Origin: Nanobdellota archaeon
GTDB taxonomy: Archaea; Nanobdellota; Nanobdellia; Woesearchaeales; UBA583
Direction: 5' to 3'
Length of the DNA stretch: 57,971 nucleotides
Assembly: GCA_022565615.1 (NCBI GenBank)
Contig: JAIUMM010000006.1
Location: forward strand, 1-57,971
In this document: piece by piece, positions 1 to 57,971 of the stretch
Numbering within the stretch: the stretch's first letter is position 1
How the letters are laid out: each line of letters starts with the position of its first letter
Made by a program: the position numbers and the translations under genes
The notes under the pieces: model-generated
Told to the model about the DNA's origin: nothing
Databases searched by the model: none
The model's input: only the letters and a program-made list of their open reading frames with translations

Positions 1-2
1 AA

Positions 3-668
3 TGGGAAGAAGCTGTTTATTTATTTTTATATTTATCATACTTAAAATTGAATTCAAATAATAGACATCCCTATTCAAAAGAGAGATTTATCAAATTAGT
101 TTCAAACTTTGAAAAAAAATTACAATTCCCTTATTATAATTCATTAAAAACAACATTTGATACAACTAAAAATTTTAAAGATACATTTTTAAAAATTCCA
201 AAAAAACAAAGAGAATTATTTGTAATGGCATATCAAAGTTATTTATTTAATGAATGTATTAAAGAAGTATTAGCAAGTAGTATTGGAAGAAAAAATTTAG
301 AAAAAGTTAATTATGAAGCTGGTTTTTTATATTTTTTAAAAAACTCTCAAAAGAATGTAGAATTACCACTTTCATTTTCATTAATTGGAAGAAAAGATGA
401 ATTTAATGATTTTGAAAAAGAGATTATTTCAACTATTTTACAAAGAGAAAAAATTGAATTTAGTTTAATAAAATCACTTTCTAAAACAGGAGTTTTTCTA
501 AAAACTCATCAAAGAAATATACTTACAATTCCTCAACATTTTAAAGTTGAAACTATAGTGGAGGAGGATTTTTTAAAAAGTAAGAATCGTAAAACAATTA
601 CAATTAGCTTTGAACTAGAAAAAGGTTCATATGCAACAAATATAATTAAATTCTTATTTAGAAAATAA
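3..668 (+). CDS. truD: tRNA pseudouridine synthase D (TruD/Pus7 family), C-terminal part; 5' end lies outside the window
   Basis: Frame is open back to the first bases (WEEAVYLFLYLSYLK before the listed TTG at 48), so the ORF start at 48 is probably not the real start. TruD-like motifs ELFVMAYQSYLFNE and C-terminal SYATNIIKFLFRK. Confidence 0.8.
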   Translation, partial: WEEAVYLFLYLSYLKLNSNNRHPYSKERFIKLVSNFEKKLQFPYYNSLKTTFDTTKNFKDTFLKIPKKQRELFVMAYQSYLFNECIKEVLASSIGRKNLEKVNYEAGFLYFLKNSQKNVELPLSFSLIGRKDEFNDFEKEIISTILQREKIEFSLIKSLSKTGVFLKTHQRNILTIPQHFKVETIVEEDFLKSKNRKTITISFELEKGSYATNIIKFLFRK

Positions 669-673
669 TAAAT

Positions 674-1249
674 TTATTTCTCATCATTAAAATTGAATAA
701 CAACTTAATCCCAATTGTATTTTCAATTTGAGGTTTTAGGTTTAAACTTGTCAAGATTCCCATTTCCTCTCCAAGTCTCAATGTATCTTTATTTGTTAAA
801 GTTCCATCTCTTTTTGTAAGCAAAGGGATTATTTGAGTGAAATTTGTAACATCACAGTAATGTACAAAAGAAAATATTTTACTCATATTTCTTAATATAT
901 CAGGAACTCTAGTAACAATAATTGGAATGTTTCCTATTTTAATACAACTAGTAATATCTATTAAATTATATCCTACAAAATAATTTTGATTATGTGGTTT
1001 TCCATAAAGTTGTATTTCTTTTTTTTTAACTTTTTTCAAAAATTCGTCCTCATTAATAAAAATATGGTCTTCATTACTTTCATCTTTTCTTTTAGACCTT
1101 GTAGTATAAGATTTAATAATTTCAACACCTCTTCCACTATTATTATTTTGAAGAATATATTTAGCAAGAGTTGATTTTCCAGAACCACTAGGTCCAAATA
1201 TACAAAGAATAAATTCTTTATATCCAACAAGCTCATTAGAATAAGTCAT
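674..1249 (-). CDS. guanylate kinase-like protein
   Basis: P-loop GPSGSGKST, then SYTTRSKRKDE..DHIFINEDEF, matching the guanylate kinase TTRxxRxxE..GxDYxFxxxxxF region. Confidence 0.75.
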   Translation of the reverse strand: MTYSNELVGYKEFILCIFGPSGSGKSTLAKYILQNNNSGRGVEIIKSYTTRSKRKDESNEDHIFINEDEFLKKVKKKEIQLYGKPHNQNYFVGYNLIDITSCIKIGNIPIIVTRVPDILRNMSKIFSFVHYCDVTNFTQIIPLLTKRDGTLTNKDTLRLGEEMGILTSLNLKPQIENTIGIKLLFNFNDEK

Positions 1250-1364
1250 TATCTATTTCAAACTTTTTCTAATTAAAAACATTTCTATAAATACTTCTAA
1301 ACTTATCAGTTGTTGTAGTATTTTACCTTCTTGTTTAATATAAGGAAGTTTAGCTTTATAAGTA

Positions 1365-2963
1365 CTATCTCATTGCAATTATTACTCCTGCAACTAATGT
1401 TATTCCTCCTACTATTGTAATAATTCCTACATTTTGATGAAAAAAATGTTTAGAAAATAATAATTCACCTTCTCTATCACTTTTATTTTGTTCTTCTTCT
1501 AATAATTGAGATGATACATTTTGATTAGAAATAGAATTAGGAGGAGAATTTTGTCTAACGGATTCTTCTAACTCAATACTTGAAAGAGAAGATGAAGAAG
1601 AAGGTCGTATATTTTGAGAATCACTATTTGAATGAGAAGTAATTCCATGTTTATGTAATAATAAAATTATAGTATCTTCTAAATCATTAGTAATATCTGG
1701 CATAGTGACTTTTACTTCATCTCTAAGACCAAAACCTTGAATTTCAATTGTATTCTCACCTGCTTCAAGTTGAAGAGGAATTTGAAAATCAAAATGTCCA
1801 TATCTCTTTACATCAAATTCTGCAACTCTTACTTTATTAATATTAATTGTAAATCTATATGCATTTGAATTTCCTCTAGAAACTTCTCCAATAATTCGTA
1901 CTTGATTGAGTCCTTCTTGAAGAACTTGATTAATTTGTAAAAATGTATTTTCTTGAACTCGTGGAACTCTTGTATTTGTAGAACTTGATGAATCAAAATC
2001 AATATCTAGAAGTGAATTATAAAAAAATGTAGTAGCATTAACTTTAATTCTTTCTTCACATCTTTCATCTTCAATAAATCCGTAAACTATAAATTTCCCA
2101 TTTTTTCTAGGAGTGTATGATTTAGTAGAAGCAGTATTAGAAGAAAAAGGATTTCTTACAACATTTCCAACTCCATCTTCAATATAATATGTAACACCTA
2201 ATGATACATTTCCTCTAAATGTAAATTGAATTCTACTATCTTCAATAACAGGTTCAACTTCAAGAGTAAGTTCACAATTATTTTCAATGGTTTCATTATT
2301 TTCTACTTGAGAGCTATTAGTTGTTTGATTACTATTAATACTACCATTTGTTAAATTATTATTACTAGTATTCTCTTCAATACTAAGAAGAGGAGTAAAT
2401 AACTCACTTTGAAATGAATTTAATTCACAAGGACTTTTAGTATCTAAAAAATTATGAGTTGTATTAAAATGAAGTGTTTCTAATTCATTAGAATATTCAA
2501 TAGTTGAAGTTGGAAAAAAAGAAAGAGAAGTTGAATTTGAAAATCTAATTGTAATATTTTCTCCTCCATTTCTTAGACTTCTAAATCCAACTTGTGCTCT
2601 ATTGGTTTGATAAATTGTACAATTTAATTGTTCTAAATATTCTTGATTATTATTTGAAATAAAATTTTCTCCTACAATTAGTATTATTGATGAGTTTGGA
2701 TGAAGAGAATATAATAAAAATTCATTGACACCTTTTTCATTAATAGTTTGAAAATAATTATCATCAAATCCAAAATATGCATTATGAGTTGAATTAGAAA
2801 TTATCTCAACATATTCATCTCCTCTAAAATTAATCTCAGAAATAAGAAGAGGGTATTCTCCAGATGAAAAAATATTAGTAAATAATAATAAAAATATAAT
2901 TTGAATTTTAATTAATAGTATCATTAAATTATATAAATTTTTATTATTTGTATTTAAACTCAT
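1365..2963 (-). CDS. membrane-anchored extracellular protein with N-terminal lamin-tail-like segment
   Basis: N-terminal hydrophobic segment, then LLISEINFRGDEYVEIISNST (lamin-tail-domain-like start), Asn/Thr/Ser-rich region with many NxS/T sequons, C-terminal TM segment. Confidence 0.6.
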   Translation of the reverse strand: MSLNTNNKNLYNLMILLIKIQIIFLLLFTNIFSSGEYPLLISEINFRGDEYVEIISNSTHNAYFGFDDNYFQTINEKGVNEFLLYSLHPNSSIILIVGENFISNNNQEYLEQLNCTIYQTNRAQVGFRSLRNGGENITIRFSNSTSLSFFPTSTIEYSNELETLHFNTTHNFLDTKSPCELNSFQSELFTPLLSIEENTSNNNLTNGSINSNQTTNSSQVENNETIENNCELTLEVEPVIEDSRIQFTFRGNVSLGVTYYIEDGVGNVVRNPFSSNTASTKSYTPRKNGKFIVYGFIEDERCEERIKVNATTFFYNSLLDIDFDSSSSTNTRVPRVQENTFLQINQVLQEGLNQVRIIGEVSRGNSNAYRFTININKVRVAEFDVKRYGHFDFQIPLQLEAGENTIEIQGFGLRDEVKVTMPDITNDLEDTIILLLHKHGITSHSNSDSQNIRPSSSSSLSSIELEESVRQNSPPNSISNQNVSSQLLEEEQNKSDREGELLFSKHFFHQNVGIITIVGGITLVAGVIIAMR

Positions 2964-3217
2964 TAACTGATTTCATAAATTAAAGTTTAAAATAATTTCT
3001 AATTTATTTTTTAATTTTTAGAAGAAAAAGTTAAAATTATTTTTAATATTTTAATATTTCAAACTAAAATATTAAATTAAATTATTTTTTTATAAAAATT
3101 AATATCCTTCATTTGATAATAATATAGTATATACTAATTTTTTTTAATAAATACTTATAAAAGTACTACTTTTAAGAGCAAATAAATCTATAAAAAGTAT
3201 TTTAATGAAAAAGAGGT

Positions 3218-6200
3218 ATGAAATTAATTAAATATATTCAATGTACAGTTATAGTATTTAGTTTAATTTTTTTAAGTTTTGGATTTAATGAAGGAGATGG
3301 ATTAACTTCTCAAACTGCATTTCAAATTTCAACTTGTGACCAATTACAAAATATATCAAATAATTTAAATTCTTATTTTGAGATTGTTCAAAATATTGAT
3401 TGTTCTGACACAGTAGATTGGAATAATGGAGAAGGCTTTCACCCGATAAATAATTTTAATGGGTATTTAGAAGGAAATAAACGAGCTATTAGAGATTTAT
3501 ACATAAACAGATCTAATAGCAATGGAGTTGGATTATTTGGAACTACTACTTCTTCATCAAATGGTGTTATAGCAAATTTGAGATTAGAGAATGTTATTAT
3601 TATAGGAAATAGAGGAGTTGGAGGTATTGGAGGAGAGAATTTTTATGTAGATATTTATAACTCATCAGTTTCAGGATACATCGAAGGTTCAAATAATAGA
3701 GTTGGTGGTTTAGTTGGACAAAGTTTTAGCTCAGAAATTGATCAAGTTGTTTTTGTTGGAGAAATTGTAAGTACTGGAACAAGTTCAAATCAAGAAGTAG
3801 GTGGTATTGTTGGAAGAACGTCTGGAAGTGCTAATGTAGGAACTGCTTTTACAAGAGCTATAATAACTGCAAATAATGGTTGTGTTGGAGGAATAATTGG
3901 AGATTCATCAACTGGAACATCACATTTTAACGAAGTGTATTCAGTTACTCAAATACTTGGAAGTCCTGATAGTGAAGGTACAATTGTTGGTTGTATAAGA
4001 AATACGCTTGATAGTTTTACAAATGTATACTGGGATATAGATGTTGGAGGACTAGATTGGAGAGGTTCTGTAGAATCTGGTTCAACAGGAAATCCTATCA
4101 ATGTTACAGGATTTAATACATCTCAGATGCAAGGTTCTTTAGCTCAAATTAACTTTGCTGGTTTTGATTTTGAAAATACTTGGAGAACTATAACACTTCC
4201 AGAGGATAATTATCCTGTATTTTTTTGGCAAGCAGGAAATTTAGTAAGTGTGACTGGTCAGTTAATAAATAGTTTGACAGGTGAGCCTGTTTCAAATGCT
4301 TTTATTATAGCTAATCCTGATGATTCTAATTTTGGAAAAATAAATACTACAACAAATTCTACAGGACATTATAATATAACATTACAGAGTGTTCCTGAAT
4401 ATGAAGTTATAATTAGGGAAAATATAACTGATCCTAATTTTAATAATTTTACATTTTTAGGAGGAGTTAGACAAACAATTAATCCAAATGATGGAACTAT
4501 AAATTTTGAATTAGGTCCATATTGGGAAGGAAGTGGAGAAGGTGAAAATCCTTTTTTAATTACTAATGTGGAAGAATTACAAACTATGAGATATAATCTT
4601 TTAGGAAATTACCAATTAGCAAATGATATTGATGCAACTCAGACTAGAAATTGGTTTGGAGGAGAAGGGTTTGAACCTATTGGTGATGAGGAAAATCCAT
4701 TTCAAGGAAGTTTGAATGGAAATTCTTCAATGATAACTTCTTTATTTATAAATAGGACTCTAAATAATCAAACTGCGTTATTTAGTTTCACTCAAAATGC
4801 AAGTATAATAGATATGGCATTAGAAGATTTATATGTTGCTGGAGATTTTCGTGTAGGTGGTTTGATAGGTCGTGATGTAGGTTCAAATACAACTATACAA
4901 CGTGTTTTAGTTTCAGGTATCGTTGAAGGAAATAATGATGTTGGAGGAATTGTTGCAAGTGTTTTAAACAGATTGATTTTAAATCAAACTTTTGCTAATG
5001 TCACAGTTGCAGGACTTGATGGAAGTATAGGTGGACTTGTTGGTTGGTCTTCAAATTCAACAATTGTAGACTCATATGCTATTGGGAATGTAACTGGTGC
5101 AGTTGATGTAAAACGAATAGGAGGTTTAGTTGGAGATCATAATGGTGTATTAAATAGAACTTATGCAACAGGTTATGTTAGTACTTCTAGTTTTCCAGAT
5201 CAAATAGGAGGCTTAGTTGGAAGAAACACTGGATTAGTTTACAATTCGTTTTGGGATAATGAAGCTTCAGGACAAAATGAAAGTGCAGGAGGGATGGGTT
5301 TTCCAACTGCAAATATGACAAGTCTTAGGACTTTTTTAGATGCTGGTTGGGATTTATTAAATGTTTGGGGAATAAACACTGAAGAAAATGGAGGTTATCC
5401 TTTCTTATTATGGCAAGATTTTGAATCTTCTTATCCTTTCCAAGAAGGTCTTGGAACAAATGATTCTCCTTATTTAATATTTACTTGTGAAGAACTTCAA
5501 CTTATGAATACAAACTTGAGAGCTTATTACGAACTTGCTAATAATATTGATTGTTCAGATACAATTAATTGGAATGAAGGAGATGGGTTTGAACCTGTTG
5601 GAACTTTACCAGTTCCTTTTGAAGGTTCTCTGCAAGGTAATAGTTTTATAATAAATGATTTATTCATTAATAGAACTGCTACTAACCAAGTAGGTTTATT
5701 TGGGACAACTTGTGACGTTAAGTTAACAAACATTGTTTTAGAAGATGTTTTTATTTTAGGAGATTTCCGTGTAGGTGGACTAGTGGGTAGAGATGTAGGA
5801 GATTTTTCTATTCTAGAGAATATTTCTGTTTCTGGTAATGTTAAAGGAATAACTGATGTAGGAGGAGTTCTTGCAAGTGTACTTAACAAAACTTTTGTGA
5901 GTCAGATTTTTTCGAATGTTAATGTATATGGTTCAGATGGTAGTATTGGTGGTTTAATAGGTTGGTCAGCGTATTCAGAGGTTTTAGACTCTTATTCTAT
6001 AGGTGATGTTATTGGAAATGATACTGTTGAGAGGATAGGTGGTTTAGTTGGAGATAATTATGGTTTCATAAACAGATCTTATTCTACAAGCTTTGTGTCT
6101 CTTGAACCTGAATCAGATTTTGAAGGTGGTTTAGTTGGAAGAAACAGAGCTCTAGTTCAAAATTCATATTGGGATACACAAACTTCAGGACAAAATGAAA

Positions 6201-7045
6201 GTGCAGGTGGGGAAGGTAAAACAACATCTGAGATGAGACTGGTTTTTACATTTGAAAATTGGGACTTCAATAATACATGGTCTGCTACTTGTGATGGTTG
6301 GCATTATCCTGTATTGCAGTGGCAAAATTTATACTTGAGTGAAACTCAGTGTCCAAATTATGTAGCTTCTTCAAGTAGAGGAGGTAGTTCTTCTTCAAGA
6401 ACTGAGATAATTACACAATCTCAAGTAAGTGTGGGGAGTCAAACCCAACTCAGAGAAGGAAGAGATGTTCAATTTGAATCATTACATACATCAGTTACTC
6501 CAGATTTAAATCCACAATCTCCTCAAGCAAGAGAATTTAGACACACTGTGAGATTAAATAGAATTCAAACTAATTTTGTTGATATTACAATTCACTCAGA
6601 CCCTATTAATGTTCGATTACCTCTTGGAGAAGATGTGAGAGTTGATTTAGATAGAGATGGAATCGATGATGTGTTATTGAGATTTGAGGGAATTTACTTT
6701 GCAGAAGCGAGAATTCATATAGAGCAATTACAAATCTTACAAGAAGAAGAAGTTGAAGCAGAAGCAGAAATAATTGAAAACCAGCAAGAAGAAACAATTG
6801 AACAAATCCCATCTCAAGATGAAACTTCATCAACTCAATCCTCTACTCAAACTCAAGAAAGTGTAGTTGAAGAAACTTCAACACAAAGCTTACAAGAAGA
6901 AGAAGTTGAAGCACATTTAATTCAACAAAAGAGAGATTCTTCAAATACAACTACTCAGTTTATATTATTATTAATTGGTTTTTTAATTATTCTTGCAAGT
7001 TTTATGTGGTTTTTAATCATTGAAAAAAGAGAGAATAATAAATAA
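3218..7045 (+). CDS. large surface protein with three GLUG-type repeat modules, a carboxypeptidase-regulatory-like insert, Glu-rich stalk and C-terminal TM anchor
   Basis: Signal peptide; repeated GGLVGxN/GGLIGW motifs; modules starting GDGLTSQTAFQISTCDQLQNI, GEGENPFLITNVEELQTM, GTNDSPYLIFTCEELQLM; insert VTGQLINSLTGEPVSNAFIIA; C-terminal TM FILLLIGFLIILASFMWFLII followed by EKRENNK. Confidence 0.75.
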   Translation: MKLIKYIQCTVIVFSLIFLSFGFNEGDGLTSQTAFQISTCDQLQNISNNLNSYFEIVQNIDCSDTVDWNNGEGFHPINNFNGYLEGNKRAIRDLYINRSNSNGVGLFGTTTSSSNGVIANLRLENVIIIGNRGVGGIGGENFYVDIYNSSVSGYIEGSNNRVGGLVGQSFSSEIDQVVFVGEIVSTGTSSNQEVGGIVGRTSGSANVGTAFTRAIITANNGCVGGIIGDSSTGTSHFNEVYSVTQILGSPDSEGTIVGCIRNTLDSFTNVYWDIDVGGLDWRGSVESGSTGNPINVTGFNTSQMQGSLAQINFAGFDFENTWRTITLPEDNYPVFFWQAGNLVSVTGQLINSLTGEPVSNAFIIANPDDSNFGKINTTTNSTGHYNITLQSVPEYEVIIRENITDPNFNNFTFLGGVRQTINPNDGTINFELGPYWEGSGEGENPFLITNVEELQTMRYNLLGNYQLANDIDATQTRNWFGGEGFEPIGDEENPFQGSLNGNSSMITSLFINRTLNNQTALFSFTQNASIIDMALEDLYVAGDFRVGGLIGRDVGSNTTIQRVLVSGIVEGNNDVGGIVASVLNRLILNQTFANVTVAGLDGSIGGLVGWSSNSTIVDSYAIGNVTGAVDVKRIGGLVGDHNGVLNRTYATGYVSTSSFPDQIGGLVGRNTGLVYNSFWDNEASGQNESAGGMGFPTANMTSLRTFLDAGWDLLNVWGINTEENGGYPFLLWQDFESSYPFQEGLGTNDSPYLIFTCEELQLMNTNLRAYYELANNIDCSDTINWNEGDGFEPVGTLPVPFEGSLQGNSFIINDLFINRTATNQVGLFGTTCDVKLTNIVLEDVFILGDFRVGGLVGRDVGDFSILENISVSGNVKGITDVGGVLASVLNKTFVSQIFSNVNVYGSDGSIGGLIGWSAYSEVLDSYSIGDVIGNDTVERIGGLVGDNYGFINRSYSTSFVSLEPESDFEGGLVGRNRALVQNSYWDTQTSGQNESAGGEGKTTSEMRLVFTFENWDFNNTWSATCDGWHYPVLQWQNLYLSETQCPNYVASSSRGGSSSSRTEIITQSQVSVGSQTQLREGRDVQFESLHTSVTPDLNPQSPQAREFRHTVRLNRIQTNFVDITIHSDPINVRLPLGEDVRVDLDRDGIDDVLLRFEGIYFAEARIHIEQLQILQEEEVEAEAEIIENQQEETIEQIPSQDETSSTQSSTQTQESVVEETSTQSLQEEEVEAHLIQQKRDSSNTTTQFILLLIGFLIILASFMWFLIIEKRENNK

Positions 7046-7081
7046 TTTCAACTTAAATAATTGAATTTTTTTTAATAATTT

Positions 7082-8395
7082 TTATTTTAATAATTTCATT
7101 GCACTAAATAGTGTATTTTCTTCTCCTATATTACACATTAATTGCATTCCAATTGGAGTGTTTCCTCTTGTAGTCTCAACTATTGCTTTTGGAACAACCC
7201 CACTACAAATTCCTGCTAAATTTGCAAGAACAGTAAATGCGTCATACGCATATTCTTCTTCAGGTGTGAGTGTTTCATCAAAAGAGTGAGGAAGCTTAGG
7301 AGTTGTTGGAAGTAAAATTGCTTGAACTTGCGTAAACACTTCTTGAAATTCTTCTTTTAATAATTCTCTTACTGCAAGAGCTTTTTTATAATATGCTCCT
7401 TCAAATTCACTTTGAGTAATTAATTCTCCTCCTTTCATTCTAAGTTGTAATTCACTTTGAGCCACCTCATTAATATTTTGACCATACTTAACACCATCAA
7501 ATTTTCTAGTACCTGAGAACACTTCTGTATATACAATAGGATAATATGCAGCAACTCCAAGTTTCATATGCTCAATTGACACTTCTATAATTTCAACCCC
7601 TTTTGCTTTCAAATGAGAAATTGAATTATGATAAATCTTTTTTATTTCTTCATCAGCAATTAATTCATCAACTCCTTTTAAAATTCCAATTTTTTCAATC
7701 TTAGTATTCTTTGAAGTAAAGTCTTCAATTTGTAGAGTAGTTGCATCTCTTTCACTTTGTTTTCCAATAACTTCTAATATTAAATCCATATCTTCAATTG
7801 AATTACTAAGTACTCCTACTTGATCAAAACTCATACTAGAGTCAACTACTCCATATCTACTAACTCTTCCATAACTAGGTTTTAAACCAAATACTCCACA
7901 GTGGGAAGCAGGATTTCTACAACTCCCACCAGTATCAGTTCCAAGAGCAATATCACACATTGAAGCTGCAACAGCAGCAGCAGAACCTGAACTTGTACCA
8001 CCTGGAATAATATTTGTATTTTTTGGATTGAGTGTTTTTCCAAAATAACTATGCTCACCAGTTGAACCTTGTGCAAATTCATCATTATTAACAACACCAA
8101 TAATTATTGCATCTTCTTTTTCAACATATTGAACAACATCTGAGTTATAAATTGCTTTTACATTTTCAAGCGTTTTTGAAGCACATGAACACACAACTCC
8201 TTCTTTGAAAATATTACTTTTAATTGCAATACATTTACCAAATAATTTTCCTCGTTGTTCTTGTGGTTTTTCATCTAATTCTCTTGCTCTTTTTAGAGCA
8301 TCTTCTTCTAACACTTCTAGGAAGATGTTTAACTCATTATTTTTTTCTTTAATTTGTTTAAGATAATATTCAACTCTTTGGGCACACGTTTTCAT
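7082..8395 (-). CDS. gatA: amidase-family protein, likely Asp/Glu-tRNA(Asn/Gln) amidotransferase subunit A
   Basis: Amidase signature with Ser-cisSer-Lys elements: CIAIKSNI, PGGTSSGSAAAVAA, GTDTGGSCRNPASHCGVFGLKPSYGRVSRYG. Confidence 0.88.
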   Translation of the reverse strand: MKTCAQRVEYYLKQIKEKNNELNIFLEVLEEDALKRARELDEKPQEQRGKLFGKCIAIKSNIFKEGVVCSCASKTLENVKAIYNSDVVQYVEKEDAIIIGVVNNDEFAQGSTGEHSYFGKTLNPKNTNIIPGGTSSGSAAAVAASMCDIALGTDTGGSCRNPASHCGVFGLKPSYGRVSRYGVVDSSMSFDQVGVLSNSIEDMDLILEVIGKQSERDATTLQIEDFTSKNTKIEKIGILKGVDELIADEEIKKIYHNSISHLKAKGVEIIEVSIEHMKLGVAAYYPIVYTEVFSGTRKFDGVKYGQNINEVAQSELQLRMKGGELITQSEFEGAYYKKALAVRELLKEEFQEVFTQVQAILLPTTPKLPHSFDETLTPEEEYAYDAFTVLANLAGICSGVVPKAIVETTRGNTPIGMQLMCNIGEENTLFSAMKLLK

Positions 8396-8561
8396 AGTTA
8401 TTTAAAGAAGTATTTGCTTAAAAACATTTTGGAAAATATTATTATTATTTTAAATTACAATTTTTTTAATGTCTAAAATTATTGATGCATATAAATAATT
8501 AATAATAAAAATAATAAAAATAAATTATATTTATGTGTTGAAAATTTAATTAGTATAATAA

Positions 8562-9617
8562 TTAATTTTTTGGATGAACTTCGAAGTATTGTACAACTTC
8601 CATCTCCTCCAAATAGTTTACTCTTCTAACACCAAATGTTGAACTCGTTCTTGGAAGTACGGCAGATGTTAAGGAATAATAATTTTGAGAATCTTCAAAT
8701 AAATCATGAAACATTGTTAAACCAAATGAATTAAATAATCGTTGATTTTCTCTTTGTCTTCCTAAATATGTAAATGTAGAAGGACTTGAAATATTTTGAA
8801 GAAAAATATTTCTAGCAGGAGTTGTTTGATGAATCCAAATTGAGTTATCTATATTTAAAAGTTTATAATTAAAATCATCATGAATCGTTTGAAAGTCGTT
8901 AATCGTTTCAAGTTTAATTAAAGGTATATTTCTAAAGTAAAGAACTTCGTTATAAAATAAATATGAATTTCCAAAGTATTGAAATTGACTCACATTTGAG
9001 CTGATGTTTGCAATTATTGAACTTCCAAAATAAATATGATGCTCATCGTTGGAAAATTCTTCTGAATTGTTAACTCTTCTCCAACTTGCAATTGTAATAT
9101 TTTCTAAAGGTTCAAATAATGTGTTAGAGTAAGAGTCTCGTATTTGTTCGTGAAAATAGTAAATTGAATTTGAATCTGTAAAAAAATTTGTTGTAATATG
9201 GTCATTGTAATAGTTATCATGATAAACAGGTGTAAGTTCAAGTATGTTAATACTAGAAGGAAGAGGTATAGGTTGAAGAGAAAATTGTTCCCTATTTCTT
9301 GAATCTTTGTATGATTGTATAAAATATAGCTGATTTTCATCTTTTGCAATTCTAGTTGTTAAAATTTCAAATGTTTCTAAATCAACTTGTGAAATTGAAG
9401 AGTCTAAATTTGTAAATATTTTATCTTTAAGCTGTATGGAGAAATTTTCTTGAGAGTTTGAAGAGAATAAATTAGCTAAATTAAATGAAGAAGAGTTAGA
9501 ACTTGAATTAATATTTGAAAGAATTGATACTATAGCAAATATTGCAACTAATGATACTATAAATACTCCTAAAAAAATAAATAGAAGAATTGATGAAAAA
9601 TTATTTTTTTTATCCAT
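8562..9617 (-). CDS. N-terminally anchored extracellular protein, weakly DKNYY-repeat-like
   Basis: N-terminal TM; repeated patterns such as IAKDENQLYFIQ and SNDEHHIYFGSSIIANIS resembling DKNYY-type repeats. Confidence 0.4.
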   Translation of the reverse strand: MDKKNNFSSILLFIFLGVFIVSLVAIFAIVSILSNINSSSNSSSFNLANLFSSNSQENFSIQLKDKIFTNLDSSISQVDLETFEILTTRIAKDENQLYFIQSYKDSRNREQFSLQPIPLPSSINILELTPVYHDNYYNDHITTNFFTDSNSIYYFHEQIRDSYSNTLFEPLENITIASWRRVNNSEEFSNDEHHIYFGSSIIANISSNVSQFQYFGNSYLFYNEVLYFRNIPLIKLETINDFQTIHDDFNYKLLNIDNSIWIHQTTPARNIFLQNISSPSTFTYLGRQRENQRLFNSFGLTMFHDLFEDSQNYYSLTSAVLPRTSSTFGVRRVNYLEEMEVVQYFEVHPKN

Positions 9618-9812
9618 ATATAATAAAAATTGATTTTTTGATTTATATTATTTTGTAATTTTTCTAATTGATTTCATTTACTTTTCATTTATCTTTGATT
9701 TATTTCCAACTTGCTCTTAATTTAATTTTAATTAATTTCAATACTTTAAAATATAAAATCAAAAATAGTAAAACAAATTTTTATAAATTATGTAGAGTTT
9801 TTGTTATGTATC

Positions 9813-10295
9813 ATGTCAGTAGAAAGAACGTTTGTAATGATTAAGCCAGATGGTGTACAAAGAGGACTTGTTGGAGAAATCCTATCAAGATTTGAAAAAG
9901 TAGGATTAAAACTTGTAGCAATGAAATTTATGCATGTTGATGAAGATTTTTCAAAAAAACATTATAGTGATTTAGTTGAAAAACCATTTTATCCAGGATT
10001 AGAAGATTTATTAACTTCAGGACCTGTTGTTGCAATGGTATTTGAAGGTGCAAAATCAATTTCATTGGTGAGAAAAATGGTGGGAGCAACTGAACCTGCT
10101 TCATCACAACCAGGAACTATTAGAGGAGACTATGCTCATATGAATTACGCAAGAGCAGATGCTGAGGGTAAAGCTCTTCCAAATTTAATTCACGCATCAG
10201 ATTCACCAGAAGGAGCAGAGAAAGAAATTCATTTATGGTTCTCAGAGAGTGAAATTTACGATAACTATGAAACTGTATTTTCTAAATTTATGTAA
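9813..10295 (+). CDS. ndk: nucleoside diphosphate kinase
   Basis: [28 protein letters not shown] and [16 protein letters not shown] active-site His region. Start assigned to ATG at 9813 rather than the upstream TTG at 9801. Confidence 0.97.
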
Positions 10296-10369
10296 TGTTC
10301 AATTTATTGAATATTTAAAAATTATCTTTATTTTGTTTAAATTAAATATTTAGAAATATTTATTTAATT

Positions 10370-11029
10370 TTATTTATTAAAAGTAATGTATTTATCAAAA
10401 TATACTCTATCATCCTCTTTTAATTCTGTATAGAACCATTCAAGTTTAGCATGTTTTCTAATATAAATAAAATTAAATATGGGAGAATTTAGCAAATTTG
10501 AATAATTTTCTTGAAATAATGTGAACATAGTTCTTCTATCAAGAAGAGGACTCTCTTCTTCTTTTATATTTTGATAACAAAAAATTAATTGTTTTTCTAA
10601 CTCTTCTAATTTATTCTTATATTTATCAGCTGTAGTGTTACCCCCCAGTTCTTCATTTCTTCCATTTTGCCCAATTATTATACACATTGTATTAATTAAA
10701 GCAATTATTATTTTCAATGATTCTAAATATTCTTCTTGCTTAATGAGCGTTTTTAAATATGAAATTTTAGGATGTAAGTACATTTTGTTGAAAAATGTAA
10801 TATTATACATGTATTCTTTATTTCCAATACTCTTTCTTGCTTTTTTCATTTCTTTTTGTGCTTCTACAATATAGTCTTGAATAAATTTATGTTGAATTGA
10901 AATATCAAATTTTTTAATAAATTCTTTTAAAAGTGGTTCATTTTTTTTGAGTTGAGATGATAAAAATCGAACTAGTTTGTCTTGTGGAATTTGTTTGAGT
11001 TCTTTTGCAATATTTATTTTTTCATACAT
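10370..11029 (-). CDS. hypothetical protein
   Basis: 219-aa ORF, helical and charged, no family recognised. Confidence 0.5.
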   Translation of the reverse strand: MYEKINIAKELKQIPQDKLVRFLSSQLKKNEPLLKEFIKKFDISIQHKFIQDYIVEAQKEMKKARKSIGNKEYMYNITFFNKMYLHPKISYLKTLIKQEEYLESLKIIIALINTMCIIIGQNGRNEELGGNTTADKYKNKLEELEKQLIFCYQNIKEEESPLLDRRTMFTLFQENYSNLLNSPIFNFIYIRKHAKLEWFYTELKEDDRVYFDKYITFNK

Positions 11030-11055
11030 TTTTATATCTTATTCTATAAATAATT

Positions 11056-11229
11056 TTAAGAGAAAATACTTAGAACAGGTCCTGCTAAGGAATTAACTCC
11101 CATTCCAAATAAAATAATAGCAATAATTACAATAATAATTAATACTAAAGTTTGAATGGTAAAATCTGCTCTTTTTTGAATAAATATTAATTTTGAAGTA
11201 TTAAGAGGTAATCTAAATAATGGTTTCAT
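11056..11229 (-). CDS. small single-TM, pilin-like hypothetical protein
   Basis: Hydrophobic segment after QKRADFTIQTLVLIIIVIIAIILFGMG; internal Met start (MKPLFRLP) preferred over the ORF start at 11271. Confidence 0.4.
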   Translation of the reverse strand: MKPLFRLPLNTSKLIFIQKRADFTIQTLVLIIIVIIAIILFGMGVNSLAGPVLSIFS

Positions 11230-11332
11230 ATTATTTATTGTAGTTAATTTTTTATAAATATGTCTACTCAATATGTATATGTTTTAGATTAGACAAATAT
11301 ATTTAAATACGTCCTCATCTAAATTAAATTAG

Positions 11333-12088
11333 ATGAAAGATAAGATAATTGTAAGGGGTGCAAGAGAGCATAATCTTAAAAATATTGATGTTGAAATTCC
11401 TAAATTCTCTTTTACAGTAATTACAGGACTTAGTGGTTCAGGAAAATCTACACTTGCTTTTGATACTATTTATAATGAGGGAAATCGTAGATATGTTGAG
11501 AGTTTATCTTCATATGCAAGACAATTTTTAGGAAATTCTAATAAACCTGATGTTGATAGTATTGAAGGTTTGAGTCCTGCTATATCAATTGAACAAAAAA
11601 CAACTTCAAAAAATCCAAGATCAACTGTTGGAACTGTAACTGAAATTTATGATTATCTGCGTTTATTATATGCAAGAGTTGGAAAACAATATTGTCCAAA
11701 ATGTGGGGAAGAAATTTCTCCTCAATCTCCTCAAAGTATAGTTACTACAATTTTAGGAATGTATAATGAGAAGAAAATTATGATTCTAGCTCCTATGATT
11801 GTAGGACAAAAAGGAACGTATGAAAAAGTATTTGAAGATTGTAAAAAAGAAGGGTTTTCAAGAATTAGAGTAGATGGAGAAATATATCACACAGATACTG
11901 TAAAAGATGAGGTCACACTTGAGAGATATGAGAAACACTGGATAGAGTATGTAATTGATAGAATTACGGTAAATCAAGATAATAGACAACGATTGACAGA
12001 GGCAGTAGAGCAGGCTCTACATTTTTCAAAAGGTAATGTGAAGATATTAGATGTAGAAAAAGAGAAGGAAGTTTTAAAAACATTATAA
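11333..12088 (+). CDS. uvrA: UvrA N-terminal portion only (first Walker A + UvrB-binding domain); truncated relative to full-length UvrA
   Basis: [102 protein letters not shown]; ends KEVLKTL-stop at 251 aa. No downstream UvrA sequence in any frame before the next gene. Confidence 0.85.
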
Positions 12089-12117
12089 TTTTTATTTTAA
12101 GTTGAGTTATTATTTAT

Positions 12118-12912
12118 TTAGTTCCATTCTTCTTCTATTTTTTCTATTAAAATTTCAGTAAATTCTTCAGATTGCCAAAGAGTATTGTGTCCAAATCCTT
12201 CAATAAGTGTATATGTTGAGTTTTCTAAATTTAAAGTTTCATATAATTTTTTTGAAAATTTAGGATTGATAGTCCTATCCTTTTGTGCATGTATAATATG
12301 GAGTGTGTTTGTATATTTTTCTAAATATCTATAATTATTAAAGTTTTCAGTAAGTAGAAATGGAAATATAGGAACAAAAAAGAATTGTTGTTGAGCAATT
12401 TCTTGAAGAGATGAAATAGGATTTAATAGAATTACAGTTGACACATTTGAATTAATTGAACTATGAAAACTTGCAGGAGCACTCCCAATACTCATTCCAA
12501 CTACTATGATATTTGAATAATTTTGAAGTTCAATAAATTCATTAATATCTTCTACATTTTGTAAAATTTTCTCTTTAGAAGGTTTTACATCATCATTTGA
12601 AAAACCACTATATTCTAAGAAGAGAATTGATGTATTAAATTGTTCAAAAAAAGTTCTAAGTTGAGCTCTTTGACACGCAGAACCTGCATTACCTCTATAA
12701 TATATAATTATAGTTTCATTAGAATTATTTAAATAATACGCTCTTGCAGTATTGTGTTGAATTATTTGATAATCTAAAAATTCAGAACATTCTTCAAAAA
12801 TTTGAGGAGTTGGATGATACAACATATTTGCTTGATTAGTGTATAAAAATCCAATTAGGAGGAGATATACTACAAATAGAAAGATAAAAAATTGAATAAT
12901 TTGTTTATTCAT
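12118..12912 (-). CDS. alpha/beta hydrolase, N-terminally membrane anchored
   Basis: N-terminal TM, IIYYRGNAG oxyanion-type loop, VVGMSIGSAPA (GxSxG) nucleophile elbow, Asp (HAQKDRTINPK) and His (EGFGHNTLW) motifs. Confidence 0.8.
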   Translation of the reverse strand: MNKQIIQFFIFLFVVYLLLIGFLYTNQANMLYHPTPQIFEECSEFLDYQIIQHNTARAYYLNNSNETIIIYYRGNAGSACQRAQLRTFFEQFNTSILFLEYSGFSNDDVKPSKEKILQNVEDINEFIELQNYSNIIVVGMSIGSAPASFHSSINSNVSTVILLNPISSLQEIAQQQFFFVPIFPFLLTENFNNYRYLEKYTNTLHIIHAQKDRTINPKFSKKLYETLNLENSTYTLIEGFGHNTLWQSEEFTEILIEKIEEEWN

Positions 12913-12975
12913 ATTAACTATAATCTAGAAATGTAATTAAGTTTTTTTAATTAAAAATTAAAATGAATTTAAATT

Positions 12976-13389
12976 TTACTCCTCTTTTGCTTCTTCAGCA
13001 GGGGCAGGTGCAAAAGCAGCTTCAATTGCTTGTTCTCCTTTTACAACTTTTACATTTACTTGGTGAATTTTATTATGAACTGTATTTCCACAAACCATTT
13101 TTTTAACTCTTAAACCACCAAATCGTTTTCCTCTTAATTTTCCACTAAATCCAACTCCTTTAGTTAAGAGTACTTTTTTTCTATTTTGTCCGTGAACATC
13201 TTTTCTCATAGGAAATCCATCGATATCTGAACCTCCTCTTAATTCTAATTCAACTCCGGAAATCCCAATTAATTCTCCATTAATAGTTTCCCCGAGTGCT
13301 TTACCATACAAAGCCTCAGCTTCTTGTGTGGATAGTTCCTTTTGGTAACATTTCCCACTTTTTGTTCCAATAACTAGTTTCATAGCCAT
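12976..13389 (-). CDS. rps6e: 30S ribosomal protein S6e
   Basis: KLVIGTKSGKCYQKEL, GETINGELIGISGVELELRGGSDIDGFPMRKDVHGQ, RKRVL-like lysine/arginine segment. Confidence 0.93.
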   Translation of the reverse strand: MAMKLVIGTKSGKCYQKELSTQEAEALYGKALGETINGELIGISGVELELRGGSDIDGFPMRKDVHGQNRKKVLLTKGVGFSGKLRGKRFGGLRVKKMVCGNTVHNKIHQVNVKVVKGEQAIEAAFAPAPAEEAKEE

Positions 13390-13509
13390 TTTTTATTCAT
13401 TATGTTAAATTAGACAGTTTTAAATTGCCTATATAGAATAATTAGAAAGTATTTATAAATTATAAGGTTTAAATTCTTATATTTTACTTATTAAATTAAA
13501 TTTAAATAA

Positions 13510-13800
13510 TTAAGAATAAACAATTATTCCAATAATTACAAGTCCATACATTAAACACCATAGTCCAAACATAGTTTGTAATTTTTTATCTTCATGAATA
13601 ATGGCATATAAGAAAAGAGGAATTTGCATAAGTAAAAATAATATCCATGTGGTAATGGAGACTCCCGCAACTTCATTGAGAATCCAGATATTATAAATTT
13701 GAGGAAGAGCACTAAGAGGAAATATAAATGAAATAATACTTACAATTTTTTCAAGAAAAAGATTTCTTTTTTCTTTATCAGTAATGATTAACATATGCAT
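13510..13800 (-). CDS. PQ-loop / SemiSWEET-like membrane protein
   Basis: 96 aa, three predicted TMs, PLSALPQIYNIW (PQ motif) followed by VAGVSITTWILFLLMQIPLFLYAI. Confidence 0.6.
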   Translation of the reverse strand: MHMLIITDKEKRNLFLEKIVSIISFIFPLSALPQIYNIWILNEVAGVSITTWILFLLMQIPLFLYAIIHEDKKLQTMFGLWCLMYGLVIIGIIVYS

Positions 13801-13879
13801 AATTAATTATTGTTTTGTACTTTTATATGATTTTGTATTCCATAATTATTTAAAAGAATTTTATTTACTATATGTAGAA

Positions 13880-15160
13880 ATGGCTCTTGATGATGCAATT
13901 ATTAAATATACTGTGTGGGCACTATATTTTATTAGTCTGTATTTATTAATATATTGGCTTTTTGTAATGTTTGAATATAATTCTCCAACTCCTAAGCGTT
14001 CTATTATTAATAAAGAAGAAGGAGTTACAATAATTTTACCGATGTGGAATGAAGAAGAAAATATAGGTCCAACATTAGATTCATTATTTAATTCAGTATA
14101 CCCAAAAGATAAATTGCACGTTATTGTAGTTGATGATGGTTCAACAGATAATTCTTATAATGTTGCAAAAGAGTATCAAAAAAAATATACTTTTAAACTT
14201 ATTAAACAAAAAAATGGAGGGAAGTATACAGCACTAAATAAAGGTTTAGAATCTGTAAAAACTCCTTATTTTGCATGTTTAGATGTAGATGGATATGTTG
14301 ATAAATATGCAATTAGAAATATTCAAAAAGAGTTCACAAATGAAAATATTGCTGCAGTGATGCCAATTATGAAAGTAGCTGAACAAAAAAATATGCTTCA
14401 AAAAGTTCAATCCTTAGAATATATTTTAAATGTATTTTTAAAATTTTTTATTAGTAAAATTAATTGTGTTCATGTGACTCCTGGTCCTTTAAGTACATAT
14501 AGGACTGACGTTGTGAAAAAATTAGGCGGATTTATTAAAGGATATAATGTAGAAGATTTGGAGATGGCTCTACGACTCCAATCTCAACATTACGAAATTA
14601 AACAATCAAGTGATGCTATAATTTATACAAAATGTCCTGCAACATTAAAAGGATTTATTGCTCAGCGTTTAAGGTGGTATTTGGGTTCAATGAGAAATGT
14701 ATTAATTACATATAGATTTATGATTTTTAATAGAAAATATGGAGAGTTTGGAATATTTTATATTCCATTTGTTGCTTTAAATGGACTCTTAGGATTTATT
14801 GGAGTAGCTTTAGTTTCATATTTAGTAATTAGAAGTATTTATAGAACCTTAAAATATTGGTATTTAACAAACTTTGATTTTGCAACATATATTAGTTCTT
14901 TAACACTGAATTTTGATATACTTGCATTTAATTTTCAAATGATTGTAACTGGATTTATTCTATATTTAATTATATTTTTATATGTTTATTTAGGATATAT
15001 CAATGCAAAAGAGAGATTAAATATCAAAGGCACCATTTCTAAAACATTTTTATTTTTGTACTTTTTTTTTGTACTTAAATTCATTTTAGCATATATTTGG
15101 TTTAAAGTATTTTATAGACTTATTAAAGGAGATACGAATGTTTGGATTAAGTCCAAATAA
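13880..15160 (+). CDS. family 2 processive-type glycosyltransferase, membrane-bound
   Basis: VTIILPMWNEEENIGPTLDSL, VIVVDDGSTD, CLDVDGYVD, GYNVEDLEMALRLQ, QRLRWYLG; C-terminal TM helices. ORF start at 13784 overlaps the divergent gene; ATG 13880 preferred. Confidence 0.88.
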   Translation: MALDDAIIKYTVWALYFISLYLLIYWLFVMFEYNSPTPKRSIINKEEGVTIILPMWNEEENIGPTLDSLFNSVYPKDKLHVIVVDDGSTDNSYNVAKEYQKKYTFKLIKQKNGGKYTALNKGLESVKTPYFACLDVDGYVDKYAIRNIQKEFTNENIAAVMPIMKVAEQKNMLQKVQSLEYILNVFLKFFISKINCVHVTPGPLSTYRTDVVKKLGGFIKGYNVEDLEMALRLQSQHYEIKQSSDAIIYTKCPATLKGFIAQRLRWYLGSMRNVLITYRFMIFNRKYGEFGIFYIPFVALNGLLGFIGVALVSYLVIRSIYRTLKYWYLTNFDFATYISSLTLNFDILAFNFQMIVTGFILYLIIFLYVYLGYINAKERLNIKGTISKTFLFLYFFFVLKFILAYIWFKVFYRLIKGDTNVWIKSK

Positions 15161-15261
15161 ATCATTTTAGTTTATAATTACTTATTTAAATATTACTAAA
15201 TATAAGTATATAATTTAAAGATAAAGATTTATAAAATTAAAACAATTTAGTATAATAAGAA

Positions 15262-15951
15262 ATGCACAGAGAGATTCACAAATCAAGGCATATTACTGTA
15301 TTAATTATTGCAACTATAATATTTTTACTTGGAATTTTAGTTGGTGCACAAGTAGAACAATTTCGTCTAGAGAAATTAGAAAGGGAATTTAGAGAACAAA
15401 GTAGAATTTCTGATGAAATGCAAGCAGAAATTGAATATATAAATTATTTATTAGATTCTCAAAGAAATAATGGTTATTCTTGTCAATTACTAGTAAATTC
15501 TTACCTTGATAGTATTAAGCGTTTAGATGACATTGTATTTTCTCTTGAAAGATATGAATCTAGTGCAATTACAAGACTTGAAGATTATTCGTTAATAAAA
15601 GAAAATTATTTTAATCTTCAAACAAGATATTATATACTTGGAAATAGAGTTAATTCTTTATGTCCAAATTCTTTTGATACAATATTATATTTTTATACTA
15701 ATGAAAAAGATTGTCCAGAGTGTGAAGATCAAGGTTTATTTTTAGATCATATTAAAAGGAAACATCAAAATAATGTTATGATTTTTTCATTCGATATTCA
15801 AAGTTCAGTAACTATTGTTTCAATGCTTTCAAATAATAACCAAGTTAAATCATATGAAGTTCCTACATTAATAATAAATGGAGAGAATAGACTTGATTTT
15901 TCAAATGTTGAAATAATTGAACAATTTTTAGAAATCTCAATGGAAAATTAA
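15262..15951 (+). CDS. membrane-anchored coiled-coil protein with C-terminal thioredoxin-like CxxC segment
   Basis: N-terminal TM, coiled-coil stretch, then TILYFYTNEKDCPECEDQG..FSFDIQSS..VPTLIINGE (CPEC and cis-Pro-like VPTLIING). Confidence 0.55.
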   Translation: MHREIHKSRHITVLIIATIIFLLGILVGAQVEQFRLEKLEREFREQSRISDEMQAEIEYINYLLDSQRNNGYSCQLLVNSYLDSIKRLDDIVFSLERYESSAITRLEDYSLIKENYFNLQTRYYILGNRVNSLCPNSFDTILYFYTNEKDCPECEDQGLFLDHIKRKHQNNVMIFSFDIQSSVTIVSMLSNNNQVKSYEVPTLIINGENRLDFSNVEIIEQFLEISMEN

Positions 15952-16058
15952 TGGAAATTAATAGTTAATTACAATAAATTGTTTAGAAATAAATTAATTA
16001 TTATAAATGATTACTAATATTAAATAAATAGTTTTTTAAAGTAAATTTTATTAATGAA

Positions 16059-16203
16059 AATTGTAAGGTAAAGCAATAGCGAAAATCTAGAAATATATTG
16101 ATGTGTTATGTTTGTGGGCTTGCATGTATATTATTTACCTCTGTGAGTTCTCTTTGTCTAAATACTAAGTTGACATCTGAAGAGTTCTAGATACCTTACA
16201 ATT
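16059..16203. ncRNA. candidate structured RNA of unknown class
   Basis: AATTGTAAGGTA (16059-16070) is perfectly complementary to TACCTTACAATT (16192-16203), 12 bp; nested TCTAGAA (16086-16092) / TTCTAGA (16185-16191), 7 bp, with a 15-nt one-sided bulge AAGCAATAGCGAAAA. Interior folds by hand into two further arms. Less AT-biased than neighbouring spacers; no ORF. Confidence 0.55.
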
Positions 16204-16275
16204 CTTAAAAAATTAAAACGTATTTTCTATACAGTGATTGCATTAATTTAAATTATATGTATTTAAAAATAAATT

Positions 16276-19110
16276 ATGATTTATAGTCAATTATTTAGAT
16301 ATATTAGATTAATTTTAGTTATAATGTTAATTGGAAGTATATTGTCAACTGTTAATGCAACTTCATTTTATCAAGATAATGAAGGTAAATATTTAGTTTT
16401 TACTACAAATTCAAACCCTTTAATTTCATTAAATTTAGAGTCAAGATCCAATTCAGTGTTAGTTGTTGATGAAATTTTGATTAATAATGTTAAAAGAGAA
16501 TATTCAAATCTTCCAAGACAAATTCAACCTTTTACTTCAGTTAATTTGAATTTTGAAATTCCTTTAGTAGAAACTTTAAGTTCTACTCCAATTCAGATTA
16601 AAATTAATTCTCTAGACTCAACTTCTCAAGAACTTGAAATTGCAGGAGATCCAACTCAATTTCATTTAAAATATGTTGATTCACAACAATCTACTTTAAC
16701 TTCATATAGAGTTGAATCTAATGGAAATATTTCATTAAACCAACTTGAAAATTCTAATATTATAATTAGAGAGGGAGATTCAAGAGTTTTTTTAGACTTC
16801 CCACTCGAATTGATTGAATATGATGTGAGAATAAATTCAAATTTAGAAAAAGATATGTCAACTACTTCTAAAAAATTAGCAGAATTACCAAAAATTATTT
16901 CTTTAGATACTTCTTCTTTAACTAAAGGTAATTATCCTTTACAAATTACTTATAGGGATGTAACTAATCAAGTAAAGCAGTTAAATTTAAATTTACTTGT
17001 TTTAGAAGAACCATTAAAAATTACAAAAGTATATTCAAATCAAGATGAGATGTCATATAACTATTATTTTAATACTAAATTTAGTGACTCAGAAGTATAT
17101 TCGAATTCGAGAAATTTTGATTTAGTATTTGACACAAATCAAGAAGCAAGTTGCTATAAAGAAGAATTAGCAACATTTAATGATTTTGTGACTTCAACTC
17201 CTCTAACTAATCAAGTGACCACTCATAGAATTCCAATTTCTATTGAAAATGCACGAGAAAATGGAATTTGGATAATGTGTCAAAATTTAAATTCTTCTTT
17301 TGCAGAACTTGATAGAGTTTATTTGAGTGAAGCATTATTTAATAAAAGAGATTTATTCTCTGCAGTTTTTTTAGAAAATATTCAACCTATTAGAATAATT
17401 AGTGCTGAGCCAAATGGTTTATTAACTTCTGAACCAATTATAATAGATGCTAGAACTAGTTCAAGAGGAGTTTGTAAATATTCTGTTGAGAGTTTAGAAA
17501 TTTCTTCAGATTTAGATTCTACTGAAGAGCAAACAAGGCATAGAAAAACTAATGTTTTAGCATCTCAAAGAGGAGAATTTGAAATAAAAATTGATTGTTT
17601 TGATAGATTATATAATACTGATACAAAAACACTACAGATTAATATTGACTCAACTGAGCAAATTAGAATTGTAAGTTTTGTACCAAAATTGGTATTTACT
17701 GAACTTGCAAATATTGAAATTCAAATAACTGATACATCTGCAACTTGTAGAATTGAAGCACCTTCAATTAGAGAAGCTTCTTTTACTCCTGCAAGAGTGG
17801 AAGGAAGAACGTTATATTTTGAAGATGTTGGACCTTTTATAGAGGAAGGTAAAATTGATATGAGATTAATTTGTGTTAATCAAGAGTCTCGAGTTTCAAG
17901 AAATGAATTTTCTTTAACTTTTGATAAAACTCAACCAACAATTTCAGGTGTTAGGTTATTTAATTCAAAATTGGGTCCTACTACTTTTTTTTCAGACTCT
18001 TCTTTTATGAGAATAGAAGTTGATTCTACAATTCGAGATTTAGCTTATTATCTGGTTGAATTCACAAATTCTGATATTGTAATTAATTCTTCAAGTTCTA
18101 GAATTGATGTTACAGATGATTTTTCTCAGGATACAAGTTTAAAAATTAGGGGGTTTGATATATATGGGAGAAGTACTAACGAATTTGTTTCAAATTATCA
18201 ATTTGATACAACACCTCCTGCAATTAATATCAAAATGGGTTCTTCTTCAACTAAATTAATTATTGAGTGTGATGGAGGAGTTTCAGGATGTAATACAGTT
18301 CAATATGATTTATCTTCTACAAGAGATAATTGCCAACCAAGAACAAGTTATGAAAATTCATCAGAAATAGATGTTTTTGGGAAAATTTTTATCTGTGTTA
18401 AAGCAATTGATAATGCAGGAAATGAAGTAACTTTAATAGAAGAAATTAATGCAAGAGACAATTTCACACCACCTCCAAGAGAGGATGACCAAAATCCTCC
18501 TATAATTGATGATCAAACTCCTCCAAGAAATGATACGACACTTCCACCTATTGTAGATGATTCACAAGATGATGATCCATTTAGACCAATTGATCCTATT
18601 GCACCTGATGAGGAAGAATTCAATTGGATTTTACTCTCAGCATTTGCATTTGTATTACTTTTAGTTGGAGCAGGAGGATATTATGCATATAATAGAGGAT
18701 ATTTAGATAATCAATTAATCGCTATGGGAGTTAAGAAAAAGAGAACTAATTCATCAAGCGATCCTTACAAAGGAGTTGTTCCTTACTCTCAAATTCCTCG
18801 AAAAGATTTAAATAAAGGTTCAACAGCATCAGCTATTGCATCTCAAGGAGTTTCAAATACTGGTAAAACTCCAAATAAATATGATTCACATTTAAGTAAA
18901 TTAAATGAGTTTATTGATTCAACTTTAAAGAAAGATTCAAATATGTTTGATGAATTTAAAAAAGATAATACTAAAGGAAAAACTGATAACTTTAAAGATA
19001 CACTTCTTAAAAATAGAAAAAGTGTAAAAGATGAAAAAGAAAGCTTTGAAGATTTTTATAAGTCAAGTAAAGAAAAGGAAAAGAATGAATCTAATAAAGC
19101 AAAAAAATAA
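16276..19110 (+). CDS. large membrane-anchored extracellular protein, Ig-like/beta-rich, with cytosolic tail
   Basis: Signal peptide, long beta-rich ectodomain, acidic Pro-rich linker (DDQNPPIIDDQTPPRND), TM WILLSAFAFVLLLVGAGGYYAY, then charged Lys-rich tail. Confidence 0.6.
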   Translation: MIYSQLFRYIRLILVIMLIGSILSTVNATSFYQDNEGKYLVFTTNSNPLISLNLESRSNSVLVVDEILINNVKREYSNLPRQIQPFTSVNLNFEIPLVETLSSTPIQIKINSLDSTSQELEIAGDPTQFHLKYVDSQQSTLTSYRVESNGNISLNQLENSNIIIREGDSRVFLDFPLELIEYDVRINSNLEKDMSTTSKKLAELPKIISLDTSSLTKGNYPLQITYRDVTNQVKQLNLNLLVLEEPLKITKVYSNQDEMSYNYYFNTKFSDSEVYSNSRNFDLVFDTNQEASCYKEELATFNDFVTSTPLTNQVTTHRIPISIENARENGIWIMCQNLNSSFAELDRVYLSEALFNKRDLFSAVFLENIQPIRIISAEPNGLLTSEPIIIDARTSSRGVCKYSVESLEISSDLDSTEEQTRHRKTNVLASQRGEFEIKIDCFDRLYNTDTKTLQINIDSTEQIRIVSFVPKLVFTELANIEIQITDTSATCRIEAPSIREASFTPARVEGRTLYFEDVGPFIEEGKIDMRLICVNQESRVSRNEFSLTFDKTQPTISGVRLFNSKLGPTTFFSDSSFMRIEVDSTIRDLAYYLVEFTNSDIVINSSSSRIDVTDDFSQDTSLKIRGFDIYGRSTNEFVSNYQFDTTPPAINIKMGSSSTKLIIECDGGVSGCNTVQYDLSSTRDNCQPRTSYENSSEIDVFGKIFICVKAIDNAGNEVTLIEEINARDNFTPPPREDDQNPPIIDDQTPPRNDTTLPPIVDDSQDDDPFRPIDPIAPDEEEFNWILLSAFAFVLLLVGAGGYYAYNRGYLDNQLIAMGVKKKRTNSSSDPYKGVVPYSQIPRKDLNKGSTASAIASQGVSNTGKTPNKYDSHLSKLNEFIDSTLKKDSNMFDEFKKDNTKGKTDNFKDTLLKNRKSVKDEKESFEDFYKSSKEKEKNESNKAKK

Positions 19111-19174
19111 TTAATTAAAATATTAATTTAAGATTACAAACATATAAAAATACTTATTTTTTATTATTATATAG

Positions 19175-19906
19175 ATGAGTAAAAAAAAGAATTCTAAAAC
19201 TTCAAATTCAAAAGAAGTTTTAACATTTGATTCGATTAGAGATGTTAAATCATTTTTTAGATATGTTTTTAAAGGAGAAGATATAATGTCCCATATATTA
19301 TTTTTCACAATATTATTCGTTTTTTTTAAATTAATATTGTTACCAATGATAGGATTTTTACTTCAAACTTCATATCCACTAACTGCAATAGTTTCTGAGT
19401 CTATGGAACAGAAAATAAGTAATGATTTTGTTTGTGGAAATAGTATTAATGAGAATAATAAAGATTTATATTATTGGGATTTTTGTGGAAATTTTTATGA
19501 GAATAATTTAAATATTACACAAGAAGAATTTGAAGAATTTAGTTTTTCTAAAGGACTCTATAGAGGTGATGTTATAATTGTCTATGGGAGGAGTCCAGAA
19601 AATATCAAAATTGGAGATGTAATTTTATTTAAAGGTCAAGATAAAGTTCAATTACCTGATGGAACTCAAGAATCTTTATTTTATTTAAATTACGGACCAA
19701 TAATTCATAGAGTAGTTGAAATTAATATTGAAGAAAATAATTATTACTTTACAACAAAAGGAGATAACAATCCTCTTATTATGGATAAAGAAATTAAAAT
19801 CCCTCAAGAAGATGTAATTGGTGTGGCTCAAATTAGAATTCCTTATTTAGGACTTATAAATTATTATTTTTATAGATTTATTGTAGCTCCAATTAGAGGA
19901 AATTAA
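19175..19906 (+). CDS. signal peptidase I (S26B, archaeal/ER type)
   Basis: SESMEQK (catalytic Ser), RGDVIIVYG, GDVILFKGQ, YGPIIHRVVEI (catalytic His of the ER/archaeal type), TTKGDNN. Confidence 0.85.
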   Translation: MSKKKNSKTSNSKEVLTFDSIRDVKSFFRYVFKGEDIMSHILFFTILFVFFKLILLPMIGFLLQTSYPLTAIVSESMEQKISNDFVCGNSINENNKDLYYWDFCGNFYENNLNITQEEFEEFSFSKGLYRGDVIIVYGRSPENIKIGDVILFKGQDKVQLPDGTQESLFYLNYGPIIHRVVEINIEENNYYFTTKGDNNPLIMDKEIKIPQEDVIGVAQIRIPYLGLINYYFYRFIVAPIRGN

Positions 19907-19953
19907 ATAAATAAAGATATATTATTATATTTAAGATATATTATTCAAAATTT

Positions 19954-21354
19954 ATGTATATTTATAAAATGACTATTTTAGATGAAGATTTAAAAAATAA
20001 GATTCTCAAGAGAATTACTCCTACAAAAGATGAAGTTAAAGAGTTAAAAATTTTAGTAGATGTGTTTAAACAAAAATTATATGGTGTTGCAAAGAGTAAA
20101 AATTATGTTATTAATATTGAGTTAGGAGGTTCTTATGCAAAAAATACATTTTTAAAAGGTGATTTTGATATTGATTTTTTTATTCAATTTAGTTCTAGTA
20201 TTGAAGATAAAAAAAAAGAAGAAATATTAGTTGAAATTTTAGGAGATGCTAAAATTAATTTTAATATAAAACATGGTTCAAGATTATATGTGAGTGGTTT
20301 TTTTAGTAATTTTTCTAATAACCATTTAAATAATGATATAAATTCTTCTCAATATTTTGGCTTTAATTTTGAATGTGTTCCAACTGAGATATGTGATGAT
20401 GTTACAAAAGCAAAAAATTCAACTGACATTTCAATTTTTCATGTTAAATATTTACAAAAAAAGATTCAAGAAAATCCAAAATTAATAGATGAAATTAGAC
20501 TTACAAAAAAATGGTTTAAAACTCAAAAACTATATGGGGCTGAGAGTTATATTAATGGATTTTCGGGCCATTCTATTGAATGTTTAATTATGAAATTTAA
20601 AACATTTGAAAATTTAATCATATTTTTTTCTCAAATGAAAAAAGGAGATATTCTTGTAATTGATGAATATAATTCAAACAAAATTTCGTTTTCAAAAGAT
20701 AAAGAGTCTCCTCTTATGATTCAAGATCCAATTCTTGAAGGTAGAAATGCACTCTCAGCTCTTAGCGATGAACAATTTTATAGGGCAAAATATATAGCTA
20801 TTCAAAGTTTGCAATATGGATTTAAAGAAAAAGATTTTTTAAGTAATAAGTTATGTAAAAATTTAAAAGACTTGAGGAAAGTTTTTTTTGAGGAAAAATT
20901 AGATTTTGTAGGAATTGAATATACAATTAAAAAAACTAATTTAAGTAGAGATATATTGGGTTCAAAATTATTAAAATTAAGTAAAAAGATATCTAAATTA
21001 TTGAAAAGTAATGGTTTTAGTGTAATTTCACTTTCATTTGAGATGTTTGAAGAGGAATCTGTTGCTTTTACAAAAATAATAGTTGAGCACTCAAAATTAC
21101 CAAAAAAATATGTGAGTAAAGCAATATCTTTAGATGTATCACAAGATCATATTATAAATTTTTTACAAACTCATAAACACTCAACTTTAAGACTTATAAA
21201 TAATTTTTTGTATGTTGAGAAACAAAGAAATTTTTCAACTTTAAGTGAATTTAAAAATTTGTATTTAAATAATTCTCAATATTTGAATGAAGAACTTAAT
21301 ATAGAAGAATTTGTTTTTTTAAGTGACTTCAAATTTATTACAAACAAATTTTAG
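19954..21354 (+). CDS. cca: archaeal CCA-adding tRNA nucleotidyltransferase
   Basis: ELGGSYAKNTFLKGDFDIDFFIQF (class I nucleotidyltransferase GGSxxKxTxLxGxxDxD), RLTKKWFKTQKLYGAESYINGFSGHSIECLI. Confidence 0.88.
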   Translation: MYIYKMTILDEDLKNKILKRITPTKDEVKELKILVDVFKQKLYGVAKSKNYVINIELGGSYAKNTFLKGDFDIDFFIQFSSSIEDKKKEEILVEILGDAKINFNIKHGSRLYVSGFFSNFSNNHLNNDINSSQYFGFNFECVPTEICDDVTKAKNSTDISIFHVKYLQKKIQENPKLIDEIRLTKKWFKTQKLYGAESYINGFSGHSIECLIMKFKTFENLIIFFSQMKKGDILVIDEYNSNKISFSKDKESPLMIQDPILEGRNALSALSDEQFYRAKYIAIQSLQYGFKEKDFLSNKLCKNLKDLRKVFFEEKLDFVGIEYTIKKTNLSRDILGSKLLKLSKKISKLLKSNGFSVISLSFEMFEEESVAFTKIIVEHSKLPKKYVSKAISLDVSQDHIINFLQTHKHSTLRLINNFLYVEKQRNFSTLSEFKNLYLNNSQYLNEELNIEEFVFLSDFKFITNKF

Positions 21355-21425
21355 AGCTTTCAATTAAAATTACTACTTCTAAATTATACGTTAAATATTA
21401 ATTATTATATTTTACTAAAGTAATT

Positions 21426-23771
21426 ATGAATATCTCAAAAAAAACATGGATTTTGGTTTTATTATTACTATTAGTTATTTTAGCTGGTTGTAAAAAAGCA
21501 CCAACTAAAACAATTATTGATTTAGAAGGTTCTGAATTAATTGGAAGTGGGGAAGTAAGAGAGGCGAGAAGTATTGTTGATTCTCAAGGAAATGTGTTAT
21601 TCTCAAAAACAATTGAAGAATCAGGAGGTATGCTAGGAGGCATATTTACAAGTGATAGAGGAATTTTAAATGGTGATTGGAAAGGTGTTGGACCAACTGG
21701 TCAACAAGGGTTAATTAGGCAAGGTTCTTTTCCTGTAACAAATGCAACTACGTTAGGTAAAGGAGGAGGAGGAGGAGGTTCTTCAGGACCTTACACAGGA
21801 ATTAAAAGTTTCATTGAGGGTCAAGGTGCAAAAACTAGTGGAGATAGAACTCCTCTTGATTTTTATCCTGTAAATAATGAAAAATTGTTAGGTGGTACAT
21901 TTGTAATTGTGGGAGGAGAACCAGTTGCGTTAGGTAAAGGTGGAAGTGGAGGAGGGGGTTCAACAGGTCCAGATATTGAGAGAAATAATTTAAATTTACT
22001 TTCCTTAGAATTTTGGACTACAGATGAAGCTATGCAAAATTTAGTATTATTGGAAAGAGAGAATTTAAGACTTTCAAATACACAATATGCTCTTCCTAAT
22101 AGGGAGAAAGATTTTTTTATTGAAGATGAGAGATTATGTATTCAAGGAGGACAAATGATTTCAAATTTAATTTATTATAGGAGTGAAAATTCAGGGTGTT
22201 ATGGTAAAGGAAGTACTCAGTGTAGAGCTCATTTTGCAGAATTTCCATTATTTAAAAGTTGTACTTCTTTAACAGATTTGAGGAATACAGTTAATGTTCC
22301 ACAGAGTTGGGAAGAGTATTCTGTGAGTTGTAACTTTAATGATAATTTTGCAACTTTACCTTCATTTGTTAGAAATGTAAACATTGGTTATTCTCATTGT
22401 TTACTTAAAAATTTAGACAATTCTCAGCAATCAGTTTTAGTAGGTTTTGGAGTTGGAAATCCAACTCTTGAAATGCAGAGTTCAACTTTAGAAATTGAGC
22501 TTGAAGATTTTTTTAGGGGAATTAATGGAGGAATACAAGAACAAAATCAAATTGAAACAACATCAATTTCAGTTAAAGATTTTTCACAATCTATTATTAA
22601 TTTAGGTATGATATTAAGAGAAAATTTATATCTTGAAAAAAATGAATCAAGTGTTTCTTATGAACCTTCATTCCCTCGAACAATTAGGCAATTTAATGGT
22701 ACTCAATGTGACCCATCAATTGGAACTGAAGAGAGTAGCAGTTTTTTATTATGCCAATTATATAAAGAAGTTCCAATGAATACTGAACTTGAATCAGTTG
22801 CTCAATGGTATGAGTCTCAGGGTAATACAGTTCTTGCAAGATATCCAGGAACAGTTCATACGGGAAGTCATGAAGATAAAGTTTCAAGTAATTATTTATT
22901 TTTGGAGTCTAAAACAGTTTCAAATTTAGAGTTTATTAAGTATGAAGTGACATTATTAGAAAATTTAAAATACTACGTTGTTTTAAACCCTCAAACTTCA
23001 TGGTTTGCAGTATCAGATTATAATTTTGATATTGAAGAAGTTGTAAGAAGTGGGCACTTTAATTCTTCTTATACTCCTGAGAGATTATTTGTGAGGAAAA
23101 ATATTAATGGTTTAACATATACATTAACTGAAGAGAGTGAAACTTTGTTTTACAAATCAGGAAATATATTTGTACCTGAAAATCCTTATACTACTCTTCC
23201 TATTTATTTACTTCGAGTTGAAGGTGCAAGTTCAAATATGTGTGAAGAATTGTTTGGTTTATATTCATATGAGTCTAGTTCAGAACTTACATATGGTAAA
23301 CATTTAAGTTGTACTGTACAAGGAGGAACTCTTAATGCAATGTTGAGTGAAAAATTTTTTTCACAAAGATACTCACAAAGTAATCAAATGGGAGCAGGGT
23401 ATCTACTTATGAGAAATATTTTATTTTCTACTAATGATAATAGTCTTGAATCTTCTACTTCACAAGGTAGTTTCATAGCATCTCAAAGTTCACAAAGTAG
23501 TTCTTCTGAGTCTTTAGAAGATGAAATTTTAGAAGTGGAAGCAGATCCTTCTCCTTTTGTATTAGATTTACAAAGAGTTGCAGTAGGTTTACCAAATACG
23601 GGAGTCATTGAAAGTAGATTTGATACACGTTTTGATTTAACAGGAGATGGTCAAATTACTGCTCAAGATGCTCTTGATGCTTTAAGAGCTGAAAGTGGAC
23701 TTCAACCTTCTCATTTAAGTATTGTAGAAGTTTTAGAAGTTCGAGATTTATGGTTGAGTTTGCAAGATTAA
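21426..23771 (+). CDS. putative lipoprotein with C-terminal dockerin-like EF-hand segment
   Basis: N-terminal hydrophobic segment ending LVILAGCKK (lipobox-like); Gly-rich linkers LGKGGGGGGSSGP and LGKGGSGGGGSTGP; C-terminal RFDLTGDGQITAQDALDALRAESG. Confidence 0.6.
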   Translation: MNISKKTWILVLLLLLVILAGCKKAPTKTIIDLEGSELIGSGEVREARSIVDSQGNVLFSKTIEESGGMLGGIFTSDRGILNGDWKGVGPTGQQGLIRQGSFPVTNATTLGKGGGGGGSSGPYTGIKSFIEGQGAKTSGDRTPLDFYPVNNEKLLGGTFVIVGGEPVALGKGGSGGGGSTGPDIERNNLNLLSLEFWTTDEAMQNLVLLERENLRLSNTQYALPNREKDFFIEDERLCIQGGQMISNLIYYRSENSGCYGKGSTQCRAHFAEFPLFKSCTSLTDLRNTVNVPQSWEEYSVSCNFNDNFATLPSFVRNVNIGYSHCLLKNLDNSQQSVLVGFGVGNPTLEMQSSTLEIELEDFFRGINGGIQEQNQIETTSISVKDFSQSIINLGMILRENLYLEKNESSVSYEPSFPRTIRQFNGTQCDPSIGTEESSSFLLCQLYKEVPMNTELESVAQWYESQGNTVLARYPGTVHTGSHEDKVSSNYLFLESKTVSNLEFIKYEVTLLENLKYYVVLNPQTSWFAVSDYNFDIEEVVRSGHFNSSYTPERLFVRKNINGLTYTLTEESETLFYKSGNIFVPENPYTTLPIYLLRVEGASSNMCEELFGLYSYESSSELTYGKHLSCTVQGGTLNAMLSEKFFSQRYSQSNQMGAGYLLMRNILFSTNDNSLESSTSQGSFIASQSSQSSSSESLEDEILEVEADPSPFVLDLQRVAVGLPNTGVIESRFDTRFDLTGDGQITAQDALDALRAESGLQPSHLSIVEVLEVRDLWLSLQD

Positions 23772-23853
23772 TTAAGTTGATTTTTTATTACATTTTAATT
23801 TTTTAATTATTTATTTGTAAAATAAAAAGTAAATATTTTTAAATAGTAATTTC

Positions 23854-24093
23854 TTGGTATATGTAATGGATTCAACACAAGTTAGTTCAAAAGCTCAAGA
23901 AATATTAGATTCATTTATGAAAGAGATGAATTCAATCTCACTAAATTCAAATTTTAATCTTAATAGAAAAATTTCTTATAGAGAAGAAAAAGAAGGGAGT
24001 TTAGCAACTGATGAATTTAGAGATGCTTTTTTAAATAATGCTATCAATAGATCACAAGATGCAATAATTACTAAAAAAGGAGATTGGGTATAG
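23854..24093 (+). CDS. hypothetical small protein
   Basis: 79-aa ORF in a gene-dense same-strand run; internal ATG at 23866 (MDSTQVSS) is a plausible start. Confidence 0.45.
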   Translation: MVYVMDSTQVSSKAQEILDSFMKEMNSISLNSNFNLNRKISYREEKEGSLATDEFRDAFLNNAINRSQDAIITKKGDWV

Positions 24094-24132
24094 AGTAAAG
24101 TAGTTAATAGTAAAATTTTATATGTTGATAAA

Positions 24133-24747
24133 ATGGCAGAAAAAAAAATAAAAAATAAAAAATCTATGAGTTATGAAGAACAAAGAGAATTAGAAAATAG
24201 AAGGACTGTTAAAATTTTCAGTGTAATATTATTAATTGTTATGGGTGGTTCAGTTATTGGTTTTTCAATTATAGGTACACCAACTTTAGGAGGTTCTGGG
24301 GCTGATGGTTCAAGAAATGTTCCATTTATGGAAGGCTTATTTCAAGATGGAGCAGGTAATACGTTTGATGGAGCAGTGTTAAATGGAATTCAATTTATAT
24401 TTTATGAAGATTTAACACCTTATAGAAATGATCCAGAATTAATTACTTTGAGTGAAAATTTATTACAAAATAAAGGAAGTGCAATTAATGTGTATGTTGA
24501 TGATGGATTTTTAAATGATAATGCTAGATTTTTTATTAATCAAGGTCTTCAAGTAAATTCAATTACTACAATTCCTAGTCAAAATTTAAGTTGTTCACAA
24601 AATCCAACTCTTGTATATACTACAAATGTGACTAATTTAGTAATTAATAATTCAGTAGAAAATTGTATGATTTTTGAAGCAACATCAGTTGAAGCTCAAT
24701 CTTTATCAAATGGTTTAGTATTTCATTTAATTAAAGATGTAAGATAA
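24133..24747 (+). CDS. single-pass membrane protein with Cys-containing ectodomain (appears paralogous to 52014..52751)
   Basis: Charged N-terminus, one TM, C-terminal pattern CSQNPTLVYTTNVTN..VENCMIFEATS. Confidence 0.55.
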   Translation: MAEKKIKNKKSMSYEEQRELENRRTVKIFSVILLIVMGGSVIGFSIIGTPTLGGSGADGSRNVPFMEGLFQDGAGNTFDGAVLNGIQFIFYEDLTPYRNDPELITLSENLLQNKGSAINVYVDDGFLNDNARFFINQGLQVNSITTIPSQNLSCSQNPTLVYTTNVTNLVINNSVENCMIFEATSVEAQSLSNGLVFHLIKDVR

Positions 24748-24864
24748 TTGAATTTAGAAATTATATGAAAAAAATATTTGAGTTTTTTAAATATTTAATT
24801 TTTTAAGATTTAACATATTGGTATTAATACTAACATTTAAAATAGACCAATTCTTTTATTCATT

Positions 24865-26325
24865 ATGGAAAATAATAAAAAACTTCAATTTGAAATTGTT
24901 ATTCTAGGAGATGGGGCTGGTGCTAATTTAGCAAGAAAGTTGGCTCAATTTGGATATAAAATAGCTTTAATTGGACACGGAAGACCTGGTGGAACTTGTT
25001 TAAATAGAGGTTGTATACCTTCTAAAAAATTAATTGCTCCTATATTTAAAATTCATGAGGCAATTAAAACTCTTCAAAAATATTCTATTTCAAATAATTA
25101 TAAAAAAGAAGAGTTAGATGAGTTAAAAGTTATTAATTTTATTAATTTTAAGAAATTAAAAGAAGAGGTTTTAAAAGAAGTTAGTCAAGACTCTTTAAAT
25201 TCAAAAGAGATGATGATAAGTGGAAAAATTGAAAATTTAACATACTTCTCCTCTCATGCTACATTTGTAGATGATTTCACATTAAAACTTGAAGATGAGA
25301 CAATTATTTCTTATGATAAAATAGTAATTGCAACAGGTTCAAGGCCTAGAGTTCCAAGCGAGATTAAAGGAATTGATTCAATTGAATATGATACTTCAAC
25401 AGAAGCATTATTTTCACAAGATGAAATTTCAAAATATACAATACTTGGGGGAGGAGTTATTGCATGTGAATTAGGAGCTTTGTATGCAGCTTGTGGAGTT
25501 GAAGTAACAATTCTTGCAACAGGAGGACTTTTAAGACCAATTGATGATATGTTAAAGAAGAAAGTTGAGCAATATTTAGAAGAACTTGGAATTACTATTA
25601 TAAAAAAAGTTCAAATTGAAAAAATCGAAGAAAAAAATTCAATGATTAAAATTGATTACTCAAAAGAAAAATTATCTCAAAGTTTAATTACTCCAAGATT
25701 ATTAGTGGCTTTAGGAATTGCACCAAATACAGATTCTTTATATCTTGATAATACATCAATTGAGATAACTCAAAGAGGATTTATTGAAGTTGACGATTTA
25801 ACATTTAAAATTAAAAATTCAAATCATATGTTCGCTATTGGAGATTGTGTTGGGAAATCTCAATTAAGACATGGAGCAGGATTTGAAGCAAGAGAAGTAT
25901 TTAAACAATTAGTACTTGGTGAGAAAAGTGTATTATCACAAGATTATATGCCTTATGGAATTTATTTAGGAACTTGTGAGGTTGCAGGTTGTGGTAAAAC
26001 GTCTCAACAATTAAAAAAAGAAAGAGTTGATTTTCAAACATATACCAAAGACTTTGAAACAACAGTATATGGAAAAGCCAAAGGACTTAAGGGAACTTGT
26101 GTAATTCATTACCACTCAAATACACTTGAAATTTTAGGAAGTCACATCTTTGGAAATGACGCAGTTAATTTAAATCAAATACTTGTACCATATATTGAGG
26201 AGAAGAAAACATTATTTGATTTATCTGATACTATATCTCCTCATCCTTCTCTTGCAGAAGGATTATTTACAATCTCAATTAGAGAGATAGTATATGAGCA
26301 TTGGAAGAAAGATTTAAATAAATAA
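24865..26325 (+). CDS. FAD-dependent pyridine nucleotide-disulfide oxidoreductase (dihydrolipoamide dehydrogenase / mercuric reductase-like)
   Basis: GDGAGANLARKLAQ, GGTCLNRGCIPSKK (redox CxxxxC), ATGSRPRVP, GGGVIACELGALYAACG, FAIGDCVG, C-terminal HPSLAEGL. Confidence 0.88.
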   Translation: MENNKKLQFEIVILGDGAGANLARKLAQFGYKIALIGHGRPGGTCLNRGCIPSKKLIAPIFKIHEAIKTLQKYSISNNYKKEELDELKVINFINFKKLKEEVLKEVSQDSLNSKEMMISGKIENLTYFSSHATFVDDFTLKLEDETIISYDKIVIATGSRPRVPSEIKGIDSIEYDTSTEALFSQDEISKYTILGGGVIACELGALYAACGVEVTILATGGLLRPIDDMLKKKVEQYLEELGITIIKKVQIEKIEEKNSMIKIDYSKEKLSQSLITPRLLVALGIAPNTDSLYLDNTSIEITQRGFIEVDDLTFKIKNSNHMFAIGDCVGKSQLRHGAGFEAREVFKQLVLGEKSVLSQDYMPYGIYLGTCEVAGCGKTSQQLKKERVDFQTYTKDFETTVYGKAKGLKGTCVIHYHSNTLEILGSHIFGNDAVNLNQILVPYIEEKKTLFDLSDTISPHPSLAEGLFTISIREIVYEHWKKDLNK

Positions 26326-26344
26326 TTAATTAGTAATTTAGAAT

Positions 26345-26602
26345 ATGGAACAAAAAACTACTTGGAATCAAAAAAATAATACTTTAACAAAAACATTTGA
26401 GTTTTCAAATTTTAAAGAAGTTAGTGAATTTGCAAAGAAATTATTTGAGTTATATAAAGAACTAAATCACCATCCAGACACATTACTTCACAATTATAAA
26501 TTAATTACAATTACAACTACAACACACGATGCTAAAAACACTTTAACAAAATTAGATTTTGAATTAAGTAGAAGAGTTGATGAGGTTTTTAATAAACTAT
26601 AG
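26345..26602 (+). CDS. pterin-4a-carbinolamine dehydratase family protein
   Basis: FSNFKEVSEFAKKLFELYKELNHHPDTLLHNYKLITITTTTHDAKNTLTKLDFELSRRVDE (HHP..Y..V.l.l.TH....LT..D..LA pattern). Confidence 0.75.
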   Translation: MEQKTTWNQKNNTLTKTFEFSNFKEVSEFAKKLFELYKELNHHPDTLLHNYKLITITTTTHDAKNTLTKLDFELSRRVDEVFNKL

Positions 26603-26655
26603 TTTATTAGATTTAAATTTAATACTTTTTTTATTTTATATAATTTATCTTTTCT

Positions 26656-28845
26656 CTATAGACTTGATAGTACATTTCCTCCTACAAATGAGAAGAGAAC
26701 AATTCCAACTCCTACAACTATTGCATACTTAGTAATTGATGAAATCATTGTATTTCCAAGTTCATATTGAACATGAATAGGATCAGCATTTGAATCTAGT
26801 TGGCTAATAATTAAAATTAAAATTATAATTAAACTAAGTAGATATAAGCCAACACTTGTTTGAAATAAAAATGTTGGAACACCATTTCCAATTGAAAAAC
26901 TAGCAAGAGCAGCACCATCTGATTGAGATGCTAAATCATCAATACTCTCAGACAATTGACCCATAATTAGACTCACAAGACTTACAATTGCAACAACTAC
27001 AGCTGAGATAAGAGGAGCTAAAAATTTAGCTTGTCCTTTCATTGATGAAACTGATTCTGAGAGTAAATCTTTCATTCTCTCATTAGCTGAGTGCATTTCA
27101 CTTAAATATCTAGATAAATCAATTAATGTTTTAGCAGCAATTTCAGGTCCTTTTTCTACTGCACGAATAAATATTTTCATACTTGAAATAATTAACTCTG
27201 AAGGATAATTAAGAATAGCTCCTTTTTCACTATCAAAAATTGCCTTCTCTATACTCATACCATTAAATTTAATATTTTTATCAACTATTGCAAAAAAATC
27301 TCCAGTAGGAGTTCCCTTCATAGTATCAGCAACTGCTCCAAATGCAAGCTCTGCAGAAATTCCTTCATTGAGTCTATTTCCAAGTTGAAATGTAGCAGTT
27401 GAAAATTGTCTTTCTAAAAGTCTTGTAGTATCATGAAGGTGAACAAATGGTTTAGTCTTAAGTTTAAAATATGTTCCAAGCATATATGCTAGACTAATTG
27501 GAATTAAAATACTTAAAAGTCCAGGAAAAATACCATAAGGTCCATAACAAAATAAATCTTCTTGAACTAAATTTGCATAATTTTGAAATGTTCCAAATAC
27601 TGAATCATCTCCAAATACGACTCTAAACCTATCATTTAATTCAACTTCTAATGCACTCAAACAAGTAGTTTCATCATATCCAAAATGTGCTAAAAGTGGA
27701 AAGATTCCTAACAGAAATAAAATTCCACCTAAAAATAGAGCTGTAAAAATAGGTGGAAACTGAAATTTTTTTGTATTTCCTATCTTATAATACCACTGCC
27801 ATAAACTTGCAGTTTTAATAGAATTTTTAGAAAGACTAGTATTTCCACCAGGTCTGTCTTTCATAAGAGAAAAACCCGAGTATCCAACAAACACAGGTAT
27901 TAAAATATTATACATAATAATCATAACTTCAAAAATAGCTTGAGGATTTGAAAATGAAGCAGCAAGAGGCAAAATAATTAATCCCAATATTGGAAGTACA
28001 ATTCCAAGCATATTAAAAGATGAAATTTTTTCTTTTAATTCTTGAGCAAAATGGAGCATTTTTTCATAATTTCCTTGTAAAATAATATCAAGAGATTTAT
28101 CTAATAAAGAAAGTCTTCTACTCTCATCTGATTCATATAAAGAGGATTCAATTAAATAAATTGATTCTAGAAATTCTAAATTATCTTCTCTCCATTTCTT
28201 TAAATATTCATCAAATGCTGCTTTTAAACTTGGAAATTGAGATGTTTCAAGTTGCCAGAGAACTTTTTTAAAATCAAGTGAGAGAGGAGGCTGTAAATAA
28301 TTTGCAGCAAATTCTGTTGCAAGTTCAAAATTTGAATTAAATCTCATATATGCTACAATATAAAAAATTCCAGTAATAATTTGATCATTAGATTTATTTC
28401 TAAAACTAATTGCAAATAGTTCAGGTATTTTTTGAAAAATAAAATAAGCAGCAACTGAGAGAATGATAAATCCAAATGCAAGTGCATTTCTTCCAAGTAT
28501 AAAAAATGAAACTCCAACTAACATAAAAAATATTGCACCTAGAATTGTAAAACTCATAACTCCAATAGGTGATATATGAAGATGAGAATTTTCAATGTGC
28601 TTTTCAATATCCTCTTTACTTTTTTTATCAGGTTCAATTGGTAAAATTTTTTGACAAATATTACAAATTTTCTCATATAATGAAAAAGAACTAGGAAGAT
28701 TCTCACGTCTAAATGTCTCATAATCTTGAGTAAATTCTCTATTGAATTCAAAATCTCCTCCTTTTAAGTTTTGAATAGTTTTAGAGTCTAAATTTTGAGC
28801 TAATTTTTCTTCAAATCGTTTAACAAATAACTCTTTTTCATCCAT
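26656..28845 (-). CDS. archaeal type II/IV secretion or pilus assembly-platform protein (TadC/FlaJ/T2SF-like)
   Basis: Large multi-TM protein with RLLERQFSTATFQLGNRLNEGISAELAFGAVADT and RYLSEMHSANERMKDLLSESVSSMKGQAKFLAPLISAVVVAIVSLVSLIM, typical of the archaeal T2SF family. Confidence 0.75.
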   Translation of the reverse strand: MDEKELFVKRFEEKLAQNLDSKTIQNLKGGDFEFNREFTQDYETFRRENLPSSFSLYEKICNICQKILPIEPDKKSKEDIEKHIENSHLHISPIGVMSFTILGAIFFMLVGVSFFILGRNALAFGFIILSVAAYFIFQKIPELFAISFRNKSNDQIITGIFYIVAYMRFNSNFELATEFAANYLQPPLSLDFKKVLWQLETSQFPSLKAAFDEYLKKWREDNLEFLESIYLIESSLYESDESRRLSLLDKSLDIILQGNYEKMLHFAQELKEKISSFNMLGIVLPILGLIILPLAASFSNPQAIFEVMIIMYNILIPVFVGYSGFSLMKDRPGGNTSLSKNSIKTASLWQWYYKIGNTKKFQFPPIFTALFLGGILFLLGIFPLLAHFGYDETTCLSALEVELNDRFRVVFGDDSVFGTFQNYANLVQEDLFCYGPYGIFPGLLSILIPISLAYMLGTYFKLKTKPFVHLHDTTRLLERQFSTATFQLGNRLNEGISAELAFGAVADTMKGTPTGDFFAIVDKNIKFNGMSIEKAIFDSEKGAILNYPSELIISSMKIFIRAVEKGPEIAAKTLIDLSRYLSEMHSANERMKDLLSESVSSMKGQAKFLAPLISAVVVAIVSLVSLIMGQLSESIDDLASQSDGAALASFSIGNGVPTFLFQTSVGLYLLSLIIILILIISQLDSNADPIHVQYELGNTMISSITKYAIVVGVGIVLFSFVGGNVLSSL

Positions 28846-28989
28846 TTTAGTTTATATATATTATAATAGCTCAATATTAAATGTAACACCTCTAATACTA
28901 ATATTTTTTAGAATTAGACTCTATATTACAATAGTTATACTTATAAATTAAAATAAACCCTTATAAAAATTTTTCAACTCTAATTAGTT

Positions 28990-29619
28990 ATGAATTTAAC
29001 AAAAAATTTAAGAAGCTTTTCGAAACAAAAAGTATTAATGTTAACATATTTTTTTTTCCTTCAAATTTTTTTATTTTTTTGGATAATTGGGATTGAAAAA
29101 GACCTAAATTTATTGTTATATTTTTGTTATCATGCTCCTTTATTAATTATAATATTACTTTTATGTAATCAAGAAAAATTAATTCCGACTCTTATTATAT
29201 TTTCATTATTTGCTCAATTATTGTACATATTTGATTTTATGATCTCACACATAATAAAAGATTCTTTGTTAGGATATTATGATTACTATCTAAATCCACA
29301 TATAGTGGTTCATATCCTAACTCTTTTAGCTCATTTCACAAGTATAATTTTACTACATTATTATTCTCATATAAAACCACAACCAAAACATTTGGTAATA
29401 ACATTTGTATATACATTTACAATTTATTTAATTGTTATATTATTTATTCCTCTAGAGTACAATATTAATGGAATTTCTACAACATATACTATGTTAGACT
29501 ATTTACCAATGTATTCAATTTTATATCCAGTATATCATTTAATAATCATTGCAATTCCAACATATTTTTTACTCTTAATGATTTATATGTTTAGAAGTAG
29601 AAGAAATTCAATTATGTAA
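28990..29619 (+). CDS. polytopic membrane protein of unknown function
   Basis: 209 aa with about six hydrophobic segments. Confidence 0.5.
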   Translation: MNLTKNLRSFSKQKVLMLTYFFFLQIFLFFWIIGIEKDLNLLLYFCYHAPLLIIILLLCNQEKLIPTLIIFSLFAQLLYIFDFMISHIIKDSLLGYYDYYLNPHIVVHILTLLAHFTSIILLHYYSHIKPQPKHLVITFVYTFTIYLIVILFIPLEYNINGISTTYTMLDYLPMYSILYPVYHLIIIAIPTYFLLLMIYMFRSRRNSIM

Positions 29620-29724
29620 TAAAATTTTCAATATTGTAAATTTGTGTAGTTTAGTTAAGAATAAATTAACCTAAGAAATATATTAAATGAATATTTTATT
29701 ATATGTAATATATAATAAAGTATT

Positions 29725-29786
29725 TTGTGTTAGTTAGTTACACAAGTTGCGTTCTTGTGTAAATATTATATAGTGGAAACTATATA
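29725..29786. other. cluster of overlapping/competing hairpins, possible structured RNA
   Basis: TTGTGT(29725-29730)/ACACAA(29740-29745); TTACACAAG(29738-29746)/CTTGTGTAA(29754-29762); TATATAGT-GGAA-ACTATATA(29767-29786). Confidence 0.4.
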
Positions 29787-29916
29787 TAAATCTTATTAGA
29801 AACTATTGATAATTCTTAAGAATTTAATGAAATTATAAGAAACCAAAATTTTTAATTTAAAAGTAGTTAAAATAAGTTATTGGATTTAAAGTACTCATAT
29901 TTAATACAGAGATAGA

Positions 29917-30141
29917 TTAATAATTTTGAGTGGAATTTTTAAATTGAATTCCTCTTTTTAAAAATTCAAGAATTATTGAAGCTTCTTCAACTTGAATATT
30001 GAATTTTTGAGATAATTCAAGAGGAGTATGTATGTTCTTACTCATAATATATGAAGTTAACTCTTGAGCTTTAGAAGAAGATTTGAAATCATATTTTTCA
30101 ATAATTTCTTGAAACTTTTTATGTAACTCTTGAATTTCCAT
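29917..30141 (-). CDS. small helical protein with possible winged-helix, downstream of sufC
   Basis: Start at internal ATG (MEIQELHKKF) after the sufC stop; HTPLELSQKFNIQVEEASIILEFLKRG resembles an HTH. Confidence 0.45.
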   Translation of the reverse strand: MEIQELHKKFQEIIEKYDFKSSSKAQELTSYIMSKNIHTPLELSQKFNIQVEEASIILEFLKRGIQFKNSTQNY

Positions 30142-30163
30142 TTTTAAATTTGTATTTAATAAT

Positions 30164-30901
30164 TTATTTAATCTTTTTACCTTTAAATCCGTGTTGTAAA
30201 ATTTCAAGTCCTAACTCTTTTGAACCTTCTTTTGCAACTCCTCCTTCATCAAGTATAATAACTTTTGAAATATCTAAATTTTTTAATAAATATTCATGAT
30301 GAGATACAATAATAAATGTAGTATTACACTCTTCTTGCAAATATTTAATTACTTTTGAAATAGTTTTAAGTCCATCTACATCAATTCCAGAATCAATTTC
30401 ATCAAGAAGTGCAATTTTTGGTTTTAATAATAATAATTGAAGAAGTTCATTTTTTTTTCTCTCTCCTCCTGAAAATCCAACATTCATCTCTCTTTGATTA
30501 AATTCTTTTTTCATTTCTAAAAACTCCATTGCTTCATCAAGTTGTTTTCTAAATTCTTTAGGTTTAATTTTAATATCATTATATTTTTCAACAATAGTTC
30601 TCAAATAAAGAAGTTGAGTGACTCCAGGGAGTTCAATTGGTTGTTGAAATGATAAAAAGAGTCCTTTTTTTGCTCTCTCTTCAACCTCTAATTGAGTAAT
30701 GTCCTCTGAATTGAGAATTATACTTCCTTCTAAAAGATAATTAGGATTTCCCATAATTGCTTGAACTAAACTAGATTTTCCAGCTCCATTTGGTCCCATA
30801 AGCATCGTAATTTTCTTAAGATCAAATTCAAGATTTATATTTTGTAATAATGGAGTATCTACTTCATTAATAGATACATTAATATTTTTTAATTGTAACA
30901 T
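30164..30901 (-). CDS. sufC: Fe-S cluster assembly ATPase SufC
   Basis: MLQLKNINVSI, GPNGAGKSSLVQAIMGNPNYLLEGSI, FLSFQQPIELPGV, NVGFSGGERKKNELLQLLLLKPKIALLDEIDSGIDVDGLKTI. ATG 30901 preferred over the ORF start. Confidence 0.92.
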   Translation of the reverse strand: MLQLKNINVSINEVDTPLLQNINLEFDLKKITMLMGPNGAGKSSLVQAIMGNPNYLLEGSIILNSEDITQLEVEERAKKGLFLSFQQPIELPGVTQLLYLRTIVEKYNDIKIKPKEFRKQLDEAMEFLEMKKEFNQREMNVGFSGGERKKNELLQLLLLKPKIALLDEIDSGIDVDGLKTISKVIKYLQEECNTTFIIVSHHEYLLKNLDISKVIILDEGGVAKEGSKELGLEILQHGFKGKKIK

Positions 30902-31051
30902 AAATAAACAAATAAATATAAATTTAAAATAGTTTCTATAACTTTTCTTTTTAAAAGTGATTTTAATAGTAACCTTTAACCTTAGAGTTTGCATTATTTT
31001 TAACATTTTTTGAAAATTAAATTTAAAAGCAAACAAAGATTATTCAAATAT

Positions 31052-31666
31052 ATGGAAAAAGATTTACAAACCACAGTACTTGTGACATCAGATTTATATG
31101 CTTCAATTGATACATTATGTAGTTGTGAAGCATACAGTTATTTTTTATTACAAAATGGATTTAAATCTACACATATTCAAGAAAAAAATTTAATTGAACT
31201 TGAGCAAAAAGTATTTGAATTTTGTGGATTAGAAACTCCTATTAAAACAGATATTTTTATTGAAGAAAATAACTATAATAAAGTAGAGGAAAATACAGAA
31301 ATTAAATTTATCTGTATAAATATTAAGTCATTTGAAAATATGCCCAAACAAATTACTCCTCAAAACATTCAAGGAATAATGGGTAATGAAAAACCAGATT
31401 TTTTTGATCATTTTGAAGAAAATATTCCAATGAAGCATATTGAAAATGTAAATTCATTCTCAACATTAATTGCTGAAAAATTCAAATATACAAATACTTC
31501 AATCTCTCCTCAAATTGCATCCCTATTATTAGTTGGAATAATTTTAAGTTTAAATGGATTAGAAGAGAGTCAAACAACTAATAGAGATTTTATAGCAGTT
31601 GAATATTTAGAGCAATTCTCAACAATTTCAAAAGATAAAATTAATGCATTAGTAAATCAATTATAA
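31052..31666 (+). CDS. DHH-family / Mn-dependent pyrophosphatase-like protein with eroded catalytic motifs
   Basis: SDLYASIDTLCSCEAYSYFL (cf. GHxNPDxDAIxSAxAYA), PDFFDHFEE (cf. DHH/DHN), NSFSTLIAEKF, PQIASLLLVGIILSLNGLEESQTTNRDFIAVEYL (cf. LLxGIlSDTxxfxSxTTTxxD). Confidence 0.55.
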   Translation: MEKDLQTTVLVTSDLYASIDTLCSCEAYSYFLLQNGFKSTHIQEKNLIELEQKVFEFCGLETPIKTDIFIEENNYNKVEENTEIKFICINIKSFENMPKQITPQNIQGIMGNEKPDFFDHFEENIPMKHIENVNSFSTLIAEKFKYTNTSISPQIASLLLVGIILSLNGLEESQTTNRDFIAVEYLEQFSTISKDKINALVNQL

Positions 31667-33607
31667 TAAATCTTTACTTTCTTTAATACTTAAGATACCT
31701 TTAATACTTTTAAGTTCTCTAAATACTTCATCAAATGAATCAGTTTTATTAATTTTTAATTTCATAAGAACACTACCATCTTTATATATTCTATTTTTCA
31801 AATTTAATGGTGTAAGTTTAAACTTGTGTAACGAATTTAAGATATCAATTAAAATACCTGAATTTGAGTCTAAATGTAGCTCTAATGTAATATTATTGTA
31901 CAACTCTCTATCCCACATAAGCTTTATAGTCCTATTAAGACTAAATTTAGCATTATCACAATTTGCGTTATGAATTGTAATTTCTTTACCGTTTTGTGAT
32001 TCAACCCCAATTATTGGAGTTTTAAGTTTAAATTTACAACACAGAGGTTTTTTAATTTTAGAGTATACTTCAAGACCTTCAATGTGTGTAATTATCTCAC
32101 TAAATTGTTCTTCACTTGTAGATTCTCTTTTATTTGCAAGTCTTAATCCTAAACTTTGTCTAATTGAAATTTTAGCTTTATTAGTTGTTGCAATTTTTAA
32201 ATTTTTTTCAGTAGGTTTAGATTTTGTATTAGTAATAATTTCAACAATATCTCCATTAAATAATACTTTATCTAAATTTTGAGCAACCCCATTAACTTTA
32301 CACTTTATTGCTGAATCTCCAACTTCAGTATGGATGTAATATGCAAAATCAATTGCTCTTGCACCTTGAGGAAGAGAGATGATGTCAAATTTAGGAGTAA
32401 ATACAAATATTTCACTATCAAATAAATTATATTTTAAAATTTGCATTAAATTAAAAGATTCTTTATTTTCTTGTTCCCATTGTAATAATTCTCTTAGCCA
32501 CGTAATTCTTTTATCAAATAATTTATCTTTTCCAACATCTTTATATTTCCAATGAGCAGCTACTCCATATTCAGCAAGTTTGTGCATATGAATATCTCTA
32601 ATTTGAACTTCAACAGGACTATCAATAATTTGAGAATGAATTACAATGTGAAGTGATTGATATCCATTATCTTTTGGATGTAATATATAGTCTTTTTCCC
32701 TATGTGGATATGTTTTATAATGAGTGTGAAATAATGAGAGAATTTCATAGCATTTAGAAATATCTGTTGTAATTACTCTAATTGCATATAAATCATAAAT
32801 CTGTTCAAAACTAATTTTTTTTTTAGTAATTTTTCTATAAATACTATACATACTTTTACATCTTCCAAGAACAGTTACTCCTTCAACATTGTGTTTATTA
32901 AGAAAATGTTTTAATTCATTAACACCTTTTTGAACAATTTGAAGTCTTACTTCTTTTTTAAGTCCAAGTTTTTGTTTAATATTTTCAAAATCCTTTGGAT
33001 ATAAATATTTAAAAGATAAATCTTCAAGTTCCCATTTCAAAGAATAAATACCTATTTTTTGAGCAATTGGTGCATAAATAAAGAGTGTTTCTTTTGCAAT
33101 TCTTTGTTGAGCATTTTCACTTCTTGAACCTAGAGTTTGCATATTGTGAAGCCTATCACAGAGTTTAATAATTAAAATTCTCATATCTTTTGATGCACTT
33201 AAAAGCATCTTTCTAAGCTCAGTTAAATTTTTTTCAATATCTGTTCTTCCTTTATTTTCATTTTTACCAAGTTTAGTAAGTCCTTCAACTAAAAGAGAAA
33301 TTTCATCTCCAAATATTTTTTTAATTTCTTCAATTTTAACATTTGTATCTTCAACTACATCATGAAGAAGAGCTGCACAAATAGATTGAGGTCCAAGTCC
33401 ATAATGATAACTAAGTTTTGCAACTTCAATTGGATGGGTAATATATAAATCACCTGATTTTCTATATTGTGTTGAGTGAGCTTTTTTTGCAACTTCATAT
33501 GCTTTAGTAATAAGTTGTTTATTAAACTCAGTAGGAAGACTAATTAAGAACATAGAAAAAATTTCATCAACTTGTTTAGTTGTATTAATTATTATTTCTG
33601 ATTTCAT
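31661..33607 (-). CDS. long-form RSH: bifunctional (p)ppGpp synthetase/hydrolase-like (HD, synthetase, TGS, CC, ACT)
   Basis: HPIEVAKLSYHYGLGPQSICAALLHDVVEDT, IIKLCDRLHNMQTLGS, GRCKSMYSIYRKI..YDLYAIRVI..KDYILHPKDNGYQSLHIVIHS, VEVQIRDIHMHKLAEYGVAAHWKYK, TGS IFVFTPKFDIISLPQGARAIDFAYYIHTEVG, CC segment KKPLCCKFKLKTPIIGV, C-terminal ACT-like domain. Confidence 0.92.
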   Translation of the reverse strand: MKSEIIINTTKQVDEIFSMFLISLPTEFNKQLITKAYEVAKKAHSTQYRKSGDLYITHPIEVAKLSYHYGLGPQSICAALLHDVVEDTNVKIEEIKKIFGDEISLLVEGLTKLGKNENKGRTDIEKNLTELRKMLLSASKDMRILIIKLCDRLHNMQTLGSRSENAQQRIAKETLFIYAPIAQKIGIYSLKWELEDLSFKYLYPKDFENIKQKLGLKKEVRLQIVQKGVNELKHFLNKHNVEGVTVLGRCKSMYSIYRKITKKKISFEQIYDLYAIRVITTDISKCYEILSLFHTHYKTYPHREKDYILHPKDNGYQSLHIVIHSQIIDSPVEVQIRDIHMHKLAEYGVAAHWKYKDVGKDKLFDKRITWLRELLQWEQENKESFNLMQILKYNLFDSEIFVFTPKFDIISLPQGARAIDFAYYIHTEVGDSAIKCKVNGVAQNLDKVLFNGDIVEIITNTKSKPTEKNLKIATTNKAKISIRQSLGLRLANKRESTSEEQFSEIITHIEGLEVYSKIKKPLCCKFKLKTPIIGVESQNGKEITIHNANCDNAKFSLNRTIKLMWDRELYNNITLELHLDSNSGILIDILNSLHKFKLTPLNLKNRIYKDGSVLMKLKINKTDSFDEVFRELKSIKGILSIKESKDLL

Positions 33608-33653
33608 TTTTCATATGTTGGATATTATTATAATTAGTGTAAGTTTTAAAAAT

Positions 33654-34952
33654 TTAATATATTAATTGACAAGAGTGACTATTTAAATTAAGTTGATTAT
33701 TATCTATTGAATCAATTATTAAATAAGGACTAGACATTGAAGTAGTAAATAAATTATGCGTTCTATTTGTATATAATTGATCTATACTAAAGTAAATACT
33801 TTGATAAAAATTATTTATACTTGAACTTGGCAAAAAACTTTGACAGTAAGTTTCATTAGTGCTAATTGGATCTTGTAATATAATTTCAATTTTGTTCTTA
33901 CTTAATTCATATACAAACTCACTTCTTTGAATAAGTGAGTTATATGCACATTCAAAATTACTAGGAGTTGAAAACAGAGAAAACATAAAAATAGTTATTT
34001 CATCATTAGTATCATAAAATCTAAATATTTTAGGTTCATCTTCATTTAATTGATTTGTAATTAAATAGTCACTTTGATGATTTGAATATGTATAAGAAAA
34101 ACTACCTTCAACAATTCTACCTGTATTTGTCAAATCAATAGTTGAAGGCATTTTTTGAAAATTTGATTTGATATGATATACAGGAATTCTCTCTCTTGAA
34201 AATTGAGTATTAATATATTCTTCAATAAAATTTTCATTAAAATCTAAAAATACAACACTACTTGGATTTAATGTATCAATTTGTGTTCTCATTTCAGATT
34301 CAGTGAGTCCATTTTCTAAATCCCAAGTGATAAATGATAATTGTTGATAACTCCTTCTAGTGTTTAAAATTCCTTGAAAGAGTGAGTACGTAGGTCCATT
34401 AGATTGATTAATAATAATAATATGACTTTTAGGAACTACTGCAATCATAGGACTAATTGACATTGGAAAATTAAAATTTTCAAGTATTAAATAAATATTT
34501 TGAGGAAGCTCATTATTAATTGGAGGCATAATAAAAGGATAAATATCCAGATATTCATTTAAAGGTTCATAAATTAATTCTCTTCCATCAATACTGAGTC
34601 TTGTAAATTCTCCTCCTATACATTGTAAATTAGCATCTTTATTTCCCATTAATGGAATTGTATTAAAAACAGTAGCACTACTTACACTTAAACTCTGAGC
34701 TCGTACATTTAGTGTATTTGTAAGTGCTTTTGCAAATTCTAAATTATTATTTTCTTGTTCTATAGTCCAATATGTATTTAAAATTGAATATATTGAAATC
34801 ATTAAAACTCCTCCTATAATAGTCATAAATACCCATGAAAAAACTGTTGTCGTTATTCCTTTTTTAGAAGAATAAAAAGGTTTTAAGAAAATATTTAAAT
34901 ATTTATCATTTAAATTGTTTTTTCTAAAAAAAGTATTTTTAAATAAATTCAT
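33654..34952 (-). CDS. membrane-anchored secreted protein with class III signal-peptide-like N-terminus
   Basis: SSKKGITTTVFSWVFMTIIGGVLMISIYSIL (KKG + hydrophobic stretch) followed by a large ectodomain. Confidence 0.5.
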   Translation of the reverse strand: MNLFKNTFFRKNNLNDKYLNIFLKPFYSSKKGITTTVFSWVFMTIIGGVLMISIYSILNTYWTIEQENNNLEFAKALTNTLNVRAQSLSVSSATVFNTIPLMGNKDANLQCIGGEFTRLSIDGRELIYEPLNEYLDIYPFIMPPINNELPQNIYLILENFNFPMSISPMIAVVPKSHIIIINQSNGPTYSLFQGILNTRRSYQQLSFITWDLENGLTESEMRTQIDTLNPSSVVFLDFNENFIEEYINTQFSRERIPVYHIKSNFQKMPSTIDLTNTGRIVEGSFSYTYSNHQSDYLITNQLNEDEPKIFRFYDTNDEITIFMFSLFSTPSNFECAYNSLIQRSEFVYELSKNKIEIILQDPISTNETYCQSFLPSSSINNFYQSIYFSIDQLYTNRTHNLFTTSMSSPYLIIDSIDNNQLNLNSHSCQLIY

Positions 34953-34992
34953 ATTAATATTTATAAATTTGAACTATTTAAATATATTTGTA

Positions 34993-35478
34993 ATGAATAA
35001 AGACTCAAAATATGAACAAAAATTCAAAATTAATTATATTACTAATTATGTTGGATTAAAAAATTTAATAATTTTTCTAATTATAGTTTTATCTTTAGTA
35101 TTATTTGATCAATTAATTAAATTAGAGTTCTGTACAACTCAAGTATTATTTTCAAAATGTATTTTAAATACAGGCTCAGCATATAGTATGTTTTCATCTA
35201 TTGGACTTTATTCTTTAGTTATTGCTATACTTGGAGTATTAATGAGTATCATTTTACTTATGTATAATTCTTATTTTATTAAAGAATTTGGAATGACTCT
35301 AACATCTTTACTTATGGCTGGAATCATATCAAATACTATCGATAGAGTATTTATTGGAGCAGTAAGAGATATGCTTTCAATCCCATTTATTCATTTTTTT
35401 GGAATTTTTAATGTAGCAGATATATATCTCACAATTGCGGGTTTATATATATTATATATACTTTTAAGTTCAAAATAA
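34993..35478 (+). CDS. lspA: signal peptidase II (LspA)-like protein
   Basis: LVLFDQLIKLEFC, LNTGSAYSMFSS, MAGIISNTIDRVFIGAVRDMLSIP, FFGIFNVADIYLTIAG: both catalytic Asp regions (SNxxDR; FNxAD) present, four TMs. ATG 34993 preferred over the ORF start. Confidence 0.85.
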   Translation: MNKDSKYEQKFKINYITNYVGLKNLIIFLIIVLSLVLFDQLIKLEFCTTQVLFSKCILNTGSAYSMFSSIGLYSLVIAILGVLMSIILLMYNSYFIKEFGMTLTSLLMAGIISNTIDRVFIGAVRDMLSIPFIHFFGIFNVADIYLTIAGLYILYILLSSK

Positions 35479-35563
35479 TTTGAAATATATTAAAGTAATT
35501 TGTATTTTCATAACTTTATAAGAATAACTAAATATTTTATATAACTTTGATTATTATTTTTAT

Positions 35564-36175
35564 ATGTATATCGTACACGCATTAATAGATGGGTTAAAGG
35601 TACTTAGCTTTGATAAGCAGGTAATTAGAAGAGTTTCTAAGGAGAAGAGTCTTGAAGATATTTTTTTAAGCACTCTCTTTGTAAACTATATGGTTGTATT
35701 AGTTTGCTTTTTAGTGATTGTTGCAATGGGAGGACAATTATATTTAGAAGATAGATTATTAAATATGCCTGTATTAATGGGACTATTATTGATGTATCCA
35801 TTTGCATTCAATATTGTAGTTTATGCAATTTATTCATTATTTGGATTGATGGCTGAGTTAGTAAATACTAAAAATCATGTAAGACCACTACTCTCAACAG
35901 GATTTCATTCAGCAATTGCATATGCTCCAATTTTATATGGTATTGCAGTAATTACAACTGCATCAATTACTCTTGGACTTATTTTATTTACAGTATTTGC
36001 AATTTACTTTTTAGTGATTATGTTTTACATCATTTCAACAATTTACAAATATTCATTTGCACAATCAATGATGGTATTATTAATTCCTTTATTAATTGCA
36101 GGAATTGCTTTAACTATTCTCTCTGTATTTGTGCCACAAATTAGTCAAAATATTATTGCATTTGTGTTTGCTTAG
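35564..36175 (+). CDS. Yip1-like multi-TM membrane protein
   Basis: Five-TM-like hydropathy; LFGLMAELVNTKNHVRPLLSTGFHSAIAYAPILYG. Confidence 0.45.
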   Translation: MYIVHALIDGLKVLSFDKQVIRRVSKEKSLEDIFLSTLFVNYMVVLVCFLVIVAMGGQLYLEDRLLNMPVLMGLLLMYPFAFNIVVYAIYSLFGLMAELVNTKNHVRPLLSTGFHSAIAYAPILYGIAVITTASITLGLILFTVFAIYFLVIMFYIISTIYKYSFAQSMMVLLIPLLIAGIALTILSVFVPQISQNIIAFVFA

Positions 36176-36282
36176 TTCTTTTACTAAGTAATAAAAACTA
36201 TTTTTTTGTTTTTCTTATAAATTATTTAGGAATTTTAAAATTAATTAAAGTAGAATATTAGTAATAAAATTAATTATAGGAA

Positions 36283-36930
36283 TTATTTATATAAAATTAT
36301 TTTTCTAATTATTTCTTTTGAGACAGTTTCAATATCTTCATCCCCATTGACTTCTAAAATTTCAGCTTTATATACATTTAAAATTATTTCTTTAACTGTA
36401 TTAAAAATTTCTAATCTCTCATTAAATATTTGGGAAGTATCATCATCTCTTTGAATAAGAATTTCTCCATCATCATCACAAACTCCTTCAATTTTTGGCA
36501 TTAATTCTTTGAGTTGTGAGTTATAGAGTCTATGACATTTAGGGCAATAATATCTTGATGTAATTCTTGAAATGAGCTGAGTTTCATCAACATTTAAGAA
36601 AATTAATTTAATTGTATAATAATGATTTTTCAAAAATCCATATAACCAATATGCTTGATCTAATGTTCTAGGAATTCCATCTAAAATAATATCACTCTCG
36701 GACTTAAAATATTTTCTAAATATTTCAAATACATGTGAATCATTTAATAAAATTCCTTCTTTAAATACTTGTTTGTACAATAATGTTCCTGGTGTGAGTT
36801 CTTTTTTAATTAAATCACTCATAACATATCGTTTAAATCCAGTTTTATCTTCAAGTAACTTTCCTTGTGTCCCTTTTCCAGAACCAGGTGCTCCAAGCAT
36901 AATAATTGCAATTTTTTTTTTTGAATCCAT
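36283..36930 (-). CDS. adk: adenylate kinase family nucleoside monophosphate kinase
   Basis: MLGAPGSGKGTQGKLLEDKTGF, ILDGIPRTLDQAYWL, SRYYCPKCHRLYN..GVCDDDGEILIQRDDD (zinc-type LID). Confidence 0.88.
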   Translation of the reverse strand: MDSKKKIAIIMLGAPGSGKGTQGKLLEDKTGFKRYVMSDLIKKELTPGTLLYKQVFKEGILLNDSHVFEIFRKYFKSESDIILDGIPRTLDQAYWLYGFLKNHYYTIKLIFLNVDETQLISRITSRYYCPKCHRLYNSQLKELMPKIEGVCDDDGEILIQRDDDTSQIFNERLEIFNTVKEIILNVYKAEILEVNGDEDIETVSKEIIRKIILYK

Positions 36931-37148
36931 TTTAATATTACTTGTATATTTATTTTCAAACAATTACTCTATTATATATAATTATAGCTAAAAACAACCA
37001 AAGTAAACTTATAATTGAGATTATAATTAAGTATGTTTGAAATTTTGTTCTCATACATTAAATGTGAAAAAGAAGTATTTTTAATATATTGTAATATTAG
37101 AGTATAATAACAGAAATAATATTGTAAAAATTACACATTTTTAATCTG

Positions 37149-38213
37149 CTAATCTTTGATATTTTTAACAAAAGGCTCCTCTTCTACTGTAATATAGGGT
37201 TTTGGTTGAGAATATGAGATATTTGTTGTAGCTCTATCTCTTCTTAAATATCCAAGCCATGCAATCATAGCACCATTATCCATACACAAAGAAAGAGGAG
37301 TAGTCGTATATGTAACTTTGATACTTTGACACATTAGTGTTGTCATTTCACAAAACCTCTTTGATGAAGCAACTCCTCCAACTAATACTAACTCTTTTTG
37401 ACATGTATAACAAAGAGCTCTTTTAGCTACTTCTTGAATCATTGCAAAGCAGTTTTCAACAAGTGAGTAAGACAAATCATAAATAAGTTGTTCTTTTGAT
37501 TCATAGTATTTATTTTTATCTTTAGAAACTTTAACAATTCCTTCTTTTGTTTCAAATTCCACAATTCGTTGTTTTACAAAATTAATAATTCCAGAAAATG
37601 CAACATTCATACCTTTAATAGTATAAGGGAGTTCAAACAATTCTTCTCCTAATTTAGCATAACTATCAATAATTGGCCCTCCTGGGAATCCAAGTCCCAT
37701 AATTCTTGCACAAGAGTCTAAACAATTTCCAAGTCCAACATCTTCAGTTTCACCATATACAACATATGTTCCTTGTGAGTTAACTCCTGCTACTTGAGAG
37801 TTAACTCCAGTAATATTTACAAAAAGAGGATTTTTAAATCCGCTAACCATTTTTCCAATTTCATAATGTGATTGGATGTGATTTACACCAACTAGAGGAA
37901 TTTGAAGCGTTTTACTTAACGTTTTAGCGACTAAACATCCAATTTTAAGCGAATTACCAAGACCTGGGCCTTGAGAAAATGAAATCAAATCAATGTTACT
38001 TAAATTTAAACCTTGCATTTTAAGTTCATTAACTGCTTTTAAAAGTGTTTGATTAAAATTTGTCACATGATATTTAGTAAGTTTACGAGGATCCATTCCT
38101 GAATCTTGGGAAGTATATACATTTTTCACATTTACTATTACATTTTGTAATTTTGAATCAACAATTCCAATTCCAAATGTGTGAGCTGTACACTCAATTC
38201 CTAATATTAACAT
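37149..38213 (-). CDS. kae1: Kae1/TsaD tRNA threonylcarbamoyladenosine biosynthesis protein (no Bud32 fusion)
   Basis: GIECTAHTFGIGIV, FSQGPGLGNSLKIG, VNHIQSHYEIG metal-binding His pair, YGETEDVGLGNCLD, GGVASSKRF, MDNGAMIAWLG. Confidence 0.93.
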   Translation of the reverse strand: MLILGIECTAHTFGIGIVDSKLQNVIVNVKNVYTSQDSGMDPRKLTKYHVTNFNQTLLKAVNELKMQGLNLSNIDLISFSQGPGLGNSLKIGCLVAKTLSKTLQIPLVGVNHIQSHYEIGKMVSGFKNPLFVNITGVNSQVAGVNSQGTYVVYGETEDVGLGNCLDSCARIMGLGFPGGPIIDSYAKLGEELFELPYTIKGMNVAFSGIINFVKQRIVEFETKEGIVKVSKDKNKYYESKEQLIYDLSYSLVENCFAMIQEVAKRALCYTCQKELVLVGGVASSKRFCEMTTLMCQSIKVTYTTTPLSLCMDNGAMIAWLGYLRRDRATTNISYSQPKPYITVEEEPFVKNIKD

Positions 38214-38344
38214 AACTATTATAATATATGATAATTTATTAATATTAGTATATTTAAAATCATAAAAATATTAATAATGGTATAACTTTAGTTAATCTCT
38301 AATGAGTACAAAGTTATTTAAATTTAAATAGTTGATATTTAGGT

Positions 38345-38533
38345 ATGTCAATTGAATATCATTTACAAATTTATAAAGATCAAAATAATGAACTTAAATC
38401 TATCTCAAAACTTGATTTAAGAGAAGCAAATTTTACAGAACTATCAGTTTTAAAAGCTGATATCGAAATTAATCTTGAAAAAATTAATCAAAGTCTAAGA
38501 GAAATTAAAGAAAAGTCTTCTAAAAATTTATAG
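38345..38533 (+). CDS. small helical hypothetical protein
   Basis: 62-aa ORF, isolated. Confidence 0.35.
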   Translation: MSIEYHLQIYKDQNNELKSISKLDLREANFTELSVLKADIEINLEKINQSLREIKEKSSKNL

Positions 38534-38627
38534 TTATTTTTAGTAAAATTTATTTATTCATATTAAAATTATTAGTTATCTTAAGAATTATTTATTACTA
38601 ATTTTTAAAAAATATTATTGTAAAAAT

Positions 38628-39602
38628 TTAATTTCTCTTTTGTAGAGAAAGTAAATCTTCAGTTGTAAGAGTCATTCCTTTTTTCATAAGTTGATCTTCA
38701 AATTCTTTTTGTTTCTTTGAATTATCAACATTATTATTTCCTCTTGTAAATGTTCTCTTTTTCTTTTTCTTAATTGGAGCATCATCTCCTAATTCTTCAA
38801 GAATTTGCTCTTCTTCTTTAAATAAATCTTTTAATGTTTTACTTAATTCAACATATGTTTTTTTATGTTCTCTAAAGTCTTCAAATGCTTGTTTTTTCTG
38901 ATCTCTTAATTTATCAATCTCTTTATATTTTTGCTTTTTATCCTTACTAATAAGTCTAATTTGTTTATATAAAGATCTAATTTTTTTCTCAATAGTATTA
39001 TATTTTTTTCTAATTTCATAATACTCTTTTTTAACAGCTTTAAATTCTTGAGCCTCAGGAGAATTATCTTCTTCTTCATTTTTAGAACTCGTATCTCTAG
39101 GAGTTTTGTTAAATTGAGAAGCTGCTTCTTTTAATTCATGAATTTCTTTTGAAATTTCAGCTTCTTTATCTAAACTAAGTACTTGAGTTTGTACTTTATG
39201 TTCTAATGCTTCAAGTTGTTTTTGAGCTTTTTGAGGAGAAATCTTTCTATTTTTCAAATCTTGAGAATTATCATGACTAGTTGAAGTAGTAACTCGAGGT
39301 TTTTTATTTGATTTAACTTTTTCAAGTGTTTCTTCAAATACTTGTTTTAGTTTTTCATACTCAGTTTTAACTTCTTCATATTCTTGTTTATGAGTTTCTA
39401 ATTCTTTATTAATCTCATCCAAATTGTTTTCTGCTTCTATTTTTTTAACTTCTTCATAGAGAGAATTAATTTGCTCACTAAATTCTTCACCCGCTGTGAA
39501 AAATTCTTCTTTAATTTTTTTCTTTTCAAAAAAATCTTTTTTTAAATCTCTGATTTTATTTTGAACTGTAATCAATTCTTCGTGAATTGCCTTTTTTTCC
39601 AT
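38628..39602 (-). CDS. coiled-coil charged protein
   Basis: Long heptad-like Glu/Lys-rich helices over 324 aa. Confidence 0.6.
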   Translation of the reverse strand: MEKKAIHEELITVQNKIRDLKKDFFEKKKIKEEFFTAGEEFSEQINSLYEEVKKIEAENNLDEINKELETHKQEYEEVKTEYEKLKQVFEETLEKVKSNKKPRVTTSTSHDNSQDLKNRKISPQKAQKQLEALEHKVQTQVLSLDKEAEISKEIHELKEAASQFNKTPRDTSSKNEEEDNSPEAQEFKAVKKEYYEIRKKYNTIEKKIRSLYKQIRLISKDKKQKYKEIDKLRDQKKQAFEDFREHKKTYVELSKTLKDLFKEEEQILEELGDDAPIKKKKKRTFTRGNNNVDNSKKQKEFEDQLMKKGMTLTTEDLLSLQKRN

Positions 39603-39753
39603 TTTTAATTTATTGTAATGTAATAATTAGTACTTTTTTTATTTAATTAAGAAAGCTAACTTAGGATAAAAATATTTATGTGATTTTGATTCTTATATTG
39701 ATTAAATATAATAATTTTAAGTTTTAAACTTTAAATTTTTAAAAACTTGGGAT

Positions 39754-40053
39754 TTAGAATAAATCTCCAAGTCCAGCTGCTGCATCAACAGCAGGTGCTT
39801 CTTCTTTCTTTTCTTCTTTAGCAACTTCAGCAGCAGGAGCTGCAGCCACTGCACCAGCAGCAGCTACAGGAGCTGCAACAGCTGAATTTGCAATAACTTC
39901 TTCAATATTTACTCCATCAAGAGCTGCAACTAATGATTTAGCTTTAGCACTATCTGCTTCAACACCAGCAGCTTTTAGAACTGCTGTAATATTTGCTTCT
40001 GTAACATCTTTTCCTGCTTTATTTAAAAGCATAACTGCATATATGTATTCCAT
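39754..40053 (-). CDS. rpl12p: 50S ribosomal protein P1 (L12p-like)
   Basis: MEYIYAVMLLNKAGKDVTEANITAVLKAAGVEAD, Ala-rich hinge, EEKKEEAPAVDAAAGLGDLF. Confidence 0.95.
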   Translation of the reverse strand: MEYIYAVMLLNKAGKDVTEANITAVLKAAGVEADSAKAKSLVAALDGVNIEEVIANSAVAAPVAAAGAVAAAPAAEVAKEEKKEEAPAVDAAAGLGDLF

Positions 40054-40124
40054 TTTTATTTAGTATTAATGTATTGTAATATATAAATGTTATTTATATA
40101 TTTTATTTTTGTTTTATCTTAAAC

Positions 40125-41129
40125 TTAAAATAAATCAGCAAGTCCTGCTGATGAATCTTTTTGTTCTTCTTTAGGTGTTTCTTCTGGAGAAGAAGATTGT
40201 GTTGTTCCTTCATTTGCTTGAGAAGCAACTGGTTGTGCAATTACAAGACCAGCAGGTTGTAGCTCACTTGGAAGAGTTGAGGCAACTCCTGCCATTTGTG
40301 AGTTTGCTTTACTCAATAACAAATTTATTGTTTCAGCTGCAGGGTATGCAACTCCAACTCCTAAACCTAATGAATCTCTTCCAGCTGTACTTATGAAATG
40401 AGTAATATTCTCAATAGTATAGTATTCAAGTCCAATTGATAAAAAGTGTGCTCTTGCAGCTTCATTTGCAATATCAGCTATAATTGCTCCTTCATCAACT
40501 TCTAATACTCCTCTATCATAAATAGTACCTTCTTCATAAATTGCCTTAATGTTTAAACCAACTTCCATAGGTTCAATACCTAGTCTTGTTAAAATTTCTG
40601 CAAGTTTAGGACTAATTACATTTCCTTCTTTAACTGCAACTGAATCTTCTTTAATTTCAACTTTACCAGCATTAATTCCTGCTTTAATTTTCAAAGCTCC
40701 AAGCTCTCCAATAATTGGTCCTGGCGCAAATCCTGTAGGTCCTGCTGGAACAATAACATCTTTTGGTGCAATTGAACCAGGTTTTGCAGGAGCTGAGGAT
40801 TTGTTTTTTTGAACTGTTTTAAATAAAGTAAACGGATTTGCATTTGTGAAAATTAATCCAACTACTCCATTTGAATAATTATTTAATTCACTAATTGTAG
40901 GGAACTTTGTTTCAAGTTCTTGACATACAATTGAAATTAAATTTTTCTTAACAATTAAAACTTCTGCATCTTTTTTAATTGATGCTCTAATTCTTTGAAA
41001 TTGTGGTGCTGGAAGTCCTTCAACATCTAAAATACCAATAATTGAATATTTTTGAGCAAAATCTCTAATTCTTTTTGCAAAGTCTTGATTTCTTGCATTA
41101 ATTTTAGGATTATAATTTTCTAGTTCCAT
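40125..41129 (-). CDS. rpl10: 50S ribosomal protein L10 (P0)
   Basis: Archaeal P0 motifs KIKAGINAGKVEIKEDSVAVKEG, Ala-rich tail ending SSAGLADLF, shared with P1. Confidence 0.94.
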   Translation of the reverse strand: MELENYNPKINARNQDFAKRIRDFAQKYSIIGILDVEGLPAPQFQRIRASIKKDAEVLIVKKNLISIVCQELETKFPTISELNNYSNGVVGLIFTNANPFTLFKTVQKNKSSAPAKPGSIAPKDVIVPAGPTGFAPGPIIGELGALKIKAGINAGKVEIKEDSVAVKEGNVISPKLAEILTRLGIEPMEVGLNIKAIYEEGTIYDRGVLEVDEGAIIADIANEAARAHFLSIGLEYYTIENITHFISTAGRDSLGLGVGVAYPAAETINLLLSKANSQMAGVASTLPSELQPAGLVIAQPVASQANEGTTQSSSPEETPKEEQKDSSAGLADLF

Positions 41130-41130
41130 T

Positions 41131-41781
41131 TTATAACACCACCAATTTACTCATAGTAAATTTAATTCCAATATTGTTAATGTTATTCTCTCTATTCACT
41201 AATGTTTGAACAAGAGCTTGGTGAATTTGAACTATCTTTTCAGCAAGTTCTTCATCACTCTCATTTTCTGCTCCAATTGATGCTTGAAGAACCAAATTTT
41301 TACGAGTTTGTAAATGAACAGTTCTTTGTAATTTATCATATAAAGGTTGAAGTGGTGTTTTATCAGTAATAACCATTCCTAATTTAGGAGAAGGCATTTT
41401 ATTCATAGGTCCTAAAAATCGTCCAAATACTTGGGCGAATTGAGGCATGAAACTTGATTGTACAACGAATTTATCAAATTTGTGAGTGATAGTTCTAATT
41501 TTTTTCATATCACCTTTCATTGCCACCATATCATCTCCATAAAGAACATGATCAAACACACCTTCTGCTTCTTTCATTGTTTTATCAACGATAACGCAAA
41601 TTTTAAGAGGTTTAGGTTTAATAGGTGTTGTCATAGTAATTCCAACATCTACTTTGTGTTCTGGTTTTTTCAAATCAATTTGTTGCAAATTAATAACGAT
41701 ATCAAGAGATTGATTAAAATTTCTTTTAGGAGTCAATTCTCTTAATTCCTTAATTTTGTTAACAACATTTTGAGTATTCAT
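41131..41781 (-). CDS. rpl1: 50S ribosomal protein L1
   Basis: RNFNQSLDIVINLQQIDLKKPEHKVDVGITM; PQFAQVFGRFLGPMNKMPSPKLG. Confidence 0.94.
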   Translation of the reverse strand: MNTQNVVNKIKELRELTPKRNFNQSLDIVINLQQIDLKKPEHKVDVGITMTTPIKPKPLKICVIVDKTMKEAEGVFDHVLYGDDMVAMKGDMKKIRTITHKFDKFVVQSSFMPQFAQVFGRFLGPMNKMPSPKLGMVITDKTPLQPLYDKLQRTVHLQTRKNLVLQASIGAENESDEELAEKIVQIHQALVQTLVNRENNINNIGIKFTMSKLVVL

Positions 41782-41885
41782 TTTTGTATTTTTTTAAAAT
41801 ATACTTCTTCTATATCTATTGATATAGTATAACGCGAAGATATGCGTTAATTATACAAATTTTATGAGATTTATAAATATTTGGG
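41782..41885 (-). promoter_or_regulatory. L1-P0-P1 operon leader with TATA-like element and two hairpins
   Basis: On the minus strand: ATATTTATAAATC promoter-like box, then TAACGC-ATATCTTC-GCGTTA (plus coordinates 41830-41849), then CTATATC-AATA-GATATAG (41810-41827), then the L1 start. Confidence 0.45.
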
Positions 41886-41924
41886 AATACAATTATTTTT
41901 AAAAGATTATTCTTGTAATATTTT

Positions 41925-42470
41925 ATGATTAAATGTAGTAAATTTAAAAATAAAACTCTAAAAAATCAATTTATTAAAGGTCAATTTACTTCTCAAGCAC
42001 TTTTTGCAATTTTTATGCTTGTACTATTTATATGGATTTTAGTATATGGATATAATGCAGTAATTGGGGCTAGTCAAGATTTAAGTGATAGAGAACTTGA
42101 AGATTTGAGAATCTCAATAGAGCAGAGAACTTCAATTTGTTCAGAACAATCTCAAAGAGGAAGACTTGAAACACTTTCAATATCAATTCCTCAAATAACA
42201 CAATTATGTTATGTTCATGATTTTAATTTTATTGATTCTGATTTAGCAAATTTACTAAATAATTCAGGTGTAGTTGAAAATAGTATTATATTGTTAAATG
42301 GTCCTATAAATTATGAGTATTTACAAATAACATCAGAGAATATAACTCTTACTAATGAATTTATGATTTACGATATTATTCCTCTTCAAAGTGGTGCAGT
42401 TCTTGCAAGTTCAGGAAATAGATGTATTATTCAAGAAGGAAGAAGTATTGATTTTAGATTTCAATGTTAA
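41925..42470 (+). CDS. pilin-like / class III signal peptide membrane protein
   Basis: NQFIKGQFTSQALFAIFMLVLFIWILVYGYNAV: KGQ followed by a hydrophobic helix. Confidence 0.5.
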   Translation: MIKCSKFKNKTLKNQFIKGQFTSQALFAIFMLVLFIWILVYGYNAVIGASQDLSDRELEDLRISIEQRTSICSEQSQRGRLETLSISIPQITQLCYVHDFNFIDSDLANLLNNSGVVENSIILLNGPINYEYLQITSENITLTNEFMIYDIIPLQSGAVLASSGNRCIIQEGRSIDFRFQC

Positions 42471-42532
42471 TTCTTATTTTTAAACTAAGTTTACGTGCTA
42501 AGGTTTAAAAGAGTGAAGTTTTTAGATATATT

Positions 42533-43108
42533 ATGAGTCAAGAAATTACAGATGAGTATAGAAATGAGATTACAGAGAAAATAATTTCTCAATTAGAAGA
42601 AGTATATGATCCTGAAATTCCAATTAATATTTATGATTTAGGTTTAATCTATAAAATCACATTAACTTCTTCAAATTCATGCCATATTTTAATGACATTA
42701 ACTTCTCCTACTTGTCCAACAGCTGAGTACATTCAAGCAATGGTTGAAGAAGCTGCAACAAATGTTCTTGAAATTGATGAATGTGATGTGGAGTTGACAT
42801 TTGAACCAAGATGGAATCCTGAGATGGTGTCACAAGAAGTAAGAGAGGAGATGGGATTTATTGTGCAAGATAGTGATACTGCACCTGAGCATGTTAAAAC
42901 AAGCATGAAAGAGCATGAGAATTTACAACTTCAAGAAACATTTAAAGGAGTTAATCAGGGCAGAAATTCAAATGTAGGAAGAGAAGAAGGAGCGGTGAGA
43001 GTTTGTTTTAATTGTTCAATTACTGAAGATAAATTACCTCTTCTTCAAGGAGTATATAAAGGAAGAGATGTGTTTATTTGTACAAAATGTATTATGAAGT
43101 ATCAATAA
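42533..43108 (+). CDS. DUF59/MIP18 (SufT-like) protein with C-terminal zinc-ribbon-like motif
   Basis: QLEEVYDPEIPINIYDLGLIYKI, MTLTSPTCPTAEYI, FEPRWNPEMVSQEVREEMGF; C-terminal CFNC..CTKC. Confidence 0.85.
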   Translation: MSQEITDEYRNEITEKIISQLEEVYDPEIPINIYDLGLIYKITLTSSNSCHILMTLTSPTCPTAEYIQAMVEEAATNVLEIDECDVELTFEPRWNPEMVSQEVREEMGFIVQDSDTAPEHVKTSMKEHENLQLQETFKGVNQGRNSNVGREEGAVRVCFNCSITEDKLPLLQGVYKGRDVFICTKCIMKYQ

Positions 43109-43172
43109 AAACTGATTAAATATATATTTGAAAGTTAAAAATATTTATAAACTATTTATATAAAAAGTATTT

Positions 43173-43892
43173 ATGAGTTATAAATTACTAATTAATTTTT
43201 TCATTATTATTATGGTTTTTATATTAGGAAATTCTTATGCTTATTCTATTTTAACTCCTCCACTTTCAGATTTTAAAATAGAGTGTTCTAACTTTAATGA
43301 ATTATACTTAAAAAATGAATTATTGAGCAATTTTAATCAAACTCAGACCATTGAGAACTATGATTTACAAGAAATAATGATTAATTCATTTTCTAATATA
43401 TCAGTTATGAGTACTCTTGCTTTAACTTTTATTATATCAACATTATATGATTATGATTTATCAGTTAATAATCAAACAAATTATAATTTCACAATATATT
43501 TTTCAGAACTTTGTAATTCAAAAAAATTATCTGATTTGAATATGAACTTTTATACAGAAAATACATCTGGATTTTGGATAAGTTCACAGATATTTATTCA
43601 AGAAGAGAATTTTTATCTTAATTCAAATAATCTTGAATATCTTTTATATAGTCCCCACATAACTGAGGTTATTGGAAATAAAAATACTTTTTGTAGTTCA
43701 GGAATTATTAGGGAGTATAATTATAAATTAATTAAAAAGACTGAAAACTGGGAATTATTTAGAGGAGAATTAGTTGAAAGTTGTGCATATTATTTTATTA
43801 TATATTTACCTTTATTTTTAATTATTTTCGGTCTTTCATTATTTATAGTATTTCTATATAAAAATAAAGTAAATTTTTCAAATTTCAAATAA
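43173..43892 (+). CDS. secreted/membrane protein of unknown function
   Basis: Signal peptide and C-terminal TM; ATATTTATAA box about 27 nt upstream of the ATG. Confidence 0.5.
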   Translation: MSYKLLINFFIIIMVFILGNSYAYSILTPPLSDFKIECSNFNELYLKNELLSNFNQTQTIENYDLQEIMINSFSNISVMSTLALTFIISTLYDYDLSVNNQTNYNFTIYFSELCNSKKLSDLNMNFYTENTSGFWISSQIFIQEENFYLNSNNLEYLLYSPHITEVIGNKNTFCSSGIIREYNYKLIKKTENWELFRGELVESCAYYFIIYLPLFLIIFGLSLFIVFLYKNKVNFSNFK

Positions 43893-44069
43893 ATATCTAA
43901 AAAAATAGTTAAATTTCAGTTTTTTTACAGGATTAGAGTTTTTAGTAGTCTTAATATAAGTGTATCTATAAAAAACAATTTTCATTTAAATATATTTTAC
44001 TTAATTTATTACTATTATTACTTAATATATCTATATTATTTTTCTTTACAACTCTTTAAATTATTTTTT

Positions 44070-45125
44070 TTATTTTTCATCTAGAATTGTGTATTCTTCT
44101 CTAATAAATCTCAGTAACACCATTGTAATTGAAATGATAATTGGTCCAATAATTAAACCTAATATTCCAAATGCAAAAATACCTCCTACAAATCCTACAA
44201 AAACTAATGGAGGAGGAGTAGTTTCTTTGTGACTCATTAAAATAGGCCTAATGAAATTGTCAATTAATGAAATTACAGTGAGTCCATAGATGAATAACAA
44301 TGTTCCAGCTTCTGGTTGATTGATAATAAAATAATAAATACTCACAGGAACCCAGACCATAGGTGTTCCTAAGTATGGAACTAAACTCACAATTAAAGTT
44401 AAAAATATAATAATTAATAAATTAGGAAATCCATATATAACATCTAAAATAATATATCCAATTGCAGCTACAAATGTTTGAATTAAACCTGTTAAAAAAT
44501 ATCCTCTAAATAATACTTGAATATTTTTAGAAATATTTCTAAAAATCTCATCTTGTTTTTTTCTAGTTAATGGCAAATAATCATTTAATGATTCAAAAAT
44601 TTCTTTTGAATAAATTAGTAAATAATACGTTACAAATAAAATAATAATTAAATTTAAAATAATTAAAGGAAGAGATTCAATAAATCCTTGAACCCATGAA
44701 CCTATAAATTGAACCATTGAAACTATAAATCCTGAAATATCAAAAGATTCAAAAATTCTTGAATTTGTAACTTGAGAAAGAGCAGTTGTTAAAAATTCAT
44801 TTAATAATTCAGGGTTTTCAATATATTCTCTATAATCTAAAACTAATAATCCCATTCGTAAAATAATGAAGTAAAATAAAAACATTAAAGGTAAAAAAAA
44901 ACCAAGAGTTGCACAAGTTAGAGCCAGAATTGAACATAAACTCTTAGAAGGAAATCGTTGTAAAAATCCAATGTATAATGGATGTAAAAAATATGCAAGT
45001 ATAACACTTAAAATTAAAACTTGTAAAATATCTGCAATTACTAAAAATGTTAAGAATAAAAATAATGCAGTGAGTCCAAGGATAAAATTTCTCTCAGCAT
45101 TTTTAGTATATCGTTGTGATGACAT
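44070..45125 (-). CDS. AI-2E family (PerM-like) transporter
   Basis: Multi-TM; LSVILAYFLHPLY, GYIILDVIYGFPNLLIIIFLTLIVSLVPYLGTPMVWVPVSIY, FIRPILMSHKETTPPPLVFVGFVGGIFAFGILGLIIGPIIIS. Confidence 0.88.
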   Translation of the reverse strand: MSSQRYTKNAERNFILGLTALFLFLTFLVIADILQVLILSVILAYFLHPLYIGFLQRFPSKSLCSILALTCATLGFFLPLMFLFYFIILRMGLLVLDYREYIENPELLNEFLTTALSQVTNSRIFESFDISGFIVSMVQFIGSWVQGFIESLPLIILNLIIILFVTYYLLIYSKEIFESLNDYLPLTRKKQDEIFRNISKNIQVLFRGYFLTGLIQTFVAAIGYIILDVIYGFPNLLIIIFLTLIVSLVPYLGTPMVWVPVSIYYFIINQPEAGTLLFIYGLTVISLIDNFIRPILMSHKETTPPPLVFVGFVGGIFAFGILGLIIGPIIISITMVLLRFIREEYTILDEK

Positions 45126-45171
45126 TTTAGTTAAATATAGTATAAGTAATCTTGAGTTATTTATAAATTAT

Positions 45172-45537
45172 CTATTTATAATTATATGTTTTTTCAAATA
45201 ATTTAATTACATTATTTTTAAATTCAATTTCAACATCAACAAGTTCTTCTTCTACTTGTTTTGATGAAAGAGTGTCAATTGCTAAAATTGCAATTTTTTT
45301 ACCTCTAACTTTGAGTAATTTTTGATACATTTTAACAGAATTGTGATACATATTTTTAATTTTAATATTTGAATCTGTTTTATCTGATTCTTTTTTTTTC
45401 TCTTTTAAAAATATTTCAACCGCTTTAAAGAAATGCTTTGGAAGAGTATTTAATGTGGCAGTTTTTTCTTCTTCTCTTAGAACATTGTATAAAGAATTAA
45501 ATGTAATAATTGGTAATTCTAAATTCTCTGATTCCAT
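45172..45537 (-). CDS. GINS-like (Gins15/51-type A domain) protein
   Basis: FNSLYNVLREEEKTATLNTLPKHFFKAVEIFLKE...KMYQKLLKVRGKKIAILAI resembles the archaeal GINS A domain. Confidence 0.5.
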   Translation of the reverse strand: MESENLELPIITFNSLYNVLREEEKTATLNTLPKHFFKAVEIFLKEKKKESDKTDSNIKIKNMYHNSVKMYQKLLKVRGKKIAILAIDTLSSKQVEEELVDVEIEFKNNVIKLFEKTYNYK

Positions 45538-45658
45538 ATATAATTTAAGTTAGATATTTATTTAAACCTTTGCTAGCGTTTTTACAATTTTTTATATTAT
45601 TTTACAATTTTTCTCTTAAAAAATTAAAAAAAATTAAAAAGAACTAATGTTTTATAGT

Positions 45659-47617
45659 AGTATGAATGTAATAAAACAACTTCCCTCTGAACTTTCAGAT
45701 CAAATTGCTGCAGGAGAAGTTATTCAAAATCCAGCTTCATTAATTAAAGAATTAATTGAAAATTCAATTGATGCTCAAGCTACTTCTATTGAAATTGAAC
45801 TTACAAATTCAGGATTTGAGAGTATTACTGTAAAAGATGATGGAGTTGGAATTGAAAAAATATATTTACACTTAGCACCAAAAAGGCATGCAACTTCAAA
45901 AATTTCTTCTTTTGATGATCTATATAATATTTCAACAATGGGATTTAGAGGAGAAGCACTTGCATCAATTTTTTCAGTTGCAAAAGTAGTATTAAAATCA
46001 AAACCAAAAAATCAAGAATATGCGTATCAAATTTCAACTTCTTCTATGAATGTTGAGAAAACTGCACATAATAATGGGACTTCTATTACTGTTGAAGATT
46101 TGTTTTATAATACTCCTGCAAGAAAAAAATATCTCAAAAACTCACAATTAGAATTAAAAGAAATTCTTAAAGTTATAAAGTTAATAAGTATTATTCATCC
46201 TCATCTTAAAATTTCTCTAAAAAATAATTCTAAGGAGATATTTAAAAAAACTCATTATTCAAATTTAAAAGACAATTGTTTAGAAGTTTTAGAATTAAAT
46301 AGTGAAGTTGAATTATTTGATATATCTATTACATCTCCTCATTTTATTATTTCAGGTTTTATAATAAATCCAAATGATTTAAATTATGCAACTAGAAAGC
46401 ATGAATATGTTTATGTAAATTCAAGACCTGTTGAGTCAAAAATTATTCATAAAGCAGTTTTAAATGGAATTGGAACAAATATTCACTTAGGAAGATTTCC
46501 TTTGTACGTATTAAATATTATAATTGATCCACAACTCATTGATGTAAATATTCATCCAGCAAAACTTGAAATTAAATTTGAACAAGAAGCATTTATTTTT
46601 GAACAAATAAGTAAAGGAATTCAACAATTATTTCAAGAACAATTACTTTTCAAAAAAGCTCAAATTTCAAGTAAGGAGAAACAAACTACATTTATTGAGA
46701 AATCTAAAAATGAATTAAGTAGTAATCTTACTAATAAATATAATAAAAATAATACTCAAAAATCATATTTTTTAAGAGATTCACAGCAGGAGTTAGAATT
46801 AGTATCATCTTCAATTCAAGAGAAAATAACTAATAATTCATACGATGAAAGAAAAAATAATATTAATGAGGCTATGAAAAATGATTCTAATGATACTCAA
46901 AATAAAGTTCGTACAAATAGTTCAATTAAAACACCTTTAATAATATCAAAAGAAACTCAAAACTTAGAAGAAGTTCAAGGTCCCTTGAGTGAATATTTTT
47001 CAAATTATAGAATTTTAGGTCAATTACATAAAACATTCATATTAGTTGAAACTCAAAGAGGGTTGATTGTAATAGACCAGCACGTTGTTGAAGAAAAATT
47101 TTATTTTGAATTGTTTAAACAATATTATAGTTCAAATAATCTACAAAAAAATCAACGAACTCAATATCAAGAACTGTTAAAACCAATTATTATTCCAATC
47201 TCAAAAGAAGAAGAGTTAGTATTTAGTGAGATACAATCAATTTTAGAGCAATTAGGATTTGGGGTTGAATTACTTAAAGAAAGAGAAATTATTGTAAGAA
47301 CTCTTCCTTTTAATTTAAAAGGTAAATGTCTGGATGTATCAATTATTAAAGATGTATTAGATAGTATGAATAATTCTTCTAGTTTTGAATTAATAAAAAA
47401 TTCAAAAGAATATCTACATTCTCATATTATTGAACACTTAGCAGTTCTTTCATGTAAATCTTCAATTAGAGCAGGTGATGAACTTACAATGAGCCAAATG
47501 CATGAATTAATTCATAAATTAAAAAGATTAGAAGAACCTTTTAATTGTCCTCATGGTAGGCCTATAATTGTTGAATATTCTTTTAATGATTTTGAAAAGA
47601 TGTTTAAAAGAAAATAA
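45659..47617 (+). CDS. mutL: DNA mismatch repair protein MutL with endonuclease-type C-terminus
   Basis: IKQLPSELSDQIAAGEVIQNPASLIKELIENSIDAQA, DDGVGI, ATSKI, GFRGEALASI; C-terminal VIDQHVVEEKFYFE, SCKSSIRAGDELT, NCPHGRPI. Start placed at the internal ATG 45662/45659 region (ORF from 45647). Confidence 0.92.
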   Translation, partial: SMNVIKQLPSELSDQIAAGEVIQNPASLIKELIENSIDAQATSIEIELTNSGFESITVKDDGVGIEKIYLHLAPKRHATSKISSFDDLYNISTMGFRGEALASIFSVAKVVLKSKPKNQEYAYQISTSSMNVEKTAHNNGTSITVEDLFYNTPARKKYLKNSQLELKEILKVIKLISIIHPHLKISLKNNSKEIFKKTHYSNLKDNCLEVLELNSEVELFDISITSPHFIISGFIINPNDLNYATRKHEYVYVNSRPVESKIIHKAVLNGIGTNIHLGRFPLYVLNIIIDPQLIDVNIHPAKLEIKFEQEAFIFEQISKGIQQLFQEQLLFKKAQISSKEKQTTFIEKSKNELSSNLTNKYNKNNTQKSYFLRDSQQELELVSSSIQEKITNNSYDERKNNINEAMKNDSNDTQNKVRTNSSIKTPLIISKETQNLEEVQGPLSEYFSNYRILGQLHKTFILVETQRGLIVIDQHVVEEKFYFELFKQYYSSNNLQKNQRTQYQELLKPIIIPISKEEELVFSEIQSILEQLGFGVELLKEREIIVRTLPFNLKGKCLDVSIIKDVLDSMNNSSSFELIKNSKEYLHSHIIEHLAVLSCKSSIRAGDELTMSQMHELIHKLKRLEEPFNCPHGRPIIVEYSFNDFEKMFKRK

Positions 47618-47630
47618 TTTTTCTACAAAT

Positions 47631-48449
47631 TCAATCTTGTAGTGTTTTTATAACTTCTTCTAATTTTCTAAACCCTATTATTTCATTTTTTCTTAGCTCA
47701 TTTTCAAGATTTCCTAATCCTTTAATTTTATATCTTGAATCAAAATTAGTATATCTACTTAATTGTTCTTTGTTCCCAATTAGCCATTTAGAATCATTTT
47801 CACATAAATAATTTGCTCTAAATAATCTTTCATTGTCCCAACTATCGTGACCATTTGGATATCCTAAAATATCAAGATAATTAGTAAATGTTGCAAGTGT
47901 ATATGCTCTATCCAAAGGTTGTAAATGAGTTTGTAAAAATGAAACTTTTTCAAATTCTTGTTGTTTATTTAACTCTTCAATATTAAAATTAAAATGAGTT
48001 GAGTAGTCCCAATAATACGCTGGAGTATCTTCATCACTTAAAAATCCTCTTTCATACACTTGTGTTAATGTATGAGAAGATTCAACCATCTTCTTAAGTC
48101 TTCTATATGAATTTAAAACTGATGAAATTTCTCCCAAATCATCAGAGATTTGAATAATTCCAGGTCTATGCCCTAGTTTAAACGCATGAGTAGTTTGAAA
48201 ACTTTTTTCTAATATTGAAGGGTCTTTTTGTGCTTGTTGGATTTTTTCTTTTGTATTTTGTAATAGTTCTTCAATTGAAATTTTAGAAGAAGTTTGAGTA
48301 CCTTGAAATCCAATTCTTTGAATACTACAATTATTGTGTAAATAATCAAAAAGAGGTTTACAATGCTCGTACTCTTTTCTTCTAAAATCTTCAAATTTTT
48401 TATTTATTTCTTCAATTTCTTGAGGGTCGGTTATGAGTGTGAGTGTCAT
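47631..48449 (-). CDS. hypothetical protein
   Basis: 272-aa ORF, no family recognised. Confidence 0.5.
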   Translation of the reverse strand: MTLTLITDPQEIEEINKKFEDFRRKEYEHCKPLFDYLHNNCSIQRIGFQGTQTSSKISIEELLQNTKEKIQQAQKDPSILEKSFQTTHAFKLGHRPGIIQISDDLGEISSVLNSYRRLKKMVESSHTLTQVYERGFLSDEDTPAYYWDYSTHFNFNIEELNKQQEFEKVSFLQTHLQPLDRAYTLATFTNYLDILGYPNGHDSWDNERLFRANYLCENDSKWLIGNKEQLSRYTNFDSRYKIKGLGNLENELRKNEIIGFRKLEEVIKTLQD

Positions 48450-48506
48450 AGTATAATTAAGGAATACAAATATTTATATTAATTCAATATAATTAATATA
48501 ATTAAT

Positions 48507-49331
48507 ATGATTTATAGAAAAGTTATAAAACAAGGAAATTCGGCATTTACAATTACTCTTCCAATTGGTTGGATTAATAACAATAATATAAAAGGAGGAG
48601 ATATTGTAGCAGTTGATGTAGATAATACTTCTTTAAAAATTTCAACACAGTCAAATAGTTCAAAAAAACAAGTAGTTTGTAATGTTACTGAGTTATCAAG
48701 GCCTCAAATATTTCAAAAAGTTATTTCATTATATTTAAATGGATTTGATAGTATAGAGATTAATCATTCAAATTCTGATGTTATTTTAGATATTGAAAAA
48801 GAGTTCTCAGCAATGATTTTAGAAGAACATTCAAATACATTTAGTAGGTTTGTAGCAATTGATAATGAGAGTCAAAATTTAGAACTATTTTCTAAAATTT
48901 TATTTCATTTAAAGTACTTAGGAGAAAACTTTAATAAATTAGATTTAAAGAGTTTTCAAATTCAAGAAAAATTAATGGATAAATTAATTCTTCTTCAAAT
49001 TAGAAATTATAATAAGTTTTCAAATCTAAAAAAAAAATACCAAAGTATATTACTTTGTTACATTGTTGATAGTATTGTGGATTTATTGACTGAAATTAAA
49101 ATTCACATAACTAGTAAAAAATTTTCTCACGATAATTCTAATGAAAATTTGAAACTAATAGAGTTATACATTCCACTTTATGTAGACTTAATTATTAAAA
49201 ATGATACTTTAACTCTTATCACTACATTAAGAGAATTTAGAAACTCAATTAATTGTAATTCATTTGAAGATGGAATTTTATTTTCTCTTGCAGATTTAAT
49301 GTATAATTTTATAGGATTTTTAGAAAAATAA
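48507..49331 (+). CDS. PhoU-like regulator with N-terminal AbrB/SpoVT-type DNA-binding domain
   Basis: MIYRKVIKQGNSAFTITLPIGWINNNNIKGGDIVAVDVDNTSLKIS followed by a helical domain. Confidence 0.65.
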   Translation: MIYRKVIKQGNSAFTITLPIGWINNNNIKGGDIVAVDVDNTSLKISTQSNSSKKQVVCNVTELSRPQIFQKVISLYLNGFDSIEINHSNSDVILDIEKEFSAMILEEHSNTFSRFVAIDNESQNLELFSKILFHLKYLGENFNKLDLKSFQIQEKLMDKLILLQIRNYNKFSNLKKKYQSILLCYIVDSIVDLLTEIKIHITSKKFSHDNSNENLKLIELYIPLYVDLIIKNDTLTLITTLREFRNSINCNSFEDGILFSLADLMYNFIGFLEK

Positions 49332-49404
49332 TTGTATTTTAAATATTATCCTTTTAATTTAAATAAATTGAGAAAATCAATATAAAATTAAGTTTAATTT
49401 AAAT

Positions 49405-49872
49405 TTAAACTCTATTTTTTTCTTTATAATTATCAGCTTCTTCTTTCATATGGGCAGCTGCTTTAAATTGTCTTGAAATCTTTGAAGTTCTAGCCACTTT
49501 TTGAAGTTGTCCAGCTCTTCCTAATCTTGCAACTCTAAACCATTTTAAAACTGCTAATTGACTAGCTGTTCTAGGATCAATATTTGTTAAAAATAATGCA
49601 ATTAATTCAAACGGAATTGTTGCTAAAATATCTAACCATGCATCGTGGAAAAAACTTTTCCAAGTATCATGTCTTTGTTTAATTCTAATTAAATCTAATG
49701 TGAAGATTACTAGAACAACTACACTAAACCATAAATATACTTGTGTAAGTCCACTTACGATTTGAAATATTTCTAATATTAGAAATATTGTTACAATAAA
49801 TACGGATAGAAATACTAAAAAATCTAGTACTCTATCATACATTGTTTTTTCTTCAATGAAATATTCTTCCAT
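49405..49872 (-). CDS. voltage-sensor-domain-like (ion-channel S1-S4) protein lacking a pore
   Basis: S1-S3-like TMs with WLDILATIPFELIALF and S4-like LKWFRVARLGRAGQLQKVARTSK; 155 aa, no S5-P-S6. Confidence 0.65.
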   Translation of the reverse strand: MEEYFIEEKTMYDRVLDFLVFLSVFIVTIFLILEIFQIVSGLTQVYLWFSVVVLVIFTLDLIRIKQRHDTWKSFFHDAWLDILATIPFELIALFLTNIDPRTASQLAVLKWFRVARLGRAGQLQKVARTSKISRQFKAAAHMKEEADNYKEKNRV

Positions 49873-49951
49873 ATATAATTCATATAAAAATAATTTATAA
49901 ATATTTTATTAACTCCTCCGCAGAGACTATATTGAATTGAACAAAATATGT

Positions 49952-51865
49952 TTATTTTTCAATATTGTATATTAAATGCATCATTTCAATATATAGAGCA
50001 AGTGACCATGTTTGTGCTACACACCCTCTTGTTTGCATATGACTTGCTGAACTTACTTCTGCAATATGTCCAAATGCTCCTTTAAATAATAATTGTTTTG
50101 TAAGAGAAGTTGAAATCTTAGTAATTTCCTCTTTAAACTCATCACTATTGCAATGGTACAAACACATAGCACAAATTGCATTCATAAAATACCACGAATC
50201 TCCTTGATGGTAACTAATATCATCTCCTCCGGTGTAATTTTGTTGAAACCTTGTATCATATTTTGATAGGGAAGAGATTCCTCCCCAGTTTAAATATAAA
50301 TGGGTGAGTGTTTTTCTAAATATTATTTTCCATTCTTCTTGAGTACACAAATCTGGATAATTATAATATGCTAAAAATGTATCACAAGTAATTGTTTGAG
50401 TATTAGGTTCATCAACTAAGAGATTATTTTGTAAATATACTGCCCTAATGTGAAGTTTAAAATCATTTTCAAAATCTAAAAACTCTTCACATTTAGTAGT
50501 GTAGCCTAATATCTTTGAGAGAATTGCAAGAGTTGAAATTGTATTTAACATTGATACTTGAAGAGCAACTGGTGATTTAACCCAATCAATTGTATCTCTC
50601 CACCATTCTGCTTTTTCAACTTCTAATAATTCTTTATCAGAATTCCATCTTGTTTTCATAACTCCATTAAAGACTTTGAGTAAACTTTCATAAAATAATT
50701 CAATAGTTCCATTATAAAGTAAGTCCTCAAGCCCTTTTTCTTTTTCAATATAAAAAATATAATCTTCAATTCTCTTTGAGAGTAAAAGAGGAGCATCTAT
50801 ACTATTTAGAGATCCTTCTTGATGAAGAAGTCTTGGAAACTCTCCTTCATCATTAATTATATTACAAAGTTCAACGAGTTTTTCTTCAACAAGTTTAATT
50901 TCACCAATTTCTAAAAATGCACGCAAAGAAAATACTTCATCTCTACTCCATTCTTGAAAAAACCAAGGATATCCTGCAATAATTGAAGGATGAGGGAGTT
51001 TAGAGTCTTTAATTACAAAATCAAAAATTTTTCTTTTAGCAATATCATATCCTAGCTGAGTTTGCATACTTAGAGGAATTACTGATGTTGATTTACCAAA
51101 ACTCTCTTCATCAATTCCTTTTTCAACTTCTTCAATAATATGTTCAAAATTATCCATAATAATTAATTGTTCAAAAACTTCTTCTTTTGAAGTTGAATAT
51201 CCTACATGTATTTTTTTATGCGTATTTTGAATATCAATTTGAAGAGCTCTAAATATAAACTCTTTTGAATCAAGTCCTCTTAGAGCATCATAAAAATATT
51301 CTTTTTCAATCCATTGATTTAATTCTTCATATACTAAATTTTGAGTTTTAATTCCAATATATACTTTTAAATCCTCTTTTTTACTCTCTTCATTAGTTTT
51401 AGTAAATTCGATAAATAAAATTCCTTCTTCTAGATATATTTTATACTCTTTACCAAATTTAGAAAAATCTGCAAATCTTCTTATGTCTAAATCAAGAGTA
51501 ATTTTTGAATCTATATTACTCTCAAAAATAAATCCACCATTTGGTGAAATTGTAATTTTTTCAAATCCAATAATTGAATCATCATTTTCATAATAGGGAG
51601 ATGAAAATTCTTTTGTAATTGAGTATTCTTGAACTTCAACATTTTTAGTTTTATATTCAAGAGTTCCAAACCAATCAATTATTTTAATTAATTCATGATT
51701 TAAATTATCTCTTTTAAAAAAACCAAATGATTTACAACTACTATGCTCAAGAGATTGAACAATACAATCCCCTTTTTGATTAGTAAGAACATAAGAGAAT
51801 AAATCATCAGATTCTTTTTGCGTAAATGAAACAACTTGTTTTGCAATTTTGTACCTAATATCCAT
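49952..51865 (-). CDS. glycogen debranching enzyme / amylo-alpha-1,6-glucosidase-like protein
   Basis: AGYPWFFQEWSRDEVFSLRAFLEIG, GEFPRLL, LNSIDAPLLL, NYTGGDDISYHQGDSWYFMNAI. Confidence 0.8.
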   Translation of the reverse strand: MDIRYKIAKQVVSFTQKESDDLFSYVLTNQKGDCIVQSLEHSSCKSFGFFKRDNLNHELIKIIDWFGTLEYKTKNVEVQEYSITKEFSSPYYENDDSIIGFEKITISPNGGFIFESNIDSKITLDLDIRRFADFSKFGKEYKIYLEEGILFIEFTKTNEESKKEDLKVYIGIKTQNLVYEELNQWIEKEYFYDALRGLDSKEFIFRALQIDIQNTHKKIHVGYSTSKEEVFEQLIIMDNFEHIIEEVEKGIDEESFGKSTSVIPLSMQTQLGYDIAKRKIFDFVIKDSKLPHPSIIAGYPWFFQEWSRDEVFSLRAFLEIGEIKLVEEKLVELCNIINDEGEFPRLLHQEGSLNSIDAPLLLSKRIEDYIFYIEKEKGLEDLLYNGTIELFYESLLKVFNGVMKTRWNSDKELLEVEKAEWWRDTIDWVKSPVALQVSMLNTISTLAILSKILGYTTKCEEFLDFENDFKLHIRAVYLQNNLLVDEPNTQTITCDTFLAYYNYPDLCTQEEWKIIFRKTLTHLYLNWGGISSLSKYDTRFQQNYTGGDDISYHQGDSWYFMNAICAMCLYHCNSDEFKEEITKISTSLTKQLLFKGAFGHIAEVSSASHMQTRGCVAQTWSLALYIEMMHLIYNIEK

Positions 51866-52013
51866 ATTTTCTTTTAAATATCTCAGTATAAAATATTATA
51901 TAACTATTTCAAAGGAGATAAAATAAATAATTGAAGAGAGATAATTTAACTAAAACTAAAACTTAAAAAATATAACTAATTATAGATAAACAAAACAAAT
52001 AAAAAGTTAATTT

Positions 52014-52751
52014 TTAATTTTCTGCTATTATTGTATCATACATTATTTTATCAATTGCTTTTGCAAAATCAACAGCTGTGGAGTTTGCATTAATTAAAAT
52101 ACAATTAGGAAATTCTTCAGGAATTACAACTCCAATTTCACTAGCATTATAATTATAAATAATTACAGCTTGGTTTTCATTTGAGAGTTCACAATTAGTA
52201 GTATTATTAATTGTAATAAAATTATGTTCATTGAGTCTAATTCCTTGAATATGTCTTAAGTATGCTGCAAATTTACCACTCGTTTTAATTAAAAGAGCAT
52301 TTTCAGTTCTATTTTCTAAAATATCAGGAGTTGCAAGCATAATATTAAAATTTGTTTCAAACCAATCATTTGTAATATCTTGTCTAAAATTAAATCCTTC
52401 AAGAGTAGATAAATCAAAAGCGAATTCTACATTTGCCTGCCCACCTCTGTATGCTTGTGCAGAATAGATAAATCCTTCATCTTCAATTCCCATTTCTTTA
52501 TACACATTAAAAAGAGGATCTTGTTGTCTATCATCAAAATACTCAAAAGCAAAATATACTGCAACAAAGAAGAGTAATGTTGCTCCAAATATAATTACAT
52601 ATTCCCAAATTCCATCTTTTTCTTCTTCTTTATTTTTATCTCTTGCTTTAATAGTTTTAATTTCTCTTTGAGTTTTATTAGAACTATTAGTTTTATTAAG
52701 AGATTTTTGAGGTTCTTGAGTTTGTTTATTTATTTTATCTTTTAAAACCAT
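52014..52751 (-). CDS. single-pass membrane protein, appears paralogous to 24133..24747
   Basis: Charged N-terminus, one TM, C-terminal CELSNENQAVIIYNYNASE..FPNCILINANST. Confidence 0.55.
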   Translation of the reverse strand: MVLKDKINKQTQEPQKSLNKTNSSNKTQREIKTIKARDKNKEEEKDGIWEYVIIFGATLLFFVAVYFAFEYFDDRQQDPLFNVYKEMGIEDEGFIYSAQAYRGGQANVEFAFDLSTLEGFNFRQDITNDWFETNFNIMLATPDILENRTENALLIKTSGKFAAYLRHIQGIRLNEHNFITINNTTNCELSNENQAVIIYNYNASEIGVVIPEEFPNCILINANSTAVDFAKAIDKIMYDTIIAEN

Positions 52752-52851
52752 CTTATAATGTATTAAGAAGTTCTAATTTTTAAATATACTTATTATTAAA
52801 TCTGAAAATTATTAAAAGAAATATTGTAAAATGGATACTGTTATATTATAT

Positions 52852-53214
52852 TTATTGATTAAATAATAAAATTTCAATTTGTTCAGGGTTCATTTTCAAC
52901 TCTTTTACTTTTTTAGAAGGTCCAATTACTGTAATTCCTACTTCATATTTTAATAAAAATGTAGCAAGTTTAAACCTAAGTCTATCAAAAAATGAAGAAT
53001 TGTGTTTAACATTTAAAAAAGCAATATCAATTCCACTAAACGTTTCATTAACATGCTTTAAACTTTTAGAAGTAAGAGCTAATTCTTCTTCATTTGTAAG
53101 CCTTCCTTCAAGAATTACTAAACTTCCATCTTTTACCATTTTATAGATTTTATCAATTTTTTTAGTTGAATCCATAGAGGAAATAATTGAATTTGAAATA
53201 ATTTTAACGTCCAT
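52852..53214 (-). CDS. DUF2073-like protein
   Basis: EGRLTNEEELALTSKSLKHVNETFSGIDIAFL, FRLKLATFLLKYEVGITVIGPSKKVKELK-like sequence, next to an Era-like GTPase as in other archaea. Confidence 0.75.
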   Translation of the reverse strand: MDVKIISNSIISSMDSTKKIDKIYKMVKDGSLVILEGRLTNEEELALTSKSLKHVNETFSGIDIAFLNVKHNSSFFDRLRFKLATFLLKYEVGITVIGPSKKVKELKMNPEQIEILLFNQ

Positions 53215-53220
53215 TTTTAA

Positions 53221-53847
53221 TTAATTTAATTGCTTAAATACCTCCTTATATAATTCCTCAAGATTCTCACCAGTCACAGCACTTACACCTACAAGAGGAT
53301 AATCTGGAAATACTAGTTTTATTTTATCTACACTTGCATTTTTCAAATCAATTTTATTTGCAACAATAATTATTTTTTTATCTTTTGCAACTAAATTACC
53401 AATAAGAGTAATATTTACTTGTGAATAAGGATTTATAGTTGCATCAAGCACAACTAATACGCAATCAACTTTTTCAACCCATCTAATACTTTCGATTACT
53501 CCTTGTGTAGCTTCTCTTGCTCTCTCTTTTGCATCTTGTTTTTTCATTCCTTTTTTCACAAAATCTTCAAAATCAATTTTAGTAGCAATACCTGGAGTAT
53601 CTACAAGAGCAAAGTTAATTTTTTTAGAACCTCGCTCAAGAGTTAATTCTTCAACTTTTTGAACACTTCTGGTTTCATGTTCAACTTCTGAAGTTGAAAA
53701 TGTAGTCTTTGCATCTTCTCCTAAAATATCTTTAATAATCGTATTTGCAAGAGTTGATTTTCCAGCATTAGGAGGCCCATATAATCCTAATGAGAATTCT
53801 TTTTTTTTCTTAAAAAAATTAAGAAATGAGAAAAATAGTTTTTTCAT
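53221..53847 (-). CDS. Era-like small GTP-binding protein
   Basis: GLYGPPNAGKSTLANTI, VDTPGIAT, ANKIDLKNA, VSAVTGENL. Confidence 0.88.
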   Translation of the reverse strand: MKKLFFSFLNFFKKKKEFSLGLYGPPNAGKSTLANTIIKDILGEDAKTTFSTSEVEHETRSVQKVEELTLERGSKKINFALVDTPGIATKIDFEDFVKKGMKKQDAKERAREATQGVIESIRWVEKVDCVLVVLDATINPYSQVNITLIGNLVAKDKKIIIVANKIDLKNASVDKIKLVFPDYPLVGVSAVTGENLEELYKEVFKQLN

Positions 53848-53910
53848 TGTTTAATCACCAATATATAAATAATGAATAATATATTTTATAAATTTTTAGT
53901 ACTACAATTT

Positions 53911-54513
53911 TTAAAACAATTCTCTAATTTTCAAATACATTTTTTCATGTCCTTTACTATTTGGATGTAATCCATCTTCTAAATCATCTTTATGTAACAC
54001 ATTAAACATTGACACAAATTCAAGATTATGTCCTTGTGCTATCTCTTCAAGAGCAGAATTATACAATTCTGCATTTTTTTGATAAATGTACATATCTTCA
54101 AATTCATAATATGGAGTTGTTTTATTCTCATTTACAGGTGTGAGTCCAATTAATATAATTCTATTTGAAAGTTTTTGTGCTTGTTTGATGAGTAGTTTTA
54201 TATTTTGTTTGAATTCTTCAAGAGGAATTCCTAAATTAAATTTAGTTGATGTATCTTGAGCATCATTTATACCAATTGCAAAAATAACTATGTGTTCATC
54301 ATTACCTTTGTAAAATCGTGCTTGATTCTCAATTTCAAATCTTTTGAGAAGGTTTTGTGTATTATCTCCTGAAATTCCACAATTATAAACTGAAAAACTT
54401 ATCTCTTTTTTACTCTCTAAATCGATTTTAAGTCTATGTACCCATCCTCCTTTTAAGTCACTTGAACCCCATGTAATAGAATCTCCAAAAATAATAATTC
54501 TTGATTGTTTCAT
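53911..54513 (-). CDS. SGNH/GDSL hydrolase
   Basis: IIFGDSITWGS, GISGDNTQNL, IFAIGINDAQD, DGLHPNSKGHEKM. Confidence 0.9.
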   Translation of the reverse strand: MKQSRIIIFGDSITWGSSDLKGGWVHRLKIDLESKKEISFSVYNCGISGDNTQNLLKRFEIENQARFYKGNDEHIVIFAIGINDAQDTSTKFNLGIPLEEFKQNIKLLIKQAQKLSNRIILIGLTPVNENKTTPYYEFEDMYIYQKNAELYNSALEEIAQGHNLEFVSMFNVLHKDDLEDGLHPNSKGHEKMYLKIRELF

Positions 54514-54596
54514 ATTAATTTTAGGAAAGAGGAGTATTTAAAAGTTTAGAAAACAAAATTCAGATTGATAGAATAACAAAAAAGTAAAAAAATTAA

Positions 54597-57038
54597 TTAT
54601 AACTCCTCTTCCACTTCTTCTTCATTAGCAATTTTCTCAACTCTTTGCACTAAATCACCAGGTGAGAGATTTACAACTTTAACTCCTTTAGTATTTCTTC
54701 CAATAATTGAGACATCACTCACATATGTTCTAATAATTTTACCCTCTTTTGTCATCAATAATACTTCATCATCTTCTCTTACAGCTTTTAGAGTTACAAC
54801 ATTCCCATTTCTCTCATCAGCTTTAATATCAATTACACCTCTTCCAGCTCTTTTAATAGTTGGATACTCACTAATTAAAGTTCTCTTACCATATCCATTC
54901 TCACACACTGTAAGAAGAGTAGTTCCAGCTTGTGCAAGTTCCATTCCAACAACTATTTCATCATTTCTTAAGTTCATAGCTTTAACTCCTCTTGCAGTTC
55001 TTCCTAATACTGATAAATCATCTTGTTTAAACCTAATTGCAAGTCCAACGTTACTCTCAATAATTACATCTTCATGTCCTTGTGAATACATTACAGCAAG
55101 AACACTGTCTCCCTCATCAAGTCCAATAGCTCTAATTCCACCAGCTCTTGGTTTTGAGAAATTAGCAACCTCAGTTTTTTTGATAATTCCTTTTTTAGTT
55201 AAGAAAATTAAATATCCTTCGTTTAAATTTGAAATATTAATTACATTTGAAATTTTTCTACCTCTTAAATCAATATAATTAACAATAGGCCTTCCTTTTG
55301 AAATTCCAGTTGCAGTTGGAACTTCATATGCTTTCATCCAATTCACAACTCCATCACTTGTAAAAATTAAAAGAGTATCTTTAGAATTAGATACAAATAA
55401 ATCACGAACAGTATCTTCTGCTTTTATGTGTGCATTATTTCCTTTTCCTCCTCTTTTTTGTGCTCTATATGAATCAAGTGGAACTTTTTTAATATAATCA
55501 TTTTGAGTAATCATTACAACAAAGTCTTCATCTTGAATTAAATCTTCAATATTCATATCTCCAATATCTGAAATTAATTTAGTTTTTCTCTCATCTCCAA
55601 ATTTTTCCATAATTTCAATACTTTCTTGTTTGATGATTTCATACTGTCTAATATCTTTATTTAAAATATCTTCTAAATCCTTAATAGTTTCAAGGGTTTG
55701 ATTATATTCATCTCTAATTTTACCCATTTCAAGACCTGTTAATTTTTGAAGTCTCATATCTAAAATAGCTTGTGCTTGAATTTCACTAAATCCAAATTCA
55801 CTTACCAAACCTTCTTTAGCTTCAGGTCCTGATTTAGAACCTTTAATTAGTGCAATTACTCTATCAATATTATCAAGTGCTTTTGTAAGTCCTTCTAAAA
55901 TATGTAATCTCTCTTGTGCTTTTCTTAAATCAAATTGAGTTCTTTTAATAATTACATCTTTTCTAAATGCAATAAAGTGTCTTAAATAGGAACCTAGATT
56001 TAAAATTTGGGGAACACCATCTACAATTGCAAGCATTTTTGTATTAAAATTTGTTTGAAGAGTTGTAAATTTATATAATTGATTTAAAATAACATTAGGG
56101 TCAGCTTCTCTTTTAATTTCAATAACAACTCTTACTCCTCTTTTATTACTCTCATCACGAATATCAGAAATATCTTTTAATTTACCTACCTTTACAAGTT
56201 CAACAATATTATTAATTAAATTTAATTTATTTACTTGATATGGAATTTCTTCTAAAATAATTGCACTTTTCCCTCTTTCTTTTTCTTCAATTGAACATAC
56301 TGCTTTTTGAGTAATTGCACCTTCTCCTGTAATTAAGTAATCTTGAATTCCTTTATTTTTTAAAATAGTAGCACCAGTTGGAAAATCAGGTCCTTTTACA
56401 AATCCTTGTCTTACTAGCTCTTCTGTTGAAACTTGAGGATTATCAATTACATAAATTAAAGCTTGAGTTAATTCTCTTAAATTATGAGGAGGAATATTTG
56501 TAGCCATACCAACAGCAATCCCAGATGAACCATTTAGAAGTAAGTTAGGAAATTTAGCAGGCAATACTGCAGGTTCTTGAAGAGTATCATCAAAATTATT
56601 CTTCCAAGCAACAGTTTCTTTGTCAATATCTTCTAAAAATTTTTCAGAAAGCTTAGACATCCTAGCTTCAGTATAACGCATAGCAGCAGGATTATCTCCA
56701 TCTACACTTCCAAAATTACCTTGTCCATCTACAAGTAAGTATCTCACAGACCAATATTGAGCAAGTCTTACCATAGCATCATAAATTGAAGTATCACCAT
56801 GGGGGTGATACTTACCCATAACTTCTCCTACAATTCTTGCTGATTTTTTATATGCTTTATTAGAATAATTTCCAAGTTCTTTCATTGAATAAATGATTCT
56901 TCTATGAACTGGTTTTAGACCATCTTTTGCCTCAGGAAGAGCACGTCCAACAATAACACTCATAGCATATGAAAGGTATGCTTTTTTCATCTCATCTTCA
57001 ATAAAAACGTCCTTAGTTCTCAAATTACTTTCATTCAT
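54597..57038 (-). CDS. gyrA: DNA gyrase subunit A
   Basis: [77 protein letters not shown] (catalytic Tyr), C-terminal beta-pinwheel repeats and a GyrA-box-like QKRGGKG. Confidence 0.97.
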
Positions 57039-57143
57039 ACTTAATTGAACTCTTTACCATTGTTAAGATTTTTGTTACTACTTGAGTTTAAATTTTAATA
57101 AATTATCAAAATATTTATATACATTTAAATTTATATATAAATT

Positions 57144-57572
57144 ATGGAATTTAGATTTGATAGAAAAACTGGATTATATATAGGAGATTTGGAGAGAATG
57201 AGTCCTGCTCAAAAAAGAGAACTTTCTCAAATCATAAATTTTTGGTCTAAAGAAGAAATAGTTCATGATACCAAGACTTTACCACATTATATGCCAAGAG
57301 ATAATTCAAAACGTAGTTTGCCACATCTAATAACTTTATGTTATTATGATGGATATATAAATCCTGTTAAAGAGATGGAGAGAATTGGTAATATTTCATA
57401 TATTGAAGATATGATGCCACAAGTTCCACTCTTTAATTATTATATTGGATTTATTCCACTTAGAAGCGGAACTTTTGGTTTATTAGAATCTATAGATCCT
57501 TTAAGAAAAAGACACGTTCCTTCAAACGTATTGCCTTTAGTTTATAGAAAAATTGGAGAAAGTGAGATTTAA
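57144..57572 (+). CDS. hypothetical protein
   Basis: 142-aa ORF divergent from gyrA, with a TATA-like stretch directly upstream. Confidence 0.5.
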   Translation: MEFRFDRKTGLYIGDLERMSPAQKRELSQIINFWSKEEIVHDTKTLPHYMPRDNSKRSLPHLITLCYYDGYINPVKEMERIGNISYIEDMMPQVPLFNYYIGFIPLRSGTFGLLESIDPLRKRHVPSNVLPLVYRKIGESEI

Positions 57573-57633
57573 TTTTTAAAAATTATCAAAATATTTATAA
57601 GGAGATATTTATGTCTATATTTATTAAAGATAT

Positions 57634-57708
57634 GTCTACGTTGGTGTAACCTGGTTAGCACAGAAGGTTGTGGTCCTTCTAGTACGGGTTCAAATCCCGT
57701 GCGTGGAC
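57634..57708 (+). tRNA. tRNA-His (GTG), with encoded G-1 and C73
   Basis: Cloverleaf by hand: acceptor TCTACGT/GCGTGGA, D arm GTGT..GCAC, anticodon arm GAAGG-TTGTGGT-CCTTC, T arm ACGGG-TTCAAAT-CCCGT; G at 57634 opposes C73. CCA not encoded. Confidence 0.95.
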
Positions 57709-57709
57709 C

Positions 57710-57716
57710 TTTTTTT
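57710..57716 (+). terminator. oligo-T terminator after tRNA-His
   Basis: TTTTTTT directly after the tRNA 3' end. Confidence 0.5.
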
Positions 57717-57749
57717 AATATAATAGTCTAGTTGTTTATTCTATTCTTT

Positions 57750-57832
57750 GCCAAGATCGCATAACCCGGTATTGCGCCACCCTGGAAAGGTGGTCCCGTT
57801 TGGGATTGTGGGTTCAAATCCCACTCTTGGCG
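57750..57832 (+). tRNA. tRNA-Ser (GGA)
   Basis: Acceptor GCCAAGA/TCTTGGC, anticodon arm CCACC-CTGGAAA-GGTGG, long variable arm TCCC-GTTT-GGGA, T arm GTGGG-TTCAAAT-CCCAC, discriminator G; CCA not encoded. Confidence 0.95.
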
Positions 57833-57971
57833 TTCAATTATAAATTTGGATTTTCTATGTTACATTTCTAGGATTTGAGCTTTAGTTCCTTTGGTGCAAA
57901 AAATCTTTGATTTTTCCGCACAAATCCCACTCTTGGCGTTCAATTATAAATTTGGATTTTCTATGTTACAT
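57815..57971. repeat. 51-bp direct repeat (57815-57865 and 57921-57971), 106-bp period, containing the tRNA-Ser 3' end
   Basis: CAAATCCCACTCTTGGCGTTCAATTATAAATTTGGATTTTCTATGTTACAT occurs identically twice; the second copy ends at the last base of the window. Confidence 0.9.

Follow-up and report, generated by a model that had tools for sequence, protein, structure and literature searches.

DPANN archaea have tiny genomes, and their RNAs are little known beyond rRNA, tRNA, RNase P RNA, SRP RNA and guide RNAs. The SRP RNA, expected in every archaeon, is closed by a terminal helix, and the archaeal RNase P RNA is another independent structured RNA gene. The 6S RNA is a small free-standing RNA known from bacteria, in which a closing helix is followed by a rod with large unpaired segments. 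In Y RNAs, both ends pair into a long stem, followed by a pyrimidine-rich region that is unpaired, and these RNAs can be found near RNA-repair genes.

Here, we analyse a 145-nt RNA element (16059-16203, forward strand) located between two genes of a Nanobdellota archaeon, in a stretch of 57,971 nt of contig JAIUMM010000006.1 that we call the window. An earlier note, made from the letters alone, had proposed a candidate new structured RNA closed by a perfect 12-bp helix. Comparison with related genomes supports this candidate, as it has homologues with compensatory changes, lacks an Rfam match and is preceded at a fixed distance by a promoter-like box. In the literature, we found no RNA of this kind described for these archaea.

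Comparison with known RNA families

The search of Rfam (Rfam 15) gave no match at gathering scores, nor at E<=10 for positions 15900-16330, and the four homologous loci had none at E<=1, so the element is not recognised as a member of any known family. The element shares with 6S RNA the free-standing small size, the closing helix and the rod with large unpaired segments, but its large bulge is one-sided and lies directly above the closing helix, and it has a junction hairpin. With the Y RNAs it has in common a long terminal stem followed by unpaired, pyrimidine-rich sequence, and in two of the five genomes that carry the element it lies beside rtcB. However, the TROVE/Ro60 protein (PF05731) is absent from five genomes of the genus, in a search whose control was positive in Deinobacterium, and the element is without an Rfam match. 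On present evidence it is therefore not a Y RNA, and we rejected this candidate.

The earlier note could not match the element to SRP RNA, RNase P RNA, tRNA or a classical C/D box sRNA, and in all four cases the searches agree. The archaeal SRP RNA model (RF01857) finds nothing at the element, although the two RNAs have a closing terminal helix in common. SRP RNA was rejected as its identity, the sister species G001 carrying both the element and a separate SRP RNA with helix-8 features (59.7 bits with RF01857). No SRP RNA was detected with RF01857 at E 5 in G000 or in G002 to G005, which is taken as limited sensitivity of the Rfam model; in this genus, the SRP RNA has probably diverged strongly or been reduced. 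RNase P RNA (RF00373) was likewise rejected, as the genome has its own copy elsewhere, on contig C4 (C4:54739-55040, L051), with the conserved boxes GAAAAGTCC and ACAGAATGTGGCTTA. This copy scores only 27 bits, below the Rfam cut-off, and its boxes are recognisable. No tRNA or tmRNA is found at the element by ARAGORN, which reports only tRNA-His and tRNA-Ser, at 57.6-57.8 kb. Reading the five aligned sequences by eye, we saw no C/D or H/ACA (ANA) box fixed in place. Among the ribosomal RNAs, the 16S (C3:10023-11474) and 23S (C3:44118-46966) genes of contig C3 lie on one strand, separated by about 33 kb, and do not form one operon (L074, L075, L076).

Homologues and structure of the RNA

In the window, the two strands of the closing helix P1, AATTGTAAGGTA (16059-16070) and TACCTTACAATT (16192-16203), pair exactly as the earlier note had written. 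The same is true of the second helix P2, TCTAGAA (16086-16092) with TTCTAGA (16185-16191), and of the 15-nt bulge AAGCAATAGCGAAAA (16071-16085) on one side between them. The element is also less AT-biased than its surroundings, as claimed, with a G+C content of 31% vs 10% and 14% in the flanking spacer. Perfect 12-bp inverted repeats with the spacing of P1 occur several times in the window, mostly as pure A/T; shuffled windows contain roughly one that has three or more G/C, and such a repeat is present in 68 of 2000 shuffles of the spacer. The fold has an MFE z of -1.96, equalled or bettered by 7 of 200 shuffles, and the exact element reaches -2.4. The fold is thus better than shuffled sequence, yet modestly so, with z about -2. 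Judged from the window alone, P1 is nearly a chance event, and the evidence beyond chance is comparative.

A DNA similarity search with the spacer in 40 relatives, of the kind the earlier note had suggested, gave AT-rich noise only, because even genomes of the same genus are distant (flanking proteins 25-37% identical). Homologues were therefore sought via gene order, following the upstream gene at 15262-15951, and the covariance models were applied to both strands of those homologous loci that had a minus-strand match. Behind the homologues of this gene in G001 and G005, we found a spacer element built in a similar way from other helix sequences. The elements of the window, G001 and G005 have a core in common, TTTGTC/GTC...TAAGTTTGA. 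From these three sequences we made a covariance model (R1) on a hand-guided alignment with one shortened loop, and the sequences were padded with N because MAFFT alone misaligned the 3' core.

R1 was then run on 353 genomes of the order and recovered the three parents and two new copies, both from sequences absent from model building: G002 with 57.3 bits (E 8e-10) and G004 with 44.0 bits (E 1e-6). The next best match has 25.6 bits and looks, by eye, like coding sequence. A second model, R2, was made from all five sequences, and its search of 378 genomes of the class gave no hit outside the genus. Within the genus, no copy was seen in the sixth genome (G003, 88% complete), where a separate search with lax filters gave nothing above 18 bits and an Lrp-type gene now occupies the place after its 229-aa gene. 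The RNA is thus present once per genome in five of the six genomes, and since the searches of order and class found no others it is single-copy and limited to the genus.

According to our model, P1, the one-sided bulge, P2 and a hairpin, P5, are kept in all five homologues. Four of the seven modelled pairs of P1 are changed on both sides, with 100% of the cells paired, as are seven of eight pairs in P2 and three of five in P5 (CUUGCA at 16119-16124 with UGUGAG at 16142-16147), a hairpin that differs in length among the species. The bulge is on the same side in every arm duplex and varies from 11 to 19 nt. Over P1, P2 and P5 together, standard pairs make up 97.9% of the cells in the five natural sequences, and both sides are changed in 14 of 20 pairs vs a mean of 6.0 in shuffles (0/500 shuffles reach the observed count). 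The covariation score of 0.83 compares with 0.28 in shuffles, and slid versions do not exceed 0.17. A second alignment, fitted with R2, agrees with these counts; however, A4 and A6 are alignments fitted to the model and the first one was hand-guided, and all pair counts lean toward the model for this reason.

Only the two independent hits and an arm-swap test are free of this bias, and the whole comparison covers only five sequences. Since the alignments lean toward the model, the arm-swap test was done without a column alignment: the 5' and 3' arms of each species were cut at UAUAU and GUUUGAU, and all 25 combinations were folded. For arms of one species the energies range from -15 to -27 kcal/mol, with a mean of -21.0, and for swapped arms they average -10.2; the true pairing ranks first among the 120 permutations. 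In each duplex of own arms, P1 and P2 are separated by a one-sided bulge, here 11-17 nt long. The fold energies of all five homologues also beat their shuffles, with z from -2.1 to -4.7. The earlier note would have counted a lack of homologues with compensatory changes in both helices against an RNA. Such homologues are found in five species, through gene order and the covariance model and not through the DNA search.

The interior of the element is less regular. An unpaired UAUAU (16094-16098) is located directly inside P2 in all five homologues. It is followed by a short helix of weaker support, P3 (GAUGU, 16100-16104, with ACAUC, 16173-16177), proposed by RNAalifold and with one double change in alignment A6. 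The other homologues have GAUC or UAUC as its 5' strand; two form a GAUC/GAUU helix and two close variants, and the third pair, read by hand, is C-G in four homologues and G-C in the window. Support for P3 and P4 is weak, and P4 is the weaker of the two. Beside P5, there is a long conserved unpaired stretch, about UUUUCUUUGWYUAAAUUAA...UAAGUUUGAU in alignments A4 and A6, represented in the window by CUUUGUCUAAAU (16152-16163). In the same alignments, the 3' core CUAAGUUGA (16165-16173), with the consensus UAAGUUUGA, is conserved and lies partly in P3 and P4. The best conserved unpaired segment is the one around UCUUUGUCUAAAUUAA, exposed beside the junction.

The earlier note had drawn this interior differently, with two arms at 16092-16097/16127-16132 and 16139-16142/16181-16184. 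We found no comparative support for them, 157 of 500 shuffles give arms that are equal or better, and they clash with the conserved P5. The three-way junction drawn from them falls together with the arms.

Promoter-like box and neighbouring genes

A TTTAAA motif at 16035-16040 on the forward strand is the putative TATA-box core of the RNA's own promoter. In all five homologues it starts 24-29 nt before the 5' end of P1, or 27-31 nt before position 1 of the model, a window of 5 nt. In equally AT-rich DNA, TTTAAA is expected by chance at a rate of 0.012 per position, so its occurrence in five of five is far from chance. This is where an archaeal TATA box sits for a transcript starting at P1, and from the conserved distance the start of P1 is most likely the start of transcription. 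The independent transcript suggested by the earlier note is supported by this promoter-like box, and the box that it had named, TATTATAAATGA, is not the conserved one. In the genome G005, a second small hairpin, GGTCTTGTATTAACAAGACT (L028 2446-2465), comes directly after P1 and is possibly a terminator or a 3' extension.

The upstream gene (15262-15951, forward strand) lies outside the RNA and encodes a membrane-anchored CxxC protein of 229 aa. It is directly 5' of the RNA in three genomes (the window, G001 and G005) and 2.9 kb away in G002; both G002 and G004 have a different 5' neighbour. The protein carries a CPxCEDQG motif and has homologues in 35 of 40 genomes of the order, without a Pfam or NCBIfam family. 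On the 3' side, the window has a gene for a 944-aa protein (16276-19110) 73 nt past the RNA. It is secreted and anchored at the C-terminus, is found in the genus only among 40 genomes, and has no Pfam domain. In G001 and G004, the 3' neighbour is rtcB, on the same strand and about 60 nt past the RNA, and G005 and G002 have a type II/IV secretion ATPase gene there, in convergent orientation. The RNA thus holds no fixed position before one kind of same-strand gene, as a 5' leader or riboswitch would. No reverse transcriptase or Cas protein that would indicate a link to defence (retron, CRISPR) is encoded in the nearest ten genes. Further upstream in the window (11333-12088), an ORF of 251 aa contains only the N-terminal part and the interaction domain of UvrA; as a full UvrA is far longer, this gene appears truncated or broken.

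Possible mode of action

The comparison establishes the structure predicted for P1, P2 and P5 and its conservation in the five species, together with the fixed promoter-like box and the independence from the neighbouring genes. We consider it highly probable that the element is a gene in its own right, free-standing and conserved, for a structured RNA that acts in trans. Such a gene would have a TATA promoter of its own and produce a noncoding RNA of about 145 nt whose 5' end coincides with P1 or lies no more than a few nucleotides from it. P1 and P2, with the one-sided bulge between them, would join both ends into a rod whose interior holds the unpaired UAUAU, the short P3, the hairpin P5 of variable length and the conserved unpaired stretch. 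The closing helices would protect the ends, and the conserved single strand may be presented to one or more proteins that bind it, forming an RNP. RNAs that act as a protein-binding scaffold typically combine conserved single strands with a frame that varies and covaries, and for this particular mode we see the case as about evenly balanced.

The main rival to the scaffold is base-pairing with target RNAs. Here the element would be a trans-acting antisense RNA, its conserved A/U-rich unpaired stretch pairing with the targets and the rod serving as a stability module only. The exposure next to the junction of the segment around UCUUUGUCUAAAUUAA fits such a role. However, the homologues have no rRNA target in common, as their best complementary stretches in 23S and 16S are at different places in each, and an A/U-rich segment would pair weakly; we regard the antisense role as rather unlikely. 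It is also quite improbable that the element is a very divergent housekeeping RNA (SRP RNA, RNase P RNA, 5S rRNA, Y RNA or guide sRNA). Its size and closing helix resemble several of these, and no SRP RNA is detected in five of the genus's six genomes, but the reading is already largely refuted by the Rfam searches, the separate SRP RNA of G001, the RNase P RNA elsewhere in the window's genome and the lack of a Ro60 protein in five genomes.

A cis-acting element, either a leader or in the 3' UTR of a neighbouring gene, could explain the short distances to the 944-aa gene and to rtcB, and the place after the 229-aa gene in three genomes. The earlier note had kept open a 5' leader of the gene at 16276. 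However, the 3' neighbour varies and is convergent in two genomes, the 5' neighbour varies in G002 and G004, and a TATA box separates the upstream gene from P1 in five of five. Since the neighbours vary in this way, a leader or 3' UTR element is excluded in practice and its probability is very low. An origin of P1 by chance, as an inverted repeat in AT-rich DNA, would suit a repeat and a folding energy that alone are barely unusual. The comparison of sequences refutes it, with compensatory changes in five species, independent hits of the model, the arm-swap test and the fixed distance to the promoter-like box, and we give it practically no weight.

The free-standing RNA is clearly under selection, as it is single-copy, has a promoter-like box of its own and is conserved across five species that share only about 25-37% identity in the neighbouring proteins. 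It may represent a class of archaeal RNA that is new, confined to one genus of Woesearchaeota-type DPANN archaea and not derived from a known RNA family, and that has an RNP and a cellular role of its own; we find this proposal as easy to accept as to doubt. With its sequence, ends, structure and alignment, the RNA could be deposited as a new family and is a defined target for metatranscriptomes and for work on RNA-protein complexes in such lineages.
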